Assembly (NCBI GenBank): GCA_029891345.1 | Contig: CM056993.1 | Coordinates: forward strand, 273,018,900-273,082,899 | DNA: 64,000 bases | Direction of reading: 5' to 3' | Source of the DNA: Dryococelus australis | Taxonomy: Eukaryota > Arthropoda > Insecta > Phasmatodea > Phasmatidae | Shown here: piece after piece, positions 1 through 64,000 of the stretch | Layout of the letters: every line of letters starts with the position of its first letter | Numbering within the stretch: position 1 is the first letter of the stretch | The notes under the pieces: generated by a model | The model's input: the letters and a program-made list of their open reading frames with translations, nothing else | Database searches by the model: none | What the model was told of the DNA's origin: nothing | Made by a program: the position numbers and the translations under genes

Positions 1-205
1 CCCATGTTTGCGCTTTTGGAATCAAGTAAGAACTTTCCTTTTTTCTACATGTAACCACATATGTGCATTCTCGAGACTGTGGCCATGTGTATACAAACTT
101 TTTGGCATTGTAATTAACCTCTTATGTACTTTTCAAACGATGTTATTCTCAAATTGGTGATAATAATATATGATTTAAACAATATATACAATGTAATTTA
201 AATTT

Positions 206-236
206 GAAGCAGTCATTTAAGAAAGGGCATTAGTCC
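206..236 (+). repeat. left terminal inverted repeat of the Sola-like element
   Basis: Begins gaagcagtcatttaagaaag and pairs with 3033-3063. It is preceded directly by the target duplication attt. Confidence 0.8.
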
Positions 237-302
237 AAAAACAGAGAAAACGTGATTATTTCATAGAATTAATCCTTAGATCATAACTCATCATCTCTGT
301 AA

Positions 303-414
303 AGAAAGGGCACGTGTCCCACCTCTCAGTGCCACTAAGCTACGTATGTTGTAAAAGAGATCTAGCTATCAGTATTGAAAAGGTACTTGTCCGTGGACAA
401 GTGCCCATTCTTAA
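303..414. repeat. subterminal motif repeats
   Basis: The TIR core motif gaaagggcacttgtcc recurs inside the left end: direct near 305-320 (gaaagggcacgtgtcc) and 380-391, and inverted near 395-415, where ggacaagtgcccattctt is its reverse complement. A further direct copy lies near 2884-2899 at the other end. Such clustered subterminal copies are typical of transposase binding sites; that role is inferred. Confidence 0.6.
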
Positions 415-690
415 TTGACCTATGTAGTGAGCGGAATAACGTTAGGTATTTTCGATTCGACCTCTCTTTTTGACGTTGCAATTTGTGAGAGTTGTGATTT
501 CCAGTTAATAGCAAATTAAATACACTTATTATTAAAATACTTCTGTGGAATGGAATGAAAAAAGTGCAAATGGTCAAACATAGAGGTTGAAACAAACACC
601 TCTATGCTTCTACATATATTATGTATATATCTATGCTTCCTGACATTGTAAATAGTCACGACATTGTGCAGTAGAAGGAAGTGTGCAGTA

Positions 691-2735
691 ATGGCATCAA
701 CTAGTGAGTGTCCCAGTCCAACAAAAATGAGAAAAAACGGAATACGACACGAGGAAAGACATAAATGCAATATTATTAAAAAGACTAAAGTTAAAGGATT
801 GTAACACCAGAACTACAAAGGAAAAACTGTTCCAGCAATATTAATAGGTCATCCATGTGGGTAGGTTAATGTTCATCACTTTGAAATATTTTGCTTTTTA
901 GTTTGTGAACAAAACCAAATAGAAATGAAGTAACTTTGTGCCAATGTGTTAATATACATTCATAAATATTTTTGTCTACTGATAGGGACCCTTGAAAATA
1001 ATGTTCCAGTAAGATAAATAGGTCAGCCAGGCAGATAGTTTACCTTTGTTTACACATTACATTGTGTTATTCTTTTATGTTACGTTTTTGAACAGATGCA
1101 TACGTTATTGCTTCAGTAAGATTTCTGAAGAACAACAAATGCAAATCTTCCAACGTTTGTATGATATGGGTACGAAGAATGAGCAAGACATTTTCTTATC
1201 CAGCCTTATTCCTCAAGAGATAAAACGAATTCGACCGCGCAAAGAATCATCTGTAAGTAAACCTAAAAGGTTTGTTTACAAATACTTCATTTTGGTAAAT
1301 TGCCAGAGATCTGAGGTTTGCAAGAAAGCTTTTGTGAGTCTCTTTGGGGATGTAAGTGTGAAGAGACTGCGACGCCTCCAAAATTATATTTTTCAAGACA
1401 AAACTCCGAAAGATATTAGAGGTATTGGTAACACAAATATATATCTTCCTAACAAATATGTGCTGCTACTGAATGAACACATATCATCATTCCCAGTTTC
1501 TGTCACACACTATTCCTCATGCCAATACAGATTCCTTCCACCAGAGTTGAATTGCCAGAAAATGTGTTATATGTTTAAAACTAAATATCCCAACTCTCCA
1601 ATAACTTATAAGTATTATGTGAACTATTTTAACACTCATTTTGACCTGTCGTTTGGCCCTCCTCAAATTGACACTTGTGTTAAGTGTGAGTAATTGATGG
1701 TTAGACTGAAGAGTCCATCTCTTAATGTAGTTGCCAAAAGAGTAGCAGAAGCTGAACTCCAGATACACAAACGTAGAAGCAAAAAGTACTTAAATAAATC
1801 GAAAACAACAAGAGAAGAATGTCAAAACAATCCGGAATTGTTGGGACTTTGTTTTGAATATCGTCAGGATCTTCCCTTGCCTAAAATACCCGTCCAAGAT
1901 ATTTTTATATGAGGCAATTGTGGGTTAACATATTTTGGGTCCATAATATGAAGACAAACGTATCAGTTCTGTGCACCTACTATGAAGGTATTGCACGTAA
2001 AGGTGCCAATGAGGTGTGTACATTTTTACTGAACTATATAACTGAATATGTGCCGCATAGTGTGAAAGCACTCAGAATTTTCTCCTATGGAGCTGCTGGC
2101 CAAAAGAAGAATCATATAATGACCCGACTGCGTCAGGCTCTTTTTGATACAAAAAGGTTCGACAAAATACAACATTATTTCCTGATACGAGGTCATTCCT
2201 TCAACGCTTGTGACCGAGATTCTTCTATTATCAAGAAAGTTGTTAAAAAGGTTGACCGAATCTATGGTGTAAAACAGTATTGTGAATTGCTTCTTAATTC
2301 ACCGAAACAACCAAATAAGTTCAAAATCAATCTTGTTGAGACGCGTGACATACTGAACTTCGTCGAGTGGTGGCCAACAATGTATAAACGGGGTGGTATT
2401 TGAGAAGACTCAAGAAAAAGAGATGTCGCAAAAACGGCAAAGGTGCTATTTCAGCCAGTATCATTTATGCATTTTGAGTATTCGTCTGAGAACCAAGAAA
2501 CTCTGACCACAAGGGAATTTATAGATGGACTGGTGCACCACACTTTCAGTTTGAAGCTGAAACACAGTGTTAAGTTAGCAACTGAACAGGCATATGAAAG
2601 ACCAAATTGTATAAATGACAATAAGACTAAAGACCTGAAGAAACTTCGTATTTATATACCTGAAGAATACACAGGTTTTTTTCTATGAAATTTTGCAGTG
2701 GCCGACCACACGCAATAACAGTTCGGACAGTGCTT
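691..2735 (+). pseudogene. DUF7869-type transposase-like gene, spliced, decayed
   Basis: Exon 1 starts at the ATG at 691 and runs to 860, followed by a GTAGGT donor. The acceptor gaacag ends at 1095, and the next exon stays in frame across the junction, restoring a Cys motif (PCG joined to CIRYCF) typical of this repetitive insect family. Downstream blocks also fit: SEEQQMQIFQRLYDMGTKNEQD, then FPVSVTHYSS, then YVNYFNTHFDLSFGPPQIDTCVKC, then GAAGQKKN, then HYFLIRGHSFNACDRD (family consensus roughly SDxCxGQNKN and HSFxPCDRD), then the C-terminal RIYIPEEY. Decay: in-frame stops at 802 and 1691, a frame change near 1909 and more after 2403; the usual Asp before GxxGQ is Tyr here. The family is recognised from memory as DUF7869; its role as a DDE/RNase H-like transposase is supported by the flanking TIRs and target duplication. 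Start to end about 550 codons, normal for the family. Confidence 0.75.
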
Positions 2736-3032
2736 AAAATGCTCATATAACAACCTTTGCTATTAACAATAATAAGTATTGTTTACTTGTTATCTATGTA
2801 GGCCCTGCTCCTCACATTTATATATGTATGTATATATGTAAATAAAGTGTACATTTGTATCCACTTTGCATATTTTCGTTATAGAAAGGGCATTTGTCTT
2901 AAATGTGAAACATGTATATCCATATTTTAATGTACATTCATGAGTACTTTGACTTAAGATAGAGAATCTTCGAACTTTATTATTCATTTAGTAAACAATC
3001 ACTTTTTGTCCATCCTGAAAAATGGCTTTTAT

Positions 3033-3063
3033 GGACATGTGGCCTTTCTTAAATGACTGATTC
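3033..3063 (-). repeat. right terminal inverted repeat of the Sola-like element
   Basis: The reverse complement begins gaatcagtcatttaagaaag and is followed outward by the second attt duplication at 3064-3067. Confidence 0.8.
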
Positions 3064-3067
3064 ATTT

Positions 3068-4690
3068 GTTGTTTTAGTAATTGCCCTCGAGGCCCCTGAA
3101 CTACTTCAAGATGTAATATCTGTAACCATATGTTGGCTTTGTGTAGTCTTTACTAATCAACATACTTATATATTGATTTGATTGTCATGTAACCTATATT
3201 AATGGAATATCTTTAAGGATATCTTATTTTATTACCAGGTGGTCGAAGGTAATACAACATAATATATAAAGTAAATATAATAATACAAATATATATATAT
3301 AAAACCATGGCAAAAAATATATATATAACCATGGCCAAAGTTAACATTTGCATCAATGCTTACATATTTATGAATTACTCATCCAGATAAATATAAAGGT
3401 ATCATTATTTATTTATTTATTTATAATTTATCAAATAAATTGTCTGATTTCATGATTGTATGAAATCTTGGTGAATTAAGTATATCATACACTTATTTGA
3501 AAAAATGAAATAAGTTTTACTTATTTCCAAACCCCCCACACACAGCAATCTTGATCCCACCTTCTTTATAACGAAAGCACATGTTGATGCTGGAGTTCAC
3601 TTCACGAGGCTAACACATAACACTATGACGAATATACTACTCTGACTAACTTGAATATATTCTCGTTGTATTAAAACTAGGTTAGAGGACGTGTATAAAC
3701 AACTCAAAGCTTCGAATTCGGACCCTCCCGAGTGTGGGTATAGTATATTCCAAATGCGGCAACTCATTTTTTTTTATGTTTAGAACCGATTCGGTATCAA
3801 AATGGCTCAGAACGCTCCACGATCAGGTGGCCCCTCCGCATTCAACTTTTTGGACATGATCATGCGACACGAAACTCTTCATTACAAGGTACAAATAATG
3901 TCTTTAATTTTCCGGAAGAAATAATCAATTACGATGAGTTAACCTCCAACTTTTTCTCGAGTTACAAGTATCTATTTTATGAACTGTTACTGCACATTCA
4001 TTTTATGAGCACTTACTAAACGCTAATAAGTTCACTCATGAATATAATTTATCATGGTAACTCTGTCTGAAGCAGGTTTTTGGTGGCAATTACTTAAAAA
4101 CGATCTTGTCCTGAACTATCTGGCATTCCCGAGGCACAAGTTACATCATATCTCTATACACAAGGTTAATTTGCAGTCTATACTTCTGTGGGTCTTCAAC
4201 CGTGACATTAACATTTTATTAGTGAAAAGGTTGGGACAGAGTTTATTGCAGTAGTATTTTCAAATGTCATGTGTATTTAATTGCTGAGATATTTCCATAT
4301 ACAGGAGTTAGGAAACAAAGCCAACTTTAACGGTCTACAAAAAAAAAGTTGTTTACAACCCATGATCTGTCTTGGAAGCTGCATTCTTAATCTTTCTGAG
4401 GTATTCGTTTTTTACTTCTAGGAGAAAATATTTCTATTACGTCGAGCGATTTCTTATACAAATCTTGAATTTCAGATATGCTGCAGCGTAGTTAGCATGC
4501 CAGACCGTTGACCACAGTAATTATCCCACTATAGTGCAAAAGGAATAGCCCGCTGGTAGGGTGATGATAAAGGGGGGAGGGGTTGTAACCTCACTATGCT
4601 CCTAATGTCAAAACAGGTGGTGCAAAAACAGGTGGTCCAACAAACCAGTATTAGGTTATTAATAAGCCTATAATAATTATGCAAATTTGT
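3068..4690. other. AT-rich, nothing recognised
   Basis: Contains a short TA run near 3288-3330 and small direct repeats (cattatttatttatt near 3402, and aacaggtggt twice near 4612-4635). I see no convincing gene or element ends. Confidence 0.5.
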
Positions 4691-4693
4691 AAA

Positions 4694-5096
4694 GGTTGTT
4701 CACGGTAAACTGAGCACTTTTGAAAGTCCTGCTTAAGATCTACTTGTATGTGCTTTGTGAATTATTCTACCATACGTAAAATTAACACTGTCATGGGCCT
4801 TATCACTTTATTCATGCGTCGGTCAAGTGTAATTGTAAAATTATTTCAAAATTATTATTTTTTAATTTATTAGTTAATTTTTTACTTGCGTACATTTAAA
4901 ATACAGAACCAAATAAGTAATTTCAGTATTCCCAAATGTTTACCTAACGCTATTTATTCAATGCGAAAATATAGAACTATTTTCCCTTCCGTCGTTAGCA
5001 ACTTTACTGTGCGCATTAGACTTTGTGTATCCCTAGGGATTTATGCAGTTAGAGACAGTGACATTTTTAAAATTGCTCAATTAATCGTGTACAGCT
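4694..5096 (+). mobile_element. MITE, GGCTGTTCAC family, long form
   Basis: The left end reads ggttgttcacggtaaactg followed by agcacttttgaaagtcctg. The right end, near 5070-5096, is a decayed inverse (gtgtacagctt). Its inside, from tgcttaagatctacttgtat onward, matches other long copies at 14.4, 48.1, 50.5, 51.5 and 62.1 kb. No coding sequence, so a non-autonomous element. Confidence 0.75.
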
Positions 5097-5203
5097 TGTA
5101 ATTGCTGTAAACTATGGTTCATTTTATTTCATAGTGAAGTAAATTTTCCCTTGGTAGCCTAGATATTTGTCCTAACTAACACACGTGTAGCAGCAGAATC
5201 AAC

Positions 5204-5420
5204 TCACAGGGTTACGGCGACGCCTACCGCGTTTCCGGTGATGGCGGTGGGATGTAGGCGCACTATCCACACCGTCACCGCGGCCCCGCAACAGAAATGG
5301 TGTGGCGGGTTCTTTGAAGCGGCGCGCCCATTAGCCGACTGGCTTCGCAAGACGGTAAGCGGGGCCTTGTGTCTGGTAGCCTGGCTACCACGTACTGCAA
5401 CCTCCAGCATATAGCGCACT
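5204..5420. promoter_or_regulatory. CpG-rich island
   Basis: About 200 bp with abundant CpG in an otherwise AT-rich region, containing gcggcgcgcccattagccga. It could be an old promoter or a GC-rich repeat body. No gene is attached. Confidence 0.35.
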
Positions 5421-5839
5421 TTCCAGAACGATCCATCTCAACTCCAGATTTTCCACTCGCTCCCTCAAAACCCTCGCACGATTGTTACTGACATCAAGCT
5501 CGAATTTAGTTTATGCACATAATATTATTAAATTGTGAGCTGTTTAGAGAACACGCCGAATACACTGCTAAGAATAATAATCGGCAAGTTTAGATACGCC
5601 CAAACATACAGCGGCGCCATCTTAAAGTCCATGATCCTTCTTTGTGGAGATCGGGACTGCTTGTATATCCCTCCGCGAAATGGCGAATAAAGGTCCGATC
5701 ATAATTACAGTTTTTCTTTCCTTAAAAATAAATAACATGAACGAACATGATAAAAACTTGACTTGTAAAAAGATCGACAGGGTATTTTTAAATAATTTGC
5801 ACTGAACACTGAGAAAAAATCGAACAAAATATTTCTTTG

Positions 5840-6020
5840 TATAGGGCCAAAAAAAAAGCCTATATATTTAATTACCCTAACAAAATATATTGTTGAGCAA
5901 ACAAAATTTGAAAAGTAACAAAATTACTTTTGGTCGTCTAGCAAAATATATGTTTGAATAAACAAAATCTCTGTGTTGGGCCAAAAAAATTAGCGCCAAC
6001 TAAATATTTTGTTGAATCAA
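5840..6020. repeat. short self-complementary AACAAAAT-type repeats
   Basis: Repeated small palindromic units such as acaaaatatattgttg and aaatattttgttg lie every 30-60 bp. Related CAACCAAAT units occur at 6610-6790 and 60240-60310. Family unknown. Confidence 0.4.
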
Positions 6021-6116
6021 CTGTACATCATTGTCTGGCCACTTATTTGACTGCCTTCGTCCAAAAATACAGCTCGAGGGTTTGTTTGTACTTTTTGTGA
6101 CAATTAGAATAGTATA

Positions 6117-6350
6117 GGCTGTTCACAAAAAGTGAGCACTTTTTAAGGCCCTTATAAATTTTTCCTTTCATCCAATTTCCATCTTCCTGCTGCTTTTTAA
6201 TATAAACATTGCAATGGGACCAATAAACACAGTGTATACATTTCACCATTATCAAAATTTAATGCCTGAGGCTGCAATAAGATATATTAATAAGTGGTCA
6301 ATGTCTGTTGGGAAGGCCTTAAAAAGTGCTCACTTTATCGTGAACAGCCT
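6117..6350 (+). mobile_element. MITE, GGCTGTTCAC family, short form
   Basis: Ends ggctgttcac and gtgaacagcc are perfect inverses and are flanked by TATA on the left and TATA on the right, consistent with a TA target duplication. 234 bp, no coding capacity. Same short class as copies at 13.3, 37.3 and 41.1 kb. Confidence 0.85.
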
Positions 6351-6609
6351 ATAACCGTGTTTGTTAGTGCATCTATTGATGCTTAACAATCGTATAAACA
6401 CATTAATAAAACAATGCAACAAGAAACTGACAAGTAAAGCTGTAAAACTTGAAAAATTTGTTTGCACACGATGCCCAATATTTGCAGTATATCTATTTGA
6501 AAGCAGTCCGATTTCGCCAGTTGTCACATTAGCTGAGATTACTAAGGCAGCGCTCGGACGCAGATCAACTACTAGGTTCGAAACTAGGTCGAACTTGTAA
6601 ACCTTTTAC

Positions 6610-6790
6610 ATATCGGCCCAAACTGTTTAATGTACGTGTAGTCAAACAAATCGTTAGTTGCGCCAACCAAATCTTTCAGTTTGGGGCAACCAAATGATAA
6701 CAAAATAATTTGGTTTCAGCAACAGAATATTTCATTGCCCCTGTACAAACACATAATTTGGTTGCACCAAACAAATCTTGTGATGTTTCT
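6610..6790. repeat. CCAACCAAAT / ATTTGGTT interspersed repeats
   Basis: Units such as gccaaccaaatctttcag, gcaaccaaatgataac and ataatttggttgcacc alternate in orientation. They resemble the block at 60240-60310. Confidence 0.4.
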
Positions 6791-6855
6791 GACTTCGTGC
6801 GAGACTGTTATTCTCATTGGAAATTAAATTTTTGAAATAACTACTATTGAAAAGT

Positions 6856-7292
6856 TTTTATAGTCCATTCGCTGTCTCCTCGCACTTTTTTAAATCAAAC
6901 TTGTGAAAAATAACCCCATGTATGACGTATTTGGTTCTCTCCTAAACATGCCATATATCAGTAGTGTTTTACACTTGTGTTAACAGGAAAGTACCTTATT
7001 CCTTGGTTAACTCGAACATTTACTTTAGTTTGTCCTTAAATTATAATATTTCGATCAAAATCAATACGAATAAATATAGGGAAAATATGTGTTTGTTGGT
7101 AATGCCTAGTAAGAAATAGCTGTTATGTGAAATATTATTCGAGTGAGTGGCCACGAATGTGTCGCGTTGTCCCTTTGGTGTAATTTCCGTAACTTGATTA
7201 AGCTTTGTTTCAATGGGGCGGAGAAATATATTGAAAGTAGAACGTAAGCAGGGCTTGATAAAAGTTGGAAGTAATGGTGAATGGTGTATATA
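6856..7292 (+). mobile_element. MITE, TAGTCCATTC family
   Basis: Left end tatagtccattcgctgtctc; right end gtgaatggtgtata, the inverse of the start. Internal blocks (taaccccatgtatgacgt, gcctagtaagaaatagct, gtagaacgtaagcagggctt) are shared with copies at 9.8, 10.2, 13.2 and 55.0 kb. Non-coding. Confidence 0.75.
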
Positions 7293-7339
7293 ATAATGTA
7301 TTTCTGACACTTTATACACCTTTGCGTCTGCGTTATAGA

Positions 7340-7631
7340 TAGGGACGGGCGTTTGTAGCGAAAATATTATTGGTCTTGCTAGAATTCAATATCCTACGTT
7401 CACAATCACAACTTGCTTTGGTTTTTGTCCGAGTGTCTACGTGAGAAGAATTGTTCTTATTTGACTGGACCAGTCGTAATAAAGTACACGGATATTGAAC
7501 GACCGTGATTCGCGGTAAGACACTTGAGGCACGTGACATTTGAAATAATCAATCACGAAAGTGCATATTAACTTGAGTGTTTTGGAGTACAACTGTCAGT
7601 GAAATACTTTCGCGAAAAACACCTGTCCCTA
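7340..7631 (+). mobile_element. hAT-type MITE with perfect 8-bp duplication
   Basis: A 292-bp element starting tagggacgggcgtttgtagc and ending aacacctgtccctA, an imperfect inverse. The 8 bp gttataga stands immediately on both sides (7332-7339 and 7632-7639). An 8-bp duplication with a TAGGGA end is the hAT signature. Other copies lie at 8.9, 11.2, 12.9, 25.8 and 61.9 kb. Confidence 0.9.
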
Positions 7632-7725
7632 GTTATAGATATTTCTTTATATTTTATTTTTATGCAACGTGTCATGTAGGTTGAGATCGCACCAATACAA
7701 AGTTTGTAGAAGTAATACTGCCGCC

Positions 7726-7965
7726 TTATGAGAAACACCAAATAGCTCGCCCGTCTCCTAACGGAACGGCGTGGCGGTTCGTTTGATGCGAGCGTGGCCG
7801 TGCTCTGATTGGTTGTGCGAGGCTCTGGGAACGTGCCTCGTGTCGGGTTATGCTACATCCTCCGAGAGATTGCCTATTGGCTGGGTTGCCGGGCGGCGAG
7901 CACGTGACCAGGCGCTCGCTGATTGGCGAGCAGCGTTCCGACACGTCCAAGGCCAGTGACGCAAC
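7726..7965. promoter_or_regulatory. CpG-rich segment with CCAAT and E-box motifs
   Basis: CpG-dense. Three ATTGG (inverted CCAAT) motifs lie near 7807, 7874 and 7920, and a CACGTG E-box lies near 7900. This looks like a vertebrate- or insect-type CpG promoter, but no downstream gene is recognised. Confidence 0.35.
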
Positions 7966-8003
7966 TTCGTGTTACGAGTGGCATTTTCATTGCTACACTC
8001 TTA

Positions 8004-8626
8004 AACCCCTGTCACACTGTCAAATTTCTCCTTCGAACTGCTTTTAATAAGTTTAGTCAAATAAACTGGGACAGTTATGACGTCATTGAAACGTCACAAA
8101 AGCCGCCATATTTGTCTGAAAAAGTGGGATGGCTTCTGTTGCCATCAAACATCTGAAAATTGGACCGGTTCTAAATTTTCTTTGATGTAAAGAAACTTTA
8201 AAATAACGAACAATTGCTGGAAACGAAGTAAGTTATGACGATATTTAATTTATGTAGACTTTGTCTGGTCATGAATGCTATTTTAAGTGAATATTGCACA
8301 TATTATTACGAACTCAGATGCATTAAATTTCTTTGTGCAGGAAGCTTCTCTGATAACTAAAATTTGTATTTAGTAATGAAGCTAAAATAAATTACAAAGT
8401 TCCTTGCATTTCTTCCTGTAATGGGTTGCAAGGAAAAAAAAAAAACAATATCTCGCTATGAATGTAATTTTTAAATAATAATTCAAATTAGATTCTCCCA
8501 GTAAATAAATTTGACAGTGTGACACATTTTCAAACACATTCAAGATTATTTGATGGCCGTATTTTGTCTTCAAATTTTACTGTCAAATATAGTTTAAGGC
8601 GAATATTTGACAGTGTGGCAAGGGCT
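8004..8626. mobile_element. Harbinger-like MITE with TTA duplication
   Basis: Start aacccctgtcacactgtcaa; the reverse complement of the end reads agcccttgccacactgtcaa, so the inverted repeats are about 30 bp with a few changes. TTA stands on both sides (8001-8003 and 8627-8629), the 3-bp TWA duplication typical of PIF/Harbinger. 623 bp, non-coding; TGACGTCA occurs inside near 8077. Confidence 0.75.
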
Positions 8627-8639
8627 TTACGGCTCCCGC

Positions 8640-9385
8640 ATACCTTATTGGTGCTTGAACTTTTTCAACGAAAGTGTTAAAACGTGCGTCCAACGTGCTG
8701 ATGTACGGAAAGAACACGCACTTCACACGAGGCCTGTCGACTGTTTTAAAAGCGTCACACACATTAGAAACACCATTCCAGAGTACTCCAAAATTGCTTA
8801 AATATTTTTTTCAATGTGCTGTATCTCAAAGTATACGCGTCAGATAGATACACACAAAACTACTCAAGCGCCCTGAATTGAACCTTCCTACCGTCTATCC
8901 ACGGATAAAATAATAGGGTCATATCTGAATATCCCATAGGTAGAGATGATGGTTTATCGCCGGAAGTTGACGGTTTGCTAGGATTCAATATACTGTATAC
9001 ATGTCTGACAGTTTTCTTTCCTTATTGGCTGCCATGCATCTATGAAGCTACTACCCCATTTCACTGGGCCAATGAGGATTGTGATACTATAAGACAGAAC
9101 GTTCGTGATTGGTCTGCAAACAATTCAGCCGAGTCGAAACCTTGTTCATCCAATCATGAAAGAATAAACTAGTTTGAATGTTACAAAAGATATGTTGGTT
9201 CAAAAAATGTTCGCGATTTTCCATGATCTCTACCCATAGGTACAATCAGTGGTACTAGAACACTGCATGTCAGTTCAGAGCCTTGCGCTTAGCGGCGATG
9301 GCGCACTTGATCCGCGTGGCAGTGTCGCCCTTATAGCTCCTGCGCTTCTCGATCCCAAACGCGGAAAAAGCGTTGCCATGTGGGT
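8640..9385 (+). repeat. dispersed repeat, copy 1
   Basis: Aligns by eye with 50903-51370 through gtccaacgtgctgatgtacg, gtatacgcgtcagat and cagttcagagccttgcgctt. This copy is interrupted by a hAT-type MITE at 8941-9232. Family not recognised; no coding sequence. Confidence 0.6.
8941..9232 (+). mobile_element. hAT-type MITE nested in a dispersed repeat
   Basis: Starts tagagatgatggtttatcgc and ends with the inverse ccatgatctcta. The 8 bp cccatagg is duplicated exactly (8933-8940 and 9233-9240). The related repeat at 51.1 kb has the same site once (ggtaggtac), giving an empty-site control. Same length (292 bp) and related inside to the copy at 7340. Confidence 0.9.
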
Positions 9386-9763
9386 CTCATCGTAGCCGTT
9401 GTGACTATTATATATATATTTTTTTATAAGTATGTAATATTACAATGTATTTTTTCCAGGGCTGAAATTAAATTCGATATTTTATTGTCCATTCGTAAAT
9501 GTGAGCACTGAAATAAAAATGTGTTAGTTGGAAGTGTCAAAATGGCTGTGGGTAGCCCTCTGTTTGCAATATGTTAAAACAGTGTTCTAAACTATAGCGA
9601 CGATGCTGTATCTTTTCCGAACAGATCACTGTGTTAAATCCGTATAGTTGCCGCATAAAACCCTGATGAAACACAACACACGTAAAGCTTGTTCATGCTA
9701 TTTTTCATCGCTGTCCCAATGTCTCGTTACTGCCGGACGTGACTCGGGAATTAATTTTTTTTT

Positions 9764-10197
9764 TTTAAGTCCATTCTCGATGACTTTAAAATTTATCTGA
9801 AGACCTCTTGAAGTTATACGTTCAGGATATTCCTCCGCCCTCATGCAAGCAAGGCTTAACCAAGTCTAGAGAATGAGACAACGCACCGCATTCGTGTGCA
9901 CTCAGTTTAATAATGTTTTGGATTAAAACTATTTCTTACTGGACATTAGAACTATTTCTTACACACCTATTTTCTACCTAATTTTATTCATGTTAATTAT
10001 AAATGAAATATCAGAATTTATAGACAATATTGAGTAAACATTCAAACTAACCGGAAGAAAGGTACTTATATATTTACAGAGGTATAAAATGGCATGTGAT
10101 ACATGGCATATTTAGGAAATAACTAAACACGTCATACATGGGGTGATTTTTCAAAGGTTTGATTTTAAAAAGTGCGAAGAAACTGCGAATATGCTAT
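9764..10197 (-). mobile_element. MITE, TAGTCCATTC family, inverted copy of a head-to-head pair
   Basis: Reads as the reverse of 6856-7292: agtccattctcgatgacttt is one outer end, and the inner end abuts a second, opposite copy at about 10198. The shared blocks acgtcatacatggggtgatt and its inverse aatcaccccatttatgacgt face each other. Confidence 0.75.
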
Positions 10198-10198
10198 A

Positions 10199-10850
10199 TA
10201 GTCTATTCGTGGGCTCTTCACACTTTATGGAAAAAAAACCTTTGCAAAATCACCCCATTTATGACGTGTTTAGTAATTTCCTAAATATTCCATGAATCAC
10301 AAGCTTTTTATTTTTCGTTAAATTAAAGTTTTACCACTATGTTATTTATAAATAGTAATGTCTCATTTTTAATAAATATGTATAAAACAGTGAGAAAACA
10401 TGTGTGTTGGTAGCGCCTAGTAAGAAATAGCTCTCATTCAAAACATTATTACAACTAAGAGCGCACAGATTCGGTGTGTTGTCCTTTATTGTAATTTTTT
10501 AGTATTAGTTAAGTGAGTGAAGAGATTTGGACGGCTCTAAACAGTGAGGTGTTCAGAGCCGATGAGGGTGAATGAGATGAGTATGGGGCAGCGCCGGAAA
10601 GGAGCGGGGGAAAGGGGTGATCCCAGAGAAAACCCGCCGACCAGCGGCATCGTCCGGCACGATTCCCACATGCGAAGATCCGGAGTGACCCGGTCGGGGA
10701 TTGAACCCAAATCGCCTTGGTGGTAGGCGAGCAGGCTAACCGCTAGTGTTAGTTAACCTCGGTTTGCACAAGGCGGAGGAGTCTCCTGGAAGTAGAACTT
10801 CAGCAGGGCTTCGGGGAAGTGTGACGTAACAGTGAATGGATTATACTAGA
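10199..10850 (+). mobile_element. MITE, TAGTCCATTC family, second arm with a SINE inside
   Basis: Starts tatagtctattcgtgggctc and ends gtgaatggattata. It is interrupted at 10513-10748 by a SINE. The block gcctagtaagaaatagctct matches the 6.9-kb copy, and the tail gtagaacttcagcagggctt resumes after the SINE. Confidence 0.75.
10513..10748 (-). mobile_element. tRNA-derived SINE, copy 1
   Basis: On the minus strand a tRNA-like head (gcggttagcctgctcgccta, then ggttcaatcccc as B box) is followed by a CpG-rich body with aatcgtgccggacgatgccg and a tail core tcatcggctctgaacacctc. The 8 bp ttagttaa is duplicated at 10505-10512 and 10749-10756. Related copies: 37.0, 49.7, 51.9 and 53.0 kb. Confidence 0.85.
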
Positions 10851-10859
10851 GCGAGTTAA

Positions 10860-11045
10860 CGAGCAACGTGTCACCTCGGCAGTCGCCAGCGGCGGAGTGG
10901 GAAGCACCAAGCTAGCAGTCACGCGTCGTGGCGTGGGAGCGCGCCGATTATGACGTCAGAGCCCGCTCCCTCCCCTTAGCAACCGTCACCATCGGCATCT
11001 TCTCCGGCGCCCGCTGCTGCTACACGTCGCTGCTTCCTCTTTAAC
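10860..11045. promoter_or_regulatory. CpG-rich island with CRE palindrome
   Basis: Contains TGACGTCA near 10951, many CpG and gcgtgggagcgcgccgatt. Promoter-like, but no gene is recognised next to it. Confidence 0.35.
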
Positions 11046-11151
11046 GCCGTCCAGCTGCATTTTTATTAAAAATCTATTTTGAGGATATATGGTTCCGTGA
11101 CACATCATATACAACAGGATAAAAAAACACGATATCATTACAGATGATGGT

Positions 11152-11250
11152 TAGGGGCAGCTGGTATTCGCGAAAAGTTTTAGGGACGAAACACTTTAGT
11201 TCAGAACAACTTTGGTGATTGGATCGTTTGAATCGTTAACGCGTCTTATT
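11152..11250 (+). mobile_element. hAT-type MITE, left part only
   Basis: taggggcagctggtattcgc then gaaacactttagttcag matches the 12.9-kb copy. No right end is found. Confidence 0.6.
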
Positions 11251-11259
11251 TGTCTTATT

Positions 11260-12880
11260 TATGATTAATCATAAGTTTGAGGAACAAAGTGTTTAACTGT
11301 GCATTTATTATTGTATATTACACAAAATAACCAATGATGTTAATTTTCAACCACATACAAGTAAATAGTAAAAATATTTTTCAGTCTTACGAAATATATC
11401 AAATTATGTACACATTTAATATAATATGTAACGGGAGGAGCATTATACAGAATATAATTTTAAAACACTAACTCGTAATTTACTTGTGGGTTCATAACAG
11501 TTTTCAAGTTTATTAGTAAAATAAATTTCATTATTGCAAAAGCCACGTGAAACGTAGGTAGATTAGGACCTCAAGAGAGGCTGATGCATTAGGTTCTGCA
11601 TGTTCGATACGACAGCTGTGCCTTCCGCGAGGAAGGGTTTGTATACCCCTAATACGAAGCAAGTTCACGGCCATGAGCAGGGCCACATACAATCAGAAGA
11701 AAATGCAAACCAGCAGTAGTAAATCAGACCCGCATACCAAACACACACTTCAATGGTGTAGCCAAATTCAAGAGAGAAAGTGAGGCAGTACCTCAACACA
11801 GCTTTCCTTACATCGTCACATTTTTCTTCCTTATACTCTTATCCGTATCGAAGAGGCTTCAATCCAACCTTATTCCCGCTGCCGAGAAGCAGACGAGGAC
11901 ATGCAGATACGTTCCATTAACATTACCACATTATGAAACTTAGTAGGTGTCTTTAATCAAGTTCTGTCTAAACCACACATCGAGGGACCACCGGCAGCTT
12001 CTGGAGTCCAGACGCTCGTGTCTGGCCACTGCTGGCCCTTACTTCTTCACCCATCATCCATCGATGGAGGATATTGTTATAGTATGGGCAAGCCCTTACT
12101 GTGGTGCTTGTATGAACGCACCAGCACACCTCCAAGGCGAGCGAGCTCATGGAAACGAAGCGCTGCTGAGACAATCAGGACACTAGCCGCACGAACAGTT
12201 TGCAAACAAATGGAGTAATACATAAACTACCAAGTATGTAAGTAAGCTAAGTTGAGTTCGAGACTGACAACATCCAGCCGACGATGGGGCAACATGGACT
12301 AGCAGATGGGGCTTTGTCCGCCGTAGCCATAATAGCAATCAGCCTTTGGCAACACAAAGGTAAAGCCGTTCCGACAGATGGGAAGATGAGTTCGATGCAT
12401 GGCTTGATTTATAAGATAATGTAAAACTACTTGTAGGTAAAGAATAACTTAACATAACACACTGCCCCGGTGCAGTTTAAGGTATTTACGTAAGATGTGA
12501 AGTATTTTATAATTAATAATGTAACAGGATGTAGAGTTAATGGTTTTAATTACATGATGTAGTGAAATAATATTGTGTTCTCCATCAGAGTTACGTTTCC
12601 CCACATAGCTTGTGTGACCCCCACGTGGGACCACAAGAATAAGCTGTTCTTGAGATTACGTAATGAAGTGTCAACAACGAAAGCGGTCTCCCACGGAAGG
12701 ATTTTCCTAATTGGACGCCGCTTTCTGCTGTGTAAAGTCTTTATCAAAGTCCTATATATCAGATATTCTGACTTCAAGGGTCAATTGGAATACGTATTAG
12801 CAAATAATTATTAGAGCTGAAATTTATTACTAGTCATTTATGGGGAAGCTTGGTTAGGTAATGTCAACGTTCTGTTCTCG
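11260..12880. other. no feature recognised
   Basis: Mixed AT-rich and moderately GC-rich sequence. Short overlapping open frames on both strands near 11950-12220 and 12450-12810 have no recognisable family and look like chance. Confidence 0.4.
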
Positions 12881-12888
12881 ATTAAAGT

Positions 12889-13172
12889 TAGAGATAGATG
12901 TTTTTCGAGAAAAGATTTCAGGACCAAAAACACTTTAGTTCATGTGTATTTTAGTGGTTGGATGATTTTAAATGTCACGTGCCTCAAATGTCTGTCCGCG
13001 AATCACGGACGTTCAGTATCGGGGTACTTTATTACCACTGGCATAGTCAAATAGTAACATGTCTTCCCAAGTAGACATGCGGCCAATCACCAAAGGAAGT
13101 TATGGCTGTTGACGTAGGATATCGAAGTCTAGCATGGCCATAAATATTTTCGCAAAAAACCACATGTCCCTA
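12889..13172 (+). mobile_element. hAT-type MITE
   Basis: Starts tagagatagatgtttttcg and ends ccacatgtccctA. Flanking octamers attaaagt and actatagt match at 6 of 8, a worn duplication. Inside, gcgaatcacggacgttcagt is shared with the 25.8- and 61.9-kb copies. Confidence 0.75.
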
Positions 13173-13176
13173 ACTA

Positions 13177-13835
13177 TAGTCCATTCTCGGTTACTTCCAA
13201 ATTTCTGATGCCATGCTAAGTTATTCTTTCAGGCTATTCCTCTCCGCCTAGTGTAAACAAAGAAACCATGACTATAGGCTGTTCACTGTAAAATGAGCAC
13301 TTTTGAGGCCCTAATTAATTTATCCTTTCTGCCATTTTGTATTGTTTAACCATCTTTTAAAAATAAATATTACCATGTAATTAATAAAGAAAGTGTGTAT
13401 ATTCCACCACACTCGGAAGTTAACGTCTTAGGCTAAAATAAAATTCATTTATTGACTACTATTCCAAATGAGAGGACTTTCAAAAGTGCTCACTTTACCG
13501 TTAATAGCGTATAGAAAAATACACCAACGGGGTAACGGACCATTTCCGTGCGCACTCACTGTAATAATATTTTGCATGAGAACTATTTCTGATTAGGCAT
13601 TGCGAACACACATATATTCTTCCTGTTTTAATTCGAATTGATATAAATGAGATGTCACAATTTGTAGATAAGTTCAAAATATCAAAAAATAAGGTAACTA
13701 TGTGTTAACAGAACTATTAAATGGCATTGATATTGAACATTTTAGGAAACAACCAAACGCGACGTACGTGGGGTGCTTTATCGAGGGTTGATCCATAAAG
13801 TGTGAGTATCCGAGAGCACACTATACCAACAAAAC
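13177..13835 (-). mobile_element. MITE, TAGTCCATTC family, with nested MITE
   Basis: Reverse-orientation copy: agtccattctcggttacttc on the left and acgtacgtggggtgctttat near the right. It is split by a GGCTGTTCAC-family element at 13277-13510, so that family moved later here. Confidence 0.7.
13277..13510 (+). mobile_element. MITE, GGCTGTTCAC family, short form, nested
   Basis: Starts ggctgttcactgtaaaatga and ends gtgctcactttaccg followed by a worn gttaatagcg. TATA-like flanks. 234 bp. Confidence 0.8.
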
Positions 13836-13929
13836 ATGCAAATAACATGGTCCATCGTTTCGTAAAGCGGACAAAGTCCAAACCATTGATAAGCCACAAG
13901 CAGTAGTGGCTGGTCGTCTGTCACACAAG

Positions 13930-14340
13930 TGCACAGATACGAAATGGTGAGGCGGGGATCCTGGGGAACGGGCCTCGCTTTAATTGGATATTGCATACTG
14001 CGAAAGGTTCCCTGGGCTGCCGGCTGACGAGTTCGGTCGCCAGGTGCTAATTGGCCACGTTGCTGGCCAGTTACCCGATTCTGCTGTCGTGCGCGGCTGG
14101 GGTTCGCGCTGTTTGGCCTCTGTATTGTTAGGTGCTCTGTGTCTGCGAAATGAGAGCTGCTGCCGCATGTGTAGCGTGCGTGAGAACTTGCTCACGAGTT
14201 TCAACTGTTTCCGGTCTGCGTGGTGAAACACTACCGAGGCCCACGTGAAAGCTCGCGCTATAATACGTTCTCTCCCACTGCGTGCAGCATTAAGTTTGTT
14301 GTGCTATGTCGCCAGTGTTCGGAGTTTAAAAATCCCAAAT
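13930..14340. promoter_or_regulatory. CpG-rich island with ATTGG motifs
   Basis: CpG-dense with ATTGG near 13982 and 14050. Contains an 80-codon open frame (13984-14226) that I cannot assign and read as a by-product of high GC. Confidence 0.3.
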
Positions 14341-14437
14341 TGTGACAAGGAGCTCTTCAGTGCGTTTGACGAAGGGAAGCGAGGGAGCCATAACGGCTAC
14401 ACGTGACACGCGCGACTGGTGCCACTTCACTGCTATA

Positions 14438-14836
14438 GGCTGTTCACGGTAATATGGCCACTTTTGAAAGCCCTGCTAAAGATCTATTTTTATGCAAGTT
14501 GTGTATTCTTGCGCCTTATGTAAAATTAACATTGCCATGTGCATCCGTCAGAAAAGAGAAACTATGAAATTATTTCAGAAATAAACATTTTATATATCTG
14601 ATAATTTACACACTGGTGCATTAAAAAAACAAGAAAGCGAAATAAATAATTTAAATTATCACATATGGTTACTTTTTATTGGACGTTAAAATATGGAACT
14701 ACTTTCCATCAATATTTACCAACTTTACCGGGCGCATGTCACTCAGTGCGCCCGTTGAAGTAGGCCTATATGCAGGCAGGACGTGGCATTTTCCTAAGGT
14801 TGATTTCAAAAGTGCTCACTTTACCGTGAACAGCCT
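14438..14836 (+). mobile_element. MITE, GGCTGTTCAC family, long form
   Basis: Starts ggctgttcacggtaatatgg and ends ctcactttaccgtgaacagc. Internal blocks tgctaaagatct and ttactttttattggacgtta are shared with the 48.1-kb and 51.5-kb copies. Confidence 0.85.
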
Positions 14837-14839
14837 TTA

Positions 14840-17835
14840 CACGCAATGCGCTGAACTTGCGTGCACTGTTTCCGTCGGGCTTCATCTACCTAAGCTGGAA
14901 AGTCTGCAGTTAAGTTAAGGGTGGGATGGACCCCCGCTTTTTTTGTGAACTACTTGTTTGCGCGAATACGCAATTACATACTGTCAGAAAAGACAAAAAA
15001 CCATTATCTTTTCACTTTTTTTTTGTCATATTATTCTTGAAGAAAAAATTCGTGAAAATGGTCAAATATTGCATTTTGAAATCTAGCCTATGCAGTTTCC
15101 TAAGCGGCAAGAGAATAGTACAAAGATACGGGCGTAGATTTATCTGTTGTCTCTCATCGCGTGTGATAAAACCCCATTGTTACAGATCTAATTTGCACAG
15201 TACAGCTTTACGGCGGAAACACTGCACGCCTTGCGCGTAGGAAGAATGAGACACTAGGCGTGCGTGTAAGTGTCGCCCGTATCGCTTCCTCGCTTCTTGA
15301 CCTTAGCCGCGGCGTTCCCACAGGGGTCTATCCCGCTCTTAAGTTCAGGTCCCTATAATAGTTTCTAGTGCATATGGCCAGTATATTATGAGAGATAAAA
15401 TTGCGGAAAAAGGCCAATTTTAGATATGTTGGAGCACAAGTTGATAAAAAAAAAATAAAATAAAAAATAAAAAATAAAAAAAAAAAACGGAATTCAAACA
15501 CACTGCAACGCAATTCATGCTACATATAGGTAGAGGCGAAATGTCTTATTATTTCAAATATTACCTTACTGCCGGCATCTGGGGTGTAGTGATCTTTATA
15601 TTTGTTGCATAGATCATATTTGCAAAACGAATTATCACAACATATAATTTGCACTGCGCTTTACTCGCACTAGTTCGGCCGAACCTCACAACACGAGAAC
15701 CGAATGAAGACTGTTCTTCATGAATGAAATGATACTGTAATGGCGCCACATCAGCCAGGGGGTTTTTAATTTACATGCATTGCACAGAAAGGAGCAACTG
15801 ACCACTAAATGTTTCTTCAAATGAAGCATGTTTTTTTTTATGTAAGACAACATTTTTTGTTAGTGTTAGAAATGTGGCGTTTAAGTTGTGAATAAGTTGT
15901 TTTGGAAATGTCCCATATAAAGTGCATTTAAAGTAAAAAAAAATAAACACCTTTATCCCAGTTCCAATTTTGCCACCAAAATATCTCATAAAATAGGACT
16001 AATCCCACGACCTGGTAACGCACCAGCTGGTACGAGTTTCAGCATTCCGTAACACTGAAGTGTTTCTCACTACATTCACGTTAACTTCCAACTTTTCTAT
16101 AGCTCTGCTTAAGTTATACTTCCAGGTGTAATAATATTTTCCATGATATCTATTTCTAACTTGCCATTACACATATCTACGGACATTTTTACGAAAATGC
16201 ACAGTAAATAAACGGAAACGCAATACGTAATGACGAAAAATGGAGTTAACTGCATATATACAAACTACGGAAAATCTCCGTATTTCCTATAACTTCGGGT
16301 TTCGGGCACGAACAATGCTGAGTACACACGAAACTTTCTTCACCACTGCAACCAGAACATTATCGTTTCTGCGGCAGTTAAGGTTATCCATGTCACTACG
16401 ACATGTTCTTTAAAACATTAAAAATTAGCTACATGCGTACGTAACACTTAGCAACACTTAAAATACACCAACTTTAACACAGACAACAAAGTTGCATATG
16501 TGACTAATAGAAATTCAAAAGTTACACCAGATTCTCCACGTGAGCAATTGTAGGTAACTGGTTAGGGTCGTGAACTTGCAAGTTTTTTTGACTCGGGTTC
16601 AAATCTTGCTTAAGTATAAAAATCTTAACTTTCTTAAATATATTTTTATACACAGTAAAACACCCAAATAATGAAAATTAAAATAAAACAGATAATAAAA
16701 ATTATTTAAATTCGAAGTACAGAAAACTTCTAGGGAATTAACGGAAGTTTCTGCGAAATTAATGAAAATCCGTTTTTTTAAAATCAATGTGTCAGGAATT
16801 TTACGGAGAGTATACGGACACCTCTACATTAATTTTTACCAGCACTTTTCCCTAAAATTAAGGACATTTTTAAACAGTGTACAACACACCTATCTTTTCC
16901 TTGTTTTATGACACATTAATTACGAATAAAATACTATAATTGTTATCAGTTGCGTGTGGTGAAGTGTTGCAAGGTAAGCTGATGCTTGCTCAGTGCTGTA
17001 CCCACTCGGCGCACACAGCAGGAACCAGTAACCAGAGCGGAGCCGGGAGAAACTGAACGTATTGCGACCACCCACGAGAGAGTTTCGAGGCAGGCGTCCA
17101 TTACACATGTGATGTGAGGTCAACTGCACCACTGCGTTTAAGTGGCCGGTGTGTAAACTAGCAAATGTTTAGGTATAGCACAGAGCAAAACACCACACAG
17201 TTCACCACACGACACTGATATATAGATAAACTATAAGTAATAGCAACGAAGTCATCAATAGCTACACTGCTGTAAGTGACCCATCCGAAGAAGTCGTTGG
17301 CAATGGCCGCACCATGCTCGAAGAAGTTGATGGCAGTTCTGCTGTATGTAATGTTGCTGGACTCGCAACATTTGTCAAAATAATATTTTATAACTGCCTC
17401 ATCCACATGTGACCGCAACTGCTTTAATAGTACCCATATGGAGCTTTATGGCGTCGAGTTGACATTAACCCAATGATATTACACCAATAAAACATTTTGC
17501 GGACATCGACCAGCCCATCACGGAATTGTCGCGTGATTGCAGCTGGCCAATCACGCGCAGGCACTGAGACATCACATGCAGGAGTCAGATACTATTGCAG
17601 GAAAATTTTAGAGAAAAAAGGGAATGTTTGAGGGGAAAAGGGCGACCCGAATGACAGAGTATGAACAGCTCCGATGCTCCGCGCTCCCACGCTCTTGTCC
17701 CCAACTCGACATAATCCTACTACTGGCAGAACTTGTGTTTTATAATCTTAGGTAGGAAACATTGAGTAGTTTACAGGAGAAAAAAAAACACTGTTTGTAA
17801 ATTAATTCGTACGTGATTTATTTTTTATTTCCTTC
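14840..17835. other. mostly unassigned, with remnants of repeats
   Basis: Holds a partial TAGTCCATTC-family remnant at about 16072-16185 (gttaacttccaacttttcta, aataatattttccatg), a 40-bp GTGTCGCCC box at about 15265-15300, and a tRNA-like ggttcaaatct near 16595. A GC-richer stretch lies at 16960-17150. No gene recognised. Confidence 0.4.

Positions 17836-17837
<2 letters not shown>

Positions 17838-17898
<61 letters not shown>
17838..17898. repeat. TA microsatellite
   Basis: About 60 bp of TA repeats ending in a short CA run. Confidence 0.95.
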
Positions 17899-17910
<12 letters not shown>

Positions 17911-17939
17911 TGTGTATGTGTGTATATATATCAGCAGGG

Positions 17940-19590
17940 ACTGAAGTTATGTTGTTAGTTACATTCCGAGTAAATTTTTGGAATTATGCTTTCTTACATT
18001 TGTTCAAAAGCATTTTGTTTTCAAAATTTTTTAGATTTATGGTATGATCTTGATGATAGCTTGATAAAATTACAGAAGCATTTTGAAACATAATTTATTA
18101 TATTTTTTCTTTAGCAAAAGTATGAAAAAATTTAACTAAAATTATGGATTCGTGCATATTTAAAAATATTATTTTATCACAAAGTTTGGTTTTTGCTATG
18201 GTGTTTGTCGAAGTCACAGGGATGGCATGTTGCAATTTATGACAAATTTGACTCTTAGTTCATCTGATATGAGAGTGTTAACTCGTATACTATGTAGACT
18301 TTAAATGAAATTTGTCTCTAAAATTTAACTCGAAATGTATGCTAATCACATGAAAAATTTACGAGCAGTATCTAAACTTGATGACACTCTAATAACGCGA
18401 ACAATTATTTTTATGCGTAGGTATTAAATTTGTTCCATTTTGATGTTTGTACTAAAAAAAAATTAATTTCCTTTAGTTCATTCCATTAGTTCTTGGAAAG
18501 TCATTTACTTAAACTGTCATACTTGTCTTTAGAACTCTTATATTACAACGAAAAAGGATTTAATGCGTTAAAATTTAGAAAATAAATTTAGTCTCTCTGA
18601 CCGTTTGGTTTCACGCTCTTGATTGAGCCGCTGTTCTCAGCTCTAACAGCGCTGCTGTTGACGAGAGCTTAAAAAATACTGTATGTAAAATTAAATAGCT
18701 CTGATACTTAGTTGTGACAAAGAAAAGTTGCATTCATACAGCACATGAACAGCACAGTTAACAAAATATCACAGTAGTCCATACCAGGCGAACGCGCTAA
18801 AATAGCAAACATCTGGCGATGTGAAATGAAAGTCGTTCCTTTGCATATTCAGCACATTTTACCTCTTGCACGGACTGCAACAAAACTGAAATGGTTTTAA
18901 TGCGATGTGGTTGTCACAGCATGTCTTGTAATTATTTTTTATCGTTTCCTCGAGTGAAAACAAGAATGGCGAATACGGGTATTTCAGGGTCGTGTGCTTA
19001 CTTTCTTACAGTAAGTTGAAGAGAAGCACAGCAAGTAGCTCATGGCAAGTCACAAGAAGGTTAACTTTTACACACCGTGCGCATCATGTTTCTCCACGAG
19101 TGTGATTTGCATATTAGCTTCAACAAGGTCATTATTTTTATTCATTTCGCTCACACGTGTCACAGCTTAACTTTTCGCTTTAAAGATAATACAGCTTATA
19201 CACCTCCTAATTCTTTTAGTTTACGTTCACCGCTCTGTAAACGTAATCTTCCTCGCAGAGTAGAGATGGCTCAGAGAAGCAGTAGAAAAAAGAGCGCGCC
19301 ATTATAACAAGCATTAATTTTAACAGCTTGGCAGAAAGGGAAGAGAAATAATGGGATTTGTTTACTTTGCTATGTCTTTGCAGGATTCTCTTCAAGTGAG
19401 GTATTCATAAAAATGTTGATGGCAGAAGGTTGGATCTCTGTACATTATTCATCACAGTTGCCAACAACAGCTTTACATGTTATATTTTTACTATTTTTAT
19501 TTTTTTGTGCTTGGTGCAATAGTGTACTAAGAGTGTTCTTTCTTTCCTTTTGTGGGGAGCAGCTCTGGTACATCCTCACCCTTGGAGCTC
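17940..19590. other. AT-rich, nothing recognised
   Basis: No element ends, no convincing coding sequence. It abuts the left end of the 15.6-kb Polinton-like fossil. Confidence 0.4.
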
Positions 19591-19591
19591 T

Positions 19592-20980
<1,389 letters not shown>

Positions 20981-20984
20981 CATA

Positions 20985-22340
20985 AATGATTTCCATAGAA
21001 GCATAGGGACACTCAGATGACTTATAGAAGGTTTTATCCGGCAAATCGTAATCATGCAACATTTCATAGAAATGTACTATATATTTTTTTTAATAACGGA
21101 TGCAGTACAAAATTTTATTCCGTCAAGTCTGTGAAATTTACGGCTCTAGTTATGGAAACGACAGTTGAAAATAATTCCAAGTTTCGTCGGCCGAACACAG
21201 AAACATAGTTTACATGATAATAATTTTATTCACGATAAATTAGTTTTTTAAATATTAAAATGAGAATTGCTTAATGAGAATGGCAGCTAGCACTATCCAT
21301 AGCCCGCTGACCACTGCGTCCGGTGACGTCGAGAGAGCTGATGTATATGTGTATCCTGGAAAAGTTTTGTCATAAAACTAACATGGCGGCGAACTGCGAG
21401 AACTGTTCCCATTACTAGTCACTGTACCCCTTCGGAGAGGAACGGAGGTTTGCTTCAAGGCCAAAGCCTGTATTTTGAGCAAAATGTCATGAAGGCTCCA
21501 TCCCTCGAGACAGCAGCAGATTTTCACCTGACCTGGGCTAGCTCCATCTCCACCCTCTCACTACCAACTGTTACTTTGACTTGGAGACTGAAGCTTCCTC
21601 CTTTTTTTCGAAACACAAGATCCTGGTGTATTACCAGCGAAATAAAAATGTCACAAGTCCCGTCGATGAAACTTAAATTTCTTCATCATTAGGAAATATG
21701 TTCCAATTGTCTTTAACACACAATAAATTCAATTAAAAATATAAATTATTTTGAGTAAAAATTATAAGTTTAATTCTGTAAACATACAAGACATTTTAAA
21801 ACTTTATCGCATTTCCAGCAAACTTAATAAGTTTAATCTAATCAATGTTTAATTTTTATACCAACACAAGTACAAGATATATTTTTACTTGCTAAATTTT
21901 CAAAATTGAAAGCAAAGCAATCTTTTTTCAAACATGCATCATTTTACTTATACAAAATCACGTTAAAACAAACTTGTTCGAAAAGAAAATGTTTTTTACT
22001 ATCAATCTGTTTTTAAATATTTATTCATCTAGGAGAGAAAACATACATATTCCATATGTTTTAAAAATATGTTAGCGTATTTCAAGTGTTGATTTCTCAG
22101 TAAGTTTCTCAGCCTATATTTTAGATACTCTATCTACCATAAAAAGTATAAATATTTAAAAATTGTTGTCCCTAAAAATAAATATTGTTGTAATATTACT
22201 GAAATATCACGTATCCAGCTTGAAATGACTGCTAGCGAAGCTGAAATCTGTAAAATTTAAAGATATTTCAAATTATTTTCCTAAATGGCCAAAATGTTAC
22301 CCAAATCTAAAGGGAAATGGCAGCCATTTTGAATCCATTT
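20985..22340. other. non-coding part of the Polinton-like fossil
   Basis: A CpG-containing stretch near 21300-21640 (with catggcggcgaact near 21383) lies within AT-rich sequence. No family is recognised in its short open frames. Confidence 0.4.
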
Positions 22341-22342
22341 AC

Positions 22343-22377
22343 TATATAAGGAGGGATAAATTAATTTTTTCCTCAGT
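22343..22377 (+). promoter_or_regulatory. TATA plus TCAGT promoter
   Basis: TATATAAG at 22343-22350 lies 32 bp before the A of TCAGT at 22373-22377, the arthropod initiator. The same layout is used by early promoters of insect DNA viruses. It would serve the plus-strand genes from 22.5 kb onward. Confidence 0.6.
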
Positions 22378-22689
22378 GTTAAGTCAGCATCTGCTGAGGT
22401 CACTTCTTGTGCATATGCATGCATGTGCATGGCATTAGCACTAGTGAGACTTAGACGTTTACTTCGACAGCAGACATCCACTACAACAACAGGCATCCAC
22501 ACCGAGAATAACACCAGATGCCTACAACAAAACCAATGACAGACATGTACTATATCTCTAGACTTCTACAACAATGGCAGGCCTCCCCACCGAAAACTAC
22601 ACCAATCGTCTACAACGTCTACTACAACTTCAATACATCAACTAGATGTACAAAGGATTTCATCTCTGTATCAGCTCGCAACAGGTACA

Positions 22690-23060
22690 ATGCATCAAGG
22701 TCACTTCTGTGACAATTGTGATTCTGAATGCGTTGAAGTATTCAATGCGATTTTATCATATAGGAAGTCGAAAATGTTATTGAGTTTAGACTCCTCCCAA
22801 TTGCGAGTGCTGCCGAAAGATTTTATAATTTTTTTTGCGGGCCACAAAACAAAAATAGTGTATCTGTTCCTTGATGAACAGATGTGAAGACTGCCCTGTC
22901 TATCTATGTTAATGATGGGAACTTGCAACATATGTGGAGGGATTGTATGTCGCAAAGACTGGAACAGCTACTTGAATGTGGAGTTATTCCAGATGCAGTA
23001 ATGGACTATTCAGGAGTGGATGAAGTAGATTCCGAGGCGAGCACTGTGATCTTATAAATT
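22690..23060 (+). pseudogene. unidentified fossil coding segment of the Polinton-like element
   Basis: Coding-like sequence (for example FCDNCDSECVEVFNAIL, and an acidic tail VMDYSGVDEVDSEAS). Not recognised. It is broken. It sits between the promoter at 22343 and the QGF-type fossil. Confidence 0.4.
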
Positions 23061-23106
23061 AACTGAGAGAGACTTTTTTACATAGTGTATAAAGAAATAA
23101 AGTAAA

Positions 23107-23590
23107 AATGATGTGCTACGTGCAAGGTTTCGAAAACTATCAAGATGACTCCTTTGTAATTAAGGAGCTCGCTATTTCTTATTCAACTGATGCTAATGAC
23201 TCTAAAGTGTTATGCTTTAAACCTCCCATACCTTGGTAAAGTTTAAAACCTGAAGTTAAAATGATGTTTCGAGAACAGACTTATGAGATACATAACCTGA
23301 AATGAGACTCTGATGACATAGCATATGGAAAACATTTTCATTGTGTAAATTATGGGCTACTCGATGACTATCCCATATATGTGCTTGGAAAAATGCATAA
23401 GGAAATTATAAAAAGTTTAACCAAATGCAGAAGTGATAAATATCAGAAGATATCAGGACTGTTCAAGTATAAATTCCATTCTCAAATGTTATAATACTAA
23501 TCACTGTGTGGAAAAAACATTCTGTTCACAATGTAAAAGCGAAGCTCTAAGAGAATATTTGTTCCAACATCCTTCTTACGTGTTAATATA
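23107..23590 (+). pseudogene. QGF...KELAI family fossil, possible exonuclease-like fold
   Basis: An opening QGF then VIKELAI, a central FKPPIPW, then IHNLK, then YPIYVLGKMHKEII, and a late Cys/His-rich piece (NHCVEKTFCSQCKSEAL). This order resembles a repetitive insect protein family I have seen with QGF-KELAI-KPP-iyvkG-K blocks; I recall no proven function. The spacing hints at a degenerate DEDD-type exonuclease, which is speculative. It is broken in several places and is part of the Polinton-like fossil. Confidence 0.5.
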
Positions 23591-24172
23591 TTGATTTTCG
23601 AAAAATGGTTTGTTACAGAGTCATACCTGCATAAGATTTAGGAAAATGGAAAAATTCAACCCAGAGAAGACATACTCCAGTATTTTTCGAGGATACAAGA
23701 AAGTATGGTTCCAGTCTCTAGACAACATATACTTCCAAACACAGATGTGCAATGGAGATGAACATTGGAATTTTGCAAATAGTTTCGGAGAAAACATGTA
23801 TAAAGAATAAGTGTTGTGTTATGACAAAGAAGACTGTTTGATTTTTAATATATGGCCTTACAGCAAACTGCCCTGTTATTCTTGGGACATGTGTTTTAAA
23901 AACAGAAGTGTAGAATTAACCAAAGAACCAGGTTTTCATCAAATAAAATGTAAATTGAGTACAGAATGTTACGACAGCCTCACCTTAAGGTCTGAAACAT
24001 GTAATAATAAGGAACACATCATGCAAATGCAAGGTAATAGTGGACTTCTAAGAGCACCATGTAGAATGTGGGACTGTGAGGTTTGGAACAGCAATGTTTG
24101 TGTCTGTAAATTTGATTTAGCCAAGTTGTCGTTGAAGAACTATTTTTATCACAAACTGGAAGAACATCTGAC

Positions 24173-24180
24173 TATATAAC
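24173..24180 (+). promoter_or_regulatory. TATA box before the second tandem copy
   Basis: tatataac lies about 40 bp before the start of the second unit. No clear TCAGT is present at the expected distance. Confidence 0.4.
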
Positions 24181-24696
24181 GAGAGAGAATGATACACCAG
24201 AGCATAAATTATGATGGAGAGATTCGTCTCATCACTACCTTATGTCAGTGTTACTCCAGGGTACAGGCGAGTGTGGTTTCGAATTGAAGATGAGGATAGT
24301 TCACTACAGATTCAGATGTGCAAAGGAGATGAACATTGATGTTTCTCGTTAATCAGTCTAACAGAAACCTTTAAAGTTTTCGACGTATGTTATGGGCGAA
24401 ATTCTTGTCCTGTATATAATTTACGTCCTGACTGCCTTGTAATGAAGAGCAACCAGAATTTGTAGCTCGAAGTGAATACATCACGGAATGCAAGTCCTAT
24501 AAGAAAATCAAGTACATCATGCAGAATGAGTGTTGTTGCTGTTCTCTTACTACAGTTTGGATAGAACTGTGCAACAACAAACAACACTTTACATACATTA
24601 GTGACCAAGAATTAACTTTTCCCTGTGGAATGTGGAATTGTAAAGTTTGGCTTAGCAAGAACAGTTAAAAATGAGAAAAATTGGTGTTACAGCAGC

Positions 24697-24733
24697 TATA
24701 TAAAGGACAGCGTGCAATATTTAATTGTCAGTC
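24697..24733 (+). promoter_or_regulatory. TATA plus TCAGT promoter of the third tandem copy
   Basis: TATATAAAGG at 24697-24706 lies 33 bp before the A of TCAGTC at 24728-24733, and the ATG of the third unit follows at once (24734). The layout matches 22343-22377 and implies a very short leader. Confidence 0.65.
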
Positions 24734-25204
24734 ATGGCTAAAATATTTGGCTCTACAGATGTAAACGAGGTTCTGCAAGTAGAATACAGGAGAGTGTTCT
24801 TTAAACCACACGACAGTAGATTAAAAGTTCATATCTGCAACAATATAGAACACTGGTGCTACACTTTCGACAACAGTCTCGGAATTTGGGTTTTGTGAAG
24901 GAATAGCATGCAATGATTGTGCTGTGAGATATCTTCGCCCCAACTGTGACCTACCAACAACATTAGAAGATTTGATGATTGCTTGCTTAGTGAGGAGTTA
25001 GAAGAGGTGCGAGTAAATGGAGTAATCGCCTACCAACTCACCAGACCTCACCTGGGAATCATCGTTCGCTGGAAGGAGACCTGCGACAGGGACACCCACA
25101 ACATTTTTCGAACATGGAGAATTAGTTTTTCCCATCCATGTGTAATTTATATGCATGTGAATTGGCTTGTGCAGTATAATGTTCCCAATGAAATGCATGT
25201 ATGA

Positions 25205-25795
25205 GTTTTCTACTAAAGCTTTGTATTCTGTAACTTATAGTTTATTATATTCACATTATGTTGTTAACAAAATATGTGAGTTAGACAATCATTTCAAATA
25301 TATCTATTTCTCTCAATCTTTGACACCACGTAGTGAACAAACTAGTTATGATTCCACTTTAACTAACTGCAACAGTTCTGAATGGCTTGTAAACCAGTAC
25401 AGACTGCACAGAGTAGATCGTAAGCGCAAGGTTAAGGTCGAATGCATTATAATGTCATATTGTAAGGAAGAAAAATATTTGAAACATCTTGTTTATAATA
25501 CTGTCACTGTATCAGTATTTCGAATAATATTATAATAATCTTCATACTTTATATCATTATAGCAAAAACAAGTTTGGTTACACATCTCATACTGGGTGTG
25601 ATTAATCAAAATATTATGTGCATATAGCAATAAAATTATCAAAAATTAAATTTAGCCCTAAAACACATTTCAACTTGCAAATTTTGAGAAGAAATGAATT
25701 TATCAATATACATACATTGTTCCTTCCTAAATATTCTCAGTTGAGTGTTGGATCTCATAGTAGTAACATGATGCATTTTCATCCTGCAAGTCATT
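25205..25795. other. unassigned part of the fossil element
   Basis: AT-rich. An open stretch across 25167-25535 shows no recognisable motif. Confidence 0.3.
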
Positions 25796-25797
25796 AC

Positions 25798-26088
25798 TAG
25801 GGGCACACGAATTATACGAAAACATTTCATGACCTGTTGTATTTCAAAACACTTTTGCTCAGATCACTTTTGTGATTGGGTTTTCTAGTTGTTATGTATG
25901 TTAAATGTCTGTCCCCGAATCAGAGACGTACAGTAACGGGGTAACTTAATTATTATTGGCCAGTCAACTAAGAAATTGTTTCTCACAGACACACACTGCC
26001 AATAAGCAAAAGGAAACTGCTGGCATGCTTGTAGGGTATTGAAATTTAGCATGAGCAGAAATATTTTCGCGATATTCATGTATCCCTA
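25798..26088 (+). mobile_element. hAT-type MITE inserted in the Polinton-like fossil
   Basis: Starts taggggcacacgaattatac and ends ttcatgtatccctA. Flanking octamers gtcattac (25790-25797) and atcattgc (26089-26096) agree at 6 of 8. Contains gaatcagagacgtacagt, as in the 12.9-kb copy. It arrived after the host element. Confidence 0.75.
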
Positions 26089-26099
26089 ATCATTGCATC

Positions 26100-27580
26100 A
26101 GTGTCAAACAAGTAAATTCGAATATAACTTAAACCCTTTGATGTAACAGCCTTTTTCCCGAATTTACAGAGATTTTGATTGAATTTTTTCATTTTAAAGT
26201 AATTTATTTCCTCTAGGAGATGAAAAGAGCCACGAACTCATTCAATGCAGTGCCAACAAGAAATTTGCTGTGTTTTATATGACTGCAACCACACCTATTT
26301 CATCTTGTATTGAAGATATACACTCACATTATGTTGAATAATTTCATAACTTCGTTGAAAGCTTTGCTTTACATGCCCCTGCTTGTAAAGACATTTGTGT
26401 ACAAACAGACTGGTTAAAACCAGGTCATTAGAAATGCTCCCTCCTTGAAAGCAGAGTTTAAGAAGGGGATCTGGAACCAATATAAAAAGAATGTATGAAA
26501 ACTTTGTTCACAGAAGTTGCTAAGAGTTTATAAAAATATTTGTTTTTAAAGAAAAATGTTGTATATATTTTGAATTAACTTGTCTTGATAGTGTTCAATG
26601 TCTTGTGTTACCTTGTAGTTGTTTTGAAGGAAGGTATACTTGATAGTACTGTACATACATTTTTGGATCTACCTGTATTTTTGAAATAATTGGGTAATTT
26701 GTATGTTTTCCAAAGAAAAATATTATCTCGAGAGAGAGAGTATGAGAGAAAGGTAATTAAATTGTCTCAACATAGAGAGCGATTCTTAAATTTTCTAAAA
26801 GTATGTTGCATTAACACAAAATAGTGGTGTATAGAAAAAAATCAGAGGAAAAATAAATCAGATAACAAACAAACTATTAGTTCACCAAAATAGTTTGAAA
26901 CTAAAGATATATTTGAGCTTTCCTCCTGACAAAAAGATGTATGCTGAAAAACCTGAGTAATAATATTTTACATATCACTATAAATACATAAAATAAGTTG
27001 TTAAATTTTGCCAGCCTCCGTAGAGTAATCAGTTTACACAAGGAGGCTCTGGTTCTAATACCGGATAAGGCATGATTGATAATACTTAGTTTTTGAGTTC
27101 GAGTCCCGGCTGGGTCATGTATGATGCAATATAGTGCCTGAATTGGAATCTCGGCTAGGTAATGTTTGATAATAGTTAGTTTATAATCATAAAAGTAATA
27201 ATGGATGAATCACGTAATTCAAATGTATACGATAGCTTGATAATCGTTTGTACATGAGAGGATGTAAACATAGTAGTAAATTCAGGTTACAAACACCTCG
27301 TATTGGGAAAAGTTCGAATTGCAATTACAATTGTTCATGTTCAAAATTTTTAAATAAGGACATAATTAAAATCTAATGGCTTAAAACCAGGCAAATAAAT
27401 CTAGTCTATGTTGAATTGTAACATATACACACTTAATCTAAAAAATTGCATTAAATCATTTTGAATATGTTAAGTTAGCTTAAAAATAGTTTTAAATGTT
27501 TCAAATACATAATATGTAAATTTAATACATTTTTAGAGCGAATGATGAAATATCAATTTTTCCGACAAGGGAGAGAGGTG
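26100..27580. other. AT-rich, no gene seen
   Basis: Includes two short tRNA-like fragments near 27010-27150 (ggttctaataccgg, gttcgagtcccggctggg), likely SINE or tRNA debris. Nothing else recognised. Confidence 0.4.
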
Positions 27581-27583
27581 GGC

Positions 27584-27978
27584 TATAAATAGGACCCCGC
27601 CCACCCCCACCTCGTAATTTGCTGCTTTCACTTCATGAGGTCAACACTTCCTACCATCTCGCGCTCGGACACCCTATGAACCAACCCGGATTCTAGGAAC
27701 TGCAGGCCTAACCGTGATTATTCAAGGACACCAGTTGCCCATCCAATAGCCACTACCTCTGCTGGGACCTGACAAGACGAGGTTTTGTGGTGAAGAAACC
27801 CCTCACTTCTGACCTTCAGCTTTGTTTCCAATTCACCACTAGCTTGGGAATTCGCCGGCTTGCTGGAGCAGACACACCGGATTTTCGCCTGCCTTCCTGA
27901 GTGGGCTAGCGCTCAACCAGACTGACATTGGGTTTACGTCTCGTTCGAAGTCTACCAGCTACTAGAGTTAAAGTAAGT
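27584..27978 (+). promoter_or_regulatory. TATA promoter with exon-like stretch and splice donor
   Basis: TATAAATAG at 27584-27592 in a GC-rich context is followed by about 370 bp of markedly GC-richer, non-coding sequence and ends at a strong donor AAAGTAAGT (GTAAGT at 27973-27978). Then AT-rich intron-like sequence begins abruptly. It could be a 5' leader exon of a long transcript running toward the polymerase at 30.4 kb. Confidence 0.45.
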
Positions 27979-28139
27979 GGATAATAAAAAAAAAATCGGG
28001 CTTTTTTATTCTTTTGCGGTATTTTGTGAAAACTTTTCGTAAAATTTATTAAAAATTATTTTATTTTGACCGTGTTTTCTGAAATATTTTAGTAACTTTC
28101 TTATCATTTTTATAGTGTTTATATGATTTAATTAAACTT

Positions 28140-28445
28140 TTAGCAAATCGTTACAACTATTAACAAACTTTATTAAATTTTAGAAACTTTTAAACAAGTT
28201 TTTAGAATTTGAATGAATTTTGTTAAACTTTTATTAAATTGTTACATATATTAATGATTCGTTTACAACTTGAATAAACTATTCTGTAAATCGTTAAATA
28301 TTTTAAACAAATATTTAGAATTTGAATGAATTTAGTTAAACTTTTAGTAAATTGTTAAACATTTTAATGAATCATTTGCAACTTGAATGAACTTTTCTAA
28401 AAATAGTCAAAACTTTTTAACAAGTCTTTAGAATATGAATGAAAA
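28140..28445. repeat. 113-bp tandem repeat
   Basis: tttagaatttgaatgaattt recurs at 28201 and 28314 and, worn, at 28427, exactly 113 bp apart. Companion blocks acttttagtaaattgttaaa and caacttgaatgaacttt keep the same period. A partial unit precedes it. Confidence 0.8.
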
Positions 28446-28644
28446 ATACATACAATTTATTCTGAGTGTGATATATTTTTTTAGAAATTTTTAAAGTGTA
28501 ATTAGCTTGTTTGTAAGTGTTAATTATTGATAAGGCGAAAGGGTGCTTGAGGTGACGTGGCCCCTCCTCGCTGTGTAATTTGTTTGTTATTGTTGGTAAT
28601 GATTATATATATATGTGTGTGTTTTTTTATATGTGTGTGAGTGT

Positions 28645-29148
28645 GTGCACGGGAAAAGTATTTTCAATGAATTTAAGGTGGGTTGTTGACGTGTATTTGA
28701 GAGGAAATTTAATAGAGTTTTGAAGGAGATACTGAATGACTGCCATTATATCGCACTATGGGCAGCAGGCCGAGACAATATCTCTAATTCAAGCCTTCTC
28801 TACACTGTTACATATTTCTAAATATATGTTAATACCATCTAGAATAAAATATAAAGTATTCTGAGAAAAATTAGTAAGTGGATGACTGCTAGTGTGAGTG
28901 CAGGGGAAGTGTGTTTTCAATCAATTTTAGGTGGGTTGTTGATGCGTATTTGAGAGGAAATTTAATAGAGTTTTGAAGGAGATACTGAATGACTGCTATA
29001 GTATCACTCTATGGAATAGCAGACCGAGACAATATCTGGAATTCAGGCCTTTTCTACACTGTTAAACACTTGTACATAAATGTTAATACCATCTAGAATA
29101 AAATACACAGTACTCTGAGAAATATTAGCATGTGGATGACTGCTAGTG

Positions 29149-29150
<2 letters not shown>
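28645..29150. repeat. tandem duplication, unit about 253 bp
   Basis: The block gtgggttgttgacgtgtatt ... gaggaaatttaatagagttt ... ccatctagaataaaata ... gtggatgactgctagtgtg occurs twice in direct order, with roughly nine in ten bases alike by eye. It ends in a GA microsatellite. Confidence 0.9.

Positions 29151-29152
<2 letters not shown>

Positions 29153-29226
<74 letters not shown>
29153..29226. repeat. GA microsatellite
   Basis: About 74 bp of GA repeats with one interruption. Confidence 0.95.
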
Positions 29227-29228
<2 letters not shown>

Positions 29229-29229
29229 G

Positions 29230-30425
29230 TAGATTTCAAATAAAATATAAGTAAATTTTATTTTTAAAATGTTTAGTTTTAAGAGTGTTTGTTTAGTTAC
29301 TTTAATTAAGATCTATTGTGTTACTCCCTCGTTAAAATGTTTGGATGAAAATCTTAATTCGACAAAGTAAATAATTTTCATAGTGTACCCTAGAATGTAT
29401 TTTGACAGTGTAAAGTATTCTTAGTGTAAAATTCATAATTTTTTTTGGTGTAAACGATTTTAATGTTGTATACTACTTTCAATGTGCGATATTCAATGTT
29501 TTCAAGAAAGGGGATTTAAGTTGGAAAGTTTTTAAACTGAGATTAAACTGCAATAGTTTAAATTTCAATATTCCAAAAGCAGTCAGCTTGCTTTAAAATT
29601 TAAAACTTGTGAAAAAACAGGCGAGGCAAGGCAGGTCCCAGGCTACGGTGATTTGTAGTGTGTACAGAGCTGTGGGGATGGCAATTCACGCCGCAGAGAG
29701 AAGTTGTTGGATAGGCAGGTCAGAGGGGAAGTGCCCAGTCTCCCTCCCGCTGGCATGCAGGCGCACCCATAGGATTTATGCACCCCCAGGCTCTGCATGA
29801 TAGCAATGGGAATGGGAGTTTGTCAGGCGGGGCGGGAAAGGGGAGTGTCCTGAATGGTGGCACACGGTGTGGACAGCAACAGTTTACTGAACCGTTTTCT
29901 CCTTCATGCTGCCAAACTCCCAGCCCGCACTGTCTTTTACGCTGCTCCAGCTATTCGCCAATCACCCTCATCAGATCTTGAGACCTTCGTTTCGCTCGCT
30001 CCCCATGCACTCAATTCTTGGCTATCCCCACCTGGCTTTGTACACGAGGTTTTAGAATGACTCATCACCATATCTTTAGTAATAAAACACTTCGTTGTAG
30101 TCGACTGTCTTTCCCAAATAAACCCACAGTTCCTTAAATAAAATTATATTACACAATACAGTTTTTATGTTACTATTAATTTCAACTATGATGTGATGAG
30201 AGAATAAATTGGTCTTATTTCTCTATGTTTTCAGAATGACAAGGCACTCAATTTGCATACCAAATGATGAAATGAGTAATACAACTACCATCAACCAACA
30301 TGTTCCATATGCTTGTAGCATTTTGTTAGTCTGTTCATACTATCCAAGTTTATCTAACTATTTTGAGTGAGTGGGTGCTGATTGTATGTACCAATTAGTT
30401 GATAAATTAGTTGAACTTACAAAGT
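29230..30425. other. spacer before the polymerase fossil
   Basis: AT-rich until 29600, then a GC-richer patch (29600-30060) with short overlapping open frames and no recognised family. Confidence 0.35.
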
Positions 30426-30429
30426 GGGT

Positions 30430-32620
30430 AACAGGAATCTACAGCATAATTGTTCCGATGAAGCCAAAACCCCTGCTGATGAAGCTAGGTTGGCGACTCA
30501 AACATGTTGTCACATTTGCAAAGAAATCCTCGGCACAGATTATATTGTGATCGATCATGTCCATCTGACTGGCGAAATCAGAGGTTGCGCAAATAATATG
30601 TGCAACTTAAATTTCAGACTACCTAAAAGATAATGTGTCTCTCTTTTTATAACGTACAGAATTATGATGCTCACGTTCTTATAAATCTCTTGGCTGAACA
30701 GCACATACGACAACCCGTCGGAACCATGTTAATCGAAAACCATTGTAAAATTCACGTGATTGTAATTACCCTTGAAAAATACAAAATATTGGGAAACAAA
30801 TTCTTAATGGAATTGTATTTAATGGAAATTCCAATTCACGAGCGCCTCTCTGGAAACTTTGGCAGTTAATTTATTACCTGCCCAATTGAGTATCACCCGC
30901 TCGATGTTTCCAGACAACACCCAATTCGAATTGGCAAAACAGATGGGAGTTTTTTTTTAAGACTTTGTTAAGTCGCCAGACAGTCTGATGTGCAAATCAC
31001 TCCCACCAAAGGATGGATTTCAAAATGTGCGGTGATGATTACACTCACACCCAAGCCACCTGGGATGTGTTCAACTGCATAAACTTGCTGCAGTATTCCA
31101 TTCACTGCTTATGTGTTGACACTTGTTTGCTGGCTGATGTTTTTGAGAATTTCAAGACTGTATGTTTGGCTCATTATTTTCTTGACCCCGCCATGTACAT
31201 CACAGCTCCGTATATTTCATGGGACGCTTTATTGTCAATGACAAATACGCGGCTAGAGCTGTTGACTGATCCTGACATGTATCTTTTTGTAGAACATGGG
31301 TTTGGTGCAGCATTATCCAGGTTTCAAAGGAATTACAGAAGCCCCATTATTACGTGGATGAGGACTATGACCCCAGTATGGCATCGAAATATATATATGT
31401 TATTTCGACATCAACAGGCTGTATAGTCATACGATGCAATCCCAGCTTCTGATTGGCAATTTTGAGTGGATTGAGGCTGACATGTTTTCAACATGGGTTT
31501 TTCAAACACGCTGAATGATGGTGACACTTGTTTTTTCATTGTAGATGATCTGTCTTTTCCGGAGGATTGTCATAATACACTATCTGACCTGCCTCTAGCC
31601 CCAGAAAATGGTGTACACCCGAACTGCTCGCATGAGAAACATCTTTTAACACTCATGCCGTGAAAGAAATATGTTATACACAGGGAAACTCTGAGGTAGT
31701 ACTTGATGTATGGAGCCACACTTGACTCTGTTCATCGCGTTTTGCACTTTGAACAGAAGGCTTGGATGGCTCTGTAGATCGAGTTTTACTTTAATAAACG
31801 TGCCCAGGCTGCGAACGCATTCGAAAAATCGGTTTTCTAATTAATAAATAATTTGGTTTATGGAAAAACATGAATGTCTGCCAGGAAAGGTATGTAAGAA
31901 TCCTTTCGAGGTACGACACCATCTACAGGGATGCAGAGCTGACAGGACGTCCAACATTCCAGGCAAGGCAGATTATTGTTGAAAACTTGGCTCTTTTCGA
32001 GATGTCAAAAGAGTAAGTTGCATTCAACAAACCTTTGTACACTGGTATTGTCAGTCTTGATCCATCAAAATTAACCCTCTGCGAGTTCCATTATTAGTAC
32101 ATGCGTACAAAATTTCTTCCACCAGCCCTACACTTCCACTATTGTGATACCGATTCCTTGGTATATTCTGTCGCTTGTGTGGACATCTATAAAGTAATTA
32201 CCCAAGATTTAAAGGCGCGGTTTGAGACATCTAACTATGTGCTCGATAACCCGCAAGGATTTCCTCATGAAAACATAGGCCATACCGAGGTGAAGAAAGA
32301 TGAATGTGTTGGGTGCATCATCACACAATTTGTGGGTTTACATCCCAAGCTTTATGCATATGTTGTTGAGAATGAACAATGTATACATGAGGCAAAGGGT
32401 GTAAAACCTAATGTGTTACAGTCACTCAGGTACAAGGATTAACGAGAATGCCTCGAAAATTGCAGAAGGGTTTTGGGGACCCATTATCAGTTCCATTCAC
32501 GTACTCATCAAGTCTATACCAATCACGTAACCAAGGTAGTGTTGTAAGGTATGAATGACAGGTAGTACATTGAGGCAGATGGAATATCAACCTTACCTTG
32601 GGGGCACTACAGAATACCAA
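30430..32620 (+). pseudogene. protein-primed type-B DNA polymerase fossil (Polinton-like)
   Basis: Parts in order: a zinc/HNH-like block CHICKEILG ... DHVHLTGEIRG ... CNLNFRLP (30500-30630) typical of pPolB; FYNVQNYDAH; the exonuclease-to-palm linker VDTCLLADVFENFKTVC ... LDPAMYITAP ... WDALL ... LELLTD (31110-31290); a LPLAPE block near 31590; the palm motif YCDTDS with its two aspartates near 32135-32150; and a KAKGVK-type block (EAKGVKPNVL) near 32390. The strand and order match Polinton polymerases. The fossil covers most of the family length, is broken, and shows several breaks by eye. It replicates linear DNA from a protein primer in living relatives. Confidence 0.85.
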
Positions 32621-32629
32621 GAATTTTTT

Positions 32630-34220
32630 TTATATTTTCCTCCCTACAATAGTTTCAACACCACACTAAATGCAGCCCACCTATGATGCCACAACTGCCA
32701 CCACCACCAGCACCAGCACCACATGCACCTTCTGTTCTACAACCATCATCACAGCTATCTACAGCTGCCCACAACTTCTAGAGATTTCTACAACTTTTTG
32801 CAACATATCTTCCATCAGAATTCAATGCTGTTGTTACCTGTTTGCCTATCTTTAAGGCATGGCTACACTATAATATCAAGAATACACTTGTCTTCGATAC
32901 ATTTTACACAATAAGAAGAAGAACATCACATTGTGACAAATCATCTACTGGAAACTGCATGTGTTTGAGTGTATGTTACACCCTGTCGTCGGCGTGTGTG
33001 AGTGATTGGAAACTATCATGGATGTGACAAATAAACTCCCCTCTGCACATGTCAACGAACACATCACCCGAATGTGTCTTTACTGCAAATAGATAAGGAA
33101 ATGACGTCAACCACAACAATGTATTATATTTGGATATATTTTGTTAATCCATTTTACTTCTGTGTAAGACAATTTTGTAATGTTGTAACAGTAGTAGTAA
33201 TAGTAATAGTAGTAGTAGTAGTAGGTAGATGTACATAACTTTGATGAAATGTTTGATAGTTAAAACCATAAAATGCCAGTGATAAAATGTCATTGATAAG
33301 ATGCCTTCTTTTTGTTAAAATGTCTTATTGTTGTTAAAAATGTTTGGTAATTAAGTTTGTAACATGATTCTTGTGGTTTTCCTTATCTGTTTATGTTTGT
33401 TTCAAATATGACTACATTTTTTGTATAAAATTGGTAAAACATAGTGAGACTGAAAAATTCTTCTGTATTTTTTTTGTACGAGCATTGCAAATATTTTAGC
33501 TCTTAAGGATATTTTTTTTTTTGAAAAATTAATTTTGAATAAAATTTTTTTTGATAAAATTGAATTCTGTGACTTGTTATTTATTAGCTTGAAAATTCCT
33601 CATGCGATTACATATTTTTATGTGAATGATTGGAGATTGGATGTGTCTGAATACGAAGTACTTGTATATGACTGGATATTAAATGAAACATATTATTGAA
33701 ATGAGTAGGTGATGCTAAGTTAGTTTGAATTTAAGTTCAAGTTATTTGTTTGCTCAGTTTCAAGGAAGAAAAATGCATGTTCGTTGATTCCAATTTGATG
33801 AAAAAAAAACTAATATTCCAAATAAAAATTAATAAAACAACACTCTGAAGGGGAAACTTGAAAAAAAATGTTGAAGAGAAATGAACACTCAGAATGAATG
33901 AATTTGAAAGTAGAGGGAACAGACTATTATCTCGAGTACACTTTGTGGGGCCACTGGTCAAGTTCAAGAACCCTAGGGAATTTAACAAAACCAAGTGTCA
34001 AGTCACACAAATAACTTTTCAAGGGGCAGGTAGAAAGACCTCTTATAGGCACCACAGTGTTTCCCCCTGCCCTACAACTCAACAGCTAGGAGAATTCAAC
34101 GAACTTGGAAATAAAAATATTTTTCTCACAGCAACAAGATTACAGTTGCTGCAGCATACTTTATACAAACTCAAAAAACATATTTGGAAACTTCTTAAAA
34201 AATAAACTTCAACTCTATCA
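32630..34220. other. right spacer of the Polinton-like fossil
   Basis: Holds a low-complexity Pro/Ala-coding patch (32690-32760), a short GTA microsatellite (33190-33225) and AT-rich sequence. The open stretch 33894-34205 is not recognised. Confidence 0.4.
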
Positions 34221-34221
34221 C

Positions 34222-35054
34222 TAAAAGTGAATTATTTTTACAATAGCGAAACTGTCGTTAAAAAATATCATTTCGTTTTCAGTTGTAGGATGAATACAGA
34301 GTTTTTCTCTTAAATTTTAACTCAGCCACGTTCGACATATATAATCGCTCTCGACATAAGCTCGCTTCAGCCTCCGAGGCGGACCGATGTGTTAAAAAAT
34401 ACTTAAGGTATGTGTACAAATTAGAGGGAGACATACTGTACTGTGTCTGTGTAAAATTCAAAATGCTAGTTTGGAAATTTTTATTTGTCCATGCTAACTG
34501 GAAGTGCTAAATCGTTGTCTGTGTGTTTCGCTGTTTAAATTGCACATCGTTAATGCTACGTTGGTAGCGATACCTTTTTATTTCTAGATATAATTCAGGA
34601 TATGTATGAGTAGTGTGTAAATACTTTAGTCAGTGGTATTCAGAGTTTTTCTTGTAAATTCCAACTCAGTTGCCTATCAGCCTCCAACCACGCTCCATGT
34701 ATGTAGTCAGGCTCTCAACTTAAGCTCGCTTCATTCTTTCACCAGCCACCAAAGCAAACATATGTGTTTTGGGGGAGCTCCATGTGCGATTTCATTATGT
34801 GTTTAGTCATTTTTGTGTACTTGTGATCATTAGCTGTTTTGAATTTTCATTAAAAATTCCGAATTTTTCACATGAGTTATAATCAAACGTTGGGTATGTT
34901 TTCTCTCAACACAGTCTATTAGTTGACGTAAGTCCTATATCCAAGTCTTTCAAATTTGCCTATCTACCACCACCATCTACAGCAATATCACAACCAAACA
35001 AAAAAATACACTTAGGGCACTCTTGTAAAAAATTTACCACACACACACATATAT

Positions 35055-35117
<63 letters not shown>

Positions 35118-35170
35118 CACACACACACACACACACACTGTCCCCAACACTCCACACCTCAGTAGAGTGC
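34222..35170 (-). repeat. right long terminal inverted repeat
   Basis: Reverse complement of the left repeat. The outermost shared block is ccaacactccacacctca (35143-35160), opposite tgaggtgtggaatgttgg on the left. It carries its own CA/TA microsatellite at 35041-35137. Confidence 0.85.
35041..35137. repeat. TA and CA microsatellite in the right inverted repeat
   Basis: A TA run followed by CA repeats. The left repeat has only about 20 bp of TA here (19635-19650). Confidence 0.9.
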
Positions 35171-35174
35171 AACA

Positions 35175-35555
35175 AACACAAACAAAGATCCATCTAAAAA
35201 TCAACCCTTTCAATATATTTAACCCTTTCAATCAATTAAACCCTTTCCATTTTATTAACCATTTTCATTTTTGATGAACCCTTTCAATCAATTTGACTAA
35301 ACCTTTCAATAAATTTAACCCTTTGATAACAAAAAATGCGACATCCCCTTTGTTTTAGAATGAACACGTCCCTATTACTATTATAATTTCCTACTTGTTT
35401 TACAATAACAATAAATAACATTTTCTTGACTGAATATCTCACATTAAATAAGTAATTATTGCTATTTATTAATTTAGCATATTCAATAATCAGTAAATTA
35501 CATAAATCAATAAGCAGTTAAATATCTAAAATCATTTCCTATAAACAGTGTGTAA
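35175..35555. other. flank with short aaccctttcaat repeats
   Basis: The unit aaccctttcaat recurs several times between 35200 and 35330 (for example 35203, 35221 and 35279). Confidence 0.6.
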
Positions 35556-35559
35556 AAAC

Positions 35560-36180
35560 CTATTATTTACTTTATAAGCTATATATCCATAATTGACGGT
35601 CTCAATATTTACAATAAAATTCGTATCACATCTCAATATTCACAATAAAATCCGTATCACTAGGTCATACATTCCCACCTCAGTTTAGTCCAAATCCCAC
35701 CAGTCCGCAATGTTCTAGAGTTCTCTGAACGCCCCCATGCACAGTAGACTTAACTCGATGGGCTTCACGCCCTCCCGTCCATTCACGCCACAAACACCTC
35801 GCCCGCCGTCATCTCGCAAACCCTCGTCGTCGTCCGTCCCTCACCGCACTCGACTTCGCATGGTTACAGCACTCAGCAAACGACCTGCCGACAGACTGCC
35901 GACCCTCGGGCAGCTCGATATTTATAGCGTCGTAGGCCATCGCCCGGAAATTTCCCTAAATGTTGCGTTGCGCCGAGGGTCCTAGTTCCCAGAATATTCT
36001 CGCGCATCCTCCCAAGTCGTCGGCTCCTCCAGGAGAAGAGAAGAGGGGCTGTGACGCCAGCCAGGTCAGCTGTCAATCATTCCCGGCCACCCGGTGACGG
36101 GACCGCGAGCGGGTCTGCCTGGTTATGTGAGGGTCGAAGTGGATAACTCCCCCCCCCCCCGCCCTACCCAACCAAAATTG
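35560..36180 (+). repeat. CpG-rich dispersed repeat with heat-shock-like motif, copy A
   Basis: Matches 47850-48850 through caatatttacaataaa, aatgttctagag, ccgccgtcatctcgcaa and gctgtcaatcattccc. The stretch atgttctagagttctctgaa (35711-35730) resembles a heat-shock element. A TATA-like atttatagcg lies near 35930. It looks like a mobile promoter or leader; family not assigned. Confidence 0.55.
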
Positions 36181-36184
36181 GCTC

Positions 36185-36950
36185 AGAGCCGGGTCCACGC
36201 ATAGTACCCGAGTCTCTTGCGTCAGGCGGCGCGCAACAATATTTTATGTGAATCACCAATAGACAAAATATACTCTTAAGTGAATTGCAGCTAGGGGAAA
36301 TGCGAACGTTTCATGAAAGGGCAATTTTTAGACAGAACGCCGTTTATTCAGACTTGTCCTTGTTCTCATTCTGTTAACCAGCATACCCGCAGAGGGTTTC
36401 TGAAATCTGCACTTATCAGCATCTAACATTGCTAGCACAGGGCTTTTATTCATAACTGTAGTAGGGCCTGAGTGTATTATTCTTGTCTCGTTGAAAAATT
36501 ATGTTAGTAATATGAGGACTGCAATTTGCTGAGAAACCATAGAAAACATAATTATTTGTAAAACATAAAATTAAATTAATGATAAAGTCTTAGTACAAAT
36601 GTCTTCATCAGAAAAAAAGAGTTGTTCGGGGTTATTACAAATCTTTCACTTAACGTATCGCCTAGCCCTGCTTGCGAAATTCCCTTTCTTCATTCTCTCA
36701 TTACCCGGGGTAAAACCTGCAGACTGGGTTAACGTTTTCTGATAATCGCCAAACGTACGTAGACTATTTCATCCGCACAAAGTGGCGCAGTAACAGATAT
36801 GGTTAAGCTTTTCTTTTAGCTGCATGCGTTTTTCATTTGATTTAAATATTTTTGTATCATTCCAATAGGGGAGGTTTTACGATGTCGCATAACGAAGCTT
36901 ATGTACTGTTTTATATACGTAATATATTTTTTATATGTCAAAGCGTTTAG
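36185..36950. other. no feature recognised
   Basis: AT-rich with short chance open frames. Confidence 0.4.
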
Positions 36951-36951
36951 G

Positions 36952-37215
36952 GGTCGCAGTAGCGTAGCGGCTAGTGTGCTCGCCTCCCACACAGTCGAAA
37001 GGGGCTCCATTTCCAGTGGATTTTCTATGGAATCTCCCATTTCACCCGCCCTTGAAATCCGGCGTTGCTCCATACTCACATCGTTTAACCTCATCGGTTC
37101 TCAAGACCTCGATGTTAAGGGTTCCGCCTGTCTGCATAGTTTTTCTCCTTTTTTGGCCGAAAAGCGCGGGAGCTATAAGGGTTACACTGCCACGCGCATC
37201 ATATTATTGATAAAG
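36952..37215 (+). mobile_element. tRNA-derived SINE, copy 2
   Basis: tRNA-like A-box region gtagcggctagtgtgctcgc, body ending ctcatcggttctcaagacct and cgatgttaaggg. The tail runs into an inverted copy of the GTGTCGCCC box (37155-37200). The B box is decayed. Confidence 0.7.
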
Positions 37216-37344
37216 GTCTGTAGCAAAGTCTGAAAAGGCCATTTTTTAACTATATTGGACAGCTGTAGAATAATATTTACGGAATGCGTGGTAACTTTAT
37301 AGTACCATTCCTTCTTCGTCTGGGATGTGATGTCTTCTTGTATA

Positions 37345-37576
37345 GGCTATTCACGGTAAAGTAAGCACTTTTGAAAGCCCTCTCATTTGAAATAACAGTC
37401 ATTAAAAATTACATTTTAGCCTTAGACATTAACTTCCAAGTGCGGTAGAATATACACACTGTGTTTATTACGTGCATGGAAATATTAATTCAAAAAGATG
37501 GTTAAAAGATAACATATGGCTGAAAGTAAATAGTAATTAGGGTTTCAAAAGTGCTCTATTTACAATGAACATCCCA
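37345..37576 (+). mobile_element. MITE, GGCTGTTCAC family, short form
   Basis: Starts ggctattcacggtaaagtaa; the right end is worn (tacaatgaacatcc). Internally alike to 13277-13510. Confidence 0.75.
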
Positions 37577-37579
37577 TAG

Positions 37580-38570
37580 GTATACATACTTGGGGCACGT
37601 TTAATAGTTTCCTCATGAAACCTGGATTTCAAACATACTGCCACGCACTTCAAATGCTTGAGAACTGCCCATAACTCTATAAACTCCGCTACTACTTTAT
37701 ATCCGAGGGAAATCCTTTCACATAGTCTCCAACTCTTTTGCAGGGAAGTAGTCATTCAGTGTTACGGCGAAGGTTCAGTGCTAATGCTGCATGTCAAAAT
37801 GTTTGAGTGACAGGCAGGCACGTGCGTGGGGGGAAACAGCGTCAGACATATAGCGCTTGATGTGTATTGAGTTGGGACACGCTTTTACGCCGGGTGGTGA
37901 TTAACTGTCTTTTTTTTCTTCTCAGGATACACCTTTGTAACTTACAACTTCCTGGATGATGAAAAATAGAAATCGCCCGGAGGGGAGTGGGGGATGGAAT
38001 TGAATCAATCGCCGCAACACAGCAGCATTCCCTCCTCCCCTACCCAATGCTTTTTAAAAATAGATTGCGGGAGACTTTGGTGCCGCATTCAGGTGTCGGC
38101 AGAACAAGTAATTTATAATGGGAGAGGGAGAAGGACTGAGAGTATGTATCAGGTTTTTGACCAGGCGTGTGCCTAGCAGATGTGTGAACTGCGTTGTATC
38201 AGTTAAAATAACATTTTCGAACGCATCACTGCTGTGTGCGTTACGAGTATGACATGTAGGAAGTACTTCGTAAGTTATCTTTCGTGACATCCAGTTGTTT
38301 CGAACCTTTTAAAAGCTATTTTAAGGTCTTGTAGTGCACGAATCCCTCCGAAACATTTCTTCAGGAACATAAATTGATCTACTTAATATATTTGGATTGG
38401 GTTAGATTTGTCCAAATATATTTTGAGGCTGTTAACTATCATAAACAGCAAAAGGTGATATAGTCTATGATTTTAAATTTTAAATGTGCCAACTTTTTCC
38501 GTATCCACAAGATCAGTAAAATGCCAAAATAATTGTCTTGCAATTAATCATATAATATTGTCTGAAACTC
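37580..38570. other. no feature recognised
   Basis: No element ends or coding signal convince me here. Confidence 0.4.
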
Positions 38571-38572
38571 TA

Positions 38573-38573
<1 letters not shown>

Positions 38574-38620
<47 letters not shown>
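38574..38620. repeat. TA microsatellite
   Basis: About 47 bp of TA. Confidence 0.95.
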
Positions 38621-38623
<3 letters not shown>

Positions 38624-38910
38624 AACGAAAAAATACTTTTTTTTAACAATATTTTTTTACAGGGAGCTATTTAGAAAATAAGGTTCAATTAAAATCATGG
38701 AAGATTTTTTTTTTTTTTAATTTTGCTATCGTAAAATTTTGAAGAAGAAAAAATTAATACAATTTTCAATTATTTTTTATTCTCTTTCTCGGTTCCTATG
38801 GGCTATATTATTATTATTTTTTAAAATCAACAATGTTTATTCGAAAGAAAAACATAATACCAACTATTACTCTAGACGGTGTTTTTTTTTAAATATTCAA
38901 ATATCAGATG

Positions 38911-40261
38911 TCCCAAATTAATGTTTACACACTTAGTACTGCCATAACAGAAAAACTATCTAAGAGAATGTGATGGGATTGCGTAGGTTTTGGCGCAATA
39001 TGGACAGTGTTGGATGTATGCGAGTGCGCGAAGCCATTGTGTTGTCCGCTCCATCTACAGCAACGAGAGGCATGACTACTATTGTAGAGAAAATAGCGGA
39101 GGTGACAAGGTTTTCTTTCGAGCAACTCTGATCTTTCAAAGTGATATTGGAAATGCGAAAATATGATTGAGGTGGAGAGACAATGGAGAGCAGAATTCTA
39201 TACTACGCCACCGTCACGTGAAACAATGCCACGACCCCGTAACATGTTTGAGAAGGATGGAAGTGTGTGTGATGTGAAGAACGGATGGTGCATCAGGAAC
39301 AGAACGACAACGGACGAAGTAAGTGTGGGGGCTGTATAGCACATATTCACACATTCCCCTAGGAAGTTGAGGTTCGTGTAGCAAGCTGCGTGCAAGTCAG
39401 ATACCAGTAAATCAAGTGTCCATCGCATTTCAAAAAAAGTAAAGTGGAAGCCCTACATTCCCACAGTACTCCATGCTGTTAACGAAAACGACCCAGATAG
39501 AAGAGTCGAATTTTGTTAATGGTTTGTGAACATATGCAAAGGCAACTAACATCTTAATAACATCTTTATTTTGGTCCGATGAGACAACGTTTAAATTGAA
39601 TGGAACTGGCAACCGCTACAACCGTTTATACTGAGCCGATCAAAATTCAAACATTGTGGTAGACTAGCAGTTAATCTTCCTTGGGTAACATTGTGATGCG
39701 GTATATGTGGTGGAGGACTTGCGGATCTACAAAGAGAGGCAGGTGGAAGAAGGCATACCATGTTGTAGGAAAACATTGTGCCAGATGTTCACCAATTCCA
39801 CCCAGATGACGATTGCTTTTTCCGTAATGTTGATGGACTGCCACGTTGCTAATGAGACGTACATTCGCTCCTGGATGAAACATTTGTTGGGAGAAACAGC
39901 TGAGTATCTACCCAAACATCCAGACTCAACGCCGCCAGTAGAATAATATCTGAGGGGAAATCTGAAGAAAACATTGCACACCACAAAGCCACGGACACTG
40001 GAGGCCATGAGAGAGGCGACTATGACTGCCTGTGAATCTACTCACATGGAGACCATAGTTGCTGCTCGTCGTTCTCTTCTACAACGTTGCAGACCGTGTC
40101 TTTCTGCTGATGGTGGACATATTGAGAGTTTGAAATTATTACTAATTTTCCCACACAACTAACATCTGCCTCATAGAATAAAATACAAGCAGTCCCGTTA
40201 GGTTGTCTTTAATAGTTTCTCTGTTATTACCATTCAAAGTGTGTAAACGTTAATTTGGTAT
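38911..40261 (+). mobile_element. mariner-like element, full length but heavily decayed
   Basis: Inverted ends of about 50 bp: caaattaatgtttacacact on the left pairs with the inverse of agtgtgtaaacgttaatttg on the right, and both continue with taacagaaaaactat-like sequence. Transposase pieces run in the usual mariner order: RQWRAEFYTTPPSRETMPR (about 39170), KVKWKPYIPTVLHAVNENDP (39440), NLPWVTL (39675), HPDSTPPVE (39920) and KPRTLEAMREA (39980) with a closing GGHIE. Many stops and shifts interrupt it, so it has long been dead. It is a plain DNA transposon with no sign of a separate host role. Confidence 0.8.
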
Positions 40262-40264
40262 ATC

Positions 40265-41090
40265 CCAAACCTAACTAATAAAACAAACCCAATATAAATA
40301 TATTAAGTAGTTCAAATCAAGTTACTGATATTATATTTCGGAAATTAATGCATAACGTGACCTTTCCATAGCCCCTAACCTAGATCCATGGTTCCGCACC
40401 GTTTATATGCAATTCAGAACCCCATCTGACACACAAACGAATATTTGAGGTACTTCACAATGTAGGTCTTAGTACATGGCTTCTCTCAGCCCAGATGCCA
40501 TTACGATGGCACTCCAAGCAACTGAATGATGTTTGCTTACGTCATAGGGATCGATATTAATGATATGTCCACTCAAACTTTACAAACCCACATACCCACA
40601 TCAGAGATCCAAGGACGAACAACAAATTATAGGCTGTTAATGATTTATGTCACCCACTTGATAGCTTTAGCCAGTCGCTTCAGCAAGAGTGTAAGCTAAA
40701 GTTGGTCTCGGCCACGTGAAAATTAACGAGTCTGCTTCTGTTATTGGGTGTTGCAACCGAGCCTGTTTAGTTACTCGTAAATCACATTCGGCAGGTCTTC
40801 GCTTAGAACCCAGCTGGTTGAGAGCAGTGGTTTGCCCAAGTGGTTTTCTTCTCTGATTGTTGAATCTTGAGGCTGAGTTCCTGGTTAAATTCTGCGCAAA
40901 AAGGTTGTTAATAATAGTTAACACAAATTTACGACTGTCTTACATACCTCTTTTCACACCCAAAAATTTACATTAAACATACAAGTTACCATGCAAATTA
41001 CAAAACAGGAAGGAAAACCCATTTACGCATGCTGAGAAATCGGAATGATTACATATATGATCAAGGCTTTGAAAATTTGTGTAGACTATT
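40265..41090. other. no feature recognised
   Basis: AT-rich; nothing identified. Confidence 0.4.
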
Positions 41091-41093
41091 CAC

Positions 41094-41315
41094 GGTAAAG
41101 CGAACACTTTTGACGCCTTAGTTACGTTTTGCACTGAACCATTATTTTATTTTTTAACCACCTTTATAAGTAGATATTGCTATGCAAGTAATAGACACAG
41201 GTTGCATATTCCACCGCACTCAGAAGTTAACAGCTAAGGATAAAATGAAATATATTAATGACTACTATTCCAAATGAGAGGGCTTTCAACGAGCTCATTT
41301 CACCATGAACAGCCT
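41094..41315 (+). mobile_element. MITE, GGCTGTTCAC family, short form
   Basis: Starts gactattcacggtaaagcga and ends caccatgaacagcc. The inside matches 13277-13510 (gactactattccaaatgaga). Confidence 0.75.
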
Positions 41316-42237
41316 ATAATTTATCCGAATGTATATAAAATTATAAATTGAACTAGTCAAGTATATTTTTAGTTAAAGATTAATTATTTACATTAACATT
41401 TTACAAAGAAAATATTTTCAAGCTATATAAAAAAAAAATGTGCCTTCCTTTAATTCATTAATTTCGGCTATCAAGTCACTGTGATTTGTTGACGTGGAAC
41501 AAGCCAATCATAACAAAGCATATAGGAAATATTCTGTTCTACTTGGAGTTCCTTTGCCGATTTTGTAGTGCACTGTCAAATCGTCAAACTACTAACATGA
41601 GTATGGATAAATTAATAAAGTATACATTAAGTAGTTGTGTATATATGTGACATGGAGTAGTCAAACTTAGAGCAGTGCACTTATTCCCTTTAGAGTCTGT
41701 GTTACTATGAGACCTATGGAAGCGAAGTAAGGGCAGAAATTTCAGTTCGTAGCGACTGAAAGCGAATTTAAGAAGAACTTGGCGTGTCTGTCGAAAAAGA
41801 AACTGAAAAAGAAGAAATTGGCTTTGGTGGTATCTGTTTAAAAAAATTAATAAACACATGTGAGATAGTTAAACACAGGAAGCTGCATCAAGAAGGTTTT
41901 TAAATATATTAACAAATATTTTTTCTGCTGCCAGTGAGTTACATATTTTTGGGATATAAATATGACTGATGTTTGAGCTTAAGATACGAATTACAAAAAC
42001 AAATTTTTTAAACTGTTTCCAAGGGGAAAGATTGGTGTGTGACAGTTATTTTTTTGATATGGTACACATTTTTTCAAATTTCAAGTATGTATCCTGTTTC
42101 TTTATATACGTTCCTGAGGGTTCTCTCATAAAATCCTTCACTATAGCAACTGTATAATGCTAGTAATATAAAGTTTCGAAGGAGAACTTCACTAAACAGT
42201 CAAAACCATGCAGAAACTTTAAAAGATCTTTCAAAAC

Positions 42238-42660
42238 GTGTATCCTCCCAATGTTATGTTCAGATCTTCTGGGACTGTCAAATGCCTTAATTATCACTCA
42301 GTATGCACTACAACCTTTAATGCAATCACCAAAATACACTTCAAGATTTTAAATATAAAAATGTCATGTATATTGAACTACTTCTCAGTTGTTTATCTAA
42401 TGAGCACAGGGATGCTTCCTATTTTATTTAATAACGAAACTGGAACATCTGAATTTGAGTACCGATTATCCCATCAACAAAACACTCAACCATGTGAAAG
42501 GAAAGTTTTCTGCCTTAAATTAAATACGCTCGAAGCCTGTACGGATGACAATGTAAATCAATCTTCAATCTACATACAATGCGAACATAATTCGGACTCT
42601 TTTACCCCTCATACAAAAAGAAAGAGAATGAACCTTGAGTATGTTGTTATTCGGTCCTGA
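42238..42660 (+). CDS. unassigned 140-codon open frame
   Basis: An uninterrupted frame, long for this AT-rich background, with several cysteines (VFCLKLNTLEACTDD, YIQCEHNSDSF) and a basic patch HTKRKR near the end. A possible start lies at 42238. I recognise no family, see no splice or promoter context, and cannot rule out chance. Confidence 0.2.
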   Translation: MYPPNVMFRSSGTVKCLNYHSVCTTTFNAITKIHFKILNIKMSCILNYFSVVYLMSTGMLPILFNNETGTSEFEYRLSHQQNTQPCERKVFCLKLNTLEACTDDNVNQSSIYIQCEHNSDSFTPHTKRKRMNLEYVVIRS

Positions 42661-42664
42661 GTAC

Positions 42665-44470
42665 GCAACACAGTAATAAATGTATAACCATAAGCAACTG
42701 GTCCGAAAAGAAACTTTGCTTTAATTAATTCACCAATTATGTTCTCAGATTTGAGATGTTGGCCACAGATAACGACACAAACCGTTGCACTAGTTGGTGC
42801 CTGGCTGTTGCTGGTTGTCCTCTGGGAAATGAACCGACTTCCAACTACGCTACAAACCTGTAATTAGGGCGCCTTGAAATTCAACCTCTGCATGCTAAAA
42901 TTAACTTTCCAACGTAACGTAAGCTAACACACCAAGTTCTGCAACATTCCTTATAGGCGTTAGGTTGAGACTGTAAGGACGTGCCATTTTAGGAAATGCA
43001 ATTTTGAGATGTGGAAGCCACAATATTCAGAGGGGTGGTGAACTGAACAGTTTGCCATCGATTTTTAAACTGAACTTTATAAACCGCTGCCTTTTTTTTA
43101 CAACCTAATTATACGCTTATTGGAAAATAAGGCAAACTACTCATGCCACAGCATCATTTTTTTAAATTTCACCTCGCAGATTATCTAATTAAGTGTGTTG
43201 CAGACCAGATTGCACTCACTTAGCCGCCCCCCTTTTTTTTTCTCTGTTCCTCTGGGTGGGTCTGGATAAAAAATTCGGAGAAAATCTGGGAATGAGTTTT
43301 TTTCTCACTGAAGAATAACACACTCCACAAGAACGTGATGGGAAACATACGGTTTAGCATCTACAATAACTTCATCACCATTGAAGAAACCCCTGAAGTT
43401 TGGTCAATAAGTGTGTCTTTTTGGTAACATTTTTCAGACATTTCGAAGTAAAAAAAAATTTAATACAGTTATGAACTGTGATCATAAAGTGTCTCTTCTG
43501 GTTTCATAACTCTTAAATGACGTGGCAACAGCGGAAAGAAGCTTGTCACAGGTTGGCCATGGTGCTTCCAGTCTTCCAGAGAGCTGTATGGTGTAAGGAG
43601 CGTGACGTCATAGATACGTGCATATCACATTCCCACCGGGAACAGCTTGCTTTAACAACTCAAAACTTATTGGCATGCTGAAGAAGTTCAATTGATATAT
43701 GTACCAAAGTGATATCACATTATATCTGATAACACACACATATGTATGTACACATGCACACGTGATGCTCAGTATCCTAGTACTAAAGTTACGTGGAGCA
43801 CGCATCTGTGTACTCTATATTATCTCGTACTCGCCCTTTATCCTGTGTCATGTACAAAGTGGGAAACGGCTGCCATAAAAATGTCTAATTGTATCAGAAG
43901 TACTGACTTGCCAGGTGCAAGTGTCATCTGTTTGTCGTATTTATCAAGATAAGAAAAAGAACACTTATGCTTTTAAATGTTTTGATCAAAACTTGGAGAA
44001 AACTTGTAAGTAAACTTACTTGTAGTTAAATATTTTGTGATTGGTGCACAAGTTTATGAGCGACTTAGACATATTGAGGATGGTTACAAAATGCGAGTAG
44101 CGATTAACATCCCGGGCAGTAAAACAGATTTGACCGTGGGGTCTAATGAAAGTCTATGTCCATTTCAACATTCTGAGTGCATTAAGTCTGTTATATTGTA
44201 TTACATGTCGCGTTCATCCAACAATATTTAACACTATCTATATAAAAAAAAACAGTTGAGAAGAGAAAATCACGCTAATCTAGATCATGTCGTTTTACAT
44301 GTCGCTGTGTCATCAGCAAATATTTGGTAGAAAACTCCGCGTGAGAACAGTTTACGTACAGGAAAAAATGTCCTGATATTAACACGTATAACATAAAAAA
44401 AAACTCTTTATGCGATATTTTATCCCATGTATGTAATGAATAATATATGTGAATCATCAAGTGTAGAATG
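42665..44470. other. no feature recognised
   Basis: Short chance frames only. TGACGTCA occurs near 43604. Confidence 0.4.
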
Positions 44471-44510
44471 GTTGGGGGGGGGGGGATAAAGAGAGATAGG
44501 GAGAGGTCGC

Positions 44511-44514
<4 letters not shown>

Positions 44515-44586
<72 letters not shown>
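44515..44586. repeat. GA microsatellite
   Basis: About 70 bp of GA, preceded by a G-run at 44472-44486. Long open frames reading SLSLSL or ERERER across it are artefacts. Confidence 0.95.
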
Positions 44587-44588
<2 letters not shown>

Positions 44589-44966
44589 GAAAGGATGGGG
44601 GGAAAAATAATAGGATATTTATATTTGTAACCACAAGACTGAAAAACAATTCGGAGAGAGAATTGCTGAAGGATTCGTAGTTGGATGTAAAAAAGGGTTG
44701 GGAGAGGGGAAGAAAAAACAAGGGAGATGATAGAAAAAGAAGATTTTCTGGAGAAGGAAAAATTTGATGTATTACATATAACCAGTTGTAGACGACATTG
44801 GTTCACTTTTCTGATGCTGTCAGAACACTCAGCTTCTGAAGCACGCTGAGTCAGTTGAAACGAAAATGTTAACTTAAAGAAAACGGAAAATAATTTAAAG
44901 TTATCTTCGAGTGACTTGAGAATTAGTTGCATCATTTTAGGTCTATAAAAGAAGCCTGTACTGTAG

Positions 44967-45461
44967 CTACGCCTGCGCGGTCAGCATAAGTGCGATTAGT
45001 GTATGACAATTAGCATGAATATGTGCGTGATTGGTACTGCTGTCCTTAGCATATGCGTACTTGAGACTCGAACATTCTTCAGACGAGATTGATGGTGCTG
45101 GCATGGAATGACAGAGCGTGAAGTACTTGTAAATGATTGCCCAATTCTGCTGACATTTGCTAGATTTCCGGCGGATCCCGCCGCATTGCGCAAATGACAG
45201 CCACGTTGTGCAAAACACATTTTTGGGGGAATCTTTGCTGGTTTTGAGGGACATTCGGGAAACTTTAATGGAAACTCTGGCTATTTTGGGCGTTTTTGAG
45301 GGGAAAAAATGGAATTTATGACGGGAAAAGGGAAATAAGACGTCATCCAAGATGACCGCCTGCTCGTCCGCATAATGCATCTTTCTGGGTGAATTCCATT
45401 CTCCATCTACTATAAATGGGGAATGAAAAATGTAGGATGGTGTAGGGGATGGAGCGAGCAT
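44967..45461 (-). CDS. unassigned 164-codon open frame
   Basis: A minus-strand frame that is long for the region, of ordinary composition (RHKFHFFPSKTPKIARVSIK, then CGGIRRKSSKCQQNW). No family, no signal peptide, no supporting splice sites. The region is moderately GC-rich, which makes chance frames more likely. Confidence 0.2.
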   Translation of the reverse strand: MLAPSPTPSYIFHSPFIVDGEWNSPRKMHYADEQAVILDDVLFPFSRHKFHFFPSKTPKIARVSIKVSRMSLKTSKDSPKNVFCTTWLSFAQCGGIRRKSSKCQQNWAIIYKYFTLCHSMPAPSISSEECSSLKYAYAKDSSTNHAHIHANCHTLIALMLTAQA

Positions 45462-45730
45462 ACGTACAATCCTTTTCGTACATTGTCAGCAAACTGACCG
45501 CGCCTCTGCTCTTTCTCTCTCGACACGTCTATTTCTATCAACGTTGTCGTTTACTAGACCTATGCTGCTAATTGGCATGGAATTTTAAAGAACCACACGT
45601 ATTAGAAAAATACTACACTAAGGGTTTTGTTTTACACTGAAATAAGCGATTGTTGGAAGGCGTGTAAGATAACTTGCCTTACCTGCTGTATCTCAGCTGC
45701 AACCACAAACGTTTAACCATAATTTTATGA

Positions 45731-46122
45731 AGGTTTTTCACGGTAAAATGAAAACTTTTCAAATTAATGCTTGAAAAAAATACTACTTGTATCTGCATAC
45801 ATGCTACAGTGCACACAGAGAAACAGGCTACCAGTTAAGTTGGCAGCAAATAGATAAAAATAGTTCTCGAGATTTGGCATTGTATTGCGAGTGTTGTGTT
45901 TGAATTTATGTCGACTGAAAATAGAACCTCTCGTTTTATAATCTTCAGAATAATTTACGTAATAGTAACATATTTAGGTTCGTAACTATTTTACGGTTCC
46001 ACCTGGATGACGCGAGAATATAGTGAAAAGGCTCATGGCAATGTTACAGATGTAGATGGCGAAAGGATATAAAGCGAAAAGACATGTAGAGCTTAAGCAG
46101 GGCTTCCAAAAATGAACAGTCC
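45731..46122 (-). mobile_element. MITE, GGCTGTTCAC family, worn copy
   Basis: One end reads tttttcacggtaaaatgaaa; the other, gcagggcttccaaaaatgaacagtcc, holds the inverse of the long-form start with a small gap. Confidence 0.55.
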
Positions 46123-46129
46123 ATATAAT

Positions 46130-47845
46130 TTTTTTTCCGGACATTTTTAACACACGTGTAGATATGCTACTGCTGTGTGACAAGTATCTTGGAGCTACAA
46201 ATATTGGCATTTAGTTCGTTTCGCTTGTCATAAATTCGAGTCCAACAGATTGCGTTGTTTTATGAAACTCGCTTGAGTGATTGTATTTAAACGTCGTTTA
46301 TGTTTATTTTAATATCTTTTAATGCACTATGTAGCAAAGAAAAGAAAGGTATTTTTTAGAGCCTTAATGTTTGTTCTCGATCTGCGCACAATAAGCTTTC
46401 AGAGCAATCGACAAGTCAAGTGAATCGTCCTGTCCCTGAAGAATGCAAATATTTACATTACGTATGGGCAAGTTTTTACTCTTTCTCGCTCTTTTAGCGA
46501 ATACTTGTTTGTGTAGTCTGTGAATTTTACGCAACAATCCATCTGTTATTAATTTACACACTTCAGATAAGATATGTACCGATATTAAGTGTCATACTGC
46601 GTGTTTTGATTTCTTGCTTCCACAGCTTTGCTAACGATCTGTTCCGCTAAGAAATGTTTGACGTTGAACGTGCCAGCCCTCAGATGTGTACGCTGCACTA
46701 GAAAGCGCGAAAGAGAGACTTTACAATTCGAGAAATAAAATGTGTGAGCAAGCAATAAACTTGAGAATTGACAAAATATGTCACTTTCATGTTGGTTTAC
46801 GTAAGCGTTTTCTTTGGTAGGCTTCTAAGAATCTGCAGAGTGCCATTGAAGAACAGCACGAAGTACAGTAAATATACGCATTCTTTGAAAAAAAAAAAAA
46901 AAATAACAGTCGCCTGTATTGTATGGAGCACAATGCACAAAGGTGTTTAATATTTCTCTAGCTGCAACCTCGGGGAGAAGACTTCGTTTGTCCACTGACT
47001 AAGTTACAATTTCCTCTGACTTCTTTATATTAACGTCAGGAATTTCTTTCATGTTTCGCTACAGTCAGTTTTCTGAAGCACAGACGTCGCTGAAGCAAGA
47101 TTTGTTGACCAAGGAAAAATCTAATCAATCCTCACTAACACAATTATATTATTGATATAATAATAATGTGTAATATTGTAACTATGAAAATGATTATGTA
47201 AGAATAACTGAGAGACAAGCGTGGAAACTTAAGGGCTGCTGGAAAGATATTTGACATTGTAAATTGTGTAAGTTTTCTTCGTTGAAGAAACCAATGCCCC
47301 ATACATCCCTCCCCTATTTCGATTTCCTTGCATGTGAGAGGTAGGCCCCGAATATTAATATTAAATAACATATGGCGAAGTCGAACAAATACCTACAAAT
47401 CACTAAACTCTGTACGCAATCCACTCGATGTGGGCAGTGACGACTAGGTTTTAATATTCGGAACAGGGGCAGATCCAGGAGTCAGACTTGAAAAAAAAAA
47501 GGTAAGGGGGAATTGCAGTGAATATTAATATCTACAAAATGTTTCCGTTCTTATATTTTTCCTATTTCACCATGTAAATAATACATAACATTACTACTAC
47601 TATATTCATTCAATTGCATAATTAAATGTGTGTTTTTTTGCACTTAACAATTTTGCCGTTCAGTATTAAAATACAAAATGTATGAATACATTTATGAACA
47701 TATATTTACAACGAATTTCTCAAAAAAGGTCGGCTTTACCATTTATGTAAGGAATTGAGGTTTTAAAAAATAAGAGTTTACAATCACCTCAAACAAATTA
47801 ATGAAATAAAATAAATCAAATAAATTTCAATAGACAATGTATCAA
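46130..47845. other. no feature recognised
   Basis: AT-rich; a 15-A run near 46888. No gene or element ends. Confidence 0.4.
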
Positions 47846-47849
47846 AACC

Positions 47850-48850
47850 TATTGAATTACTTGGCTAAATATATGTCCATGTTTGACAGTTCGAATATTT
47901 ACAATAAAGACCGTATCACACATTCATACAGTCCCACCATAAATTGGTTCACATGTTACTAGTCCGGAATGTTCTAGAGTGCTCCGAGTAGTCATCTACT
48001 TGTCGGGTAACACGGCCTCTCGTCTGTCCGCACCGCACAGACACCCGTCTGCCGTCGTCTCGCAACCTCCTTCAGCGTCCTTCCACTCCGCTGATGTCCC
48101 GCGCTACAGCTGACTTCGCCTATAACCGCACTTCAGCCAGACGGTTATAGGCCGTTCACGGTAAAATTGGCACTTTTGAAAACCCTGCTTAGGATCTACT
48201 TGTATGTACGTTGTGTATACTTCCACCTAATGTAAAATTAACATTGACATGGACCTCGTCACTTTATTTATGCGTCGGTCAAGTGAAACTGTGAAATTAT
48301 TAGAAATACCAATATATTGAAATCGGTTCGTTTTTACACTTAGGTGCTTAAACAAAACCAGAAAGCAAAATAAATGGTTTAACTTATCACAAATGTTTAC
48401 CTAAAGCTTTTTATTTGATGTTGAGGTATGGAACTACTTTCCATCCATCGTTACCAACTTAACTGGGCGCATGCCACTCAGTGCACCTGTTAAAACATAT
48501 GCATGTTGTGGGAGTGACTATTTTCTAAGGTCGATTTCAAAAGTGCACACTTTATCGTGAACAGCGTTTACCACAAAGACTGTCGAGCCTGCAGTTGCGG
48601 TGGTGTTTATAGTTTCGTCCACCATGGTCCACAAACTTCTGCAAATGCCTCGTTGCGGCGAGGGACATGATTAACAGAAAATTCTTGCTCATTCTCCCAA
48701 GTCATCGACTTGTCCGGCAGAGGGGAGAAACTGTAACGTCATCCTGGTCGGCTGTCAATCATTCCCCCGCCCGCAGGACAACTCATCTGTGAGCGGGTAT
48801 GCCTTGTGTAGGGGGAGTGGAGGGTTGAGATGAGTCACCCCCACAGCAGC
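47850..48850 (+). repeat. CpG-rich dispersed repeat, copy B, with nested MITE
   Basis: Aligns by eye with 35560-36180, including ggaatgttctagagtgctcc and gctgtcaatcattccccc. It is interrupted by a MITE at 48150-48566. Confidence 0.55.
48150..48566 (+). mobile_element. MITE, GGCTGTTCAC family, long form, nested
   Basis: Starts ggccgttcacggtaaaattg and ends cactttatcgtgaacagc. It lies inside the CpG-rich repeat, splitting its alignment to copy A. Confidence 0.85.
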
Positions 48851-48859
48851 GCGTCAGGA

Positions 48860-49665
48860 CCGCGCGCGGTTGTGCGGGAGTTAGCGCATAGCCCCGACCA
48901 GCAAGACACCGCTAGCACGACACGACACTTAAAACTAAACAACCAATGTAACACAAGATAGATCCGACGTAAGCCCGACAATTCTGTCGTACGACCAGCA
49001 GTTTTGTATTAGAAATTATTTCTATTCTTCGACGTGTCGTGCGGTACGACGCACAGTGTGTACAACCATGTAAAATAAACTTGTATGATAAGCTTTCTCT
49101 ACAATGGGAAATACGTAGCATAAAAGAAAACAAATTACGAAAATTATTGAATTTAACTCTTATAAATAATAATTTTAACTTTTTTATGCATTAGCTATAA
49201 AACTTTGTCACCATGGTGTATTCTAAATTTCCCGTCTGCCCACCGCCTTTGAAACTAGAGTAGTTGATCAGCGCCTTCTAAATGGATTCAAAACATTCTA
49301 CTCGCTGTGTCGCGTCAGTAAACTGTCGGGCTGTAGATTCCAGCAGTCACATTGAAAATGGTCGTTGTTGCGGTTTTTGTCGTGTCGTGCTGTGCTCGTC
49401 AGGGCTATTTGATTTCGGCATAGCTCTATAACGTTTCTGGAGTTTTATTTCTTTACTGCGGTGGCAAAAAGATAATACAGGGCTGTATCATTCCCTGTCA
49501 TTTTGTGTTTTTCTTTCGTTTTTACATACGCAAGAACCTTTTCGGTTTTACACTGATGGTAGGTAGTATAAGCATAGGAAATGTAGACAGACAAAACATA
49601 AATTTTACTTTGCATTATCAGAGCTGTCACACTTGGTGTTGGGAGAAATTCCCTAAAAATACTTG
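48860..49665. other. no feature recognised
   Basis: Nothing identified. Contains small inverted CGACGTGTCGTG-like pieces near 49029. Confidence 0.35.
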
Positions 49666-49677
49666 CGTTCCAGTAGA

Positions 49678-49901
49678 GTGCCGAGGTTTCTTGAGAGCCG
49701 ATGAGGGTGAAGCAAGGTGAGTAAGGACTGGCGCTGGTATGTAAGAGTGTAGGAAATGGGAGGACTTCCGAGAGGGTCCGCCGATCAGTGGCATTGTCCC
49801 TCATAATTCCCATGTGCGGGAGCGGCCCCGCCGGGAATCGAGCCCGGATCGTGTTGGTGAGAGACGAGTGCTCTAGCTGCTTTGCCACCGCGGCTCCGCA
49901 T
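49678..49901 (-). mobile_element. tRNA-derived SINE, copy 3
   Basis: The minus strand shows a good tRNA-like head with B box ggctcgattcc, then the SINE body and the tcatcggctctcaaga core. Flanks ttccagtagag (49667-49677) and ttccaatagag (49902-49912) form an 11-bp duplication with one change. Confidence 0.85.
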
Positions 49902-50475
49902 TCCAATAGAGAAGCAAAGTGTCTTTCCAGGTGCTTTTTTAACATTTTACAATGCTTATATAAATAAACTGCATACAATTTTTGGAGCAAGTTTGAGCTC
50001 TTGAAGATGGATGGAAATTTAACCATCCTTCCCTCCTACATTAATGTTAAGATGTCAGGTCGATACCTTTCACCCAATCAGTCATCCGTCAGTAATATCA
50101 AAACACTGATTTCATTTGGATCAACCTCAGCATAATTTAATTTTCTAACAGTTAGCAGACATCATCATTAAGACACCTGTCAGGAATCTTTAATTAAAAA
50201 AAACCAGCGGATACAAATTACCGTAAAGATATCGATATCTTCTTTCCAGACTAGTGTCAGCATCACAAATTTAATTCTGGGTCGATCTCAGCCCGAAGCG
50301 TTTTCCCGGACGCTGTCTTCACGCTTCTGTCCGCTGGTCCGGTCCGATATATTTCTTCACTCCAAATCTTGATCGGCGACAGTGCTCTCAACACGCTGAG
50401 ATATTCTTGCTTAAGACGGTAGCCTGCCTGGCGCTATAACTGCGTTGAAGAGTGTTTCAAATACACGTTTTTAAA

Positions 50476-50896
50476 GGCTGTTCACGATACAGTGATATAA
50501 TTAGATATAAACCTTAGAAAAAAAAGTCACTGCCACTGCATGCATATATTTTAATGGGCGCATTGAGTGACATGCGCCCTGTAAAGTTGGTAATGATGGA
50601 GGAAAAGTAGTTCCATGTCTTAACGTCGAATGAAAAGTGTTAGGTTACAATTTATGATAGCTTAAATTATTTCTTTCGCTTGCGGTTTTTTTACAATGTA
50701 TGGAAGTGAAAAAATGAGCAGAAATTTAAAATATTTACTTTTCCATTAATTTCACAGTTTTACTTGACCGACGCATCAATAAAGTGGTGAGGCCCATCGA
50801 ACGTAAACTTTACATATCGTGGAAGTGTACACAATGTGTATACAAGTAGATCTTAAGTGGAACGTTCAAAAAATCTTAGTTTACCGTGAACAGCCT
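50476..50896 (-). mobile_element. MITE, GGCTGTTCAC family, long form
   Basis: Reverse orientation. Ends ggctgttcacgatacagtga and agtttaccgtgaacagcc. Internal gggcgcattgagtgacatgc is the inverse of the block in the 14.4-kb copy. Confidence 0.85.
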
Positions 50897-50902
50897 ATAA
50901 CA

Positions 50903-51370
50903 AAAACTAATACACGTGTGTCCAATGTGTTGATCTACGGAAAGAACACACACTTCAGACGAGGGTTGTCGAGTGTTTTCAAGACGTCACGTACATTAGA
51001 AATACCACTCCAGAGTACTCCAAAAAGGCTAAAAACCACTTTTTCAAAGCGCTGTATCTCGTAATATACGCGTCAGATTCAGACAAGACTACTCAAGGGC
51101 CCTGCATTCAAATTTCCTACAGACTTTCCATCAATTAAATAATAAGGTCACCGTTGAAAGTCCGGTAGGTACACTCAATGCGACAGGAACAGTACACGCC
51201 AGTTCAGAGCCTTGCGCTTAGTGCCGTTGGCGCACGTGATGCGCATGGCGGTGTCGTCCTTATCGCTTCCGCGGTTCTCGGCCTCGCACGCGGAAAAAAT
51301 CTCCAGGTAGGCGGGGGCCTTAAGCTCAGAAGTGTGGCAGCGATAAGGGCGACACTGCCGCGGGCATAAA
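50903..51370 (+). repeat. dispersed repeat, copy 2
   Basis: Uninterrupted relative of 8640-9385. Its last 130 bp (51240-51367) hold two inverted copies of a 40-bp GTGTCGCCC box that could form a hairpin. Confidence 0.6.
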
Positions 51371-51454
51371 GTGTGCCATCGTCGCTATGAATAATACTAT
51401 TGGCAGGAAGTCTGTAGAAAAATATCAACACAGGCTCATATTATAGTTTCACTT

Positions 51455-51769
51455 TGTTCGTCACTTTATTCATGTGTCGGTCAAGTGAAAGTGTGTAATT
51501 ATTACAGAAATAAATATTTTTGAAAATCTGTTCACTTTTACAATTGGATAGATTAAAATAAAACTAGCGAAATAAATATATTAAGTTATCAGAGATGGTT
51601 ACGTGACACTTTTTATTCGACGTTAAGATATGGAACTACTTTCCATTGATCGTTACCAACTTTACTGGGCGCATGTCACTCAGGATGTTTGTTAAAATAT
51701 ATGCAAGCAGGGGCAGTGACTTTTTTAAAGGTTGATGTTCAAAAATGCTCACTTTATCGTGAACAGCCT
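51455..51769 (+). mobile_element. MITE, GGCTGTTCAC family, long form, left end missing
   Basis: Internal cgtcactttattcatgtgtc and right end ctcactttatcgtgaacagc match the long form. The first 100 bp are absent. Confidence 0.75.
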
Positions 51770-51849
51770 TTAACGTGTTTTCAGATACGGCAGTTCTGAA
51801 AAAGCCGTTTTCAGCGATGTCGGGGCCCCTAAAATAATATTTATAGCAG

Positions 51850-52008
51850 GAGCGAAGTGAATGGAGAGATTTGGGCAGCTCTTAACATCGAGGTATTGAG
51901 TCGATGAGGGTGAAGCTAGGTACGTATGGAGTAGCGCCAGAATACAAGGGTGGGAGAAACGGGAGATATCCGAGAAAACCCGCCGACCAGTGGCATCGCC
52001 AAGCACGA
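51850..52008 (-). mobile_element. tRNA-derived SINE, copy 4, head truncated
   Basis: On the minus strand only the body and tail remain (tggtcggcgggttttctcgg, tcaccctcatcgac). atttatagcagg flanks it on both sides (51838-51849 and 52009-52020), so the truncated form inserted as such. Confidence 0.85.
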
Positions 52009-52020
52009 ATTTATAGCAGG

Positions 52021-53019
52021 CATCGCATTTTTAAAGTGCCATTATGTATTATGTCCCTGTTCCGAGCATGTTTTCTGTTTGTTTGTAGGTAAACCTTTTG
52101 GGGACATGTTTAATCGTTTCTTCCAAAAAAATGCGTATTTCAAACATGCGGACAGCAGCGAAATAGCGAGGCAGGGGGATTTATCCACCCTTTCACTCAC
52201 AGATTCATATATAGTTGTTAGAGTTGCAACTAAGAGGCATTTATGAACTGTTTTAATAACATACTAAAGCTCTCTTGTGCACCGGATATCAGGACCAATA
52301 AAAATGTTTTTGCGCTCGATGTTATTTGGTAGCAGCTATTCACATGGGATTACGGGACATTCTCGAGTACGAATTTTGTCTTGAATGGGCAGTGCTGCCA
52401 ACCTAAAGACCTGCAAGTCGCCTACATGCATTCGTAAACTCTACGACAAGTAACCAAATTAAACTATGCTCCAAACCTGCAAATTTACACGTTTTTGTTC
52501 GTTAGTAAAAATTCATTCGATTGATTAAAATACTTACCACTAATTTATAAAAGCATTAGTCACTCTTTGTTAATTAGAAACATTGTTAATTAGAAGAAAT
52601 GAAAGTTTCGTTCAAAACATTGAGACTATGTTCTGTTTTGATACTGTGATAACCTTCTTCCTGAGGAATTAACAAATAATGATAACATTTAAGTTGCAAG
52701 GCCGTGTGTTCGTAACGTATTCTTTTAGGGAAAATAGAAAATAAGTTGAATACACATGTATGTATATAAGTTGTGAAAAAAAGGCCACTAGATGGAAAAT
52801 CAATTTTACTACTTTTGTGATTCGGCTTCACCCAATTCCTCTTCAAGCTACGTGACATAAAATCATCATGTAGCCGAATTCTTCTACTGTTGGCAGTTGG
52901 TAACACTGCCCACAACTTATTGTACGCCGTTTTCTGCCGTGGACAGCGTAGACCATCTAAGCCACTTCCGTGTGCGACGTCCCGTATATTTGACACTGCA
53001 AAGCGACGCTAATTTCCCT
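52021..53019. other. no feature recognised
   Basis: Nothing identified except short chance frames. Confidence 0.35.
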
Positions 53020-53026
53020 AATTCGT

Positions 53027-53560
53027 GGTGGCCATGGTGGCCTAGTGGCCAGACTACTCGCCTACCACCTAGGCGCACCAGGTTCGCTTCCCAGCGGGGT
53101 CGCTAGATGGAGGTGATAAATGATGGAGTGGCAACAGCCTTTCTTCTCCACGTTTATCAAGTGAAGCCGATGCCTTGTCTGACTTCTTTCAACTGCGCAT
53201 GCTCAGACCGATTGTTTACGTCAGCCGCCATATTATGAGTGGCAAAAGTTACGTAGTAAGCAATGTAAAATATGCACCTTTTTGCCACTACTAGCCCTGT
53301 CCTTGTCTTTCATTACCGGCTTCACTTTCGTGTCTCGGTTTCCACTCCATAGACTAAAACCTCCATGGGTCGCTCCCGGGTATTCGCATATGGGAATCGT
53401 GGCGGATGGTGCTGGTGGTCGGCGGGTTTTCTCGGGGGTTTCCCGCTTCTCCCACCCTTGTATCCAGGCACTGCTCCATAATCACCTCGCTTCACCCTCA
53501 TCGGCTCTCAAGACCTCGATGTTAAGAGCCGCCAAAATATCTTCACTCCCTCCCGCTGCC
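53027..53560 (+). mobile_element. tRNA-derived SINE, copy 5, split by a MITE
   Basis: The tRNA-like head gtggcctagtggccagacta with B box ggttcgcttcc at 53040-53104 is followed, after the nested element, by the body gggaatcgtggcggatgg and tail cctcatcggctctcaagacc. aattcgt flanks both sides (53020-53026 and 53561-53567). Confidence 0.85.
53105..53366. mobile_element. palindromic MITE nested in SINE, 8-bp duplication
   Basis: gggtcgct stands on both sides (53097-53104 and 53367-53374). Ends are inverse: agatggaggt on the left, acctccat on the right, with a second inverted block ggagtgg / ccactcc inside. An 8-bp duplication suggests the hAT group. Confidence 0.85.
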
Positions 53561-53569
53561 GAATTCGTC

Positions 53570-55020
53570 GTCAACATTACTAAAAGAACTGCAGTCAGTG
53601 GCCCCACACCCCCCTCACACATTCCTCCCCTTTCCCCTCGCAGATTATGATTACAAAAATATTCCAACCTTCGGCAGATATCACATTTATTGGCCACTAG
53701 CAAAAAAAAAACAGAGATGTCCTTTGAGATATACAATGTAGGTATCACCGGAAACACAGCCGGATGATATCTGATTGCTAAGTCAGTGTTAATATAGCAG
53801 AGGTGAATAAGGACGGATGCCAGCCATTAGTCGTTTCCGGGAGAATAATGACAACTGTCATCTTTGCAGTACCCACCCGGCATTGTTCACCAGACGGCGT
53901 ATAGATATCTTCAGGAAGGCATCTGGCTATTGTCTGTTTGAGGAGCCAAAGGTGCATAGGATCAGAACGTACCACTTGAAATAACTGGTTTTAAAATTAA
54001 TTTTACTGATTCAGAGTGCTAATATTATAATTTCCTCTTTTTTACAGTAAAATAATTATTACGTTAGATACTTGTATACGTATTTTATTGAAAATTATGT
54101 GTTTTATCAAAAATGTGGCAACCCTTAATTACTTTGGAAACATACGTATGCGTGCATTCGATCTTCGTGTGTTATTCTTTTGTTATAATTCGAAACTGCT
54201 AGTAGCAGCAACCAACACAGGCGCTTTCTCGTAGTCAGTGAAGTGCAGAATACGTGAGTCATATACGTATCACCGGGTACAAGTGCCGAAAGAATAAATT
54301 ACTTAGGGATAAGTTCAAATTCAAAAGTCTCGTGATATTATGAATTATCAAAAGGTAATCATTATTTTACTGTAAAAGTTTAAAAGTTTCGAGATGGATT
54401 ACCTTGTTTTGTTTTGAATTTTATGTTGCGAACTCTACACCGCGTCAAAGCCCTACAATTCGTATTGCTGCATTTATCATGAAATTTTACTTATTTCAAA
54501 TTTCGCGTGTGCCGTTTTGATCTTACAAGTTACAGATATTTTTGTACAAACACAAAAGAAAATGTTTCTATACTTAATATTTTGAAGTTGAACTTGCCAT
54601 TTCGGCGACTGTATTGTCTTGGATTAGACTGGATCTCATTAAAGAGCTATGTTCAGAGATATAAATGGCCATAATGGTTGAGGGTTCAAGGACTCTGTAC
54701 ACCCATCGCTTGAACTACTATGAACAGTCTTTGAAATTTACTTTTTGTTTTCTATCAGTAACAGTTAAACACGTTTGACGTGTATTAGTGTGATATAATG
54801 TCCGCCAAGCTCTCTACCTTCGATATTCCTTGTGAAGTTGAAGAAGTGCGAAGTCGTTGCAGAGTAGCTAACAACTTTCGTTTCTCGTTATTTACAAACC
54901 ATTCATAATATTAAATTCTGTACCTTTTTTGCATTTTCAGGCAGCTTTAACTCAAAATATGCGAGTCAGTCGTTACATACAGAACTAGTATAGACCCTGC
55001 ACTAAACGGTTCTACAGATT
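53570..55020. other. no feature recognised
   Basis: AT-rich, no element ends or convincing frames. Confidence 0.4.
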
Positions 55021-55027
55021 TTCCATT

Positions 55028-55460
55028 TATAGTCTATTAGCGGTTTCTTCAAATAGTTGGATTTAAACCTTTGAAAAATTTGTAAAAATAATCCATGTAT
55101 AACTTACTTGGTAGTTTCCTAAATTTATCATGTATCACAGGAGTTTAATATTTGTGTTTACATAAAGGCACCTTATCTTGGTCGTATTGAAATTTACTTA
55201 TATTTGATCTATAAATTATAATATTACATTCATAAAAGATATGTATAAAACAGGGATAAAATATGTGTGTTTCTAATGCCTAGTAATAAATAGTTATTAT
55301 GCAAAATATTATTACGCTGAGTGCGCTCGCACGAATGCGGTACGCTGTCCTTTTCGTGTGATTACATAGACTTACTTGTTTAAGCTTTGTGCACATGAGG
55401 CGGAGGGATATCAAGAAAGTAGAACTTTAGCAAGGCTTCAGAAAGCTCCAAGCTTTGCAC
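55028..55460 (+). mobile_element. MITE, TAGTCCATTC family
   Basis: Starts tatagtctattagcggtttc; shares taatgcctagtaataaatag and gtagaactttagcaaggctt with the 6.9-kb copy. The right end is worn. Confidence 0.7.
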
Positions 55461-55596
55461 TTAGCATTTATGGGGCACTCACTAAATGTTCATAACAAAA
55501 TCACCCTTGTTACTCTTTGCTTCTCTGCCTCAGACACGAAAAATAGCCCCTACCCCCATCGATTTTGGTGAATGTTGCCTATCTGCCAGGCACAGT

Positions 55597-55624
55597 ATTT
55601 TTTTTTTTTTTTTTTTTTTTTTTT
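55597..55624. repeat. poly-T run
   Basis: About 28 T. It could be the A-tail of a minus-strand retroposon, but no body is recognised. Confidence 0.8.
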
Positions 55625-55629
55625 CCATT

Positions 55630-57120
55630 TTTACCAACGAATTCTTATATTAAAAGACCTTCGCGAATATAGTGTAACAAACTAAATCTATTAATTTTTG
55701 TGATGTTTGTCAAGTTTAACAAGCTGGTTAGTAGCCTAATTCATCATTATGACGTAAATGCCCAGAATGCAATTTTAATTTGTTACTCCGCGTAAAATGT
55801 TTATTTTCAAAATATTGTTATATATAATTTTTTTTCTTCATTTTTCAGTATAAAGTTCGACAAACAAAAAGCTACTACGAACCCACGTATATTTATAACT
55901 ATTCAAATCATTTTTCTTGTATTGCTAAATAATATTTCACCGATTTTTGACTATTTGAATCTGTCAAATTATTCTTCTGAGGAAGAACTGGAAACCTTAA
56001 AAATGTTACCACCCAATAATAATTTTAAGCCTGAGGTAGAGAATTTTGACACTCAGATTCTAAATATTATCAGATATTTACAGTTACTTATTTGCCTTTA
56101 GAGGGAATTTGCATAAGTTTTCCCAACATAAAATAGTTGTCTTTAGCTGCAGGAAAGTGGCATTTAATGGAAATAAGTTGTTTCCTTATGTCGCATATTA
56201 ATTAACACACTGGTCTCGTTAACGCCTTCTTTGTAGACAAATATTTTAAAGAGACATCAGACTACTCATTAGTGAAATGAATAACATAAATGATAAAATG
56301 AAGTAATTTATATTTACATATATGTTTAAGGCGATTTCACGGGGTCATATATTTCATTGAACTGAACAAATTTAATATAAAATATTGATTTCAGAAATCA
56401 TTTCACGTGGACGTGAATACTGTCTGTTTGATAAATATTTAATCGGAAACTCGATAACTTTGAAATACATTTCACACTGTGAAATAAAGCTTGAACTATT
56501 TTTCTTACAAAAGAACAATTAAGAAAGTGTTCACCACAACGCCACAGCAGATAGCAGATAATCATATGCATGCTTTCGGCTGTTTTTTAAACAAGTTTTT
56601 CGTAGTAAATACAAATATGGGCAGCATACGAGGAAAAAACTACAGACAGTAGTTGCTTGAGGTGCAATGATCTACTTCAGTTAAGAAAAGTTAATCTATT
56701 GTGAGGTATCGTTTATTGTTTTCATTTCTATACTTCGGCGAATAAATGTTATACAAGCTGCATTCCATGACTGGTATACATATGTTAATTTCTCAACAGA
56801 CGTATGCGTTGACGATGCTGCATTTTCAACTACACATAACGACTCTGATAGTCAGCAACAAATATCGCATTTCGTGGACGAGAATAATTCTGGTTAGTGG
56901 ATGAAAAAAATGAATCATAAAATTTAGATAAAGTCCAAATCGAAAATACTTTAGGGATTCAACCATCCTATTTCTCGAAAGGTAAAACGGTAGCTGTTCT
57001 GACGTCAAAGTGAAGTAATACGTTGCTCGAAGAATTGAATTAAAAGAAATGTATTTTAATTTAAGGTAATTTCTGATAGTGTGAAATGGCCTTTAGTATT
57101 TCTCGGTACCATTACAAACA
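55630..57120. other. AT-rich, nothing recognised
   Basis: No gene or element ends seen. Confidence 0.4.
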
Positions 57121-57126
57121 TACACA

Positions 57127-58333
57127 CACTATCGATCAAAACGTATTTAGGCACTCGTGAATATGGGTAATTCAGTACGTCAGTTGACTTGTGTGGCCGC
57201 CATACGCTGCAGGCCGGTGTAGAACCAGTTGACAAGGAGATGACATGAGATACAGAGCTATCGGATTTTTATAAGAGTGTAATTGTAGGCTGCCATCTCA
57301 GTGGACTGCATAGCCAGGCGATTGCACAGAAGTTAAACAGGCCTAAATCAACGGTCGCATTCGTCCTGCGTAATTGGAAGGTTGATGGGCATTGTGCCAA
57401 TACTGCATGTTCTGGGCGACCTCCGATCTTGGCCGACATAAATCTCAGAACCCTGTAACGTGAAATTGTCAAAAATCGGGCACAACCCATGGCTACCATT
57501 CGACGGGAGTTTCGTGCAGCAACAAAAGTATCGGTTTCCATTGGGACATTGCGTACAGAGGCCCACCGACTTGGATATTTCGGACGAGCAGCTGAACATA
57601 AGCCCCTTATCACGACAAGCAATAAAGCTCGGCGGCTCAGGTGGTGTTTGGACCGTCGCAACTGGACACTAGAGCAGTGGAAATCGGTTCTGTAGAGTGA
57701 TGAGTCGAGGTTTACATTATTCCGGTCCGATGGACGTGTATGAGTGTGGCGTCTACCCGGGGAACAGCTTCTGCTGGAGTGTATAATGCCAACTAGGAAA
57801 TTCGGTGGTGGTGGAGTGATGGTGTGGGACTGGTTCACGATCTTCGGCGTAGGACCGCTGGTGTTTGTCCGTGGTAGTATGAACACAGAGGCCTATTGTA
57901 AAATTCTGGATAATGAAATGCTCCCAGAGTTGTAGCCTTTTAACGGAATGGACTCGTGTTACTTCCAAGATGACAATACCAGGTGCCATGTTTCAAGGGC
58001 TACTATGCAATGGTACGGCGACAACAATGTTCGCCGATTGGCCTGTCCCGCCCAGAGCCCAGACCTCAACGCTATAGAACATCTTTGGGACGAATTGGAT
58101 CGCCGGGTGAAGGCTCGTCAGGCGCAGCCAAAATCCATTGCTCAACTCATGGAATGGTTGCAAGAGGAATGGCGACGAATCCCAGCGGATGTCCTGCAAA
58201 GACTCGTAGAGAGCATGCCAGACAGGGTGGCTGCTGTTATAGCCGCAAGAGGTGGCCCTACGAGATTCTAACGGGGTGACAACCACCGAGCAAACATTGT
58301 GGACAGGTGCCCAGTTACTTTTGGTCGATAGTG
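57127..58333 (+). mobile_element. Tc1-like transposon, full length
   Basis: Inverted ends cactatcgatcaaaacgta and the inverse of acttttggtcgatagtg. TA dinucleotides lie within a few bases of both ends (57121 and 58337). 1.2 kb with one transposase frame, the normal Tc1 size. Confidence 0.9.
57240..58271 (+). pseudogene. Tc1-like transposase, one frame with five stops
   Basis: From ATG at 57240 to the stop at 58269-58271, 343 codons in one frame, the usual length for Tc1. N-terminal HTH (YKSVIVGCHLSGLHSQAIAQ, then RPKSTVAFVLRNW), GRPP hinge near 57418, then catalytic SDESRF (first Asp), FQDDNTRCH (second Asp) and SPDLNAIEHLWDEL (Glu), with the 34-residue DDE spacing of the family. In-frame stops lie at 57246, 57456, 57693, 57741 and 57933. 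Each is one C-to-T or G-to-A change from the residue expected in the family (Arg, Gln or Trp). No frameshift at all, so the copy is fairly recent but dead. Confidence 0.9.
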
Positions 58334-58850
58334 CATTAAACCTTCTAAAACCCTTCATTTTTTTTTAGATACGAGATACATTCGATTGACTTCGCAGACA
58401 CCGTAAAGTAGAATGATACACTGCCGGACTTTGAAAATAGTGTACCAAGAAGGAAACTTGCGGCTACCACGAAACGATGCACATAGCGATAGTACGGGCT
58501 GGTGTTCACATGGTCCCATGTTGGCGTGTTTGCATTTGGCCGCAAACATGGCAGTGGTGCTGCGAGCTCGAAAGCAGCAGTCGTTGACAGTGGCGTGTAG
58601 TCGAAGCCGCACCAGCACGAGTAACACCAGACCACACCAAACAAGTGTATAGAGTGAATACGCCGAAGACGTCGCTTTATGCGTTTGACGGACTTGGAGA
58701 GGATTCATAATAAGACTGAAGAACGTAAAGTGGTCGTATCGCCTTATAGCCGACAACGTGGGTCGTTCGGACCATACTTTCGGATGCTGTCGGGAAGGAG
58801 CATTGGATACGTGAAGGCACCCACACACGGAAGACTGACTTAGGCCGTGT

Positions 58851-59122
58851 CCGAATTGGCAGATTTTGTATACAAAATGATCACGTGACCCGATTTTTTA
58901 TACGAAAATGGTGACGTATTTGGTAATTTGGTATTTCGCATTTTGTATTTAGCGGATGTTAGCAAAAAAAATGACAAAATCAGCGCCATGTTTGTTTTTA
59001 CTTTAAAAACACATGTGCGAATGCATAAATAAAATTACTTTTAAAACAAATAACTGTACATAAAATACACTAGGCATGTTTTGAAAAGCAAATAAGCGTC
59101 GTAGGCCTACTTTGTTTGTTGA

Positions 59123-59197
<75 letters not shown>

Positions 59198-59466
59198 CAT
59201 AGCGCAAAAAAAAAAAACTAAGTCGTTATTGCATAAACTAGTTTCTTATTTATTAACATGTTCGTAGTATTCCAATAATGATTGCAGAAATATTACGCCT
59301 GTCTTAAGCATTAAATTTAGATAAAAATATTTTCACTGTTGATGTAATACTGTGTAGCCGCGAGTGCTAAACAAGTGACTGTTGACAACGTCCGAATTGT
59401 CACCTACCAAATCACGAATTTACAAAATAACGAAATATCGAAATTGGTCAATTCGGACACGGCTTC
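58851..59466. mobile_element. Harbinger-like MITE carrying a TA tract
   Basis: Left end taggccgtgtccgaattggc, right end ggtcaattcggacacggctt (inverse). Flanks TTA and TTC may be a worn 3-bp duplication. The inside has accaaatca/ggtaatttgg inverted pieces and a TA microsatellite (59127-59189). Non-coding. Confidence 0.75.
59127..59189. repeat. TA microsatellite
   Basis: About 62 bp of TA within the MITE. Confidence 0.95.
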
Positions 59467-59644
59467 AGTACCAACGAGGTCGGCTACCAGTCGAGAGGAT
59501 TGGAAGATCGTGCGCCAGGCGTGGACGGGGTCCCACGATGTTGGCCAGTTTTGGAGCATCTGTGTGGCCACGAACCATTTCCCGACGCCTTGCAGAGACA
59601 ATTACGCAATCCCAGCGCTCATTACACATGCAGTAGTAACTGGT

Positions 59645-59980
59645 CGTCGAATAGTACTTGCATTTACTCTATATTTGACCTTTGTCCTCCCTTATTTTTC
59701 TCTTCATCTACCTTTACTGTACTCTTCCTCTGTGGCTGTCATTTTTCTGTTCGTTCCTTTGTCCGTAAAATGTGAGGACGAGGGATATGTGGTGGCGGTA
59801 TACTCTGTTTCACCCCGAATCGGTGTGGTTGTTTGTGCGTGCGGTTTATTTTGTGTGTATAATCCGTTTTTCCATAGGTTGGCAACCTAAACAATAACTT
59901 TTTAATACGGCCATTTATTTTTGTTATTATTATTGCGTAGGGCGTGCGCTAGGCGGGGTGTGTGTTGTGTGTGTATTCAA
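59645..59980. other. no feature recognised
   Basis: An open stretch reading hydrophobic residues (to 59890) continues past the Tc1 fragment but shows no family resemblance. Confidence 0.3.
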
Positions 59981-59985
59981 TTTCG

Positions 59986-59986
<1 letters not shown>

Positions 59987-60057
<71 letters not shown>
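59987..60057. repeat. TA microsatellite
   Basis: About 70 bp of TA. Confidence 0.95.
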
Positions 60058-60059
<2 letters not shown>

Positions 60060-60239
60060 TTTACAAATATAAATGCGAGTGCGTGCTCACATTTTTCTAT
60101 GTGTACATTCAACATTAAACATATTATAGATCCACTTTTCTTTTGCTATGACAAGTTTTTAACTGGGGCGTGTGTAGGCCGATGCGAGAATTGACTTTAT
60201 TTCATCTCCTAACACTTCCCGTGCATTGGGATGTACGTG

Positions 60240-60310
60240 GAGCCAAACAAATCTTTAGATTCACCAACCAAATCTTTGTCTGGGCGCAACCAAATGGTCT
60301 AGACTTCGGA
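60240..60310. repeat. CAACCAAATCTTT repeats
   Basis: ccaaacaaatctttag, ccaaccaaatctttgt and gcaaccaaatgg match the block at 6610-6790. Confidence 0.45.
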
Positions 60311-60384
60311 CTGGCAACCAAAGGGTTTGACGCATCGAAACTGCACACATCCTGCATTTTTTGAGTTCAAAAACAGCTGAAAAA

Positions 60385-60520
60385 ATGTCGAGCGTTCCTG
60401 CAAACCACCACTTGAACTCCACTTCCAATGTCAGCGTGTCCCTGCAGGCGGAGAGTGAACCAACCAACACACAAAATGGCAGCTTCGATACCAGTGCTCC
60501 TAGCTGCGAACGATCAAACC
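60385..60520 (+). CDS. possible host exon, unassigned
   Basis: From ATG at 60385 the frame reads MSSVPANHHLNSTSNVSVS and on to SCERSNRPRTGGG. It is Ser/Asn-rich, with many codons ending in G or C, unlike the surrounding AT-rich sequence. A donor-like ggtggtgggtg follows near 60532. It would be a disordered N-terminus if real. No family recognised; chance in a GC-richer patch is possible. Confidence 0.3.
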
Positions 60521-60965
60521 GTCCACGCACTGGTGGTGGGTGTACGGGTATTAAAGACGGCCGCCTACAGCAGACAACTGGTGGTGAGAATTAAAGATGG
60601 CTGCCTACAGTAGATGACGATGATGGTGATGAAGCACACAAAAAGCAAGAGAGGGAGGAACGGTATGGAAGACAAGAGAGAAAATAAAGGAGACCTGTAG
60701 GAATATGAGGAAACCCCAAGGGATAGCATGGGCGATAGAGAGACAGGAGGGAATGAGATCATGACAAAAAAATTACATTGGAATGTCAGAGCATGACAAA
60801 AAAGAAGAGGAATGCAAGAGCATGAAGATATTGGAAGGAATGATAGAGCAGGTGGGTAAAATAGAAATTACGAGCGCGAAACTGTAAATCCAAGATGGCC
60901 GCGACTGAGGAGGAATGACAGAGCAGGATGTTTCGGCGTGACATCATCCAAGATGGCCGTCGTGG
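60470..60965. promoter_or_regulatory. cluster of YY1/Pho-like AARATGGCNGC motifs
   Basis: aaaatggcagc near 60472, aaagacggccgcc near 60554, aaagatggctgcc near 60593, ccaagatggccgcg near 60891 and ccaagatggccgtc near 60949, all on the same strand. A purine-rich gggaggaatga-type repeat fills the space between. Confidence 0.45.
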
Positions 60966-60969
60966 CGCC

Positions 60970-61900
60970 TTGGGGCCGCAGCCAGCAACCAGGTGTGGTG
61001 AACAGACATTTTATAACTACTGAAGTATACGAACCTTTTCACGTATTCAAGTATTTCATGTAGTTTACATCCATAAAAAATCCTAGAAATTTCAAATGAC
61101 TGTCATTACTGTTTAAATTTTATAAATGGTTTGAACATCAGGTTTGCACAGAAAGACAATTTTTCACATAAGCTTGGTATGCGCATTAAATTTTTCTCTG
61201 ACGTTTATAAGGGCAGGACGGGACACTACGGAGTGTGGTGTCATTCAACCAGTCCGTATAGGTCTAGACGAACCTGTTGTTACGAACAAACCAGTTCTGC
61301 GAACCGGAATCTTTAACTAAACGGGATCGCGGCTATAGATATCCTTGTCACTGAGGAATGAAGAAAACGAAACCACAAAATTTATCCACCACGGTTCGAA
61401 ATGTTGAGTTCCACAGACTAGCTATAATGAGACATACTTTCTCTACGACTTGAGTGGGAGATAAAACTTAAGACTATTATATACAATTCACAATTTTCAC
61501 TTGGGTTAAATTATGTCAGATAACTCACCATACAAAGTATGCTAAATAAGCATTATACTGAAGTCCACGAAGGACTCACATTTGTTAATAGGATAAAATT
61601 TTTGTATTAAAAAATGTGATGCATTTATTTCTTTTATAATTTAATTGCTTCACAAAACTTTATTCTTTTCTACGAATTTATACATTATTGGTGAAACTCT
61701 ATGTTGAATTGCTACACATATTGAAAACGATTAATTAACGGAAATATACTCCAGACAATACAACCGAGAAAACATCAAGCGCGATGAAGAGTCTGCCGTG
61801 AAGCAGTATATAATTTGCTCACATAGCATCGTGTAAAGTTATCTCAGTGTCTTGGTGATTACTTTGACGTAACGGTGGTACGCCATGTTGCTGAACAATG
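60970..61900. other. no feature recognised
   Basis: AT-rich; nothing identified. Confidence 0.4.
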
Positions 61901-61905
61901 ATGCC

Positions 61906-62140
61906 TAGGACCACCTGTTCTTCGCGAAAATATTCCAGGATTAGCTTTACTCCAAAGTGCCTTAGTACAGAACCAATGTCGTGGTTGGATGGTTTAAAAT
62001 CGTTCACTTCTGAAGTGTCTGCCAGCCAATCATGGACGTTCAGTGTCAGGGTGACTTTAGTCTGACTGGCCTAGTTGACTATAGAATGACTTCGCACACA
62101 GACGCGCAGCCAATTGCGAAGGGAAATTTGTAAGCTTGCG
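61906..62140 (+). mobile_element. hAT-type MITE, right end missing
   Basis: Starts taggaccacctgttcttcgc; contains ccaatcatggacgttcagtg and gcagccaattgcgaaggga as in the 12.9-kb copy. Its right end is lost where the next MITE begins. Confidence 0.7.
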
Positions 62141-62146
62141 CGTATA

Positions 62147-62566
62147 GGCTATGTTCACGGTAAACTGAGCACTTTTTAAAGCCCTGCTTAAGATCTAGTT
62201 GTACGCACATTGTGTATTCTTTCGCGCTATGTAAAATTAACACTATCATAGAGCTCATCACTTTATTTATGCTTCGGTGAAGTAAAACTGTGAAATTATT
62301 AGAAAAATAAATATTTTACAAATCAGCTAGTTTTTACTCTTACATGAATTAAGATAACCGAAAATGATATAAATAATTTTAGTTATCACAAATGGTTACC
62401 TAAAACTTTTAACTCTACATTAAGACATTGAACTACTTTCCCTCCTTCGTTACCAACTTGACTAGAAGCGTGTCACTCAATACGCCCGTTAAAACACATG
62501 CAGGTAGGAGTAGTAACTTTTTCCTAAGGTTGATTTAAAAAGTGCTCACTTTATCGTGAACAGCCT
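62147..62566 (+). mobile_element. MITE, GGCTGTTCAC family, long form
   Basis: Starts ggctatgttcacggtaaact and ends ctcactttatcgtgaacagc. Internally alike to 48150-48566. Confidence 0.85.
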
Positions 62567-62569
62567 TAA

Positions 62570-64000
62570 ACAAGTTTAAGTCTAGCCTGTGCAGAAATTT
62601 TTCCGTGAAGAACAGGTGGCCCTAATGATGCAATTTTGCTAGCGTGTGCCGTGGTAGAAGGAGCTAAAGGGACTTCTTGTCACCAATGTCACATATTTCT
62701 GGTCAAGATAAAAATCCGTAGGGCCTATGCATTGCTCAGTATTGCTACGAGACGAAGTGGATATAGAGGTAGTATTTTCTATTCATGACAGCTGAATGCT
62801 GTCCGTAAGCCCCTACGCCAATACGTCGGATAACAGCTGTTTCTAGTTGCTTATATTGTGTGTTGGCTGTTGAAGTATATAAGATATAGTGTTACATTGA
62901 AGTATGTAAATTGGGATATTATATGAAGGTAAAACATAATTTGGTTACTTCAATTTTGATGGCAAGAGTAATCCTGATTATGTACACATCGATTAACTAA
63001 ATAAGTTTGTAGTTGTCATAAAACTGTTAAGGTTTTTTTTTTCTGCAACAAGAAAGTAATATGGTGATTTCATTTATATTCCGTATACACATAGGGTTGT
63101 TTGGTTTCTCAAATTTGTATTCAGCAGCGTGCCGTTGTTTATAAATTTGGTGACCTAAAAGTTTTAGTGAGTTTTATGGGGTGCTATTTTTACTCTCTAT
63201 CGCTCAGGTGTTGGTTTATGACGCTCGAAAGAACGTCAGGGTAATCATATATTTTTAAGGAATAAAGAGCACTCCAATTCCAGGTTCAAAGACCGTGAAT
63301 TAAAGCGGAAAGGCGTGGCCTACTAGCAAAAGAGCATCGAATTAGTTAGAAGGGCATTTTCACTCTCAAGTCAAATTTTATCATGTTTATATATAACTAA
63401 TCTAAAAAAATATCAATGTAAAAACTATGTCGCTCTGTAATATTACGAATAAATCCATCAGTAGTATATTCGGAGGAAGGCCTATTCAGTCGTATTTGTT
63501 GAGCAGAGAACCGACATTGGCTGATGTTGTTTCAAGGCTTTCCCTGAAGATGGTAGCTGGAGTATGTCTGAACACGTGATATGGATGATGCAAAAAATAC
63601 CTACCAATTAGATTTTATTGCCATGCGATCCTTAAATGTGGATCGACGGGAATACATCTGCAGTAAGTAATAACTGTGTGATATCTACAGTACGACAATG
63701 TGTGAGTTTTCCCAGACCTCCCAAGAGGATGTCGTGTTTGGAATATGATACATGTGGAGTGGATAATGTAACCTGTACTTGATACTGTATATGTTTATTA
63801 ACTTGGGCACTGATTCCAAGACACGGGAGCATTTGCAGAATAATGAGATCTAGGACACATGTTACCACTTCATAATTAAAAGACTCCATAACTAGACGTA
63901 ACCCATTCTTTTATACACAAACATAATCCATAATTACAGCCGGTTTTCAATTTGTCATGCACAAACACTCATGGGGGAACGAATGCAAGGGACTTAAACA
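62570..64000. other. no feature recognised
   Basis: AT-rich to the window end. No gene, RNA or element ends seen. Confidence 0.4.

Follow-up and report, generated by a model that had tools for sequence, protein, structure and literature searches.

A tandem array of three paralogous gene units with a repeated cysteine/histidine signature in a decayed Polinton/adintovirus-like element of Dryococelus australis

A row of similar cysteine/histidine motifs at 23646..25200 of the window (the whole 64-kb stretch of Dryococelus australis DNA analyzed, 64,000 nucleotides; all positions refer to it) raises the question of whether a real gene family lies there, what kind of element carries it and what its products may have done. 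A sequence-only reading had described the locus as three tandem paralogues of an orphan gene, each an internal duplication. In keeping with that reading, six C-[N/D/K]-x3-H motifs, counted with the pattern C[NDK]xxxH, occur at regularly spaced + strand sites between 23748 and 25082 and form three units of two halves, a and b (Table 1), the motif of half b standing 252, 251 and 246 nt after that of half a in units 1, 2 and 3, respectively. Over the six frames of the window the pattern matched 18 times, 12 of these matches being scattered outside the array. In a three-frame reading of 23646-25178, an ATG opens each unit, at positions that fit the limits first proposed, and is followed by a VWF or VFF stretch and then by C-[N/K]-x3-H; a second motif, C-[N/D]-x3-H, stands about 250 nt downstream of the first. 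A tryptophan directly follows the first motif in units 1 and 3; in unit 2 of the window a stop takes the place of the residue after the first histidine, and the tryptophan is found there in two of the other genomic copies described below (L006 and L007). The VWF strand and the W after the histidine, which had been ascribed to the motif in general, proved to be features of the first halves and are absent as such from the second ones. Every unit of the window copy is broken by stops or frame changes.

Table 1. Positions in the window of the array units, of the other parts of the element and of a dispersed repeat.
Feature	Position	Strand	Observations
Unit 1	23646..24179	+	C-x4-H at 23748 (half a) and at 24000 (half b, followed by C-x4-C); an in-frame stop breaks the unit
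Unit 2	24211..24668	+	C-x4-H at 24319 (half a) and at 24570 (half b); broken by one stop and one change of frame
Unit 3	24734..25178	+	C-x4-H at 24836 (half a, followed by C-x2-C) and at 25082 (half b, followed by C-x4-C in a different frame); broken by changes of frame
Left terminal inverted repeat	20113..20979		internal (TA)n run; blastn against the right arm
Right terminal inverted repeat	34222..34947		blastn
Broken gene A (no named family), upstream of the array	22540..23054	+	frames; piece 22878-23054 also matched in L008
Broken gene B, adjoining the array upstream, no named family	23093..23591	+	matched in L002 and L004-L008, 44-89% amino acid identity by piece
Broken family-B DNA polymerase-like gene	30415..32439	+	endonuclease VII-like region (PF02945, E 2.2e-5) and YCDTDS motif
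Dispersed repeat copies	4686-5016, 14434-14840, 48146-48571, 50470-50899, 51458-51772, 62143-62570	both	315-430 bp per copy

The relationships among the halves were estimated by pairwise alignment against shuffled sequences. The pairs 1a-2a, 1a-3a, 2a-3a and 1b-2b each beat all 2000 shuffles, and these comparisons strongly support the three units as paralogues, as had been proposed. The internal duplication of each unit fared less evenly. Within units, the score was reached by 6/2000 shuffles for 1a-1b, 26/2000 for 2a-2b and 1840/2000 for 3a-3b; across units, a and b halves gave 0/2000 (2b-3a), 28/2000 (1b-3a), 85/2000 (1a-2b), 126/2000 (1b-2a), 611/2000 (2a-3b) and 698/2000 (1a-3b). Half 3b was also poorly matched by the other b halves (74/2000 with 2b and 324/2000 with 1b), and its high shuffle counts throughout mean that the broken 3b of the window carries little signal alone. 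Profiles of each half were then run on pieces of the other half with 8000 shuffles in each direction, 7500 and 7889 of which obtained a score. The b-half profile on eight a pieces was equalled by 2, 2, 2, 9, 38, 79, 436 and 1865 of 8000 shuffles, and the a-half profile on ten b pieces by 4, 14, 15, 15, 73, 89, 114, 146, 496 and 595; in the latter series the three 1b pieces and the window 2b gave 4-15, the other three 2b pieces 73-114 and the 3b pieces 146-595. A comparison of the half-a and half-b alignments with hhalign, both alignments being small, returned a probability of 5% (E 0.0074). Since the half profiles recognize each other only moderately and the hhalign probability is that low, an internal duplication within each unit is considered probable, not proven, and weakest for unit 3.

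The signature is longer than first noted, with a second cysteine pair downstream of every C-x4-H. This pair reads LC-x5-C in 1a, PC-x4-C in 1b, VC-x5-C in 2a, PC-x4-C in 2b, AC-x2-C in 3a and C-x4-C in 3b; the 3b pair is shifted to a different frame in the window but stays in one frame in L008. By manual count, the half-module pattern is C-x4-H-x12..18-C-x2..5-C, the spacer of the window half 1a including a stop. At the eight loci compared (the window and seven others), the cysteine of C-x4-H was kept in 37/41 cells and the histidine in 38/41, or 31/35 and 32/35 without the window, in a tally limited to these residues, which leans to conservation because the protein matches behind its columns all had at least 50% identity. 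The two cysteines of the second pair were mostly kept, less cleanly: 3/5 and 7/7 in 1a, 6/7 and 7/7 in 2a, 7/8 and 6/8 in 3a, and 7/8 and 5/7 in 2b. The C-x4-H and C-x2-5-C of each half could hold one metal ion; judged from this pattern, the chances that the module is metal-binding seem evenly balanced. No metal-binding family matched the array module, and an attempt to fold two window pieces with AlphaFold2 gave a mean pLDDT of 32.

The same block recurs elsewhere in the genome. When a 56-aa piece of unit 3 was searched against the 3,415,067,245 bases (3.4 Gb) of the 646 contigs, at least 150 places matched, including the window; these were the 150 that were scored, out of 3,587 first-look candidates. 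The 149 scored places beyond the window had 66-79% identity and E values of at most 1.8e-18. As all the scored candidates were strong, the element family may run into thousands of members, even if just 150 of the 3,587 candidates were scored. A 158-aa open frame was present in seven of the matches listed, six of them having no stop within the match. Of the seven other loci compared with the window (L002-L008), six (L002 and L004-L008) keep the order B-1a-1b-2a-2b-3a-3b, some of gene B, of 1a and of 2b going unmatched in L008. L003 retains just the last part of 2b, together with unit 3 and the sequence that follows. The array is thus conserved in other copies of the element, and the outcome named beforehand as counting against the sequence-only reading, a lack of conservation in every other copy, did not occur. 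As those six copies share the triplication, it goes far back in the history of the element and is not a recent local amplification at the window locus. All copies read are interrupted somewhere, but at L008:1540-1944 both halves of unit 3 lie within one natural frame of 135 aa that has no interruption. Pairwise identity over the array was 83-88% among the six copies and 81-82% to the window copy. Because the outer terminal repeats of the window copy differ by just 3.6%, the divergence between copies probably arose largely in the source lineage and not after insertion, an inference to be weighed against the alternative that gene conversion between the repeats could have kept their divergence low. 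The window copy of the element is dead; the block was nevertheless once a working part of the element, since it recurs in other copies.

Coding constraint was assessed on a DNA alignment that was not protein-guided, by permutation of columns, and leaving out L003, which has only the 3' part of the array. For the three units jointly, in six copies, divergence was 0.141, 0.117 and 0.170 at codon positions 1, 2 and 3, and the excess at position 3 was reached in 5/4000 permutations without the window copy and in 0/4000 with it. Taken by unit without the window, the counts were 74/4000 for unit 1, 313/4000 for unit 2 and 46/4000 for unit 3; the excess was not significant in unit 2 alone or in gene B alone (1088/4000). 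With the window they were 173/4000, 20/4000 and 39/4000 for units 1, 2 and 3, and 137/4000 for gene B. With L003 included, the counts in 2000 permutations were 40 (unit 1), 660 (unit 2), 10 (unit 3), 208 (gene B) and 218 (stretch D, 25161-25532, behind the array). A codon comparison guided by protein matches, and biased for that reason, pointed in the same direction. Stretch D was considered as a fourth gene and rejected: it displayed no significant excess at position 3 (420/4000 and 551/4000), and its divergence of 0.31-0.34 is about twice that of the array, part of which may be misalignment. The array is most likely a protein-coding block that was under purifying selection in the source lineage of the element, and there is little doubt about its anatomy and its past coding role.

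Concerning the carrier, the array lies within a 14.8-kb element with terminal inverted repeats of about 0.7-0.9 kb and polymerase-B-like fragments, so that its placement in a virus-like element was borne out. By blastn, the two arms are 96.4% identical over the outer 581 bp and 85% over the inner 122 bp. Genes A and B run in the same direction as the array, and a piece of gene B (QGFENYQD.SFVIKELAIS...) is 89% identical in L004. In a scan of 145 frames of at least 41 aa, the endonuclease VII-like match was above its Pfam cut-off, and YCDTDS, in the same broken gene, is presumably the metal-binding motif of family-B polymerases. No Pfam polymerase matched the broken pieces of this gene, one piece of the polymerase region had no match in PDB, and the gene B and PolB pieces had none in IMG/VR. 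The other frames of the element gave only weak single matches in Pfam (Ly-6_related, 5.9e-4, in the endonuclease VII frame and below cut-off; Pam16, 0.0019; and weaker ones), the best match in PHROGs being a weak one of 0.0098. Neither integrase, capsid, penton, protease nor packaging ATPase was matched among the 145 frames, an absence that is weak in a decayed copy, where decay could hide integrase or capsid genes. Polinton/Maverick elements produce a target-site duplication of 5-6 bp. None was seen by eye at the flanks of this one copy (20100-20113 and 34947-34960), despite its outer repeats being 96% identical, which is why we describe the element as Polinton/adintovirus-like without assigning it to that group. 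Between the array and the polymerase fragments, some 5 kb (25535-30400) hold no recognized gene; tandem duplications occur there at 28174-28399 (period 113) and 28641-29150 (period about 253), together with a (GA)n run.

The family to which the array belongs has no name in the libraries searched. Fourteen array pieces, run against Pfam, PHROGs and NCBIfam at E up to 10, matched no family by more than one member, and the weak single-member matches had E values of 0.033 or worse. A PDB sequence search with one frame and two alignments gave nothing below E 0.2. The virus search proposed with the sequence-only reading was run against IMG/VR and returned no relative of the array pieces; its sole match (L009) was rejected as a nine-residue chance match within a 596-aa phage-type gene, read as a terminase. 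The term orphan is valid for Pfam, PHROGs, NCBIfam, PDB and IMG/VR. Among the titles and abstract openings listed for insect Polinton/Maverick elements, adintoviruses, bidnaviruses and endogenous viral elements, none names such an array, which is no proof of absence.

Among known systems, insect Polinton/Maverick elements and adintoviruses are alike in being linear, of similar size, with a PolB-like gene and terminal inverted repeats; one report describes three adintovirus contigs associated with Drosophila, a complete one and two that are nearly so, with lengths of 13.3-14.6 kb (PMC8363768). In contrast to them, the window copy has no recognized integrase, capsid, protease or packaging ATPase (145 frames of a decayed copy, so that the difference is weak) and no target-site duplication was seen at it, while it carries an unmatched three-gene array. 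Bidnaviruses and related PolB viruses likewise combine PolB with inverted repeats, which are said to derive from polintons (PMC4061559); unlike them, the window element has no recognized parvovirus-type helicase or capsid, and it is one 14.8-kb element as opposed to small segments. The same source describes an NS3-like accessory protein, of scattered occurrence in arthropod DNA viruses, for which a zinc-finger motif has been proposed (PMC4061559). Its likeness to the array products is one of kind, by description and not by sequence, and section 7 of that source mentions neither a tandem triplication nor a two-module build.

Taking all this together, we tentatively favor the interpretation that the array encoded small, intracellular, probably zinc-stabilized double-module proteins, accessory genes of the Polinton/adintovirus-like element. 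The array would long have been an accessory part of a virus-like element with inverted repeats and a putative PolB gene. Its three tandem paralogues, which have diverged and are each opened by a separate ATG, would each give a small protein of roughly 150-180 aa in which one module occurs twice. Within a module, the predicted order is a first strand (VWF in the a halves), a second one that ends in C-N-x3-H, a third strand and then C-x2-5-C. An intracellular location and one zinc ion per module are suggested by starts without a signal-peptide-like stretch, read by eye, and by the cysteine/histidine pattern present in all six halves. Small size, the lack of a signal-like start, two repeated modules and three diverged paralogues would fit intracellular, zinc-stabilized binding proteins, most likely protein- or nucleic-acid-binding accessory factors for the element, and the paralogues may have been specialized for different partners, perhaps each for its own host or nucleic-acid partner. 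That the array genes interacted with the host, we infer. A host-directed or regulatory role is preferred to a virion role with considerable reserve.

The main rival, which we regard as unlikely, is precisely that the three proteins were virion components, minor capsid or packaging proteins repeated for related positions of the particle. The presence of the three units in six of the seven other copies, as would be expected of a core and not of an optional gene, and the lack of a recognized capsid gene elsewhere in the window element speak for it; nothing in Pfam or PDB matched, however, and small, cysteine-rich, two-module products are unlike the virion proteins of adintoviruses, which are double jelly-roll and penton proteins. 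Less likely still, the products could have been disulfide-bonded extracellular proteins, for instance decoys for host factors. Such proteins would account for the many cysteines (including a CCCC run in half 2b of the window copy) and for the small repeated modules, but no hydrophobic signal stretch comes after the starts MEKF, MMERF and MAKIF, as read by eye, and the histidine kept in all six halves is not needed by disulfides.

There is a slim probability that the module is a divergent form of an animal domain already known, one that was taken over from the host and then amplified. The candidate considered was Methyltransf_FA (PF12248), whose consensus also has an ACNDAH-like stretch; the likeness would lie in V-x-x-C-N-D-x-x-H and in the strand order. 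Against it, PF12248 was matched by none of the 14 array pieces in a search at E up to 10, in which the HMMER filters drop most matches above about 0.1. Finally, a cysteine-rich stretch that only seems repetitive by chance might be suspected in a copy so badly broken, in a window with 18 such short motifs, yet the regular spacing, the shuffle scores, the synteny in other copies and the genome-wide matches are at odds with it; the own-genome matches and the synteny refute it, and its probability is negligible.

A further reading, which we hold to be doubtful, would make the array the signature block of a lineage, so far undescribed, of virus-like elements with PolB and inverted repeats that multiplied to hundreds or thousands of copies in one very large genome, and the module a new small metal-binding fold that arose through one intragenic and two gene duplications. 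If the copy number is real genome-wide, the element represents a sizeable, possibly unclassified share of the host repeats. Polinton-like and adintovirus-like elements hold many genes without an assigned role, and a two-module family that is present in triplicate and persists in divergent copies of one abundant element is a clear target among them; for structure prediction, the copies in the genome itself provide natural depth of sequence. Such a block suggests a function needed by the element in three versions.

As to the surroundings in the window, a dispersed repeat of 315-430 bp is present in six copies in both orientations, with 74-80% identity (Table 1). ARAGORN found no tRNA in the 64-kb window. 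A 164-aa open frame at 1909-2403 matches Pfam DUF7869 with an E value of 3.2e-6, just above the cut-off.
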